From assembly GCF_964204645.1 (NCBI RefSeq), contig NC_134029.1, positions 7,396,001 to 7,460,000 on the forward strand: a stretch of 64,000 nucleotides of DNA, read 5' to 3'. The stretch is from Tubulanus polymorphus. Lineage: Eukaryota > Nemertea > Palaeonemertea > Tubulaniformes > Tubulanidae. This document shows positions 1 to 64,000 of this stretch, one piece after another. A model generated the notes under the pieces. It was not told the DNA's origin. It was given only the letters and a program-made list of their open reading frames with translations, and made no database searches. The position numbers and the translations under genes are program-made. Position 1 is the stretch's first letter. Each line of letters opens with the position of its first letter.

Positions 1-1407
1 CAACTGTACTGTGGCAAGCGAGGATTCCACTTATGACGGTTGCGGATCCGTCAGTGGTTATTCGGTTACCGCGGTTCAATCTTTTCCACATTTCGATTAA
101 ATTCGAATCAACTTTTCTCATCGGCGAATCTTTTCTCAGTAAAACTATACCCGCACACTCATCGGGACACGTGAATCTTATATCAAATTTATGACCTGTT
201 TTGACAAAAGCTCCATTCGGGAGCCTAAAAATCCAGTTCAAAGGAAAATGAACTAATTTTCACTATCTATTACTGAGTGCATTGTTGCGCCATCTGGTGT
301 ACCGCTACCCCAATCAGTGAGTTCTACTGTATCAATCAAATTTCTGCATTTCTACGAGTTGTATACATCACATAGACCGCTCGGTATTATGGCACCCCTC
401 ATTCATGAATATTTATCAACATTTCAATAATCCCCAATCTCACATATAATATTCTTCTAACCAACAAAATTAGGAATGAGAAACACACTAAGGAATGAAA
501 ATATACACACTAATTTTTCACAAACTGCTATTAACAAACAATACATTTTTCAGTTTTCTGGAAGGCAATTATATTCATATTCATCATTTAATAGTTTTCA
601 ATACAAATACAAATGGACACATGATAGTCAGCCATTTTGTTTCGATATATTTACACAAACGAATCTATACTTTAAGTTCTGTACAATAATTTCTTCTATA
701 TGTTCTCCGCTAAAAATATCATAAACTCGAAATGCTCAGATTGTTTTTAATACTTTCCGTTCAACAAAACCGAGAATTGTAGATTTAATATTTCGTATAC
801 AGTATCTTAATACAAATGATTGTAAAATATATACACATCGAGGCTCAGCAACCCCGCTTTAAGAGCAGGTTTTCTCTCACTCTTACTCAAAGGAATAGAT
901 TCTATCAATTTTGCTTCTCATTCATAACGCCTAGTCTGCTCTGGTATCTGGGTCAGCAACTGCCATTCATGAAATTGTGAGATTTTTTCTGAACAGCAGT
1001 GTTCTGCTGTGAAAACCATTTTTGACATTGTAAATATAGTTAACTTTGTTATTGACTGAATCATCTCTCATATCTAAAATGGCATCATTCATTGGCATTA
1101 TAGACGGGGAAGATCTTTCAGTCAATATCGACAAATATCGTGTACCGCTGAATCTACGGTATATTACAGAGTAATAAATGGGCAACGAGCTAACCTCTGA
1201 AAACGTCAGCACATTTTTTTCGTGTATACCGTCTACTAAAACAGGGCAGAGGTACGAAACCTGCGCGGGGAGGATAGAGAACACAGATCTGACAAACTAA
1301 AAATAGTTTTACAGCAAAAACTAAACACACACGAAGTGGAAAGCCCGTGGAAGATCACAGTTATTATACAGATATTTGGTTTTTAACGTACGAAACGATC
1401 GGGCGTC
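1..1407. other. Intergenic / IPO11 3' flank, no gene recognised
   Basis: This stretch lies downstream of the importin-11 stop codon on the minus strand. It is AT-rich, with only short ORFs that lack recognisable domains or codon bias. No canonical AATAAA was found on the minus strand close to the stop; an ATTAAA (minus strand, 784-789) about 620 bp downstream is the nearest candidate I noticed and is weak. The rest shows no repeat or RNA gene that I can support. Confidence 0.5.
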
Positions 1408-4400
1408 TCATCTCAGTAGGAATTTCAACTGATGCGTTATCTCCGAATCGACTAACGACATCTGATGCTGAAAGTTCTGCGCGCCGAACACTTGTTGACA
1501 TTGAGCTAGTTGCGAATTGACGAAATCCTTCATCGATATTGAATGTACAGGATCATGCAGGTTTACCTGAAATATCATATCATATACTGCTATATGTTGA
1601 TGAATACCACTTCATTGGGATCTGATTCAGACATACGAGAAGCTTATGTATTTCGTACCTGTCTTTTTCGTTTGTCATGTTCAGTATCGGATTCATCTTC
1701 TTGTAGATCCTCTTCGCTGAACACCAAACAACTGAAAGGTCGCAAGAAAAGACACTTCTACAAAACCTTGATTACCAGGGCAATCAACATATGAACATGT
1801 TAATTCTAACATGGTGTCAAAACCCACAATGAAAAACCAATAAGCTTGAAAACATCAGAAGATTCATTAAGAACTCTGAATCTATCTATATTTAGTACAG
1901 CACTTTTCAAGTAAAATTCTAACCCATTCTATGGAGGAAATCCACTGACACTGACAGCTCAGAAGCAATTCGAAATGACTTACTCGATATGAGAACTGGA
2001 ATCTTCATCCGACAGACGACAAACATCGTGTAATATCTCCACACATAGATTTACATTCGCTCCGAATTTCTCAACAACGACGCTAAAATACATTAGATCA
2101 AACACTTTACTTCTGTTTATAATAAATACATAATGGGTGATATCTCTCTCCATGCACTTAAAGATACGATTCTTGATACGGATTCTTATTCATTGCAGTC
2201 ATTATTTACTTTTATGTACCCGGTACTTAAATAAATACTCTTAACTGAATACCTGTTATTGCAAGGGAGCAGAGAAGCGCAAGCGAGGCCGACTAATTTT
2301 CTGCGTTCTGGTTGAGTGATATTGTCGATTCGTTCGTATACCATATCCAACAATGAACCGAGCACCTGATGAGTCTAGAACAGACGATAAAATAAACATG
2401 CACGCTGACACTTACAAATAAACCAAGAAATCGAACGCAAATCTTGTTAGATGCTTGTTATAAAAAGACAAACCCGAAGGAAGAAAATTCTTCTCTTATC
2501 AAGCCATAACAGTAACTTCATTATACTGCCTTAATTCACGTGAAGCATTTAACTTTATGTCTATTTTGGATATGCTTGAATGTTGTAGGAATAAATCTGA
2601 AATAAAATGCCCGTACATATATACTCACATCGGCCTGTATTTCCCTTGAAAACTCATCGATGAATAACCAGAAGAATTCGCTATTTTGAAGAATAATTCT
2701 CGATACGATGGATAAATACGCCGCCATTAGCACCGGGTAGGACTGAAGAAAGGAAACATTCATCATTTAAAAACAATTTCGGAAGAACGGTTACAAAGAT
2801 TTTCTCCATTAAATGAATTGAATATGGAACACTAAATGCTGTAATCGTTTGTAGACATTTCAAGCAGCTATTTGCACATATTCACAAGTACATCATCGCT
2901 AAGCAATAGACAAAATCTTTAAGGTGTAACTACCTCTGGGCTCAGGTCTGAGTTTATAGACAGGTATGGTAAGACAACCAAACCCATCAGATACATTCAT
3001 TTACTGATTTTTGATGGTAAAACATATCTCAAGAACAATGTGCATTTATAATATTATTCATCCCTTGGACCGTGTGAGTGTTTGTCAACATCATGCGGTT
3101 CTGATGATAATAAAGCCCAATCAAAGAAACAGCAATGGAAGTTATTGCGAGATTAACCCAATTGAAATTTACTTCGGACACAAATCATAGCTGTGTTTCA
3201 CAGTGTTTTCTCAATTCTAGTTAAATATAACAGCCATTCTGATTGGCTGCACAGTTTTAAACGGGGTAGCTGTAAAAATATGCAACACCACTCTTGAAAG
3301 ACTTCCCGTGCAAAATAAGATGATACTCGTACCTCTCCTTGAAGGATATTCTTCACAATTCCGGGCAACATTGATTTGAATATCTGAGCACCTTCTACAG
3401 GGAATATTCGAAGTACCAACTCAACAACCTATAAAACATATTCACATATTTCGAACCCGGTTTTTTCTATAGGTTTCTACGAAATCAATTCTAACTCTGC
3501 AATTGTTCGGCACAAACCTTCATCACCATTGCGATTCCCTCGACCCTCATGTCGCTGATCAGCGACGATATCGATGTGACCAACGACGTTGAATAATCTT
3601 GTAGAAATTCTTTCGGCGCCAAAAACAAATAGCTTTCGATAATCTTGAGACAGGTGTGAAGATGCTCAGTACCTAAATCTATATGTAAAAGGATATCTCA
3701 ATTATCAGTGACAGCCCTTATTCTACCGTACATCATATTGTCGAAAGTGAGTTGATATAAGTCTTTCTATAAATCATTTCACTGTACCTAGTAATGCTGG
3801 CATATTTTTGTAAAGAGCTAACAGTCCTGGAGTGATAATGGGCGAGTTGTGTAAAGTAGTACGCCATAATTCCAAACCATCCTCCATCAAATAGATATGA
3901 GGCTCTTGTGTAACGTCCGTACTGAGTTGAATACCGGGAAACAGGAAATTATAGGCGTTCACGCATAACGTGCCCAATCCCTGAAATTCGTTAACAAGAA
4001 ATGGATGCTTTAGAAGCTGTGCACTGATGAATCGATGATGTTAGTTATGCCACATCTTGACAAATATCTTCTAATTTAGCATTGTCTTCTGTATATAAAT
4101 ATTGGTAGTAGTCATACATTCCACGATAACAAGATCATTTGTACTGCTAGGAGCCCAGAGAGGTGGGATCAAATAATTTCTTCATTAAAAATCAACTAGC
4201 AAATGCGCTACAATCGTCAGACATTTCATTGCCTGCCCCAATTTCAGAAGTGATCAAAACTTCACACTTCAATGAAGAATAATATCTAATGGGGGTCGGT
4301 TATAGCCTACAGAATGATATCTGCACGAGAGGCCATAGGGATGCCATTTATGAAACATTAGGACAGACATGTGAATAATACCTGAACTAAATTCACTAGC

Positions 4401-7400
4401 GTACTGAGTATAGCACATCTCAACATATTGTGTTCAGCCGCCGCATCCCAGAGCATCGGTAGATAACGCAGAAGGTGCTCGGCGTGAGGTTTTATCTCCT
4501 TATCGGCGCGTTGAATTATGAAAGACATCACGTGCAGTATCTGCATTTTAGTTTCGCACTCGACGACCTCCTTCAGCAAGTTGAACAGCAAACTAAAACT
4601 GCTCTCCAAATACTGTAACGATAAAACGCAGTAGTTTTATTTCCTTGCATTTTACAATTCAAGAATGTCTCAAGAAGCATGTATAATGTAACATATTGGG
4701 CCTAGTTTCATGAACAATTTAACTCATATCGTACTTCATTTGTCATTCGATTCTTTACCAGCGTTAGTCACATTTTCCTTAAGTGCAAACGTTGCAAGCT
4801 TAAATATTCACTTTAAGTTAGAATGATAAAAACTTATTTTTCATGCTTATATGCTTTTTCAAAGATTTTTACCCCATGATTGAAACCATTTAAAAATTTT
4901 TTAACATTTTTACCCCATGATTGAAACAACTTTTAAAGCAGCTAAGCTCTAACTTTTGAGTAAAATTGAGACCCCACGATGCTATCGCTACTTACTGGCA
5001 GAAATGAATCGATTGAAAACTCAAAATCATCGATTGGTAATATGTTGTCAAGGAATCATAAACACCGTAATACTCCGACATGCGCAAGTATCGATAATAG
5101 CACTTTCCTATGTTGAACTGATTTTTCAACTAACTGACGTAAACGGAATACTGACTAGTTAAAAGGATATCAAGTCGTAGAGTATTGGCAGCTTGTATAT
5201 GTACTACACGATCTTCCCCATCTTTTAACAACTCAAGAATATTCTCGTACAACAACGGACGAAGATTTGGCGCTAATTTCACGTTAATCCATTCGCCGAT
5301 CAACCAGATCACACGCCTTCGAATCAAACGATTCCTGAAAATCATATCAAATAAACTGGTTTACGATTACTATAAAACTGAATAAGAATGATATGTAACA
5401 ACTAGTGATTGGTCTGTAATATAGGCCTAGATTGGATTAACCCTTTCAGTGCATCTACACCGCATTGCGGTGTACGAATCAGTGATGGATTTTGCTAGTA
5501 CTGAGTATATTGTGTATAGTGTATTTATTTAATTAGTAATTACTAATTATCTCTCTTGAAAGATGGCAGCTCCTGTCAAACATAGTGAAATATTAGCAAC
5601 TAACGATATACCGCGCCAGGGTGTAGACGCACTATAGTGCTATTCCCGTTATTCAACACACTAGGGTGGAAGCGGGCAGTGAGTGGCAGGTATAATGACG
5701 TAACACTTCACAACGAGTCGCGAATGAAGAGATAAAATATGAGTCCCACAATCACGAAGTGGATTAAGTTAAAATATGGAAACATGAAAATCTACTTTCA
5801 AAAATAAATTTCAACGTTTTCGTGCTTTAACTTTTTGGCTTCATGATTGTGGGACTTATATCTAGAGGTAGGTAAAGATCAGTAGTGCTTAACTGCTTAA
5901 GGCTAATTAGGGTAGTGGTACCGGTACTGCCAAAAATAGTGCTACCTACAGCAAAGTCAAAGATATTGTGGCCTAGGTTAGATAGACTATGCACGATTAC
6001 AAACTACCTTCATTGTTAATAACACATTTCAATGATGGCAACTGGGGAAACCTAGCCAAACTAGCAATGCATTGGATGCCGAGATTTCCAAAAAATCATT
6101 ACAACTATAACAACTTACATCGGGCCTGCCTGGTGAAGTTCTGGTATTAGCTTAGACGTGAACCATTCGTCAAAATTAATCTCATCAAACAGATCATAGG
6201 ATGCCAAACCAACAGCATTATATACTACAAAACAAACAACTTTTATTCAAAAACGCTGCTAATGGCCATGTATTCGGAATTAGTCTCTTAAGTGTGATTT
6301 CTTCCACCAATCATAATCAAATCATTTAATGAGAACCCTACCAGCTATGCCGCTAGATGGCATCCGTATCAAAAGGACAACTCAAAATTTCATTCATTTA
6401 TAATCAACTTTCATCTACATTTTTAGCTTTCCACATCAGAAATTAGCCCCATATCATGTCTATTGATAGACTTGATTGAAGATTAGGGTTTATAGATAGC
6501 GTGAATTTTATTCATCACTCATACAATTTGAGAAATTATGGATAGATTATACGTAATCGAATTAGAGAAGAAATCCGGCGTTGTTGTCCGAATGCACATT
6601 AGTGGGGCATCCTTGCCTGTCACAAGCAGAATCCTAGATCGCATAGCCTAATGTTCAGGCTTCTTTCAGAGAATGAAAAATGCCAGCGAATTAACAGTAA
6701 AGTAATACCAACCAGCATCTTTACGCAATAGAATAGTGAGGTCTTCACTATTGGCGACATCATTAATCTCATGCACCATAGACATAACCACCGGCGTCAA
6801 TATCTCGCGATATTCTTTAAATAATGTTAGATAAAATACTTCAGTGCACGGCTGAAAAATGAACAGTTAACTATAAGACTCTTTACGGCAAATAGCAATA
6901 GAATACCGCACCTGGTTGTAGATCATTTCGACATTAACTATGGGGATATTCCTCAAAAAGCTGATAAGTTTTTTTTATAAATGTTCAAATAGCCTTGTTT
7001 GTGAACTTACTCGTAAACTGTATTTCCAAGAATCTCCAGTTTCAGCTGAAACTAAACACAAAATGGAACCTTTAATAGTTACTTACATTGTTTGAGGCAA
7101 AAGGATCTAAACATTTCAGATTTTCAGTCACCATAGTCGTAAGACCCTAGGTTTAGGCGATTTACTATATCGCAACATTTTACACACGCAATCATAAAAC
7201 TGGCCCACGAAGTTTGGCGAGTAAAGATATCTATACAAATTCTCATTTACCGAAATCTTCTGGATTGCTGTCCCATTCCGCAAGATCATCCATCGTATAG
7301 AGAAAATATTGGTTGACTAGTATGTGACAAATCTCTTTCAGAACGTCGGGAGTGAAAAACTCCTGCTTGATCTTGATCACTTGTATCCTCGCGGGGTTTT

Positions 7401-10188
7401 GAACTTCTGCAATTCGAAGCGATAAACTGTTAACAAACAAGATCTACAGCTCTCGAAGAACGCAGGTTCAACTACAATACGCTTGAGGCAAATTTTAGAA
7501 TAACTACAGGAGTGGATACAGGGGGACCTTGTCAACTATGGCCTTCCAGAGAAATGAGGCCAAAAAAATTCATTAATGTACTGCACCTTCTATTGGTTTT
7601 GAAGTACGGTATTTATCACAGCGGATTATGTTTTTCATCAACACAAAAAAGTTAACATGCAATCTCTCCGATAACAGATCTGTAAAAAGAATATGAAATC
7701 ATTAAACTAATTTTTCATCCATCAAGCCTTGCTTAGATTATTCGAAGTAATGTGAAATTTCAGACGCAGCCCGCAAATTTATACCTTTTCCGCGATTAGT
7801 AAAATTGTACTGTACGATCAAGTCGAGCGTTGGCTGTAGATAGTGGATGAAAGACAGAGGGTGATATTCCTGGGCATCAAGCAGCTGAAAATGGAGGTCG
7901 AGTTAAAACAATATTGGGTAAACACAAATGCTGGTCCCCACTGTACCGATTTAGGCGTAGCTTTCAGTTCATTTCTAATTGCCTATTTCACAAAATTGAA
8001 AGAGTTTTGGGCATTCTGCTCAAATTAAATTGAGTTTCAAGCACCTTTAAAAGCATTTTCTGTTTTGGAGTTTTTCAGGAATCAAGGAGGGACCCTGTGT
8101 TCAGCATACTAGATATACCAACCCAAAAATTTTGAACATGTAAGAGAGAATATGAACTTATTTTGTTGATAGAAATGAATCCATTACTATTTACTCTGAG
8201 AACTAAGTGAGAACAACTACATACCAACTTAGTTAATGTAACCAAACATTTTTCGCGTTGTTCAACCAGCATTTCATTAATCTGTGACATCTGATTTTCT
8301 ACAAATTCATAATGGCAAAAAGAAATTCATTCAATTTTTCGAAACGAACTCAACGTCGATTTTAATGCTTGACACAGAGACTACTCACTCGCTTCGAGAA
8401 TGACTCTGCACCTTTCTAATAATAACCGAATGAAGTTCATAGGATCTTCGAAGTGACCCGGTTCTCGGAAACCAAAGACGTACAGCTTTCTCAAAACTGA
8501 AACAAAGCAAACAAGGTTGTTTATGACTGATAGTACACTCAGGATTTGTAAATACGACCAAAGTGCAACAAGTTAACTCAAATTCATAAGAATCTGCAAG
8601 ATTCAATCGTGAAAATTTCTGCAAAAGAATTGTTCGTACCTTTTAAAGCTAATAAACTACGGTCCATGTATCGCGTCATGGCTTGAACATCACAACTGGT
8701 GCCTCCTGACTGCATCATGTGAAAATAGTGCGTTAACTGATTGTCCCATAGTTTCATAACGAATCCGAATGTATTCCCAGCTAACTGTAAAATATATGAT
8801 AACATATATACTGGTTGTGAAGAGGGTGTTTTGCCAGTGAAAAGAAATCTGTAAGATCCAGGGTTGTCCACATTAATTCAGCATATGTTTGATAATCAAT
8901 TCAGGTGGTTATAAAAATATCTCCGTTACATCCGAAATACAAGGATGGATTGAGGATTATTTCAAGGGGTGGACCCCTATAATTTAATTTTTCACCTTAC
9001 TTGAAAAGGGCAGACTTGGCCGTGCAAGTGTTGCAGATCATCATAGGGGGTATGTGGGCCCATCTCCAGGAAACATTTGAAAATCGAGGGTTCATATCAG
9101 GGCATCTGGATTTATTTTTCATTTTTTTGGTTAAATTTTCTTAGCTGAATTTTTGTAGGATTTTGAAGGGGGTGGATGGAATTCCTTTACTGACCTCTTC
9201 AAACAGTTTTCTGTCGGTGACGAGGCGTTTCGAAGCTAACGTTTTGATGACGTGATAAAAAGTGAGCAGAGCTCGTTGTTGTAGCAGAGCATCGTCGATT
9301 TGCACGGCATCGAGTAGAACGGGGATCAATTCCGTCCAGTTTCGCGGACAGTCGACGCGAGCGATCTTACCGATCAAAACGGACAACTGAGTGGCAATCT
9401 GCAACGGATTAAAATTAGGCCGTCAGGTTCAAATCCGAGGGACAATGTCACTCTGCAGGATAACAATAGGCGTAACAAATTTGTCACTCACTTGATTCAC
9501 CGGTTCGTTAAAATTCGTGATCAACTGTTGACGTAAAAGAATTTTCTCAGCTTCAGATATCGCACTGAAAAATGTAAGTGATGGTTTAAAATTTTGGTTT
9601 TTTTTATACAGAGAAACTCATGAACTTTATACAACAGAAAAATTCAATTGAATCTGACCTCCTGATAAATAACCATGTACTTAAATACAATTTTAGTTGT
9701 CACCATGACAGTTATCCAACAATTAATTGTAACCAATTTTTGAGCAACTTTTAATGCTAACACTGATCTGTAAAACTAGATGAGACAAACATTTGGACAA
9801 TTAATTTTCTTACTTCGGGGCATTTTTTCGCCAGTATCGATCGACTCCATTTTTGAAATATAACACGGCTAGCCATCGAACGTTCACATCAATCGAATGA
9901 TTGGAAAATATTGACTGAAAAATACATTTTTGTTATGAATACACATAGCTGATATGGCAAGAATTTTTCCATTTTCATTTTAAATTGTGAAACTTTTTCG
10001 ATTTGAAAACACTGTTAAGATGGTAGACCTAGTCAAGAAACTACTCTTACCGCTAAAATGCTATAAAATCCCGGCTTAGTTTCCCATTCTTTGAGCTGAG
10101 CCTCTGCAGGTTTAAGCACTTCAGTGCTTTGGCTACAGGCTCTCTGTAATGTGTCGAGGACCACAGGTCCCGCAGTCTCAGCATTCAT
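1408..10188 (-). CDS. IPO11: Importin-11 (karyopherin-beta family), 24 coding exons
   Basis: Importin-11 is a nuclear import receptor of the karyopherin-beta/RanGTP family, known for importing charged ubiquitin-conjugating enzymes. Minus-strand coding exons, 5' to 3': 10188-10051, 9914-9814, 9564-9492, 9398-9195, 8784-8640, 8496-8389, 8298-8225, 7884-7785, 7679-7587, 7406-7251, 7045-7011, 6851-6713, 6224-6119, 5334-5171, 5036-4996, 4612-4382, 3980-3788, 3678-3518, 3428-3333, 2742-2629, 2365-2253, 2082-1984, 1731-1659, 1566-1408. They sum to 2916 nt, 971 residues plus stop; human IPO11 is about 975. Reading phase is kept at every junction and the translation tracks the human protein (remembered) throughout, e.g. 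LKPAEAQLKEWE, NVRWLAVLYFKNGVDRYW, CPRNWTELIPVLLDA, IQLSTDV. The N-terminal part is the importin-beta N-terminal/Ran-binding region; the rest is HEAT repeats. All introns are GT-AG except 5037-5170, which is AT-AC. The ATG follows a strong 3' splice site by 10 nt, so an upstream non-coding exon or a trans-spliced leader is expected. Confidence 0.96.
4866..4927. repeat. Short tandem duplication in IPO11 intron
   Basis: The 21-mer beginning TTTTTACCCC and ending ATTGAAAC occurs at 4866-4886 and again at 4907-4927, a 41-bp period with two copies. It lies in the intron between exons 15 and 16. Nothing suggests a function. Confidence 0.7.
5037..5170 (-). other. IPO11: U12-type AT-AC intron in IPO11 (134 nt)
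   Basis: Read on the minus strand, the intron begins ATATCCTTTT, the U12 5' splice-site consensus, and ends TTAC. It carries TTCCTTGAC, a perfect match to the U12 branch consensus TTCCTTRAC, with the branch A at 5048, 11 nt from the 3' end. Splicing G|...|CA here gives ...LRLAIDDFEFSIDSFLP, which lines up with human LKLTVDDFEF. No GT-AG alternative keeps that segment. The minor spliceosome is therefore the predicted processing machinery for this intron. Confidence 0.93.
5438..5660. mobile_element. Possible piggyBac-like MITE remnant in IPO11 intron 13
   Basis: TTAACCCTTTCAGTGCATCT followed by ACACCGC starts near 5438, and an inverted counterpart (GGTGTAGACGCAC) lies at about 5619-5632. A TTAA directly followed by CCCTTTCAGTGC resembles piggyBac-family termini. 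The right end is degraded and no second TTAA is in the expected place, so the limits are approximate and the family call is tentative. Confidence 0.35.
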
Positions 10189-10198
10189 TTGTCAGCTC

Positions 10199-11563
10199 CT
10201 GTAAAAAATTCAGCGAATTAGATTATTGCAACAGTCAAGTTGCTAAATGAATGCGGTTTTCTCATCCACAGGGGCTCAACACTGAATTTTGAACCTCAGC
10301 TTATTAATTATGAAAGAGACCCTAACTAATATTAGCTATATAACTAGTGGCGTTTGTGATGTACAAAATCTTGCACCCGGGCAGCGACCCCTGGTTCACG
10401 CAAGCTAGTACACACAGTATACGGAGCGCCGCAAACCGGCCACTTTCAGGACCGGGTGAAAGCTTAAAAGATTTTAACAAGGTCAATGTTGTTCAACTAT
10501 CAGTCTCGACCAACAATTAACCATTTTTTGTTCCAACGACCAAGGTTTAACACAGCACAATACCAAATTTCTATATGAAATCTGTCAATGACTGTAACCA
10601 ACTGGGCTAAGAGGCTCCACGCATTTACCGCCACCCCCTACTGAAGAACCAGCGCTCTCCCTGATAATTCAAGTGCCTGACGTCTCAGATCAGATACAGA
10701 TCTTGTGATAACCACCGGCATTAGGTTCGTTCTTTTGTGAAGCACGTAGGCCTACTTCATGAATCGAGATGATCAATGGCAACATAGTTCGTCTGTCGAG
10801 AGGATTTTTGGATGGGACAACTCTTTTTCGTAAAACGTGACACCGCAAAAGTGTTTGGACCCTTTTTCTAGTCTGTTTCCCTCACTTGTCTTCTCATTTT
10901 AATTTCCACAACTAAGCCGAAAGCGGGAACACTTAGAAGACAATACAACAGGAAAGAACAGGTTATGGGCTAAATATGCGCCGAATCCTCACGTTTGACG
11001 ATGATCGAGTCCTTTAAATCGGGGGCTCAATAAGGACCGCACACAGAAAACACCAACACCAACGAAATAGGTCACGTCGAGTCTGGACGCATTACACGCG
11101 CGACCGTCAAGTGTCGCCCTCTATCAGTGTCCCGTTTCCACGCAATGTCTAGGCGTGTTTGGGTTATTCTTTTGCAACGATGCGATTATGATTTTGCTGA
11201 ATATCCACATGGTAGCTATGGACGTTCGGATTCTCACCGAATTATTCCGATAATCGTGGAAATCAAATTTGATAGGGCACCGCCGCATTGAATTTCTGGT
11301 ACAGCCGGTAGTAAACAATTTTATTAAATAACCAATTCAATTCAATAAATATTTATTGCTTTTTAGTAGTGTGTACAAAACTATATGGAGCAGCGATAGA
11401 ATTTATCTAGCTGGCCAAGAAATTCCATGGTAAGCGCCTGCAGATATTCATCTTATTGTAAGATATTCAATCATTTATTCATCATGATCACTTAAAGTTA
11501 TTCAACAACCTGGACTGGAGAGGAAGCAGCATCCTCCCTCGGCAGGGATTCGAACAAAAAAGG
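10199..11563. other. IPO11 upstream region and D2HGDH 3' flank
   Basis: On the minus strand the polypyrimidine-AG at 10199-10207 (TTTTTTACAG) ends an intron 10 nt before the IPO11 ATG, so its promoter and any 5' UTR exon should lie within this 1.36-kb stretch, which contains GC-richer patches around 10380-10450 and 11030-11110. The other end holds the D2HGDH 3' UTR. No further ORF looks coding. Confidence 0.5.
11352..11357 (-). terminator. Candidate polyadenylation signal for D2HGDH
   Basis: AATAAA on the minus strand, about 207 bp downstream of the D2HGDH stop codon. It is part of a near-palindrome (AATAAATATTTATT), so it also reads AATAAA on the plus strand at 11344-11349. Confidence 0.55.
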
Positions 11564-13171
11564 TTATAAGTCATACGTCGGTAAAGTTTTGTAAGGATTT
11601 AAAATGCCGTTCGGGTCGAGCATTTTCTTCATATCCTTCATGAGTTTCACGGCGGAATCCGATTTACTGTAGCGGATGTAGTTATTCTTTTTCACGCCGA
11701 GCCCGTGTTCGGCGCTAATGCTGCCGTCGTATTTCGAAACGACTTCGAACAGAAACGGCTCGATCTCGGCTACGACCGATGAATCGTATTCCTTCGTCGT
11801 CAGATTCAAGTGCAAGTTGCCGTCTCCGACGTGGCCGTAACCGACGCAGACGTCGACTTTATCTTTCAATTTCGCTCGCATGACCTCGACTGGTTTGTAC
11901 ATATGTTTTAAAGGTAACGACACGTCGTACTTGTACGAGTAACCGGCGTGTCGCTGCGCTTCTGCTAACCTTTCGCGAACGGACCAAATATTCTTCATTT
12001 TAGATTCGTCCGCGGCGATGGTGCCGTCCGAAACGATCTCCGCGGATAAAAGTTCCTCTAAAAACGCCGTTAGCTTTTCTTCGTTGTGGTTCGCGTTCGA
12101 GCCGGACACTTCCAACAAAACGTAAAACCGGTTACGGGAAATCGGATTTCGCAAGTTCAGCTGGTTTTGGACTAATGAAAGGGCTTGCATATCGAGGAAT
12201 TCGAACGCCGATAGAATGTCCGCTAGCTGTGTCTTAGCGCGCCGAAGGATTTGTAGGACGATTTCGAATTCTGCGACGCCTAAAAACGCAACTTGCGTCG
12301 ATTTTGGCAAAACTGGACACAATATGGCAGCTTTCGTAATAATTCCGAGGGTCCCTTCGGAACCTACAAATAAATGTTTGAGGTCATAGCCCGTATTATC
12401 CTTCCGTAATACCGACATGAAATCCATGACATCCCCATTCGCTAAGACGACTTCTAGTCCCAGTAGATTGGCGTGAATCGATCCGTAACGTAAGACTCTC
12501 ATTCCGCCGGCATTAGTAGCGATATTTCCGCCGATATGACAGCTTCCTTTAGCTCCTAAGTCCAAAGGCATCATCAGTTCATACGTGGCCAGATGTTGGT
12601 TCAACGTTTCTAATATGCAGCCGGCCTCGCAAACCAACGAACCCATAAGAGGGTCTACGTGCAAGATCTTGTTCATCAATTCCAGACTGACGACTACTTC
12701 GTCGAACACAGGGACACTTCCACCGACCAGACTAGTATTACCTCCCTGAGGAACGACGGCTAACCTATTATCGTTGCAGTATTTCATGATCTCCGACAGC
12801 TCGTCGGTTGTTTTCGGTTTCAAAACGACAGGACTCTTCCCTCGGCAGCTTCGCATCCAATCGATATTGTAAACGTCTAAATCGTGGATATCCGTGAGCA
12901 CTCTGCCGGAGCATAATACTCTGAAGAACTCGATATCGGCCTCGGATATCGATCTGAAATGACCGCGTTTGATTTCAGGCCGCATTTCACTAGTAAAAGG
13001 TACGTTATATTGGCTGTTATGCCGACATGCGAGACCAGAACGAATGCCATACGCGGTATAATTATTGCAGATAGCTCTACATTGTAGTTTCTGCTGACGA
13101 ATAGTGTTCGTAGTTCTTCGTATACTCTGCATTAGCAAAGCGACTCTTGACTTTTGGGCGTAAGTAATCAT
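11564..13171 (-). CDS. D2HGDH: D-2-hydroxyglutarate dehydrogenase, mitochondrial (single exon)
   Basis: This FAD-dependent enzyme oxidises D-2-hydroxyglutarate to 2-oxoglutarate in the mitochondrial matrix and passes electrons to ETF. The ORF is 535 residues (human about 521). The first 50 or so residues are rich in Arg, Gln, Ser and Thr and poor in acid, as in a mitochondrial presequence. The PCMH-type FAD-binding domain follows, with PQGGNTSLVGG at 141-151 and GGNIATNAGG further on. The C-terminal FAD-linked oxidase domain has GHVGDGNLHLN (His447 and His454) and SAEHGLG (Glu488), the metal-ligand residues of this family. The stop follows MLDPNGILNPYKTLP, the usual family C-terminus. The whole CDS is one uninterrupted exon, unlike the intron-rich IPO11 next to it. 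An in-frame second Met at residue 14 could also be the start. Confidence 0.96.
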   Translation of the reverse strand: MITYAQKSRVALLMQSIRRTTNTIRQQKLQCRAICNNYTAYGIRSGLACRHNSQYNVPFTSEMRPEIKRGHFRSISEADIEFFRVLCSGRVLTDIHDLDVYNIDWMRSCRGKSPVVLKPKTTDELSEIMKYCNDNRLAVVPQGGNTSLVGGSVPVFDEVVVSLELMNKILHVDPLMGSLVCEAGCILETLNQHLATYELMMPLDLGAKGSCHIGGNIATNAGGMRVLRYGSIHANLLGLEVVLANGDVMDFMSVLRKDNTGYDLKHLFVGSEGTLGIITKAAILCPVLPKSTQVAFLGVAEFEIVLQILRRAKTQLADILSAFEFLDMQALSLVQNQLNLRNPISRNRFYVLLEVSGSNANHNEEKLTAFLEELLSAEIVSDGTIAADESKMKNIWSVRERLAEAQRHAGYSYKYDVSLPLKHMYKPVEVMRAKLKDKVDVCVGYGHVGDGNLHLNLTTKEYDSSVVAEIEPFLFEVVSKYDGSISAEHGLGVKKNNYIRYSKSDSAVKLMKDMKKMLDPNGILNPYKTLPTYDL

Positions 13172-14415
13172 GATTTAGCCTCAAATAGGTTGCTTACATT
13201 GATTTTCTGCGGCGAAATCGGCCTAATGAAGTAATTTTCATCAACTGTGAGCTGAGCGAACCCGGAAGTTTTTATTGAACCGCCCTCGTTATCGGACCAT
13301 GTCGTATGAAAATCTTGATCTTGGACCAATTAAATTCAATTCAATATTATCCTCGTCAATTGCGACTGCTTGGAATTTCAAAAAGTTTACTGGATGTTCA
13401 TCACTTCTTTACAATATACCTGTCCTTTTTGATGTAAATTTTGCTTTCCGTTGAAAATTAACTTGAATTTCAAGCGAGAAACTCACGTTTAACAATATAT
13501 TCTATTGAATTGAATTGGTCTAATTGGCGACATGGTGCATATTGCTATGTCGAAATTTAGAAGTGTCAAATATATTTTTTCCTATGAATATCTTAGTTTT
13601 CATTGCATAACCGATGAATACAGCATCCTACATCACTCATTAGCAGGTGACACTACCGACTACTACGCCTACTTACGATAGCAAGGATAGGGGAATTATT
13701 GATAAGGCTTTTTAATTGCAATCTTGACTTTTGCACTCGTCTGAGGTGTTTGTGCGTGGGGAAACCCCAACCCGGAAGCAAAATCTACAGGAGCGTGCAT
13801 CGGAAGTTGTAGGTACTGCAAAAACGATAATGTGTCTATAGTAGATCCTCTTTTTGCTGTGCCTACAACTCTGACACAAACCCCCTGTGGCTGTGGTAAA
13901 ATCTAACAAGCCAAAGAATAAAACTGTAAAAATGCAATCAATCTCTCAAGCCAAGATGCAAGTCCATATGCCCACCCCACCAGAACTTCAGATACACTTT
14001 ACTTTGGGGTGTAGTCTGGAATAACAGATGATGTACTGGTTCTTATATCATCTAAGAACCCACAATAGCGTTTTAATGACAACTATATAATTCTTTTTTC
14101 ATTGACATTTTGCGTAGAATGCTACTACTCATCTTCAGTTTTATTCCAGATAGACGGGTTCCCCTACAAAAACGGCTGATGCCTGCTAGACCATACCTTA
14201 TAACTGAGGCTGGAGCATATTTTTGACTCCAGCTTTTATACAGTAGATGGCTATGCCACATAGTGCTCTTTTTTTCGTGAATAGCATATTTAATGAATAT
14301 TTTCTCTTCCTGCTTGCTGTAGTTATGTTGATAATACCTAATCTGGAATGGGCTTTTAAACTTCAGATCATTATGCCTATGCGTGACACTAATCTGATTG
14401 TCGATCTTTTTCAGG
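13172..14415. other. Divergent intergenic region between D2HGDH and the F-box gene
   Basis: This 1.2-kb region separates two head-to-head genes and should contain both promoters. A strong 3' splice site (CTTTTTCAG, ending 14414) abuts the F-box start codon, so the F-box promoter and 5' UTR exon, if conventional, lie within it. No TATA box at a convincing distance, no repeat and no ORF that looks coding were seen. Confidence 0.5.
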
Positions 14416-15738
14416 ATGAATTGCGAAGATGTTGACGAAGACGCCGGAGAACTCTATTCGAACTTGAAACATTTGCCGCCGCCGATTACCGCAAATATTC
14501 TGTCCTTTATTCCGTGGCAAGAGAAGATTCAGTTCGTCACCGAAATCCTGCCTGAATGGAGAACGGGCCTTTACAGCACGGGCGCGTGGACGCACTTCCA
14601 CATTCCTCACTTCATGCGACGCGGCGGAGAAAGCGACCACGAACACGAACTGCGCGAGTGCATCACCGAGTATGGCAAATATATCCAACATTTGACAGTG
14701 GCGCTCGTCGCGTTCAACTACAACCTCGACGACGTGAACATCCAACTGCTCGAGCATATCGCCAAGTGCTGTCGCAGTTTGCGAACTTTCCGCGTCGACC
14801 ATCCATCGTCGGTTAGGTTCTACATGCAAGACGTGTTGCATCGTTACGCGAAGTTGCTGCATGATATCGCTGAGGTGAACTGTTACCTGCGCTCGGTGGC
14901 GCTGTGTGACATTACATACATGCCGTTCGACCGCGCGTTGGGTATGAACGAGTTTTTGTCGACATTTCTGCCGTATGACAAACTGACGAATTGCGTGACT
15001 AAACTCGAGCTGTGCGACTTCTACGACTACTCGCAGCCGTACGAATCGTTGTGTCGATTCACGAATCTGAAAATTCTCAAGATTCTCGTCGAGGTGTTGA
15101 ACACAGACGTCATACTCGGCATGTGCGCGATGTCGCTCGAGCATCTCTACATCGTCAACAGCGGTTCGGCGATCAACGAAGAGTTCCGCGAGTCGGAACG
15201 CATCGACTGGGCGGCCGTCGCGAAAAAGAACCCGCATTTACGCGTGCACTATATCTATCAAGAGCGCACGATCAAAACGGACGACATCGTCGCGAACGAA
15301 CTAGTGCAGTCGGTCGTGTTGGACAGTTTGTGCAACCCGGTGAACAGCGAAATCATGTTGACAATTATCTCGAATCAGGGTAAAAATTTGCAGACGTTCG
15401 CGCACTTGGACACGTACTGGGATTACAACGCGTACGGCGAGGATTTCGACTACGTCGGCTGTTTCTCGTTCATGTCGCGTAGCTGCGAGCGTTTGAAAGC
15501 GTTCATATCGACCGTGCGGATGTCGTGTCAGGCGTTGATGGAGATGGCCGAGTCGACCGCGTTCGAGCGCGTGCTCGTCGTCGCCGAGCAGCTGTTTCTC
15601 GATTTCGACTATTGCTGCAGCGAAGATTTGAACATGAAGTATTTTCAGCGGTTCATGCGCGATTCCGTCGGCTCGGGCTGGGAGTGCGCGTCGCAGAAAG
15701 ACGTGCGCAGCAAAGTGCGCTTTCTTTACAAACTGTGA
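14416..15738 (+). CDS. F-box protein, FBXO39/FBXO33-like (single coding exon)
   Basis: The product is probably a substrate-recognition subunit of an SCF (Skp1-Cullin1-F-box) ubiquitin ligase. The 440-residue ORF starts at the ATG one base after a CTTTTTCAG splice acceptor; FBXO39 is about 442 residues. Residues about 12-55 fit a divergent F-box: LPPPITANILSFIPW, then PEWRTGLYSTGAW. The rest is LRR-like, with repeated L-x-x-L-x-L spacing (KLELCDF, LKILKIL, LEHLYIV) and a segment IDWAAVAKKNPHLRVHYIYQ that resembles the FBXO39 block WAKLARQATNLKVNFFFER (from memory). Third codon positions are GC-rich, producing long antisense shadow ORFs that are not genes. Assignment to FBXO39 rather than FBXO33 or a lineage-specific paralogue is uncertain, so no symbol is given. 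Confidence 0.82.
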   Translation: MNCEDVDEDAGELYSNLKHLPPPITANILSFIPWQEKIQFVTEILPEWRTGLYSTGAWTHFHIPHFMRRGGESDHEHELRECITEYGKYIQHLTVALVAFNYNLDDVNIQLLEHIAKCCRSLRTFRVDHPSSVRFYMQDVLHRYAKLLHDIAEVNCYLRSVALCDITYMPFDRALGMNEFLSTFLPYDKLTNCVTKLELCDFYDYSQPYESLCRFTNLKILKILVEVLNTDVILGMCAMSLEHLYIVNSGSAINEEFRESERIDWAAVAKKNPHLRVHYIYQERTIKTDDIVANELVQSVVLDSLCNPVNSEIMLTIISNQGKNLQTFAHLDTYWDYNAYGEDFDYVGCFSFMSRSCERLKAFISTVRMSCQALMEMAESTAFERVLVVAEQLFLDFDYCCSEDLNMKYFQRFMRDSVGSGWECASQKDVRSKVRFLYKL

Positions 15739-15891
15739 ATTCATTCCGAATTTAGTGTTTTTCAATTTTATCGATTCTAATTGTTTGTTGATTGATAAAG
15801 TTTTGTGTTTGAAATAGCAAGATTCAACATGTTAACATGGACATAAGTGTTAACGTTGTTGGTTTCCACAAGTGACTCACTGTCAGATATC

Positions 15892-15897
15892 AATAAA
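15892..15897 (+). terminator. Polyadenylation signal of the F-box gene
   Basis: AATAAA 154 bp downstream of the stop codon, on the coding strand, in AT-rich 3' UTR-like sequence. Confidence 0.65.
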
Positions 15898-17559
15898 GTA
15901 GAAATCCACATAAAAATGTAATAAACTAGGAGAGAATCTAAACTTTCGTTCTGCGTGCCATTTTCAAAATCGTCTCTTAAATGGCTCATTGAATTAAGTC
16001 GAAATGTCAGATTCCCTTCTAATTATAGTGTTAACATGTTGAAACGTCGTGTCGCAATGTAGGTATCAATCTGCAACCTGGTTCTCACCACTCCAGATAT
16101 TAACCATTGTAATCGCAATGCAAAGTCTTTACAGTCACTTTACGAAAGTTTGGTGATAAAATGACCAAAATATCTGGTATTTTTAGTTCAAATTAGGTCA
16201 TTTTCAATTAAAGATTTCACAGATGACGTCTTCAATATTTTCAAAGCCTGACCGATCAGATATTTGGACGACTGGTTTATGGAATGTCTGAGTGGTGGGT
16301 CCAAGCCGCATATTGATATATGCATAATATTGACCTTTAAAATCGTAAGAACAAATATTCAAGTTTATGTCTTCTTACATACTGTGTTTGAAGTTTAGGG
16401 CCCTGTGTGTTGAAGAACAACGTTCAAATTCTTTTGTTGTCTGAAAATGTTTAATTACTGATACAACCTTAAATTTTGAATATCTATTGGTAGTTTTTCT
16501 ATGCAGGCTATTGATGCGTTTATCACGACAACTCCCATCTAATTCTCATTGGGGGAAAGTTACCCGGTAAACAAACTCTGACGAAAAGCCAACCTTGCAG
16601 TTCACTTTTACAAGAATGCAGCCCGTAGTCAGCCATGGGGGGTTCGATTTTCATGAAAAAGGAACTTTTTCCATGAAAGTGAATGTGTTTGTAGTAAGGC
16701 ACTGGTGCAGTGGAAAAATTTGATGCAAAGAAATTTCACAATTTCTAGCATAAAATCTTGCTTCTTTTTCCCACAATTTGGTCTGAAATTTGGGGAAGTG
16801 GTGGATATTTTGAACGAAAATGTACGAAGTCTTACTTATGAGAGAATCTTTTTTGGAATCAATGCTCCGATTTTCTTAAGGCTGACCTTTGTCAATGAGC
16901 ATCGATGAACCCTAAATACGGGCCTGGAATGAATCTCTTACAGTAGTATTTTAAGGAACCCATTTGTTGATGTTATTATGAAGTTAGTGAAAATTTCTAG
17001 TCAATATAATACTCGGCATCAACTGTGGTTGCATAAGCAAATTTCGAGGAGTTTTCTTACATCCTGAAGCAGCCTATATCATTTTCGAAGCAATATTTGG
17101 CAATAAACTGATCATACATCGTATACCGCACATTAACACATGAGGCAGCTCATCTATAGAGGAAATATAATCTTCAACATTGTTCATTCTACCAATGCAA
17201 TAGATGTTCGGGTGCCACTCAATGCTCTTTCTGGCTCGTAAAATATTACCCTAGGAATGCCGTATATTTTGCTGCATCCACACCTTGATAGAGTGGAACC
17301 TGTAGCTATGACGTAAACTTAAATGGTCCTGATTTGAATGTACAATGCACAGTTAAATGAACATATTTAACGCGCTGTTGTTTCAGTAAAATCATCGAAT
17401 TTTGGTAGCAGAGTAAATTAATCGAAAAAGAAACTAATTTGACTCAAGTTAGGCATTTTTTGAAAATTACTTGAAGCACGGATTATTTTCAAGAAAAAAG
17501 TGGGAGGGCAAAGGGAAAAAAATTAGAATAAGAACATTTTTTTTAATAAGCGTTCAAAA

Positions 17560-17820
17560 TGAAAAGGTACAGGAGAAAAATAAAATGAAACATTTAATTA
17601 TTATGTGAATATTTTCCACAAAACCTCGGAAGGACTGCCGAAAAACATTTAAAAGAAGGAATGAAAATTATGATGAATTTTGATTCAAATGTTGGGAGAA
17701 ATGAAAAAACTAACTTTTTTGCAAATCACGAGGTTGAAAATTAAGATGAAAATAACTGTTACAAAATATAAGATGGACATACCTAACGAAAAAAGGAGGA
17801 CTAAAAAAATAGCAGAATTC
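17560..17820 (+). repeat. Dispersed repeat, copy 1
   Basis: The segment containing ATTTTCCACAAAACCTCGGA and AGGACTGCCGAAAAA, and further on ACGAAAAAAGGAGGACTA, recurs in the opposite orientation at about 52250-52520. Divergence is substantial but the order of matching blocks is kept over about 250 bp. No TIRs or coding remnant were recognised; the type is unknown. Confidence 0.6.
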
Positions 17821-18723
17821 TTGGAGGCGGTTCCGTATCCCGAGTAATTACAAAAAAATGCGTTAGGGAGAATATTGACGATTGTTGAATTTGATTCTTG
17901 AGATGGAAGTAGTAATTTTATTAAAATCACTGGAACTGGGTCGTGTTAATGAATCTCCTGTCCTCCTCTCATTGTGATGTGGTTTGTCTTGCGCTACTTT
18001 TACTTCTACATAACAATCTGAATGTTTTATCATGGACTCTAAAACGAAGAGAGTTCGTGGTTTTATGAATGATGAGTATGAGACAATGAAGAGTTATTCC
18101 GTATTGCATTCTTCCTCTATATTGTTGTTGTTGTTTAATTCATGAATGTTATATCGAAATCTTTGACACATTTTATCAATAAATTATTCATAATTCATAC
18201 TGAGAAGAGAAACGTTCGTTACGTTTTATGGAATTTTACGTTTTTGGAGGAATGAGCAGGCCAAATGGATCAAACCCATGTCTCAATTCGTGATCTAAGA
18301 CCGGGAACTTTGATCTTACGTTCTTAGATACGTGTCATCTTAAAATGGGTGGAAGGATTAATATCGAAACTAATAAGAAAATAACAATAACAGTTGTTTG
18401 AATCTTTTGTGAGTTACTCTATTGAGACTGAATAGTCTCAACTATTTACAACTTAGATACGTCATCACAAAGGCAACTAGTTGCCTGGATGCGGTCAATT
18501 TATCTTAACAACAGTATCCATGAATAAGTTATGTGTCGAATTACGTTGATCTGACCACCGGCATACAAGTCGGGCTAGTCTGGAATTAAAAGATCACATT
18601 GAGCCGACGACACTTCATCCAAGGTAGGACTATTCTAAGATATCTTGTTGAACCTATCGTCCTATCGCCCGAACCAAGCAATTTTACATGAACCATTGAA
18701 TGATAATTTCTATTTGATTGGCA

Positions 18724-18745
18724 GATTTGATTTGATTTGATTTGG
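18724..18745. repeat. (GATTT)n microsatellite
   Basis: About four consecutive GATTT units. Read on the minus strand this is (AAATC)n, the same unit that ends the retroelement tail at 61240-61265, so it could be the tail of another old insertion. The adjoining sequence is not obviously the same element. Confidence 0.6.
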
Positions 18746-19614
18746 TGGTCCGTTAACCCACCACACCTGCCACAGACTTTCCACTTATCGGACACAGGTC
18801 AAATCCATCCCTCGAAACTCCGATGTTCGAACGCACAAAAAATCCATTGCGATTTAGATATACATGTAGTTATTAAATATATTATATTCATGAACGATGA
18901 ATGACGCTGAATCTCGGGATATTATTTCAAGACCAAAACGTCGACAAATACGTAAAACAAGGAAACTTCGAATTGTGGATTATCCTTTTTAGCAGATGAT
19001 AGTCTGGTTAGCGACAACTGAACTGAACAAAATCACACTTTGTTCATGTTATATTTTCCGATTAAATTTAGCTGAACGAATGATTGTAAAAATGTTCTAT
19101 CTTCCGGGAAAAAAAAATTAGTTTTATACTTATTTTTTTCCCAGAGAATGTAACATTTTTCCCTAAGAAATACTCGAAAATAATGGAAGTAGATATATAA
19201 ACTATTTTGCTGTAATAAAGAATGCTTCGAACAAATACATACACTAATACCTATCATATGTCGGTGGGAGAACATAATACTAGGAAATGATTCAAATGTA
19301 GGGCTACATTACTTTTCTATGAGAAAGATACTTCGCAAAGATTCATATCCGATAATAATTCGCATACATAATTTTCCTGCTAAAAGTATTCGATAATAAG
19401 TTGATCTTTATCTGTTTCTTGATTAACGAATGCGGTTTGATATCACCGATCATTGTCGCGCTTTTGAGCGTCGACAACGCTAGCGCCAGAACGCTCTTTG
19501 TCCCGACTAGCAACGGTTATCGCTTCATTGACAACCGTATAATGGCGACTTGCAGTACTGCCTAACAGGACTGTCGAAATAAAACACTAAACGGACTAAA
19601 GAACTTATATAAGC

Positions 19615-22600
19615 ATGGCTACGGGAATTATAGAAAGTGGGTTTGGTGGGCCGATGGATCCTACAAACGCGGAATATCTACAACTTGAAACAAGGGTAGG
19701 TTTCAGAATGTTATTTCCCAGTATTTCGTGTTGATAACGGCTCGAGACAGGCACAATGTACTGTATATATATTTGATATCGATATTAACGTAAATAGTTA
19801 TCACCTTTGCCTAATTAGTTCATATACATATATATCGCTGGAAACTACGCAAAATAATTCATGAACAGAATCGTTAATTGATTATGGAATGTGCAGTCAT
19901 CACAACATAGAAAATGCTTAGTCCGAGAGTCGAGAAAATTGGAAAACTTGTACCACAGTCTAAGGATCAGTCTAAATTAAATCTTGAGTTAAAACGTTAC
20001 TGAAAACAGAAATATTTTAAATCTAGTCCACTAAAGAATATATGGAACCACTGAAATTGTTCAATATACATTTTATAAGTGGACTTTTTCATTAGATTAA
20101 TGTCATGAACTCTGTGCAAATTTTTGCTTAGTTTTTCATTCACACGTCGCAAATTGAAGAAATTCGAATTAATGAATTGCATAGGTTCTATCGTCAGATT
20201 ATCATAGAACTATTGGGTTAATCTGTACTTTGCACGTTTGTGTGTGGTAATCCGACATGCAAACCTAATTTGGTTTAGCTTATAATATACCCGGTATAAG
20301 TATTCGTATTCTGATCAGTTCGGTCAAACCTAGATATCACAGCAAAAATGAACAGAAAAATGTAAGGGGCTGGTTTCGTAGGCTCGAATGGAACTTTTAA
20401 CCAGCAGTGAAAAAATATTACGTATAACCGACCATGAAATCGATGGGATCGACAAAATCTAAGAATTATTTCCCTTGTATCAGCCATATCTAGTAAATAA
20501 AAGACTTAAAAGAAAACTAAATAGATTAAAACCAAGAGCAAATTTTTTAAGACCGAAAGTATAATCTTCCCTGACACTGTGTTATCATAATCTCGATTTC
20601 TCATCTTTATCGTGGTGTTTAGCTTGGTCAGGACACGCTATCCCCGGGATTTGCGAGGTATCTGGAGAAGTACTACAAAAAAGCTTCGTCGGCCGACAAA
20701 GCGAAATGTCTGGAGCTGTTAACGTCTTTGAATATACAGAAAGAGATTAGCGACCAAATCAAACAACCTAGACCGCCATCCAGTACGAGATCCAAATCAG
20801 CGGTACCTCTCAGCTACAGAGAAAATATAGATACCCAACCCTTGGAAAATCTACGTCCTCGATCACCTCCTAAACGACCAAAAACAGCCATGTCATCCGT
20901 AGGTAAGATACACACATTAAGATATTGATAAGCTCTAAATCAAACAGATGTAATAAGCTTACCTACGGCTCAATACCAGTTAGTTTTCCCACCGAGCTTT
21001 CGTGATGAAGATTTGCATAAAACTCGGAATCAATCCAGTAGATTAATGAAATGTCAACTTAGAAAAAGTACTTTTCGTGTATGGACAAACATGTTGGAAT
21101 AAATGAAAAACAAAACACTGACATATCATGCATGATATTTCGTTCACAGAGCAAAAAGTGAATGTTTATTATCAAATCAGGTTATCTTTCAAACGACTAG
21201 ATTCTAACGAGCAACCAGTACGGTACTCTTTGTATTGAGAAACGAATCTACTAACTGGTTTTTTTACGATATCGCGTTGAAAAGAAGAATTGAAAAACTA
21301 CGTGATTTCGTTTACTATTGATCGGCACGTCAACTGTCGTCTGCGCATTAGGATTTTCCATATTTATTTCAAATAAGTTGGTTGAATTTTTCAATGAATT
21401 GCACGTCGTTCTCCGAGATTTATGAGACAATGACAAAATAACTTTATACCTTGAATTCTTAAATAAGGATTTTCTACGATATATCATGTGCATGATTATC
21501 ATTTTTATATTTCAGGAAAACCTCAGCGTGGAGTATACTTAACAACGTACAAACGCGAGTATCCCAATCGCGAACCACCCATAGTGAACGCTGACAGGTA
21601 CAAACTGATTTCTACCGTGATTTGATAATATCCTTAACACTCCGACGATAAAACTCTCTCCATCCAGTCTACGAAGCGTTCATCTGGAACCTTTCTTAAG
21701 GGCTAGACAGCGAGTTCTTAAGTTCACTAAAGAAGTAGTCGCGATCTAGTCTATTTCGATGTCAAATTGCTTTTATTTACGCGCCTAGATTGAAATATTG
21801 AAATGAAACCCGACGTGTCAATTCCCACGATTAATCATCAGACGCCATTCTTACGTGAAGTTTCAGTTAGTTATAGGGTCGCGTGTATTCAAGTAGTTAT
21901 CAGTTTGTCGGTAGTGTGGGGTGCAACAATTATATTAAAACCAAGGATGCCAGAAAAGTATGCTGATCTGTTTTTCTTTCATGCAACCAAAGTGCTACGT
22001 AGTCCTCAGTCGCCCAGTCATGATTCGCGATTTAATACCAGTCTTAACTCATCTATTGACTTTGCTGCGATACCTACGATAATATCTGAACTCTGCTAAC
22101 AACATTTTGTAATGTCGAAGGATCGGTTTGGCTTTTTCGGAATTGTTATCGCATTATGTGCTCATTTTTTGGATATTTTTTATGTTTTCAGACCAAAATC
22201 TTCGAATGCATTTACGGCGTCTTACGATCTATCCGGACCGCTCGGTACTACGACGTACAACGGGCAGTTCTACAAAAAACCTACTAGAAAACAAGAACCG
22301 ATCCGCACGGGAACCGCTAGCGGCCAGCGCCAGAACAACCCTCATCCCGCGCAAGTACGACTTTTTAATTCATTACGTTCTCCTCTTTATACTTCTCGTA
22401 ATAAAAAGCCTCTTGGAAAATTGAAGAAGAAAGTCAATACGAATATGGGTTTTCGCTCAATCTGTAGGTCTGTAATAATACATAGAAGCACACGGTTTGG
22501 ATAAACTAATTTCTATATTTCCCATTTTTTGAATTATCAAGTAATCAAATCAACTCAAGTAGCATCACTACAATGAAAAATGCAACAAGTCGGCCCAATA

Positions 22601-25600
22601 TTTGGATCGCTCGCTTTTATTTTGTTGTCTGACAGTTGACGATCACGAAATTTCGCCATCATCAATTAAGCGTATCACACGCACCAAATGCGATATGAGC
22701 CGACGATGGGTTGACATGTTTATGTTGGCCGTGTACTCTCCTTGTGTTTCTTGTTACCATGGTCACAAACCGGGGAGGAAGGAAATTAGATTTCACTCGA
22801 TTATGAGGCCCAATCTAATCTATCATGTTGAACACAGTTAATGTGTCGTTTCATAGCATAATCAAGCAATGAAACTTACCTAATGGACGGCTATATGAAT
22901 ATTGGACGACAAGCGTTCAGGTTCAGGCCTGTACACGACTCTCACGTGTACGAAATATAAAAAGAATATTTACAAAGCGATGTAATCAATGAAAAATAAC
23001 GATTGGCTTGTATAATTCATAAGACTCGTCATAAAAAAACGGATAAATATCGAGTTGGCGTGTCGAATTTAATCTTTAGCAAAAACAATTCTAATTATAC
23101 TTTTTGCTGAAGCTACCGTAGTCAGTAGTATAAGATAACATAATCAATTAAAGATACGTAGACAGGCAATTCGGGTTCTCCATATCATTTAGTTTGGAAT
23201 GAGATGAGAAGAAAACAAAAAAAGAATAAATGACATCGAGAACTTACAACACAAAACGAAAAAGCGTGTAATTGAATATTGCCCTGAAAGTTCATAAGCT
23301 ATTCAATGAATATTCATGTGCTTTAACAGGGCTCCACATAGTTTAGTTTATGAGAAATACGTCTTTCAATTAAACTGGTCACAACTCACGGTCTTTATTT
23401 CTAATCATATTATAAGAAGCATTATAACAAGAGTCGATAGTTACGCCGTTACTGTATATTTAGCTATGTTTTATGCCCGTAGTATACAATCCTGTAATGA
23501 TTAGGGTATACACTCTGACAGGTTATTTCGTAGTCTACAGGTGAATCCATGACGAGATTTCAGTATACAAACGCGTTAAGTACGTAATTCGTGAGAAAAA
23601 AGTACTGATTTTGTACGCATTTCTTCACGATTAAGCGTAAAATTTAAATCACTTTACGAAGACGATATTTTTTCTCTTAATTGCAATTTCATAAATCACG
23701 GATTTCTTTCTCATTCAGTCGTTCATGGTATGGCGTTTTCCGCGTAAAAGTTTCCATAACGTAGGAGAGAATCGGGGCGAGTTGGTGAATGAACTGACGG
23801 ACGAGGTGATGGATCAGGTTTGTCGTGGAAAGTGTCGCACTACTTACCAAACCGATTACTTAGGAATACCACAAGGTACGTAAAACATGACTTATTCAGC
23901 CAATCATCGCTTCGAAGTTCAAAATATTTCAAATTTTGTGAGGGGGTGACTCGAAGACTTCATGAAGCCAGTTTTGGGTGATTTGTAAAATATCTGAGAC
24001 TATCATTCGTAATTTATAAATGATAATTTTATTTTGTCATATGTGGACATCATATGAATTTTTCTTTTGATACACATATGGTACTTTATATTACATGTAC
24101 ATGGCACGGATGTACGGAAAGCCGTTATCGGCTGTAACCCAATGAGGGAAACATACACCCCGCAGTAGAACAAAACAAAGAAATGAATTTTGATAATAAG
24201 AAAATTGAAATATGGAATGGCAGGATGGAAGATGAATGATATGATTGGATTGTAGAGCACGAACTTTACTGAGAAATTTTACTTTTATCTTGCTCGCAGG
24301 CGTCAAAATGCAAGAGGCAATGAACTTGCCCGAGGATTGGAAGTCTAAAGTACCTTTCACGTTAGACACGTCCACGCGTTACTCGTATCAGTCGCCAGAG
24401 AAAATAGTGCCTCTCCAGGGTAACGTCTCCAGATACGGTTGCAACCGACAAAAACATAAATCCGCCTTTGGAACGGGTGAGTTGAAAGCAGAGTAACGAA
24501 ACAAGAAAACCTCCTATCTTCTCGAAAATATCGGCGATTCCATACAGTTTCCATTATCCTGAAAGAATTGAATACGATTTGAGTTAGTTTTCTTATGGTG
24601 GCTGATTAGGGATATCGTGCATTTTTTGCGAAAGGATTTGCATCCTCATAAACATAAAATCACGTCCCATTGATTTATTGTAGTTTTTACGCGGCGTAAA
24701 AATAACGTTTTTTTACGTTGTTAAAAAACTTCTTTAAATTCATAGATAATGCGTAAAACCAATGAAAAATGAAATTGTTCCTTGTTTTACGTAGTTTTTA
24801 CGCGGCTACGAAAATTAATGAGCTATGTCCCCAATCAGCCACCATGGTTTTAGTTGATATGCAGATAACAATTAATTTCCACTCTGTATACTTCGGAAAG
24901 AGTAGACTTTTCCGACTTAGCAATTCGACTTTTCGAGTAACCAAGTCGAAAAGTCGATTTTCAAAGTCGAAAGGTCGACCTAGTTACTCGATTAGACGAC
25001 TTACTCGAAAAGTCGAAAAGCCGACGTTTTGAACTCAAAATGAAATATTGTTGAAATAGAAAATTATTTTCATTAAAATGTTACATTATTGGACGATATA
25101 ACAAACGAAGAAAAATGTAACAGGATAATAGGGCTAAACAAAGAGACTGAAACAGTCTACTTAGTAGGTCGCATTGCTCTTCTATAGTATAGTTAATGGA
25201 ATTGAACAGGAATCTATATCATTTTCAGTGCCGACGTGTTCCTCGAGATATTTTCACGTAAACGCGAGAACAACGTACTCCACTGATTACAACGATTCCG
25301 TAACACCTGGTGGCGCTGCTGATCTACGGGAAATCAGTAAAACTTTAAACAGCGAAATGATTCAAAAGCACGTGAATGATGCTGATCCGAAAGGTAAATA
25401 TGAAAATCAGAAAAATGCCAGTACGATGGACATGCAATTGTTATTGTGAAACGCATGTGGGACATATCGTCATCAGTAAGAAATATATTGTTGATTTCAA
25501 TCGAAAGGATACAAAATCCCTGACAATGACGGATATCATTCCTTCATCAATCTTAAGAATTAATATAGATGCTGATATGACGTATGCAAACACGAGATGA

Positions 25601-25861
25601 AAAATCTAATCAAGAATTCGAGAAATGATTTGACCAATACGAATTATCAATGAATCGCTTTATCTCTGAATATCAACATGTCGTAACTTATCAAACATAT
25701 CTCTTTTTCCAGAAAAAGATGCGCTAATCGAGGTCATGAATAATATGAATCAATCCGCCTCGCGAAGAAGTGCCAGACGCAATGTACCAGCACCAGCAGC
25801 GACACCGACTACGCGCGAATTCAACCCATCGTGGCATTCTTCGTGGACTGGGCCTATGTAA
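19615..25861 (+). CDS. Uncharacterised protein with TTYxxDY repeats, probably axonemal (8 exons)
   Basis: Coding exons: 19615-19695, 20623-20902, 21516-21597, 22192-22354, 23719-23875, 24300-24476, 25229-25393, 25713-25861. All introns are GT-AG, phases agree, and the total is 1254 nt, 417 residues plus stop. The protein has no signal peptide, TM segment or enzyme motif; it is basic, Pro/Ser/Thr/Tyr-rich and apparently extended. A helical block (SPGFARYLEKYYKKASS, about 34-50) is near the N-terminus. A T-T-Y-x-x-(E/D/Q)-(Y/F) motif recurs at 130-136, 168-174, 243-249 and 328-334, and SRYGCN (298-303) is followed by GTVP. The order YGC...G-x-VP...N...TTYxxDY recalls the C-terminal half of TEX26 (from memory). 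Short Tyr-containing repeats of this kind are common in sperm-tail and ciliary microtubule-associated proteins. I infer an axonemal/microtubule role; orthology is unproven. Confidence 0.85.
24595..24845. mobile_element. MITE-like element with ATGGTGGCTGATT inverted ends
   Basis: ATGGTGGCTGATTAGGGATA at 24595-24614 is mirrored by the reverse complement of 24826-24845 (ATGGTGGCTGATTGGGGACA), giving 20-bp terminal inverted repeats with two mismatches and a 251-bp element without coding capacity. Two internal TTTTTACGCGGC/TACG blocks give extra fold-back potential. It lies in the sixth intron of the eight-exon gene. No clear target duplication is visible, so the superfamily is unassigned. Confidence 0.7.
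24900..25025. repeat. Palindromic AGTCGAAAAGTCG cluster
   Basis: A 125-bp patch is built from overlapping GTCGAAAAGTCG/CGACTTTTCGA words. CGACTTTTCGAGTAA (24927-24941) is inverted at TTACTCGAAAAGTCG (25001-25015), so the whole can fold back. It lies 55 bp after the MITE-like element, in the same intron. Confidence 0.65.
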
Positions 25862-28800
25862 CCAGTTCTAGATTTAGGCGATTACTTTTTAGATTCCGTC
25901 ACTCATTATCTCGAATATTCATGTACATACATTATACATATTTACAAGTTTAGCGTACTTTTTGTTAGTTCGCAGTCGAAGCGGGAAAGTAACTGATTTC
26001 CTCTTAAAGCCTATCTGGTATAAGTTAGTCAAAAATACTTTGTAAGCTACTGCTAGCCCCAAAGCTATTCTGTGATATGTTTCCGTAGCTCCGAAGCCAA
26101 TGTGAGATTTCAATGTTTTAAATGAACTCGGACGTATATATCTAATACCACACTGACGTTCACGCACATTTTTGTTTATGCGACATGTATCACATAATGT
26201 AAAATATGTATAGTAGGAAATGAGATATGAAAATATATATATTTATGTATACATGTGAAGAATAAGGAGATTCCGTTCTTTTTTGTTTTTAAGTCTCAAA
26301 TACTTGTTTTTGTCAAACCTATCCTCGATTCATCCGTAGATTGAGTATACGTATCTACTTCATTTTATTTCCCGCTTCCAATATTGATTCTTGAGCATTT
26401 GTGCAGACGCGTGCGTGACGTCCGCGTAGATGGGTACCCAGAAGAATATCATACCCCGCCCCGAGATCCACATCTTCACCCGTTAAGGGATTCGAACTCA
26501 CTAAGCGAGAGCGAGACCGTTAAGCGAGATCGGGGAGCGATTCCGTGGGTTGAGAGTATTAAACAACCGCTAAATCAAAACCGAATTGGAATATCAAACT
26601 AGGAACCGTCGAAATGAAAGATTCCTAAGTAACTGTCTCGAAGTTAGTTCAGCGGGTTCAAACCACGAATTCCCGGATCGTTTTGAAAATCGTTGTGAAA
26701 CATTATCGGTTAACTCCAGCCGCGAACGGCCGCCATGGGTTCACCTGTTCACGTCAGACAATCTGCCCACTTCCGGGAAAACGGACATGCGCACCGCACG
26801 TTAACGATAACTCGTCGGAGTTAACCCCAGATTCAAGAAGTTAATTGGTGCGAAAATTACTCCGCTTGTCTGGAGATTCTACGTGCGGATAATCTTCAAA
26901 GGGGCCGAAATCCGTGCATCTGGCTTCTTTCGTTGTGTGCCACGAGATTTTTCGGCTGCACCGAACAACAAATAAAACTACGAATATTACGTATATCTGT
27001 ACGCAAAAACGTATATAGTTTGTAAATGTAATTATGGATCGAAATAACGAGTTTCGAACATACTAATTGCTTCACGTATACACGACGTATCAACTCTGAA
27101 GGATACTTAGGTGCAAAACGAACAAAACGTTTTGTTTGTCTCTCAACTAGGCCGGTTTGCACTGCGGTGGAAAAGGAAAAAATGATACACTAACACTTAT
27201 AGTTAGTTGCACTTCTTAAGTAAAATGACGAAAAACTCCACAAACAAAACATTTTTGAAAATAACATTGATAATAATTAATAATTGTAAGTTATTCAGCC
27301 TAAAATCCACATGAATGCTCGTTGGCTTTACATTATAAAAAACGAACATAAATCAGAGAAAACTAAAAATGTATGAACATTCTTTTCATACACGAAAACA
27401 AGCATCAAAGGAACCACTTATAGGCCTACAGTGCAATCAATGCTGCATCGCATATGAGATTTGTCTAGAAACCAATCTAATCAGTTCGGGTGAAATGATT
27501 ACAGTCGTCATGGCTCACAGAACGTCATTCCTCCCATAAGGTGGAGTGATTGCTGACGGAACCTAAGTCATCGTCTTTTCAGTCCTTCTAAAGTGGCAAA
27601 TGTTATTTTGCAGCGTGGGATGACGCAATTGCATTTTTACTAAGCTGACCTTTTGATGCAAATGCCCTATGGCTTATTGACCAATTAACAAAACTGAGTA
27701 GTGAGTGACCACAACTCTGCTAACTCAGCTATCATTTTCTGACCTTTCCATTCATTTCTAGAAGCATGGATGAAACATATAACTAGACCAAAAAATACGA
27801 CGAAAGTCGATAAAGTTCGTAGAAGGGAACCGTATTTTGCGTTAACAGCTTCAAAGGCAAAGGCTCGTCGTAAAGAAATAGTGGCTGCCGATTGGATTAG
27901 ACCAAAACTAAAATGCAAGCGTTCACTAAGGATCAATGCGTAGCCTCAGGTGATTTCGCAATACGGTATGGTTTCGCTTTTTGACGATGAACAGCTCCGA
28001 TGCCGGCCGCCTCCTCCTCATTCATAAAGTATCGATAGGTTAAAAACCGATCGAGAAGAAAAAAACAATCCTTGAACGTCTGATGAACTGCGCACGTATA
28101 TATGTACCATCATCCATCGATCCTGACAGTTTGCAATGGTGTCCGTTTCCTTGTAGTACGATCACTGGAGTATAGTGCGATCTTATCAAATAGAACGAAG
28201 GGTCTGTTGAAAAAAGACGAGATACGCTGGGTTGTTTTTAGTCAGTTACATTGTGAGGTCATAAATGAAATTGGTTTGAAAGGCATATATATTATCAATC
28301 TTAGTGAATGGAAATTACATCTATAAACAAATGTTGTTTTTTTTTCACGTTAGAGCGACAGAATCAAAATACATTTCTTTCGGGCGTATTGCGGCTGATC
28401 AAGATGTCATCTAATGAAGAAATAATAATCTAGTTTCCCGCAAGCATTTTCATTATCACACAAGGTTTAAGGTAGCACGGTTTTGGTTCGCTAATAACCT
28501 CTTACATTGCACGTTTCGGTGCAAAAAAATCGAACGATGAACAAATACCAATTTCACAAACAAATATAATTTTCTTTCCAGACGAATGCTTAGATTTTCT
28601 TGGAGATGGTATTTTTATTCCCGAGAAAAGGATCGGCATTCCTATCACAATCTTAATAAATTTCACTTATCCTTCGGCAAACATTGAGGGGGTCTAGTGT
28701 CTGAGAGGTATTCAGATGTCGGCCAAAAGTTTTTCTTCTCAGACATCATTAAATCACATTTCATGGACGAACAACAAAACGATATATTATACTCGATGTT

Positions 28801-31017
28801 TGTTTCATTTAGAATATTTCCCTTATCATTTTCTTCATTCACGAGTATCCCAGGTCGTAACGTTCGCATTCATAATTGCATTGTTACAGACGAGATTCGA
28901 AGAAATAGCCAGTCGCGCCATCTGACGTCACAGCCATAAATTAATCTTTCAGGTGGCAAGTATCTTAGTACTCTTCTTTCATCAGTACCCGCTGAAGCCT
29001 GCCAAGAAATTCAATCCGGGTGCATATAATAGTTGTTGGGTAGTGTACCATCACGTAGAACGAAGATCTTTCACAGAGCGAACTAGTTGTAACGAGTTAA
29101 CAGTTCTCCAGAGAGGACAGCGCGTCTCGCTTCGAACATCGGACCCGAGTTCTAAAGAACAATTACGGAATAACTGCGCATATTCGAGGACTGTCATTAA
29201 AATCACGTATGACGTCATGAAACCGTGATCAAATATTGAGAGTTGCGACCGAAACTGTGGACGCTGCGAGGATCTGATTTGATCATAAATACGACATCCA
29301 TCTAATTTGTGCAACGACATAACTATGCGAGTTCTGCCGTGACGCATTGACCCCGGTCACCAGCAGCGACTAGCCGCTAACGCGCAACAACTAGGATTTA
29401 AAATCCGGCAAATCTCAGTAATCTACAGATAAACATAGATGGGAGTTGTAACAAACATCAGTGAACGAGGTGAGAATTCATTTATCAATCTTTTCGATCT
29501 ATCTAAATCCAATGTGCACTAGAATAAACACGCGTAAATTGCGAACATTTTTAAACTAATTTGAAGTTTATTTAAATATAAGCGATATGTTGATATTTGC
29601 AAAATATTGAGTTCATCGCTGTGACTAGGGAGGATGCAGATGTAGTCCTGCAATACTGATATCATTTTAATCTCTGAAACAGCTGGTTACCGTCGAAAAG
29701 AAAAACTTAAAGAAATAACAGACAAGTAACAGTTTGGTGCATTCTTGAAAAACTTGTTGCTAAGATCAGAAAATAATCTTAACCCATCACAGTTTTATTT
29801 GATATTCTGCCGTAGTAAACTATGTACCAGGTGCCTTGCTTTTCTTCCTATAAGGATAGCTTGTATCCGATGTTATTCTCGGTGACACGGAAATGCATAC
29901 CTCGATTCGACAGCTTTTAATGTTGTGCTCCGGTCGTGTGTTGAATTTCGAACGCGGTTTGAATCATTCTCGACATTTTTGACTGCCAACTCCAGGCGGA
30001 ATACATTATGCCCGGTAAATCCAATCTATATGTTAATTGTTTCAGAATAGAGCAGTATTCCGTAGCGAGTTCTAAGTGAACATATATATTCGATATATGT
30101 ATATAATATACTACCCAAGAGTAGACTTAGTTTAACAACCCGGTAATAACTAACGACCGGCAAGACAACACCAATAACATAAATCGCAATTTATAGATCC
30201 ATGCCCGAAAGCGAATAGATGCCTTTGGTCCTGTTGCGATTGATGTAGCTTTAAAGCATAAAAAGTACGCTGTAACATTCCATGTTTGATGTATGTTATT
30301 CTCGGTAATTTACTACAATGCACGTAACCAGTTTTAGACAATTCTCAACATTTTGTGTTTATTCAAAAACATCGGCTAAGCTAGGGAGAATATCAAATTG
30401 AGGCGATTAAAGAAATAAACGAAATTTGCATTTCTAGTCATGTACTAGTAGCTGTAATATTCTAGAAATAACTATCATCTCGTAGTGAATGGCACATTTT
30501 CGTATATTTATATTCGTGTTATATCAGTTATATCATGCATCATTTTAGTTACAAAATAATGGTTTGTATTTTTCAAAAACTGCTTATTACTGTCAGTATG
30601 TGGGCAATATAAATGGAAGTTACTGCTGTCAACAAACCTACGAATGTCACTTTATCAGCATCTATCCATTAATTACATGATATTCTAAGTCTATGAAAAG
30701 AAAAACTTTCGAAAACATGCTTGCATGTAATTATGCAATTTTGCCCGGGTTTGCGTACAGTACGTATATATAGCTGTCTGCCAAGTTAAGTATCTAATCG
30801 CGTATCACGGTATAATGGGATTCAACTGTTCCTCTGATTACTGCCGATAACACCTTAACGAACGCGCGATGATGCTTCAGATACATCTTTCTATGCATCT
30901 ATCGAACGGCCAGCAGCTCGTCCTGGTATACATTTTATGTTTTAGTCTCCCTACAGATCGTTCAATGAATCAGTCAAAATCAAGAATACCAACAAAAACG
31001 CATTGCGTAATATCGTC

Positions 31018-31312
31018 GACAATGAGTAATATAGTATATATTGTACAATATCAAGGATTAATGAAGTTATTTCAGATTTGTAAAAAATATCAATATTTGA
31101 ATTGAATTGACCAGCAACCATTCTAGCCCCGATGTAATGATGACGTAGTTCCCATTCTCTCAAAAATGATTATCCGAATTCATCAGAAGAATAGAATAAG
31201 AGTTATTTTGAATATATATTCACTTACGAAATAAATGTCAAAATTCGCGATTTTGTTATTTTGAAACGCCAACATTGATGACGTAGTACACATCGACTGA
31301 CACAGAACTCCT
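31018..31312 (+). repeat. Dispersed repeat family R2, copy 1
   Basis: Blocks CAATGAGTAA, ATTAATGAAG, TGAATTGACC, CATTGATGACGTAGTACAC and ATCGACT recur in the same order and orientation at 57961-58276. The unit contains two internal TGATGACGTAGT boxes about 150 bp apart. No TIRs or coding remnant are visible. Confidence 0.6.
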
Positions 31313-34164
31313 GGTTAAATCATTTTACTTGTTATATAATAACCGCCAGTTTAGTAAAAAGAATTCGACTTTGACGAGCAAATTCGACGACAGTTAAGAA
31401 ATTAAATCAAAGCGAAAAAATTGCGATTAGCGCAGAAATTTACGAAAGGATGTTTTATTTCTTATCATATATATCTTCTTTTCTTAAACATCTAATTTAT
31501 GATTCTGTCGTAGTCTCTCGTGGTTAATCTCCACCTGTGACAAATTGCGTAAAGCCCCTTGAATTCGGTTTGGTGTAGAACGTTGTTAGGAAGTCCTCTC
31601 CATATCTGAGTGCACTTACGGGCTTATATCGGAGGGATTGTAATTCAAAAGTGCAACATTCTCTCTGAGAGTTTTTGCTATTCAAATATGAAACAAAGTT
31701 TTTTCCCGTACATTCGAACCCTCTAAAAACGTGTATGTGAGATCAAATGATAACGATACATTAAAATGAACTAAAGCAGTGGACTTCAATGAACCGACTG
31801 CATGCAGACGGCAGCGACCGGGTCGTCATCGTCGTCGGGCTTTAAAGTAAATCGAGCCTACAATCTGCCGTAATCGTCGAGACTGTACAATCATTTACAA
31901 CCGGTAAACGAAATCAAATCGCAGCAAAATTGGCCTAATCCAGACGAAAAACGATTCAGGCGCGAAATTCAGCGCGGAAACGTCGGCGAGCTACTTTACA
32001 ACAAGTTCTCGTCTGGGTTTTACGGTTATTGCGGATGAAGAGAGTTTGCGATTATCTCGCAGTTCTCAGAAATGCTGGGGTTTGATCGTAAACGTTTAGC
32101 CAATAACTGGGCTATACAACTAACGTATATTAATACGCTTGTCGATCGTAGCGAACTCCAACAACAAATACATGAACCATTTATCTATTACGGTTGCCTG
32201 GACTTGCAAAAAATAACTGCAGGGTCCAGTTGCATTGACCTCTTTTACCGCATCCAAACGACTGATGATTTTCTCTATGGCTTCGATCAGTTCCCGTAAG
32301 AACCGAAACAGTTTCGAAAGAAATACAAACTTCTTTGTACATTCGTGCCCAGAAGTTCTTTGCTAAGCGATATAGTTCGTCTAATAAATGAGTTATGTTT
32401 AACCGAACTCGAAGAAATCTTTTCAAGCAGGTTAGAAAATATCCGAAACATTTTTTGCGCTTCATATTTTTCAACGTAAATATTGCTTAATTGGATAACA
32501 TAAACATTTTTCGATTCAGTGCTACTGCGCACAGAATGCCGCCTTTTCCTTTTCGTGTTTTTAACGTTACATTAAACCCAATCGTTATTCGCCGACACGA
32601 GTCCTCTTGCCACCGATTCGCACGCATTTCTTCCGCTTTCGCGGACAACATTCGTCATTAAAGACCAATGTTTCGGAAATTCATCGTCGCTTCAATGTCA
32701 CAGTATGACGTAACGGTAAATTTATTCCGTCATTACTGGTTCGGATGGCGAGCGACATCAACCACGACTGCGGGCACGAGATCTGTAACCACGTTATGGT
32801 AATTACCTAATCCACTTATTGACTGTAATCTAAGTTCGATTGGTCGTATACCGTCGTCGACGCGCGTTGGGCTAAATGCAATGGACGTTCGGTAAATATC
32901 AATACTATATTGTCGATTTACGTCACTTCGCGTGGTAATTTTAGCCTTCGATGTATATCTTGTGATGTTTGTGCAGCTTGAAACCATTTCTCCGGCGAAT
33001 ATGAATCGCAGAATAAGTATAGCGTGTATCGTATATACGTAGTTTACCGAGCATGGTGGCGCGCGCGTTCTCGAACCGAGCGAGATATCGATGATCTTTC
33101 GAGCGGAAAGAAAACTTCTTCGCAAAACCGGAAAATTGCCTCCACAAAGCGCGGCGCTCGCGAATGACGAAAAATAATTGCTACAATTTCTAGAATCATC
33201 ACCGGAAAAACAAAAGATTCGTCGCGTTCATGCCGGTTCGCCGCGTCGCGAAGAAAATACTACACCGCGGGTCTCGAAGGCGTAAATTTCTCGGTAAGAA
33301 GATCAGAAATAAGGTATAATTGTTTCTGTGCGTGACATAGACCTTTGATAGATGGCCGTTCTCTCTCTGGAGAGAGAGAAAACGAGCGCGCATTTGCGTA
33401 GTTCGAACAAAGCTTACATATCGGTGACGTGACTTATCTAATGATACGACTGTGTAGCGGAATTTCCCGTTATCCCGATGACGCAGTTGCCGGCCGCGAT
33501 GCTTTAAGAATATCGAGAAAAACTACGACTTAAGAGGAGAATAGGAAGGGTCGGTAGTTCTTTCGTAAGACATTAAGTAACCTGCAATGATGAATAGAAC
33601 AAGCGTTCGCAAAAGTAATCTTAGCCGATCCCGATGACATTTAGAATTTCCGACTGCAAATAACAGCGTTTTTGCTACGATACATTTTGTGTTTACGGAT
33701 CATCACCTTGTTTTTTACCACTGTATTCATGATAGTTATTCTGTTTTGACAACCAGATCAGTTTATTTTATCACAGTGATCTTAAAGTTTGCGCAATCGC
33801 TTGGATAAGTTTTCGAAAAAGATTGAGCCTCAGGTCATTGCTGTATCACTAAAGAAACGATTTAAGCAGATAAGAAAACACCGCAAAAGACTCAGCTCAG
33901 GGAAACATTTCGATCAACTCTAGCAACAAATAGTTAAGCTTTTTTTATTCGATCAGAGATGTTATTCTTAGCTCATATTTCTCCATGATTACGACCTTTA
34001 ATGCCAAAAACAAAACCCGTTCCAGGTAGCCAAACTTCTTCGCAAATGGTCCAAATCCTCTTTTCAGAAACGGTGATGTTTATTACAATGAATTCTACGA
34101 TAGTTTTTTCTCGCTGATACTATATTGACCGATGCTTGACCGTTAGAGTGAGGAGCTCTTCGTC

Positions 34165-34325
34165 CGTATAAATATTGGCCCGTCCTCAGCGGGACAAGAG
34201 TAATCTATCGGTGTATTTAAACAACAGATTGGACCGCAAATGTTTATAGCACTTGTCGCCGCAATGGCTGACACACTGTCACTTTTAACACAAATCCCGC
34301 TATTTATTCAAGTCTTATCAATAAA
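34165..34325 (+). other. Possible solo-LTR or cryptic promoter fragment
   Basis: A TATAAATA box (about 34167-34174) and an AATAAA (about 34320-34325) lie about 150 bp apart with GC-richer sequence between, an arrangement seen in short LTRs. Terminal TG...CA and a target duplication could not be identified, so this is a weak call; a stray promoter is equally possible. Confidence 0.2.
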
Positions 34326-36938
34326 ACTCTGTTGACTTGACTTAATTTTGCATCGTCAAGTAGGCCTGCTTGACTGTAGTGGACCAAATAAAAACTAAAT
34401 ACTAACTGGAGATTAGAAGCCCCAGCGCTCCATTCGATATGAATGTCGGTAAAATGGGACCCAAATACTTCAAGGTTCTTTCTTACTCGGTGTCACCAAT
34501 ATCGACTACCGTTTATTTTCATTTCAAATGTTTACTTTAAAGAATACGTGCCACCTTTCGAAAATGTGTGGCATTTTCCTGGAAGTATGATAAAATAGAC
34601 GGAATAACAGGCAGATATAGAACATCGATATATGTTTTTGTCACGAAAATCTATATCACTTCTTGCGCTGTTTTTGTTCACTTTGTTTTTCAAAAAAGGA
34701 TTTGAATTCCAAATGTAAATTCTTGGAAAACGAAAAATTTACTACGACTGACAACAGCGTTCGTTGTGGTGCACGTCGACCTGTGGCATCTAGACTGCCT
34801 CGGGATCCAAGAGACAGACGCCGCAAATTGAACAAATCTCGCGGAGGAACCAGCTGATTTATCATTTTATTATGACGACGTAAATAATTTGAGAGATCTG
34901 CAATGAAGGTCATAAAGGATGGATAGAATCTGGCCAACTCTTGTGTAAATCAAGCGATTTTATTACCCACCCACAGAGTGTTAGAAAATGTTAACGGTGA
35001 TTCGCTATTATTATTTTTTCCTTTTTTTCGTTATTGCCAGGAGGAAATATTTTCTCGTGTTTTGTTGCGAGAGTACAAGTCACATATTTCGCTCTCTCTC
35101 GGAAACACTAGGGGAAAAGTGAGGTAACTGCTGTAACGAAATTGGGGAGCGTATACTTCCTTAAAAAACTACAAATCCTAAATATTTCCTTTCAAAAGTT
35201 GGTATATATACTTGTACCGAAAGCGGTTAGGCGCGCTGAACAACAATTAACCCAATTGCCATTTTATTGAATTACCTTAACCCAAGGTCATTTCAATGTG
35301 CCACCAAGGCTCTTTGGAGAGACTCGTTAAAGGAATTTAGATATCCATAAAATTTGCTGAATAGAATTCAACGACGGCCGTAAAAACGAGAATCCTTTAA
35401 GTTTATGAGTGACTGTTTCAGCAGATAAGAATTCCATAATTTCAGTACACACGTATTAAATTCAAGCAACCATGACTTTTCAAGTTGACTATTAACTTCT
35501 ACTTATGTATAGTAAGAATTACGTACCAACAGATTCTACGAAATAGTTAAGTATTCCAAATATTTTCCCATGGAGCTGTTACACAACGGTAAATCTACTA
35601 CGCAATAGATTGTTTGGCAATTATGTATCAGAAAATAATTGGGATTCTACCGCTAGAATTTATTAGTAACCGTTGGACCTTTTTTTCTGTTATTTCTGTA
35701 ATAACTAAAACCCGCGTGACTCAGCCATCGGAACTCATCTGACAAATTCGCGATAATCAGCCCAACCCCCGACTGGTTATCGCTATGAAAATTGTCCTGG
35801 AATTCCGCGATTGATTATAAGGCTCGAATCATCTGATGAAATACTAACCACCAACAAGATAAACAGGTGTATTCAAACTTTTCTACAGTTATCGTACATA
35901 ATAATTATTTACGGCACTCCGGAACAAGTCCTCTGTGGATAAAAAGAGTGAGAAATTAATTATCAGCGGTAGTAATATCTGTTGTATATTCTAAATCTAT
36001 TTTGAAACTCACGGGAGTATCGTGAACATTAATTAACATTTAAAGGCGTCAGTTTATGATCACATCGAAAAAGAAATACAAATACATATTTTTATTCCTA
36101 GCTAGAGCTAGAACATTTTCCGGGTTCAGATGACACGGAATTTTGTTTTCGATATTTACTTTACAACAACTACCGGAGTCGTGATACACGACCGTCGCGT
36201 AAAAGTATACAATATGCCAGTAATCTTTAAAAAAGAGGTCACCCCGCTTGGCACAGATATCAGTGGCTCTTCTTGATAACGAGAATTATAAATACGGCTG
36301 TCCTTAATGTGAATACTTCATAACTGATCTGCGCGCATTACTAGAGCGACCGTCTGGTGATATACAGAAAAAGGACTGCAAAACTAAAGGAATAAGGAAC
36401 ATGATTGTACTAGTCACATTTTGGGATTTAATCAGTTGAATAGAATTCAAGATTTTATTTTCGTCGATTAAAACTTGAAAGTTTTTCACAGTTTATCACT
36501 GTAAGCGTAGTTCACCTGTGCGCGCGTATTGACGAAATTAGACAGGTCGTGGTCGTTTGGCCAAAATAACGGCGGAAATTCAGACGTTTGGAGGACGTAT
36601 TTCTAACTTGTCGTCGACAGGACAATGACACGGCGAGATTAATATCGATACCTAATTAATCGGTTTTGTTCGATTTCGTAGACTGTTCATTTAGTTTGAA
36701 AAATATATACATAAAAAGTTTTCATTGTTTAAAATTTGCCGTGGGAGTCGCCTTTGGCTATTGACTCTGGTCTCTAATTACATGCGTGTTCCATTGAGTG
36801 ACCGGTTCATTTAAGGAGTGTCGTATATACACGGTAAATACATTAATTTGGACACATTCATAAACTAACAGTGCCGCCCGCTTTCTTCGAGTAAATAGAC
36901 TCTTATTTGCTACGCTATTGTCGAGGACTTATTTACTT

Positions 36939-39900
36939 ATGTTAAAGTTTGTCGTACACCCCACCGCTGGGGATCATACCCGCCGTGGCGATCATACCAA
37001 CCAAACAGTATCAACGACGACCAAACGATATCGAAACGCGGGTCTACATAATCTGCACGCGCTCGGACAGCCGGATGATAACCCTAACCGAATCATCGAA
37101 GGTCAGGTTCTTTACGACGCGGGCATAACTGCAGTTCCGATTTATCAAATAAACGGCGTCACCGAGACTAGCTCGGAAGATTTCTGCGTAGAGAAAATGG
37201 AGAATCAACTTCATCCGCCCCTTAGACGTCAAACCGGCTCGGTGAGCGTGGGTCCGAGGTGCGCTCCTACTATGGATATGATACGAGAAAGGGAAGAGGC
37301 CTGTCAAATTTACGGTCAACGTAAATCGTCGGATTTAGGATACTGGTCAAACGAGGCAAGCAGACGTTCTAGTTACCAACCAGCTGCGGGGGAGAATACC
37401 GAGAGTTCTGGAACGAAATCGAAAAATCATGTCATCGAAGGGGCTTATCAAATTTGCCAAAAAACGTCGGAAGAATCGAATGGCATCCAAAAGAAACGTC
37501 ACGCCTGGTCCCGTCAGCGAAGCAGGACTGTGACAGAAGGTTTAATTGCCAGGACTGGAAAGGAGAAAAGGGCAGATTCGGCGCCCTCGACGCCTAAACG
37601 GAAGATATCTCTGAAACAGAGGAAATCCAGTAGTTCATCTGGTGGAATATTCAGCTTGAACAAAAAACGGTCGAAGAGCATAGATTTTTCGTGGTTTCAC
37701 AAAACGAACTTGTCGCAGGCGTCGGCGGCGTCGTCGTCTCTTCCAAAGAACGCCGATCGAGAGTCGAAATATAAAAAGACCAGCGCGTCTTCGATGCCGG
37801 AAAAAATGTACAAGAAACTTCGCATCCGCAGCCGCAGTATGGACGGCATGTTAGACACATACCACATGGCGAGAGACGAGGACACGGGCCGTGCGAAAAA
37901 ACGAAAAAACTCATCACAAATACAAAAACTAGTCGACAATCTTGGATTGTTTTTCCATAAGAACCGGCGATCCACGTCGGAGAGTAACATTTACTCGTCC
38001 GTGTACAATTATCAGTTACCACCGCGGTATAATTTGAACTCGGAGGATTCCCTGACTACCGACTCCGAGATCGACGAGAATCATTTGTCAGGTTATGACA
38101 CTTCGGACGAAGAAGATCAATTTTACTCTTCCGTTTATTCTTCAGCTATGCAAAAGGCGAAAACACCTTCAACAACGCATAGGATTATACCGAAGAAATG
38201 GCGCACTAGCAAATCAAATAAAATGCCGAATGGGCCGAACAAAAATTTATGGACACCAGAGGTAAGTGGAGAAGGAAAATTGATTTACGAATAAAAAGAA
38301 AACCACCCTAAGACGCAATTGAAAGGTTTTGTAATTAATAATATAATTCATTCAATTGAAGCGATATTCCTACGCATGCTCAGTACGCGAAAACTTTCGG
38401 TTTTCTTTGTCATGCTATGTATTGTTTTCCTAACCACACATTCTTTTGAAACACGAAATGAACCTTCAGTTATTCAATTTCGAATAATCCCGTGAAATGA
38501 ATGTGTGAAATTATACAAACATCGAAAACGAGAAATGTCAAGTTTACCCGAAGTTCAAATGAAAATTGCCTATTGCGAACCGATATAGGTTTAGGTTTTG
38601 GAAATATTTGCTTGCTCGAAGCCTTCGCCGAACACAATAAACAGTTTTCATTATGAAAATAACGACTTCCAAAAGTCATTTGTTCGTACAGTGATCAAAA
38701 GGGCCAAGGGGTTCGTGAAAAATTCATCGTTTGCGCTTCCTCCTTTGAACATAAGACCTCACTCATTCTCCGTAATCAAAATGAAATATGCCAACAGATC
38801 TTGCAAAACTCGGAATCCTGGAATTACCGTCGTTACGTCTGATATAGATTCATTCTGAATCATAGTCATTTAGTATTAAGTACTATCACTGTGAACCGAT
38901 TACCGAGATAAAATCTTATATTGCTCGTTCACTTGATCATTTAAGAGACGATTGGTTTTTATCACTCATGACTAAGTACAGAATCATCCGCTGCCTCTGA
39001 CGCTGTTCAAAGAGCGACGTCCTCGGATCGGAGTTTGATCGATATAAATCACGTGTCTAATCGTTAGCATAATCTGATTTATCATTTGTGTCGAGGCTTG
39101 ATATACCGCGTACACAAACGAACCGATGATCTACTCCGAACAAAGGTCTAAATTCTGCAGACAGATAAATATCCTATTCTGTTGGTCAATATCTGAAATA
39201 TTTCTGGAAATGAAATGCGTCGAAGGACGTCATACGTCATCCATATGTCTAGTCTTGTTAGACTTGATCATCAGAATTTCTTCTTAATGATTACCGCGCA
39301 TCATTCTTCTAAAAAGGAACAAGGCTATTATCTTAACCTCTACGTCGATAATTCGATTACGTTATTTTTGTTTGTTTAGACATCTTTCTGACCCGAGCCC
39401 TTTGTAAGTCGTAGTGGAGAAGGAATGCGAACTTTGTCTTGAATGCGATAAGGCCGGTGTTGTCAAAGAATATCACTTTTCACTTTTTTGGTTTTCAGGG
39501 TTCTTGTACTTGGAGCCAGATGGGAGGACGCAAAATAGTCCTCGGGAATACTACACTTCTTAACTTGTCCGAAGTGGAGCGTTTGGCTCTCCAGAAAATA
39601 GCCGTGGCAAAACTCCAGGCCCTGAATCTAGGGTGTGCCATTACAATACCGAAAGGCAAGTATAATGTAATGTAATTGGAGTCGATTGGTTGTTACAATT
39701 TGTGCGTTACCTTGGGGTCTGCAGCTCCCTAATGCGAGGGGAACAGTTAAACTTGCCATTCGTAACCGGCGGGTTGCCACATACATCAAACATTCTTATG
39801 TAACTTGCGAATATTTTCTTGTGTTTTGTTAGCCAAGAAAAGATTAATTCTCGCTGTGAGTGGGGAATTGGGTTTCGACTCGTGTGTTTGCCCGCACAAT

Positions 39901-42900
39901 AATACATTTATTGGTGTTTTGATTCAAGAAACGCCATGTATTCAGCCTAACGCTAACCTTGAATATGGTGTATAATGATCGATTTCTTGATAGTAACTGA
40001 ATGTATAGCTTTCTGATGGAGTTGAACATACACGATAGTATCGCGTCGAAATATATGTCGATGGCACCGGAAACTTATTGAGAGCTAACAATTGCCTCCT
40101 GATGAAATGAATACGTTTCGGCATTATTCAAATCACAAATCCATGACCACCCAATAGACGATTCCCCACTCTCTAATTTTGGCTAAATAAAATGTTTGAA
40201 TAGTAAGTCAAACTACAGAAATAGAAGTTTTGCGGTCTCGGAAGATATTCTGTGGTTTTTGGAAGTTGTTCCGTGGCTAGGTGGACGTGCTGCGTGCCTT
40301 AACGAACACGTTCCTTACGCGGAAATGTACATAGCAAGCATTACTGCTTTCTGTAATTTTTCCGAGAATTCTTTTGAAGATCTCCGGCCACTAATGAACT
40401 GTACGTGTGCTGTTCCGTTCACCGCAATTGGCCGGTAATGTTATGGCGGCCATTTGCCCGAATCCGTTTTCTTCACACCTGTCGGTTATTCGTCAAAACG
40501 TTCTCAACACCTTATGACGTCATCCATTTCTGACCGCAAATTGTTGGAGGAATTCGAAAAAATTGATGTCTGCGTGGATCTGAAGTATCCTAACCACATA
40601 ATAAACCTCCCTCGGATGGTCAACTGTCCGAATTTATATGAATTAAGATATAACGAAATCAAAATTATTGAAAATGACAAATCAAAATATCAAGGAGTTC
40701 GACTATGCTTTTTTGCCTATAAATGACCTTAAGAATATTGAATGCCACATTTTATCATTGCAATTAAACCAATTTTGGTTAAGCAAAAATGTCATGAATT
40801 TTGAAAATACATGTACGCTTGTTAGACTTCTTGACTATCAATGTAAGGTCGACCTTGGCTCTGAACTTTCAATATACTTCGGCTTGGAAATATCAACATT
40901 GTCACATACTAGAATGTTTTATTATGAACATTCTCACGAATGAAGCCCTGTTTTTCCAATAATAAACTGAGACTCAATATCTTTAGTCGTTATAAGATAT
41001 ATAAATAGACCCGACATTATCTCCTTCGAATGCGAATGATTTTTTACACACAAATCACGTAAGAATTCGGAAGTCTCTGAAAGGAACGTGTTTGCGCATT
41101 TAGAAATTGAAATAAATCAACAAAAAATCATGTCATATGTACGTGTATCCGTAATCAGAGCCACAAGAGATCGTATAATCAAGTATACAAAAATAGCACA
41201 TAAATGGCAACAAGATTTGGTCTCTGTTGTGTAGGCCTGCATGGTTGTTCAATACAAGGACAACATTGATTTTTGTAACTTCTTGTCAGCAGAAATAGAT
41301 TGAAAATTAGGACAAAATAGGAAATAAATTGACAAGATTGTGACCGCTGTATTTCGGTTGAATTCCCGTGTTCTCCGTGTGACGAAAAGCTCAAAATATC
41401 GTACCAATCTTTTACTCATTAGCATATCTGGCCCCTAAAATTCAAACTTAATAGATTTTCGAGAATATCATATGAAGAATATGCTGTGTTCTAATTGTAT
41501 ACTATGTATAGTATACTTAAAGTGTATTTAGAGTATCTTATATTTCATCCATTTTTACTAATTGTAAATTTTTTCCTTTTTCTCTCTCCAGAAGGTGCAA
41601 CCCCGAAGCGCAATAAACGAAGTGCTTTTTCGTTGAAACGCTACCGCTCGAACTCTAACAACAATTCGAGCAATATCGGAAATTTCATTCTCGATTTCCG
41701 GGACAAACGAGTGAAAGACAAAGGTAAGAAAATCCAGTGAAATTGGAAACGACACGTCGGTCAATCGGTCACGATAATTTTCAGCGTAAACCTTTGACCA
41801 TATCGAGTACCATCAACTGCAAGTGGCGATGATTTCTATTCATTATTCAATCGTTGGATAAAACCAAATTCTACGAATTAAATGTATATATAGATGTGTT
41901 TCATATTTACATCATATTGCTATCATATGATGTTCAATCGGTACACGGAAGTTCTAGAAGGAAACGTTTTGCATCCATACGGCTGGCGAGGTATCGCAAT
42001 GCCTGATATGATATTTTGTTCGTTCCCCGTGTTCATTAACGAGTAATTAGAAATGAACATTCATAATAACACTGTATATCCACTAACCACTATACAGCAA
42101 TAGTAGCGATCCAGGTTTCGAGCTGGTACAACTTCAGCCATCCATAAATTTCTAGTGAGTGCATTTCCACGGTATAGATATATTCCTGGATTTCGCAAGG
42201 GATAAATAACTTCTTCGTATCCCTGTATACGTTTATGACAGTGCACTATATAATATTAGTATCCACAGTTTATAATTAAACAACTGCATTAATCATAACA
42301 AACCCTCGATTTGAATATGATGACGATGATAATCTCGCGATGGAAAGAAAGTTTATACATAACAGCTCTTCGAAACTTGGCACCTTAATTGTGGGTTTAT
42401 TACCAGGGGCGGATATAGGTTCCGATTCAGGGAAGGTGCACTCCAAAATCAAGGCATATCATATAATTAAAAGGGCACCCGAACATAACCTCGTTTTTAC
42501 AAATACAGAAAACATGCTTATGAATTCAAACTTTTCAAGTATCAGTTCATATTCAATAGTTAATATTTTTGATTTTCCATTCAAATCTCGACGTGACTTG
42601 ACATTTTAGGGGGCGCGCACCCCTGCACTTTCCCCTAGGATCCGCCCCTGGTTACGCATTAGAGAAGTACAAGTCGAACTCTTCATATATATTCACAAAT
42701 TTAAGTTTAAATTAAAATTTAGCTCCAAAAAAGATTTTCCGAGCATGATAAAATACTATCAATATGAATTTAGAAACTAGCAAATTAGATATTGTTTATT
42801 GATATGCAAACTTCTATGTCGCGCTAAATTTGATATAGTCAACTGTGATGTTTCATATCACATGAATACGTCCGAAGTTTAATAGTTCGACATGGAGATG

Positions 42901-45900
42901 GAAAATGACGTGTCGCGATAAGGATTCGATTAGTCACAGATTTAGCTTACATTAGTCAAACCAATTCCATTATGACATAAGAAAAAATTATTTTCATTAC
43001 TCTATATGAAAATGCATTAAGTATTTTTGATATTTCTTTCATAGCTGTTAGTGCGCAGTCAGAAGTGGTTAGTTAGTGTTTGTATGTATATATATTGATG
43101 ATACAGAAAACCACCTCTTTCCATTTCCTCGATTCTGCTGCCGTGCATCTAAACAAATGTTTTCATAACTGCTCGAATGTTTCAACATTCGTATCGCAGA
43201 TAACCGACACATTTTTACCAAATGCTCCCGCACCCCCTTGAAACATTGGCGCGCGTTGTATAGGCAGAAGGGCCCAACGCTGCATACTCGCGAGCAGCAC
43301 TTACATCGGCTCCAGCGGTTCTCGCTTGATTCGCCGATTCGGAGAATTCTAATTCGATATAGCCTGCGCTTATAGATTATTCTAAGATGGAAATCCCGCA
43401 TTCGAATTTCAAGAAATACTGACTCAAAAATCGAAACGCAACCGCGAAAGATTGAAGTATGATAAGCACTCGTACATTAGCGAGGACAGCTGCTTACAAG
43501 CAGTTTAAAAAAAAAGTTTTGAAAAAAAATTCACGAGCCTGGTAGGAAACCGTTGATGAAAAAGTCAATTCAGTCAATCTAGAAACAATAGAAAGACATT
43601 TTCATTGAACGCGTCATTCCCTTTAATGTGGAATAACTTGTCTCACTGATGATCATCGGGGATCAGTATCCCGTCCTGTTTTCAAACGTGCTCTCAAACA
43701 AAATCTCTTTTTTCTAATTTGGTACGTTAACGTATGTTTCAATATTTTTCCAGTTTCTGCCATCTGGCACTGAGATTTTCTCTGTGGAAGAGAGTTTAAA
43801 TGGGTGTACGGGTGCCATGAAGATCTTATAAACCTTAATAGGCTTCTTCATGCGTCCTTCCATATTGTACAAATGTTTTGATTCAAAATGATATATAAGT
43901 TATATATTGATTATAATCATATGTTTTTGAATTACAGATGCGGAGGGAAAAGTTTTTGGCATTCCTCTCGCAAAATGTATTTGTAATGACCAGGAGACAC
44001 GACGCAGAAGATCAGGCCTGATAGAACGTCGAGGAAGCCTCGATTTCCCACCCAGGCGAACAAGGTAGATTTCATTTCATAAGCCGCGTTCACACGACAA
44101 CTAGTTAGACAGGTCTAGATGGGTCCGTACCTGGTCCGGTCCAAATTTAGACCGGACCAAATTTTGGTGAGCGTTCACACGGCGTTTTGACACGCGGTGA
44201 AAAAATCGCTTGTCACCGGGCCCACAAGATGTCGCCATCTGCTAAATAATTAATTGCACCTGGATGAAGTCTTGCTTTCAGATTCCAAGTAGAGCAAGGC
44301 ATTCTTCATTTGACCAATTCGATCCTCTGTCAGGTTTATACATTTTTGCGAATTCGATTTATTCTATCATGCTGAAACTTTAAGTGTCGTTTAAACGCGG
44401 TTCAAAGCACGGCATTAAAACGGACTAAATTTCGTCGTGTGAACGCGCCTATACTCTTTTTTCAAGAATCGCCTTGAATATACATCCTTGTTTCAGTCAG
44501 GTTATGAAGAGATATTTTTACCTTTGAAGAAATTGTGTTAGTTATTGTACTTACAATACCTAATACTCAGATCCATGAATTTTTTTTCTTGCAGAAAATC
44601 AAGCTGCTCGTCAACAAGTTCCATCGAGAACATTCGGGCTCCACTTGACGGTGATACCGAAAAGGAACAGAAACAGGTACATACATTTTTCATAAATTCT
44701 AGAAAGTCTCCAATGAATCCGACTAGGTGTCCGCGCACCGAGATTTTAATGACCTGTTCACGGTATTTAAATTCAGTATAAAATGTTAATTTTCAACTCA
44801 CTGTGCAACTGGGTCTTGGACAAGGCCACGAAGGACGTGTGACGTAGGAATGCTAATCTATGTAATTAATCGAACGCGGCCTAATAGGAACTGACAATAT
44901 TCACAATTACAGCACAGTTACGTTCAATTCCCGATGACGCAAATGGCCATCTAACTCAGAATTACCCCTTTCCGCGCAAGGAAACTGAATTGCTAAAACA
45001 GAAACGTACGTCATTGAGAGCCGATCGCGGTAAAACGGCCAGTCCACCCCATACGAACATACTATGTTACAAATTAATGATATATGATGTGATCAAGAAA
45101 TGAATAATGAAAAGTATACATTGATTTGACCTCTGTTGATGGTATCATTATCGTAGCATATTTATGTGCATAACTGAACTTTTATCCATCTATCTTTTTG
45201 AATAGGCTGTCACTAGTTCGGAGTCGCTGTCAGGCAGTGATCACAGCGGAAGTAGCCCTCATCTGGAAGTTCCGCCATTAGTTCGATCCGTTTCGTCTCC
45301 TACTAACAACAGGCCACCTGCTGAAACACATATCCTAGACTATCGCCCTAGCCTTACTCCATCGTGTCCGCAAGTGCCCAACGTCGTCAACACGTGTCTC
45401 AAGCATTTAGAAACATACGGTAAGTGTCTTCTAAAACCCTATCAGTCGATTTCATACAACGTTAACCCTCTTTTGACTTGGTTAGTTTTTCTATCAAACC
45501 CTAAAAGCCATAACTTCATCTGACATTATTGAGCGTACGCCTGCATATTTCAAATATTTACCAAAAAAAGAAAAACATTTCAAATATTTTCAAATGCGCT
45601 TGAACCGTTTCAGGGTTACGCACTCTTGGTATATTCCGAGTTGGCAGTTCCAAGAAAAGAACGAAGCAGGTAAAAAAAATTTCTAACATAAAAAACTGAC
45701 AAATTACTAAAAACCTTACGAAAACAACAACCAGGGGACTTAAACAGATAATCAGATAACAGATAAATCATCTGTTTTTTCAGTTACGGGAAGAATTCGA
45801 CAGTTGTCAAGACGTAAAACTGAATGAGGAACATAATCCACACGACGTTGCAGCATTGCTGAAAGAATTCTTTCGTGATTTACCCGAACCTATCATGTCT

Positions 45901-48900
45901 CGAGAACTGTACAACGCGTTCGTGGCAACACGGAGTAAGTTCTTTCGGGCTTCTCGAAAATCAAACTCAATTCTGGTTTCATAGTTCCGCCTATCACACA
46001 TCATAACAAAAACAGAGTTTGTGGATATAGAATCGGGTGAACTTGAAGTTCAACGGGTTCATGAGAGGAATAGAAATTGTCTTACTTCACTTACGCGCTC
46101 GGTTGCTCAGGTTTTGGAATGCGGTTTCATTGATGCTTTGTTTTAGTTAGATGTTGCTAATATTGATAGATATTTCCGCATAATGTATACACAACGATCC
46201 GCTGTTGGAAAATTTTCATTTTCCAGGCACAGGCATTTCAAAAGAAAAATGTATACTCAGCAAACAATATCCTAGAAACCGGATATACGAATTTAAATTT
46301 TTTGCCGATTGCATCGTTTGTGCGAGCTAGTTCCAGCCCAATATCAAGACTCCGAATGGATATTTGCAAAATGATAAGTTTTTTTTTTCAAAATCTGATC
46401 TAACTAATGTTATTTTCTTCGACAGAACTGAAGACGAGCGAGTCTCAACTGTCAGCATTACGTCTTCTGGTGTCTCTGTTACCCGTTCCGAACAGGGATA
46501 CTCTGTGGGCTCTCGTGAAGTTTTTACTAAAAGTCTCCGAACATTCCAGTCCTACTTTCGATGAAACTGGCCAAGAGGTAATATCATGTACAGTTTGCAC
46601 ACGGCAAACTATGTCTAATTCTAGAATTGTTCAGAGTATCAAAAGCTTTTGCTTTTCTTTTAAATCGAAATATCCTCACATTTACAGCTTCCCGGTAACA
46701 AAATGGACACGCATAACCTCGCCACGTTATTCGGGCCGAATATTTTGCACAAAATCAAGGGTGGAGCTAGTCAAGAGTTTCAAGTAGAAAGCATGGATCG
46801 TGCCGAGGAGAGACGCGAAATAATAACGTGTATTCAGGATCTCATTGAACATCATACCAAAATATTTCAGGTACTTTCCTTTAAAAAAAGGTTCACTATT
46901 GATATAAATGTCGAGTAACACTCTATGAACCATGAAGGGGCAGGTTACATTTCATCTGTAGTAACCTCCCGCTCGGTCGAATAGGATTGATCATAGCGTC
47001 AAAACTGAAAAACTTAAGACACTGGATTTCACCTAAAAATTCGTTTCGTGAGGTATTCATTACGTATTTCCTCACTTCGAAGAACATTTTTTGTGTCTAA
47101 TATAAGCTCCTCATTCATTGTTATATTGGCTATACAACCGAGAATGAACTGGTCTTAAATCTAGGACATGATTGTGCAACTGGCCTCGGGTTCTATATTT
47201 CCTTCGTTGAGTGAAGAGAAAAATATCTGACAGATTTTGATTTGCGCATTTAAAACACCCTTAGTGTGATTTAGAAGTATGAAATATGGTAAGGAAAACT
47301 ATATCACTTTTTAGATTCTTTGTTTAGATTTTTATCTTTTACGCACATATTCTATCAAACTATGACGTATTCGAGATAACGCTTTGATAGAATTTTACGC
47401 TATGATATTTCGATTTAGTTGGCTCATTTGCTACGCGTTTATACGCACGCGGCCCCGCTGATGATTAGTTTCTAAGACTGGAAGTGAAGAAAAACACCTG
47501 ATAGATTGATGTAGAATACACAAGTACACTTATCCTGGCACCGAGATAAGCCTCTCAGACATAGCTTTTCAAAACTACCGGTAATAATGCCGGTCTATTT
47601 CTGCAAATGCCAGTATTATTTATAGAGCGAACAGTTCTCGACTGCTTGTTGGTTAATCTACGCAAAGCCACAGGTTGAAAAACTAACATCAACAGCGCGC
47701 GGCGAAACGATCACCGCTCGCCCTGCATAAAAACAGCTTTTCTATCTACTCGAAAACTAATAATATAATGTTCTCGATTCGTTATCGAGCTAAAATTATA
47801 TAAATGAACGATAATTACGGCTTGATAGCGATGTTCGTTGTCGAGCCGCAAATAGAACGTGGCTGTAAAAAAAAATCCTCCGATAATACAGTGCAACCAT
47901 TCTCCTAATCCGACATCGTTAAAGCGGCAAATGAAAAAAAATCATACAGCACAGTTTGAAGCGAAGGAAAGAACAATCATTTTCATTCATTTTGAAAAAA
48001 TCAGCGAAAATTAACCGAAAGATCTACAGGAGCTAGCGATACCAATAGATTGCCCAAAATAGATTTATTTTTGTGTTGGTACAGTAAACCAAAAATGTCC
48101 ATTGACTCGGTTCTCAAATTCATGATGATTGACTATAAAGTGAACCAATTCTGTCTTTTCGATTCCCAAGTAATTCACATAGCGTAAAAACAGTGGTTCG
48201 AGATTAACTCAATTTCTCCGTGTTCCATGTCCTGCAGGTACCAGCGGAACTTCATGATGATATTCTGCGACATTTACTCGATACGAAACCGGATGCCATA
48301 GATTATCTACTGAATCAAATGACCCACAATCATCAAATTAGGTAATATCTCGAAGAAGCCTTTTATTGTAAACTGTTGCAAAGATTGAATTCGATGGGTA
48401 ATCTAACGTGATTTTTTCTCATTTTTAATTCAGCATCGAAATCGACCCCGATACGAGTGTCACCTTTGAGGAGATCGTATATCCAGAAAATCAGACCGGT
48501 TCGCGATGTCTGAGAAGGACAGAGACTTTTAACGGTCAACAGAGGGATTCCCCGCACCGCTCGCTGAGACAGACTCTAAGTTCCGACGGAACAGCGGCGA
48601 CTGCGGCGGCGAAAGATTACCTAAGAGTTCCCGTACGAAGAGCGACTCGATGCAGAATTAGCGACAATCTTAAAAATATTTACCGCAGAAGCGCCCCGGA
48701 AGGTTCTTTAGTAACGGAGGACGAGTGTGCATCGTCGGGTAAAAACAAGGAACCTGTACTCGAGCCAGCTGGATCGGCGAGCTCGAGTATTCAATCGCTG
48801 GAGGTCCCGAACGTCATCAGTCCGAGACGACGTCGACATTTTCGCGAAAAACGAACGCCGAATTTGACGATAAATATCGCCGAAGAACTCAGCGGTAGTA

Positions 48901-49292
48901 CATCGTCTGGTTATTCTAGTCAACGATCGCCGTCTTGTTCGAAAGATTTCAATAGCTCAACCAGTTCGTTGAGTAGCTACAATCCCAGCTCATCCCGCTG
49001 TAGCTTGAGCCCGGCTCGACATCCACCGGTGGAGATCCACCGTTGGTCGTTGTCGCCTCCGGCTAACTCGTCGTCGGCAAAATCGAATCCGAACTCTCCG
49101 AGGATTCATAGCAGGGACTATAAATACGCTACCAGTTCGTTAACGCGGCCGCTCGGCGTTCACGCGGTCGAAACGAGAGGTGATGAGGATCCTCCAGTTG
49201 GTTCGGTCGAGTGGCAACGTGAAAGATGGCGTCACTGGCAAACACTTGCCAGACGGGTTGACGATTCCGACGAACAAGAAACCCTTGTTTAA
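36939..49292 (+). CDS. ARHGAP6: Rho GTPase-activating protein, ARHGAP6-type (12 coding exons)
   Basis: RhoGAPs switch off Rho-family GTPases by stimulating GTP hydrolysis; vertebrate ARHGAP6 acts on RhoA and remodels actin. Exons: 36939-38261, 39499-39655, 41592-41723, 43938-44064, 44595-44676, 45206-45419, 45614-45669, 45784-45934, 46426-46577, 46688-46870, 48238-48341, 48434-49292. They total 3540 nt, 1179 residues. Residues 1-441 are one long, basic, Ser-rich disordered exon. Residues 442 on match the ARHGAP6/36 block (WSQMGGRK...[13 protein letters not shown]...ITIPK). The RhoGAP domain spans about 663-859, with [10 protein letters not shown] (arginine finger Arg687), [13 protein letters not shown] and NLATLFGPN (Asn816). 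The arginine finger is present, unlike in ARHGAP36, so this should be catalytically competent. The long Ser-rich tail ends [10 protein letters not shown]...ETLV; ARHGAP6 also ends ETLV, a class I PDZ ligand. The ATG at 36939 is the first in frame; an upstream exon cannot be excluded. Intron 2 is GC-AG. Confidence 0.93.
39656..41591 (+). other. ARHGAP6: GC-AG intron in ARHGAP6
   Basis: Exon 2 ends ...CCGAAAG and the intron starts GCAAGT, an otherwise perfect donor with C in place of T; it ends CTCTCTCCAG. The nearby GT at 39660 would put exon 3 in the wrong frame, whereas the GC donor joins K-E-G-A-T-P-K-R in the frame that is open across exon 3. GC-AG introns are a minor class spliced by the major spliceosome and are often alternatively used. 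Confidence 0.85.
42403..42651. mobile_element. MITE with CCAGGGGCGGAT ends and TTA target duplication
   Basis: CCAGGGGCGGAT at 42403-42414 is perfectly inverted at 42640-42651, and TTA flanks both ends (42400-42402 and 42652-42654). The 249-bp non-coding body fits a MITE; a 3-bp TTA duplication is typical of PIF/Harbinger elements. It lies in ARHGAP6 intron 3. Related termini occur near 51884-51894 and, more diverged, at 58831 and 59111. Confidence 0.75.
44082..44450. mobile_element. MITE with AGSCGCGTTCACACGAC ends
   Basis: A 17-bp terminal inverted repeat with one mismatch (44082-44098 and 44434-44450) encloses 369 bp of non-coding DNA. ATA directly abuts both ends (44079-44081 and 44451-44453), a possible 3-bp duplication. 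It fills most of ARHGAP6 intron 4 (44065-44594), starting 17 bp after the donor. Confidence 0.75.
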
Positions 49293-49300
49293 ATCATTTT

Positions 49301-49577
49301 AGGGGCGTAGCCAGGATTTTCAGGGGGTTCATTTTTCTAGAAAGAGGAACTTGCACCTGTCATTATGGAAACAGAACGCGAGTGCCAAAGGCATGATGTC
49401 GGTAAGGAGGGTATGGCAGTCTTCCCCAGAAGATCTTAGAAAAGTAGTGAGATGAGTTCTCAAAGGGTGTAAAGGGTCAAATTGTATCTTTTATTCATAG
49501 AATATTTCGGGGCCCAAAATAGCGAAACTCTTTAATTCTTTTCTCGTGAACCCTGGAAAACTCTCTGGCTACACCCT
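49301..49577. mobile_element. MITE in ARHGAP6 3' UTR, 8 bp after the stop codon
   Basis: The left end AGGGGCGTAGCCAGGATTTT (49301) and the reverse complement of the right end (AGGGTGTAGCCAGAGAGTTT, from 49577) form imperfect inverted repeats of about 30 bp that continue into GGGTTCA. CATTT occurs just outside both ends, a probable target duplication. The element sits wholly within the predicted ARHGAP6 3' UTR. Confidence 0.7.
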
Positions 49578-50462
49578 GCATTTAACCACGCTTTAGATAC
49601 AAATTACTTTCAGTATTATAATCCCATCTCTCTTGATGAGCTGGCTTCTTTTGCTAGAAATATGTTGAGCACTGCCATGCCACACTGGTAGACTATATCG
49701 CGACGGAAATCAACGAATCGCTTTTGAGAATTGTTTGATCCTTTCGATCCTTTACATTCGTTTTCGTGTGTAAATAGAATGTTACATTAGCGACATGATG
49801 ATTGTAAGGATATGGATTAACAAGCTAAAGCATGGAATTAGTTCTCTACTTAATTGATTTAAATTGTAAATTTATGCTTTTGTCATCCTAGTGTTAAGAG
49901 ATGAATCGCTCATTAAGAATGTTATTCGTTGTTTACATTTTTGGTCAATTGTATTTTATACAATCATGAATTAATTATGGTGCTACTTGACCCGTTGTAA
50001 GATTTCATTAAAATCATATTGTAATGATATTGTTATATTACGTATAAATACTCATATACATGTACTTGTAAATTTGTTCAATATTATTCTAAGATGTTAT
50101 TTTTGTACAGTTGAATACCAAATGTCATTATATCATCGGGAAAGGCTGTCTCTGTGGTTCCCTGTAAATTCCCCCCAGAATTTCAATGGCTTAACCCGAA
50201 TACTTAACGGTACGTACTTAAATTTCGGTTTGATAGATGCGTCTTCTCCGGAAGGGTAGCGATCGAGTAGGGGTAAAGCGAATTTCGGAGTTACGGAGAA
50301 GATCGTCGTGGATGATTCAAGACGCCCGTATCGATCGTCTGCGTTCAAATTCGAGAACCGAGCGCAGTATAACCAATATTTACAGGGTTCGAATCATATA
50401 TTGTGCTTATCGTTATAATTCTGATATATATCATCTAAGCTGTCCAAATTATTGTATGATTG

Positions 50463-50468
50463 AATAAA
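50463..50468 (+). terminator. Candidate polyadenylation signal of ARHGAP6
   Basis: AATAAA 1.17 kb downstream of the ARHGAP6 stop, preceded by AT-rich UTR-like sequence that contains the 49301-49577 element. It would leave about 460 bp between this signal and the NUDCD2 signal on the other strand. Confidence 0.5.
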
Positions 50469-50926
50469 AAAGCAGGAGCAAATTTGTCTTCACTAGCCGT
50501 TTTCAAGTTGATGTCTTTCCGTAAAAGGTAATTTCTTTGAGTAGAGGGGTGCGCTAGCAGAGTCGGACTTCCCACTGGAAACAACTCTCCCTCTATCGTA
50601 ATTCGAATCTACAATGGCAGCTATAAACAAGGCGAAGGACACAAAAAAGCGTGGCACAGAGATGAAATGTCCTATTAGTTTGTAAATGGGATCGCCGCAT
50701 AAGAAGCAAACGCTCCAGACGTGTCAATCATAATATTCGATCGACATCGTTAGCGAAAGATTTTCTCATCAAATCAAAGGTATTCATGTTACATCTTAGC
50801 CACATCACAGGTTCCGCCGAGTCGAATCATAAAATTGAATCAAATCATTGCTTCTATCATGCTTGGTTTTCCCACGACTAAATATAACTAAATACGCAGT
50901 AAAAAAAAATACGCAGTAAAAATGTA

Positions 50927-50932
50927 TTTAAT
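50927..50932 (-). terminator. Candidate polyadenylation signal of NUDCD2
   Basis: ATTAAA on the minus strand, 118 bp downstream of the NUDCD2 stop; it is the best hexamer nearby, as no AATAAA was seen on that strand. Confidence 0.45.
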
Positions 50933-51049
50933 ATTCATATATCTATATACAGAGGTTTAGCGTTTCGCATTCAGCTCACATGATATATACATATTATGTT
51001 CGAACATGAGCGCGGCAAAAATTGACAGGAATGTGTATATACGATCCCT

Positions 51050-52160
51050 TCACGAACCAGGAAGCGTTGGGCCACCGCCTTGATAATTCCCAGATATCGT
51101 CGCACCGCTGAAGTCAAAACCGGGATTCTGAAATCACAAACAAAGTCAATGAAACGAAGGAGACGAACTAATTTCCTTTTCGAAATCAGAAATAGATAAT
51201 TGAAAAAACTAAACCTCAAATTGAAATCTCTGTAGAGTCATCTTCTGCGAAATTTTGTCGAAGGTGATCGCATCGGCTTCGTATTGATTTTCTAACAGCG
51301 ATTTCCAAATATTCGACGCGGAAGGTTCAGATTTTGGCAAACATATTTGAATTCGTTTTCTATCTTCTGTAAAAGTGTGAAAGCAAGGTATAATTCAAAA
51401 TCACGTGGACATTTAGTTTACGAATTACACGTAATCTCACGTACCAAGAGTCCAACAACTTTCGTCGCTATGAATAGGCTTTGGGAACGTTCCCTGCAAA
51501 TGAAAATGGAGAAATTTTCTTGAAGAACAAATAAAGTAGAATAATTAAATACATATTTCAAAAACAAACCGGCAACTTTTGACCGAATTTGGTATTGAAT
51601 TATCTCTCATACCGGATGAATCGAAATATTGATTTTTCTGGCTCAGTCAAAGTTTGTTATGAAGCTATTTTGCACATCACAGCATCCAAGGGAGAATAGG
51701 AAAATTGGAAGGCGGGGGTCCATGGAAGAAAATAAAAAGCAACCATGTCAAAGGCCACTAGCAAGGTGCCACCCTCGTTAAGATGTTTCTCGTTAAGAAA
51801 TAGTAGTTAAAAATGCAAATTTCAATACGGTGTCAAATTCAGTGGGAAGGCAAGGGTCCGGCCCCCCCGAGACCACCCTGTTAATCCGCCCCTGTCGTGC
51901 CATAGTAGCCAACAAGCATCTTAATTTTCAGCTTAACAACTTGAGGCAACAAAGAACGACAAATCGAAACTCACCTTTATCATGATATTTCCACGATTTT
52001 CCACAGAAATCGATTTATTGGTGATTTTTATTTTCAGATCAGACGATTTAGTTCCTTCCGGTACATCAACCTCTATGAATACCTCTTCTATAGTTTGGTA
52101 CCATCGGCCCCAATTTGTGGGAACGCTTATTATTCCGCTTCTTTCCTCGAAGTTACTCAT
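51050..52160 (-). CDS. NUDCD2: NudC domain-containing protein 2 (4 exons)
   Basis: NUDCD2 is a small CS-domain (p23-like) protein that works with Hsp90 and stabilises LIS1 in the dynein pathway. Minus-strand exons: 52160-51975, 51493-51445, 51366-51215, 51127-51050; total 465 nt, 154 residues (human 157). Phases agree and all introns are GT-AG. The N-terminus FEERSG...WGRWYQTIEEVFIEVDVP and the C-terminus NPGFDFSGATISGNYQGGGP match the human protein closely (from memory); SDESCWTL and LLENQYEADA fall between in the right order. The CS domain covers about residues 14-104. The start codon follows a CTTTCAG splice acceptor by only 3 nt. Intron 1 holds a repeat terminus (51884-51894). The gene converges on ARHGAP6. 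Confidence 0.95.
51884..51894. mobile_element. Single terminus of the CAGGGGCGGAT repeat family
   Basis: ATCCGCCCCTG matches the right end of the 42403-42651 MITE. The matching left end was not found in NUDCD2 intron 1, although C/G-rich AAGGCGGGGGTCCATGG near 51709 may be its decayed remnant. Confidence 0.45.
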
Positions 52161-52249
52161 TTTCTGAAAGAATGCGATACTTGATTAGATATTGAAATAC
52201 GTATAACTTAAGTCATTTTTTAATAACCCGGGCACTGATACACACCCCC

Positions 52250-52520
52250 CTCCCCATAATTCTGCAAAAATTCTCATCAAATTGGAAAACATTTTCGTTA
52301 GTCCTCCTTTTCATCACAATTTTTCAACAAAGTTTTTTTTTGTTATGCCCGTCTTTCAAACTAGGTGCTTGTAAAAGTTATGTTCTCGTGAATCCCAAAA
52401 AAAGTTTTTGTTTTTCATTTGATCCCTGGTCACAATTTGCTTAACTTTTAAATTTTTTTTCTGCGGTCCTTCCGAGGTTTTATGTGGAAAATACTCGAAT
52501 AATAAAAAATTTATTCATCA
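52250..52520 (-). repeat. Dispersed repeat, copy 2 (inverted relative to 17560-17820)
   Basis: The reverse complement carries TATTTTCCACATAAAACCTC then GGAAGGACCGCAGAAAAA and later AAAAGGAGGACTAACGAAAA, the same blocks in the same order as copy 1 at 17560-17820. Confidence 0.6.
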
Positions 52521-52635
52521 ATTCTCTGTGACTGTTCCATTATCTCATAGTATAAGTAACATATTTTTCGGATAATTTAGCGCAGATTATTCTGTTATAG
52601 TCACACAAAAACGCATTTCGTTTTCAGTACAAAGA

Positions 52636-52757
52636 GGATTCGAACCCATTGAAATCAAGTTTTAGTTGACAAATGGACTGGTTGTCGGTCTCTCAGCATT
52701 AGTACACAGGCAACCAGTCTAGTCTTACACCGACAATATAAATTTGGGTTCGAATCC
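52636..52757. repeat. Foldback element with tRNA B-box-like ends
   Basis: GGATTCGAACCCA at 52636 is perfectly inverted at the right end (TGGGTTCGAATCC, to 52757), and an inner pair ACTGGTTG/CAACCAGT nests inside. GGTTCGAATCC equals the canonical pol III B box, but no A box or cloverleaf could be drawn, so this is listed as a 122-bp foldback repeat and not as a tRNA. Confidence 0.5.
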
Positions 52758-55700
52758 GCATTAGGACCTATCGCAGAAAAATACTATACAATGCTTACCT
52801 TACCACATAAATCAGTCACGTAAACTATATCTATACGATCTATGATCGTAACATGGAATACTCAATGTGCTGCATTTTTCGATTCCTTTTCTTTCTAGCA
52901 ATGGCATTTCCGGGTCACACAACCTTGGCTTAGTCGTTTCTTTACCGGAGAATATCAATCGAAGTTAGCACAGTCTATGAACTTATACTTGATTATTCTT
53001 GTGTATGATACATGTTAAAGTTTTATTCTTTCATTTTTCTGATTCGCGGGCATTCGTTTCGTTAAACTATAAACTGATCTGATAATCTAGAATTAATTAA
53101 TTTTTCTGACGACAGTGTCGTATATTTGGGAAAGGTGGCGCCGTCGTCGTATCGTCCGCGTTTGTTTCGATATGGGCGTATCGCATCAATTCATCATAAA
53201 TTATCTTGCAATAAGCGTTCGAACAGAAGTTGTCATTCCTATCGTGCTTATTATTCGAATAGAATCAATGCTTAGCATAATTTTCTAAGATACCAGAAAA
53301 AAAACCGTTTCCATAGAATCATTATAATGTTTCGCTAAAAGCTTGCCCGATACACAGTAGATAAAAGAGAAATTCTGTGAATAAGTTACCGCATCTTTGT
53401 TTTTTTTGCTTTTACGACGCTAAGATCTTGGTTTCCCAAGACTAACCCAATTGGACGGCCTTTGAAGTGTTGTCCGCACCAGTAAGCTGAACTCCGGATC
53501 CCGCTTGTTACTCAGCACCGATAGTGAATGCAACGTTCCTTCCGATAGACACCAAGAGAAAAGTAACTCCAAAATGCAAAAAGTTGTGCTAAAATGTATG
53601 CTTGTCTCTGAAATTAATATTGCGAAAAAGGTAGCCTAAGTTGATATCATGTTAATACACATACGTACATCCATTTCCGATTCAAAATCGCTACATTCAC
53701 TGTTCTTTATTCTAGAGCCATTGCCTTTGGGAGCCTGCTTGCTGACAAATTCTGTCCTACCTATAAGTTAAGCTTATGCCAACATCATGTATAAAATGTA
53801 CTCATATTCAAATCTAAAGTTAAAATTCGACTGCCTGATATCAACAGTTTTAGCAAATCTTTACTTCTCGTAAGCGACGGTCATGACACGAACAATTTAC
53901 TCGTGGTACATGTCTCGAAAGAGATACCACCTCTCCCCTTGTGTATGACGGGAACCGTGTGTGTGCGGAATTAATGACGACAGATTGATGATTCTGGTTA
54001 ACGCACGCTTCATGATCCCAATCTGACTAACTTCTGATCCAACTGGATTAGCAACACCAGATAATGACTCGACTCGGATCTTAACTTCTGATACCCGAAT
54101 AAACTAGGATTTCCACGCGTCGATAAAAGTCGCGCAGTCTCCTCTTTATTCTTCCCGCAAACAATTTTTAACAATTATTTCTGGCACTGAGCGGCGAACA
54201 CTATATTCAAGGAAAATCTCAATGGTATAGGGAAAGAGAAAGGTCACTCTCTGCAGTCCAGTTGAACGTAATTGGTGAAGTCTGGTTAGATATATGGGAA
54301 AAATCACGTCTCCACCATTTATCTCGGAAATGAAGACTCCCTTTCGCCGGTGTGCGGAGACATCGTGCTGTCAGCCCCATAGCGCGGAATCACTTGGTGG
54401 TATGGAAACGAAGCCTATTTGATAGCTAGACTTGTTTCAGGAAGAGCGATTTTTCGCTGGCCTGTCAAGCGTGCTTAAAACTTGTCAGGAAACACCTCAG
54501 TCAATCAGTTTTTCCGTTCCAACAACTCAGCAAGTGATCTTTCTATTGCTAACGATTTGCCGAAGATTGGGCCAATTATCCTCGTACATGCGTGCCCTAA
54601 CAAAGTACGGTACGCGAATGTTTGCCTTCGAAATGGGCAGAAATAAAATCATTAAAACTCTTAATTTCTGCGCTGATTGAGTTAATTTGCTTTGTTGTAA
54701 CTATTTGATCGTCTGGTAGGCGAACATCAAATGAGGAGAGGGAATTCACACAAATCAGATCAACGTAAAAGACGTTCAAACGATACGTCTTTCCGTGAAA
54801 AATGAACGTCTACGTATGTTTCTTTTCTTCAAAAACGTTCGTGGTGGTATGAAATAATTGCCTTGATCAGGATGGCACTGTAAGGATCGGTCACAATTAA
54901 AAATAGAGAAATACAGAGAAAAATCTAAGCAATTCTCCTGTCAAAATATCTATGCAGGTGAAGATGATGCAAAAATGAAGATGTCGGTTTCATTTTCCAT
55001 AATTTCTTTTCTGAAATAAAAACGTGGTATTGCTGTACGAAATGCATAAACTTGTAACTTGGATTTTCCGAATAGTTTCTATTGACTATTGTCGCTATTT
55101 TTAGAAAAATGATCGAAGCAATGCCAAATCAATATAGGCAATCTTAGTTGTTTTCTTCTCAGAAAGAAAAGTGTATTGAACATACGTTAATGCTACAAAA
55201 CTATACCTTGATTTTATCTAAAAATCGTTTGTAGTAACTTTGTGGCTATTTCTTTGACTCTCCAATAACTTCCGTGATACTCCTCGATATAACCAGTAGT
55301 GTTACTTTTTCTCTAAACACTTTCAATCTGAATATGCCATCATTATTTCAAAGTCAAACGAACCCTCGAAATGTCGAAGATTCGCGTGTGCAGATATCAT
55401 TTGCCCTCGAACCGTATCAAAAAGTTCGAAAATGCTCTTACGACTTGCCGGAGGATTTGCCAGAGGATTTGAACCGAGAAATTCAGAAATTTGTAAAGAC
55501 AGTTGATGGCTGATGCCTGACACGAGCGCCGTTATAATGAAACAATTTGCCGTTAGTCAAGCGCGTAATAGAATATAACATTTCACTCGGACAGGGTTGT
55601 CACAAATCACTTTTTGTTCTACATCGGTTTACGCAGTATCAACGAGTCCTCGGGGAATTTCAGAAATGCCAGGAGAAATGGGAAACGTCTGAAATCGAAA

Positions 55701-57960
55701 CAAACTTGGGCCACTTCGAGTTCCACAGTTATAGGTGAGACTATGATTATGTAGAGAGAATCCCACAATGATAACGAAAAAAAGTCCAAAAATGTTACTG
55801 GAGATATTATTCAACCTTTCGACTTTTTTATATTTTACATGTAGTCGTCTTCAGGAATATTATGATTGTGTCTTCCGCAAAGTCAAACAGTGTGGAAAGT
55901 GGGTCCTGAGATATAAACCAATTGAATCGTGCCTTTGACAGCAACTCAATAAAACAGACCTATTATTATCAAATCTATGAAAGATTGTCATACAAGTATT
56001 ATAATTACTTTGAGGAAATAAAATAATAATAATAATAGTTAAATAAAACAGACCGGTCTATGAATACCGTTTATGCTCAGTCTTAATCGGCTTAATTCGT
56101 TACCTAGAAATGTAATACATGATCTAGTCTAACTTCTTCGAGATACGTTCTTTCAAATATAAACAGTGTCATCGATTTCGAGAGAAACGTCGCCGAGAAA
56201 CTAATGATAATTTTTACTTCGCAATCACGTTCGTCGCAAGTATCGCGGGTTGTTTTTGTGTAATACAAGACGGAGGAGAGAGAGAGAGAGGCTTTCAGAG
56301 AAAACTGATGATAATTTTGCTTTTTCGATTCAGTGCTTTATCTGCTAGATCAGTTGATCGACATTAATAACGTAATTAACAGCCGAGATGCGGGATATTC
56401 TTTTTTTCATGTACAGTAACACTCTTCTCTCGTGTCGCGCTACGCGTGTGTGAATTTCTGCTAGAACGATCGCGAGATTATCCGGTTAACGGATTAATTA
56501 TGACTTCCTAATATCACAGGATTAATGAAATTTGACGCTGCCAAGAGATTTCTGTGTCTAGAGCAGAATTCCGGCTGATTGCAACGACTCGAGGAACGGA
56601 TATTGGCGGTTTATAAGAAAAAAAACAACGGAAATAGAGCATATTCTGAGTGTACCTGAATGTTGATAGCGGGTTTCACCACATTTTGAATTTCCAGTGT
56701 TGCCTCACATTTGCCGATTCAATACGCGCCAAAAATGTATATGCAAATTAAACGGTAATTCCTCAATCCTACCGGGGACTGGGTTTGCTGTAGAATGCTG
56801 GAGAAAATGAACTTTTCGAGCGAAGCGAAAATCTCTCATCAATATCCCGGACTTTGTGTAATCCTTGTCGGGACTGACCATCATCCGTTTCTCGTTTAAT
56901 TTTAATGGAAAAACCACCGTTGGAAATCCCCCCGACGAAGGTCCTCTGATCCCCGGTGACAAAGTACGTGTTTAATCGCGCGGTTGAACACTTTAAAACG
57001 CGTCATAAATCATTTTGAAACCGCCTCGAATCACTGTTAATTTGGTCAGTAACAGCCGCGCAGACCGCGTTGCAAACGGTTAATTAATAATCGGCAATTA
57101 ATCATTGTATCAAAAATTTTAAATCACACTCGCTCCGTATAACATGATGAATATTCTGCCGCTTGACGCCGATCCAGGGAGCAAAATCTCGGGCCATTAA
57201 TCTTTTACTATAATTTTTACTAATTGAAGTAGCTCGTGTTTCATCATAACGGTGATAATTTATGAAATTAAAAGACGCTTGGCAATGTCGGCTTCGAATT
57301 CATGATTTTATTGATACGTTTCTAATCGAATTAGATTTTAGCGAAAAAATCTCTGTTTCGTTCGAAAAAAAACAGTCACGTGCTGCGATGAACTAAAAAA
57401 CCTATCGTCACTACGGTACAGCAACGTTCAGTAACAATGCACGCGAGCAGCTTTCGCTCTCTCTCCCTCTCTTGATCAAGTAAATGACTTAGCGATTTAG
57501 ACGCTAAGAAATCGTCTTTGAGTGGCGTTAGAATTGATGATTTAATTATGATATTAGATATTGCATATCGTGTCAGTAGACGCGAAAGCTGATTGCAATG
57601 GCTTTTGTGTATGACGGTGCGTACTGTATCATCACGTGACTACATCATCCGCGCGGTGACAAACCGTCAGTGACCGGTGTCAGCTAAGCTCCACCAGAAA
57701 ACACGCAATCAGATATTGAGTTATAATTCCACCTACACAGGTTTTATGTTAGAGAGACTCTAATACGGAACTTCATTAATTCTGTCGGTACATTGCGACG
57801 ACTTTCGTAGACTTCTGTTTTGTTGCGGAGAGCTACCGGTAATTTCGCCAATACACGAGGAAACTCAAGCATCCGTAGGACTGTGAAAATCCTTCTAAAT
57901 GCTTCACATCCTTCCGGAATCCATCTTTTATTGGATATATGTATTGCTTTACATTATCAA

Positions 57961-58276
57961 CAATGAGTAACGTAACATAGATAATATGATACATGTACTA
58001 AGGAATAATGAAGCTTATTTAATTCAAAGTGTATCGGTAATTGAATTGAATTGTTATGAATTGACCGGCCACCAGTCTAGCCCAAATATTGATGACTTAG
58101 TGCACATCAATCCACACAATATTCTAATACACCATTGAAAATGCATGGAAATTCATTAAATAGAAAATGAGTGCCATGAAGTTCAATTGATAGCAAAGTA
58201 AGCGCTAATTCTTACAATTGTAATTGTTATTTTGAAAGGCCAATATTGATGACGTAGTGCACATCGACTCACATTG
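57961..58276 (+). repeat. Dispersed repeat family R2, copy 2
   Basis: Same block order as 31018-31312, including two internal boxes AATATTGATGACTTAGTGCA and AATATTGATGACGTAGTGCA about 156 bp apart. Confidence 0.6.
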
Positions 58277-58830
58277 AATAACGCATATAGAAGTTATCAA
58301 CTCGATTTTATCTACGATGTATGTATATAGAGATTTTTTGTTTATCAAAAGTGACTTCAGAATTAGAAGATAGCAATATTTTTAAGGGTGATTTTTCTAG
58401 CTTTACCGTGCTCTGCGTGACCCATACGATCAACCTCCCAATATCTCCACCGATGTCTAAATCTTAATAATTAATACGCGATGACATTCGATAAATCTAT
58501 CGAAGTGACGGACAATGCCGTGACAATCTTCCTAAAAGCCTTCAAGCATACAAAATATGAGCCTTAACGAGCTGATGTAGAGCTTTCATGCCACTCTGCC
58601 AAATGCACATATCTTGTTTGATACCACACGATCTGCCATCCCGCGATTTCGTTTTATCTATTTACGGCTAACGAAGTGATTCCACGTTTTATGATTAACA
58701 ACTTTGATCACTACTGGCTGACAACGAGTCGTGTGTACAAAGACACCGCAGAGAAACCATCAATCCCCGAGCTTTTAGCTTCGACCAGCGTAGAGGGTTG
58801 CGCAACACTTTCTCTCTCTTTCTACAAAAT

Positions 58831-59124
58831 CCAGGGGTGGATCCAAAGGGGTGATCAAACGGATCCGTCCTCCCAACGTCCTCCCCATATTTTTGCCAAG
58901 ACAAAATTTTCACAACCTGGCTTAAGAAAGTTACACGTACAGTGTCTAATTATTGCCGATCGGAATCATTCTAGATGCTCAGAAAATGATCCATTTTTTC
59001 AAAACATTATTGGGGAGGACCCTGAAAACCACCAGCGCTCCGTCATGTACCAAGTACATGTATACAACTAAGCCTCGGATTTTTGCCCCCTCCCCCCATT
59101 CAAAATTCCCGGATCCATCCCTGA
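58831..59124. mobile_element. Degraded element with CAGGGRTGGATCC ends
   Basis: CCAGGGGTGGATCC (58831-58844) is inverted as GGATCCATCCCTGA (59111-59124) with two mismatches. The body is non-coding and C-rich near its right end. No target duplication was seen. It looks like an older relative of the 42403-42651 element. Confidence 0.5.
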
Positions 59125-61083
59125 TTTAACCCGACTAAATGCGGACTTTTCTTGGTCTTGCCTCGATTTCTGAAGCTTAAGATGTTTTATTTCAATAAGA
59201 AATGTCTCTATTTAACATTGAAAAAAAAACCGACGACAGAACATTTAACAGGGTAGTAAAAACTGTTGTACGCATGTATAACGATTGTTTCATTAATCGT
59301 TGCCACGTGCTCTAAGCCGGCATTTTCCCTGGCTATATAATCCCAGTCATTTAAGCCTGCTCTCTCACACACGAAGACCATAAATTACTGGCGAATACTA
59401 TGAAAAACCGAACAAAAAATACCACAATACGACGACGATGGGAGAGACACCAGGTGAACGCGGTCACGTGGTATACATATATTACCATTGTAAAGTTGGT
59501 GATAAACCGGCGCTGATCCTTTTGGACAATAGAAATGAAACCTATCTGACACGACATATTGAATCTCGTGGATTAGTTTTGCAATCTATGCCTCTCATTA
59601 CAACAGTTATGATTTATAAGAACGATCACATATAACGAGGCATTGCCGGGGAGCTATAGTTTAATTTCTCATAAAAGTCGTCATTTTTTAGATCATATTT
59701 TTTCAATATTCGCAGCAGCGGCAGCGGCGGCAGCGGTAACCGGTGTAGGACATAATGTTATTAATCATCGAACAATGACATTTAAGATTCGAGCAAACAT
59801 CGATATCCGTTTACCACCGATTACAGTTGCAGACTGTACTTATTTTTGGGGTGTCAGTTTAAGCTGATAATGATATGTAGGATTAGCGTATTTCTTTTTA
59901 ATCACCTTTTATGAAGCGCTGATTTTGTAATGACAATCAAACATGCATGCGAAATGTGTCAGTCTTACACACAGCCGTTGCACACAGTGGTTTTTAGAAT
60001 GGTACCGTAGTTTTCTTTACCTATAATCAGGACCCGTTTGGGGGCATTCAGGGAGTCTCCCCTAATGGTACAGTCCCCGGCTTGGAGATCTCCTTTTCTC
60101 CATATATATTCATATATGCGCGTGTATATTATGTATGTGTTATGAGTGAGAATAAAGTATTCTTTTGAACGAAAGCAACCTTTCCGATCCTAGTCGTGTC
60201 CCAGACGAGTTGAGGTGCACTCCACCGAGCACCGAGCCCTCTCTTCTCATGCTGTTTTATCGTTATTTAAGTATTATTTTACGAGAGGATTTTTTACTCC
60301 GCAATTCCCGCACGTACACTCATGGCTCAAACGTATCGAACGAATGATTAATATTTACAGGAATTCTAACGAGGATATACGTCTATTTCGATGCAGATTA
60401 GAACAACGCTTTTCAATCAGAAACTTATCATTACGCCTACGAATTACAATCGATGGAAAATTGTTCAGAATTTGTTTAAAAAAAACAATCAACTAGGCCT
60501 ACGTTATACGCGAACAGATTTCGAATAGAATATAACAAAGAAAGCTAACCACAGTCATCTCAAATACAAACGTGGTATTTTTAATTTCGTGATTTTCAAT
60601 GATAATTCATCGTGTCCAGCCGAACGGTTTTTGATATTTCGCCGCGCCCTGCTGGGCAGACGATTTCTAATACCATTTCCTCCACGGCACGCGTCATAAT
60701 TTCTACATCTGTCGAGTCTTCGATTCGATTGAATTCACAGCGGGAATGAATCTTTTTTTTCTAGCCCTGAACGCAGGAGACAGCATAATAGCGATTGTCG
60801 CTAATGAATCTTCTTGTTTTCGGCGTTTTTCCACAATCACTGATTATCTGTGAAGTCACGCTAGCACTCACATCAACGCGCCTGCCGTGTCACAACAGAT
60901 TGCAGTATAAACCCCTTTTTATTCAGCGCAATCTGCCCATCGATTAGTTTCAATCGAAGAATTAAAACATCACCTAATCAAATTGAATACTATACAAGTG
61001 TCCGACCTTCTGAGTCAAAGTAGCACGAAATCTATAACTTTATCAACTTTCATAGAACTCGGGTTTGTCACGGTGGAAGACCT

Positions 61084-61290
61084 ATTTGCACTGGAGACAT
61101 TGGAATGGTTTATTTTTTTATTTCCAGGGCCTCGGCTTGACAATCACTTAATGATTTCCGAGGTCCTGATGATTGTCATGCATTATACGTATAAATTTTG
61201 TAACAACTATGTATTTATATTTGTACCATGATTATCATCAAATAAATCAAATCAAATCAAATCAAATTTGCACTGGAGACATGGGAAAGG
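61084..61290 (+). mobile_element. Retroelement 3' fragment with 25-bp target-site duplication
   Basis: ATTTGCACTGGAGACATTGG plus AATGG at 61084-61108 is repeated with two mismatches at 61266-61290. The 157 bp between them ends in an (AAATC)n tail (about 61240-61265). A short body, simple-repeat tail and long target duplication are the signature of target-primed reverse transcription, i.e. a 5'-truncated LINE or a SINE. No reverse-transcriptase coding remains. Confidence 0.8.
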
Positions 61291-62337
61291 TTTTCAAATC
61301 AAGAAATCTAATTACCGTTTTCGACTTGAATATGGAACTAGCCCCCTAGAACACACGTTTTTCGCCATGAAAAACTTTCAAACAAGGTCGCATGCCGTAA
61401 ATAGTCGATTTCAGAAACATCAACGTTGATTAGGAACACTGGGGGAAATTGTCCATTCTCTGAAGGCCTATATCATCCACAGTGGAACGGTGGTATACCC
61501 TTTCGATTCTGATAATTGAAAATAAACTCTTCAACTTTTAAATTGCTTATTCCATGGAACAGATATCAAGCCGGGGTACGCGTTCATCTCACCACTTCTC
61601 CCAGTCCCTCGAGCGAAACATTTACTTCTTTCCTTTATCTCCAATACACCTCTCTCCGTCTGTAATTCCGAACGAAAACGATCAATTTGCTTTAATTACT
61701 TTATACACGTTGCCCGTGAAATTGATTTTTACGCCGAACGAATTAACGTCGAAACGACGTAGACGATTTGATAAAAACGACAAATGTACAATTAATTCGC
61801 GACCGAAACGCAAATAATGAACAATCATCTGAAATCAGTCGCATCAAATTCACACCGAGGCTCTTTCATAGTCGATTCGCGAAGAATAGATAACAGAGGA
61901 GACTTTGACGTCATTATTTCGCCATGTATCTGCCGAAATCTTGTAACCTGTCAGTCGTCGGTGTCAGCAGTTGACGACACCGCGTGACAAATAACGCGCG
62001 TCTGCAATCGATTAAAATCGTTACAGCCGCCGCGTCAAATGACGCACAATGGCTGACAAATGACTGACCAATGGCGGAAATTCAATTAGTACCGGAGATT
62101 TGAGCGAGTTAACTCTCAGTGCAGAGGCCGTTGTTAACTTCATTCGCCTGACAAACTGATTCTGATTCGTTCAGTAAATGATGCAGGTGCCGGTTAAACT
62201 CTCTTCTTCGTGCTCTGCGAATAGAAAAAGTTCACTTGCCAAAACTTTAGAAGTAATCGGATTGGCGTTGATCAAAATATGTCACTATCTAGTGCTGTAT
62301 ATGAGTATGGAGACTTTTATCGCACAAAAAGCGCTGT

Positions 62338-62745
62338 TTAATCGTACTCCATCTTAGAAAGGAAGCTTTTCGTTAAAACGAACCCCTCCCCCACCCAATA
62401 AACGTTGAGCAATGTATACAACATTGCTAACGATTCGAACGTCCAACTGCCTTCGGGCAACTTTCGGATTTGGACTAGGACGGCGATGGTCAACAAAGAT
62501 GATATGACCAAAGCGACGAGAAATGGCACTGAGCCAGGGACGACTTTATAGAAGTATCTACCTTTGAAAATTCTTTTACGAACCACACGTGGAGATAAGT
62601 ACATTAGTCTGTCGGGTGTGTAGGGGGAATAAATAGAAACACTCGCTCTCAACTCGAGTGTCTCAAAGCGATGTGTTTTTTTCTCGTCAATTCCACGCGG
62701 GATTTCATCACCGAGAGACTTAGCGGCATTGCCTGCAATCTCCAT
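62338..62745 (-). CDS. Hypothetical small membrane protein (possible gene)
   Basis: A 135-residue ORF with no family I recognise. Residues 1-70 are hydrophilic with a basic cluster (RVVRKRIFKGR, 53-63). A strong hydrophobic segment follows at about 71-93 (SVPFLVALVISSLLTIAVLV) and a weaker one at about 105-125, suggesting one or two membrane passes. It is the longest ORF in an otherwise gene-poor 12 kb. It could be a lineage-specific single-exon gene, one exon of a larger gene, or chance. No polyadenylation signal or splice site fixes its limits. Confidence 0.35.
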   Translation of the reverse strand: MEIAGNAAKSLGDEIPRGIDEKKTHRFETLELRASVSIYSPYTPDRLMYLSPRVVRKRIFKGRYFYKVVPGSVPFLVALVISSLLTIAVLVQIRKLPEGSWTFESLAMLYTLLNVYWVGEGFVLTKSFLSKMEYD

Positions 62746-64000
62746 CGCAAATCACATCAAATTGCGAGGATCTAACGCATCAGAGAAGAGTCGCCGGCTA
62801 ATTCAATCAAACATATCCATATGAATTACCTCCGTAATTGGTTTAAGCGCCAAATCAGAGGAAATGGCATAATTGAGAACGAATTTGCCATCCAGCCACT
62901 TTTAATTTCATTGCCAGCGTAACTTACATTCGATCGACAACTTGTGAGTAGGATTCCCTGCATCCGAAACCTGATCACGTGTCACAAGTTAATGTTCACC
63001 GGCCTCTGGACTGGCTGGCGAAATTTACTTCAATCTTTTATGATGTCAACCTTTCGTGAATCAAACAACTGAATTCAATTTGTATTACCCCGATGTCGCG
63101 GATACTTTAATAGAGACGCCGGTCCTAAGCCGTTCTCGACTGCCGACATCATCCGGGGATTTACTTTGCCGTTTGGTCGTGAAACGGTTGAATTTTATTA
63201 GTTTGATGGCTAGCGTTATCCTGAGGCGCTGCACAGTTCATTTCGTCGGAATAGCAATCAGTAGACTGCGAACCGACAAATCGACACTTCTTGGCTTTTA
63301 TCATTTGCATTTAGAGCCAGGAGATTTAGCGGCTAATGTTGTTTCCTGTTACGCTGGGGCGGTTTATGTCCGATGAAATGAACGTTAACTTTCATGTGTT
63401 ACTTTCACGATAGAAATGGGTCTACATTAAGCATAAGCTTTTGATTTTTGTCACCCTACTGTGCACCGACAAATCGACTATCCCTCGCGGGCTTTCGAAT
63501 CTGGTGGTGGATGAGAAGACTGGCAGCGAACAGACAGCAATTTTTGAAAAAACAATTTTTGATGATGCCTTAAGCCCATCAACTTAAGGTTGAAAACTTG
63601 AGAAGGAAACTTTTGTCAAGGCAATCTTCTATTGGCGTAATTATGTATGAAGACCATAAACTTTGAGTTGAAAACTTTTTTGTCTCCTGGCCATAGTCAG
63701 TTGGCATAAGTTTTCAACCTCATATCAGAATTAATTTTTTGAACAGGAGTTAAAGCAAATTCGTCTGACATCGGTCGATCATTTATCATATTTTCCGATT
63801 TCATCTACACGTAATAAAATGAATAATGGATAATGTGAAGTGATGGGGTTTTAATGAATTGCACTATGCTTTTCAGCGTTTCATCTCGTAACTGCTGATC
63901 GCATTTGGTCGACACTGATTTGATCAACTCGCGCGGCGCCGCAGGGATCGATTTAGCATCAATAATCAAATCTGTCCGGTAATCAGTTTGCTAGGTCCCG
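62746..64000. other. Intergenic to window end
   Basis: No recognisable gene. A perfect 13-bp inverted pair, AGGTTGAAAACTT at 63588-63600 and AAGTTTTCAACCT at 63708-63720, may be a small foldback. A 106-residue ORF at 63056-63376 has no domain or supporting context. Confidence 0.4.

Follow-up and report, generated by a model that had tools for sequence, protein, structure and literature searches.

A very probable U12-dependent AT-AC intron in the importin-11 gene of the nemertean Tubulanus polymorphus

Among described minor introns, the U12-type AT-AC intron of human SMYD2 reads ATATCCTTTA...TTTCCTTGACT...AGCAC and interrupts its gene in phase 1 (PMC7367187). Within the importin-beta family, intron 21 of human IPO5 is a U12-type AT-AC minor intron (PMC8280824). 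Furthermore, the genes whose AT-AN minor introns are retained upon CENATAC depletion are enriched for nucleocytoplasmic transport, and 92% of the A-type minor introns were affected by this depletion in human cells (PMC8280824). The intron described here, intron 13 of importin-11 (IPO11) of T. polymorphus, has nearly the same 5' site, branch motif and AC acceptor as the SMYD2 intron and shares its phase (PMC7367187), but SMYD2 is another gene than IPO11. IPO5 in turn is a paralogue and not IPO11 itself. No report naming a U12 intron in IPO11 was found in the literature search, but this intron may well be catalogued already. Both terms, “IPO11” and “minor intron”, occur in a FUS interactome study. 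Relatives for a comparison of intron positions were not found in the viral_contigs and genome_contigs scans, which are sets without animal or plant genomes.

The window, i.e., the whole stretch of 64,000 nucleotides that was analysed, carries the importin-11 gene on its minus strand. The following features are referred to below.

1408 to 10188, minus strand: coding part of the importin-11 gene as modelled by hand, with 23 exons and 943 aa
5171 to 5334, minus strand: IPO11 exon 13, 164 nt, its last base being the first of a GCA (Ala) codon
5037 to 5170, minus strand: very probable U12-type AT-AC intron (IPO11 intron 13), 134 nt, phase 1
5161 to 5170, minus strand: U12-type 5' splice site ATATCCTTTT
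5047 to 5055, minus strand: U12-type branch motif TTCCTTGAC, with the branch A presumed at 5048
5037 to 5038, minus strand: AC acceptor dinucleotide
4996 to 5036, minus strand: IPO11 exon 14 (41 nt), which codes for (A)IDDFEFSIDSFLP
4382 to 4612, minus strand: IPO11 exon 15

In the hand-built model, frame-keeping GT-AG sites were picked for the 21 introns besides intron 13, and the position of the stop at 1408 was counted off the model's exon table. Some outer exon edges are less certain and possibly a few residues off. Exons 14 and 15 are linked by an ordinary GT-AG intron (4995-4613, minus strand). The product matches the Pfam families TPR_IPO11 (298.6 bits, cut-off 27) and IBN_N (65.3 bits, cut-off 21), and its top relative of solved structure is yeast Kap120 (6fvb, E 4e-75), followed by Importin 7 (E 6.4e-10). 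The Pfam and Kap120 matches bear out the identity of the gene as given in a previous sequence-only reading of this DNA. A search of the whole genome (267.8 Mb, 77 contigs) with TPR_IPO11 returned four matches, each of them an exon of the importin-11 gene of the window, and no second copy was seen in this search.

Apart from importin-11, an uninterrupted ORF of 535 aa with FAD_binding_4 and FAD-oxidase_C domains is located at 11564-13171 on the minus strand and presumably encodes an enzyme of the D-lactate dehydrogenase type. Two further ORFs overlap each other on opposite strands (14398-15738, plus strand, 446 aa; 14389-15237, minus strand, 282 aa), and another one of 458 aa is situated at 36918-38294 on the plus strand. 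For these three ORFs, no Pfam match was obtained at E 0.001.

IPO11 intron 13 starts with ATATCCTTTT and ends with TTCCTTGAC-AACATATTAC, its terminal stretch being TTCCTTGACAACATATTAC. The 5' site agrees with RTATCCTT in 8/8 positions (5170-5161, minus strand) and the branch motif with TCCTTRAC in 8/8 positions as well, and 11 nt separate the presumed branch A from the intron end, for which an optimum of 11-13 nt is described in U12-type introns (PMC3584512). The sequence-only reading had proposed a perfect 5' site, a perfect branch motif 11 nt from the 3' end, an AC acceptor and a 41-nt exon downstream, all of which are found here, the acceptor at 5038-5037 and the exon as exon 14 (5036-4996), both on the minus strand. 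The AT-AC termini are among the matched pairs (AT-AC or GT-AG) expected of U12-type introns. In case of the other 21 IPO11 introns, modelled as GT-AG, the U12 5' site score ranges from 2 to 6 out of 8. U12-type introns are expected to lack a distinct pyrimidine tract ahead of the 3' end; the pyrimidine content near the intron end (9/15, compared to 8-12/15 in the other introns) does not separate intron 13 from the remainder.

AT-AC ends as such would also be compatible with removal by the major (U2) spliceosome, since U2-type AT-AC introns are known, e.g., from sodium channel genes (PMC2831892). These sodium channel introns carry a G at +5 (PMC2831892), whereas IPO11 intron 13 has a C at this position, within ATATCC, and its complete U12 branch motif, 11 nt from the intron end, likewise speaks against removal by U2. 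We regard this explanation as extremely improbable.

The window contains a single match to the combined pattern ATATCCTTTTN{95,120}TTCCTTRAC, and none of 100 dinucleotide shuffles contains one. A slightly looser version yielded two matches in the whole genome versus one for the reversed control, and thus the motif pair by itself is no proof of intron 13. The deciding evidence is that the motifs are placed exactly at the junction demanded by the protein. Exact matches to the U12 5' site are found eight times over both strands of the window, one of them being that of intron 13. The matches at 27106, 25512, and 49813 of the minus strand and at 11631 and 21628 of the plus strand were rejected by eye, as they show no convincing coding flanks together with a branch motif, and those at 3696 and 3349 of the minus strand fall within intron 16 and exon 18 of the IPO11 model, respectively.

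For the choice of the junction, 838 pairs of splice sites (GT-AG, GC-AG, AT-AC, AT-AG, and GT-AC; any frame, between 5334 and 4996, at least 40 nt apart) were scored against a stretch of Kap120. The AT-AC pair 5170/5037 reached the top score of 244, followed by a GT-AC pair with 235, and the best GT-AG pair (5144/5020) scored 221; retention of intron 13 and skipping of exon 14 reached 132 each. Over the AT-AC junction the alignment to Kap120 is free of gaps (RVVHIQAANTLRLAIDDFEFSIDSFLPYL versus KVVLLTTVQTVRTMVDDWNFNKDTFQPFL). Due to the distant relationship to Kap120, the score margin over close alternative junctions is modest, and it is the U12 motifs and the ungapped Kap120 fit that jointly decide the IPO11 junction. 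The boundaries 5037-5170, as drawn in the sequence-only reading, are upheld by this scoring and by a frame search near the exon edges (GT, GC, and ATATCC donors), in which the AT-AC pair is the sole frame-compatible one. A wider enumeration gave 42 junctions whose product is longer than 900 aa. Consequently, the earlier statement that no other splice brings back the conserved segment holds insofar as the AT-AC junction is the best Kap120 fit of all 838 pairs, but has to be restricted in view of the in-frame alternatives among these 42.

Seven of the 42 junctions are in-frame GT-AG or GC-AG choices and would turn intron 13 into an ordinary U2-type intron with other boundaries, e.g., 5144 to 5020, a pair that keeps the frame and still aligns to Kap120 with its score of 221. 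This score stays below the 244 of the AT-AC junction, and the DDFE residues are deleted by this pair as well as by all seven choices. Moreover, their common acceptor at 5020 (TCGATGATTTTGAG) lacks a long pyrimidine tract, and the perfect U12 motifs would be left unexplained. An ordinary GT-AG intron is therefore considered very improbable.

It could further be argued that the motifs are fortuitous and lie where the gene is broken or skipped, i.e., in a pseudogene or next to a dropped exon. Reversed as a control, the strict AT-AC motif pair still gives one and two genome matches, which shows that such pairs do occur by chance. The 23-exon hand-built model is nevertheless open from end to end, the junction reads without a gap against Kap120, and importin-11 would be cut to 520 aa by skipping of exon 14 or to 527 aa by retention of intron 13, which leaves hardly any probability for this explanation. 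In view of the sequence evidence, we are highly confident that importin-11 has a genuine AT-AC intron of the U12-dependent class at 5170-5037 (minus strand).

The first 12 nt of intron 13 allow for an 8-nt pairing with the genome's own U11, including one G-U pair, and for a 7-nt pairing with its own U6atac, compared to at most 4 nt with either RNA in case of the other 21 IPO11 introns. The corresponding duplex energies (-7.2 and -7.3 for U11 and U6atac, respectively) are the lowest of all 22 introns. In the predicted branch duplex, TTCCTTG is paired with U12 and the branch A is left unpaired. The energy of this duplex (-7.5) was dropped as a discriminator, since lower values are obtained for 3 of the 21 other IPO11 introns.

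The DNA directly shows the splice signals, the reading frame, the match to the protein, the genes of the snRNAs and the pairing that is possible. In splicing, U11 would probably base-pair at UCCUUUUA in the 5' site and U12 at UUCCUUG in the branch motif, with the branch A left unpaired, and U6atac would displace U11 via AAAAGGA:UCCUUUU. Intron 13 would then be excised and exon 13 joined in phase 1 to the 41-nt exon 14, which would yield the conserved LRL-A-IDDFEFSIDSFLP segment; retention of intron 13 or skipping of exon 14 would lead to an early in-frame stop. That splicing actually takes this route in the cell is what we infer. The presumed order of the steps is borrowed from known minor spliceosomes, in which recognition by U11/U12 is followed by the exchange of U11 for U6atac and by removal of the intron (PMC3584512).

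A search for minor snRNA genes, as suggested along with the sequence-only reading, revealed all four RNAs above their Rfam gathering scores. Among the best candidates, which were the ones scored, at least one match each was obtained for U12 (111.8 bits, cut-off 53), U11 (98.1 bits, cut-off 39), and U4atac (73 bits, cut-off 53), and at least three for U6atac (96.5, 93.5, and 40.5 bits, cut-off 33). Since scoring covered the best candidates only, additional copies are possible. In 14 control genomes, no matches to U11, U12, U4atac or U6atac were found. An ACACC motif begins 59-67 bases upstream of the RNA start of U11, U12, U4atac, and the two strong U6atac copies (L001-L005), in four out of these five cases in the form ACACCG, and resembles a proximal snRNA promoter element. 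Its presence in the -80 to -55 band of all five was never reproduced in 20,000 mononucleotide shuffles, a value which is descriptive as the element was spotted before the test. Furthermore, the two strong U6atac copies carry a TATA box at -32, and at -30 of the U12 gene there is a word resembling TATA. The third, weak U6atac copy (L006, G000:C8:15260197-15260307) has neither ACACC nor TATA and is probably a pseudogene. For U4atac (1-66) and U6atac (11-60), a long duplex of -41.6 kcal/mol is predicted. With regard to proteins, the genome contains a relative of PDCD7 (228.9 bits, cut-off 27), and a relative of CENATAC is represented by its zinc-finger exon (38.8 bits, cut-off 25.3). The SCNM1 zinc-finger model gave no match in the genome, but neither did it in any of the 14 control genomes (0/14), so that this is no evidence of absence.

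Three strict U12 patterns with exact letters and set motif spacings, which do not amount to a census of U12 introns, gave 2, 6, and 3 matches (11 in total) in the whole genome versus 1, 0, and 2 (3 in total) for the reversed controls. The excess is weak for the two AT-AC patterns (5 versus 3 matches), and for the GT pattern 6 matches are opposed to 0. In case of 7 out of the 11 matches, including IPO11, protein relatives read over the predicted junction. The flanks of the ten matches besides IPO11 comprise six with a solved relative over the predicted junction, and these are listed here as likely further U12-type introns (loci L009, L010, L011, L013, L014, and L016).

Glycyl-tRNA synthetase, AT-AC: solved relative reads over the junction
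Gamma-tubulin complex component 2, AT-AC: solved relative and Pfam match over the junction
TAF2: solved relative over the junction, Pfam TAF2_3rd downstream only
BBS7: solved relative and Pfam match over the junction
Lethal giant larvae relative: solved relative reads over the junction
c-Myc-binding protein: solved relative over the junction

No Pfam match above cut-off spans the junction of glycyl-tRNA synthetase, TAF2, the lethal giant larvae relative, and c-Myc-binding protein. In the match of the latter, only four residues precede the junction codon; another hit at this junction, to a flagellar associated protein, covers more. By eye, no recognisable protein was found over the junctions of L012 and L015. 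At two further AT-AC motif pairs, L017 (G000:C3:7045913-7047413) and L018 (G000:C8:13722515-13724010), the flanks are open and look coding, but no PDB match was obtained and Pfam matches over the junction are weak and below the cut-offs. Given the snRNA genes, the relatives of PDCD7 and CENATAC, and the U12-type introns backed by proteins, it is almost certain that this species makes use of the minor spliceosome.

Every feature of IPO11 intron 13 fits a known kind, and the result is a sound annotation and not a new phenomenon. It appears rather unlikely that the U12 intron of IPO11 is a gain specific to this lineage or a remnant that most other animals have lost, as opposed to one that is widely shared. 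If this were the case, importin-11 output would be set by the activity of the minor spliceosome, with retention or skipping truncating the protein. Minor introns together with their machinery are the usual state in animals. Minor introns appear to be lost or nearly so in tardigrades and in some mites, midges, and copepods, and in these midges and copepods many minor snRNAs are missing (PMC10639083); therefore their presence here is informative. For this species, the importin-11 gene model is fixed with a 41-nt exon behind a non-GT-AG intron, and the lineage to which it belongs keeps genes for all four minor snRNAs and, very likely, U12-type introns in several genes.
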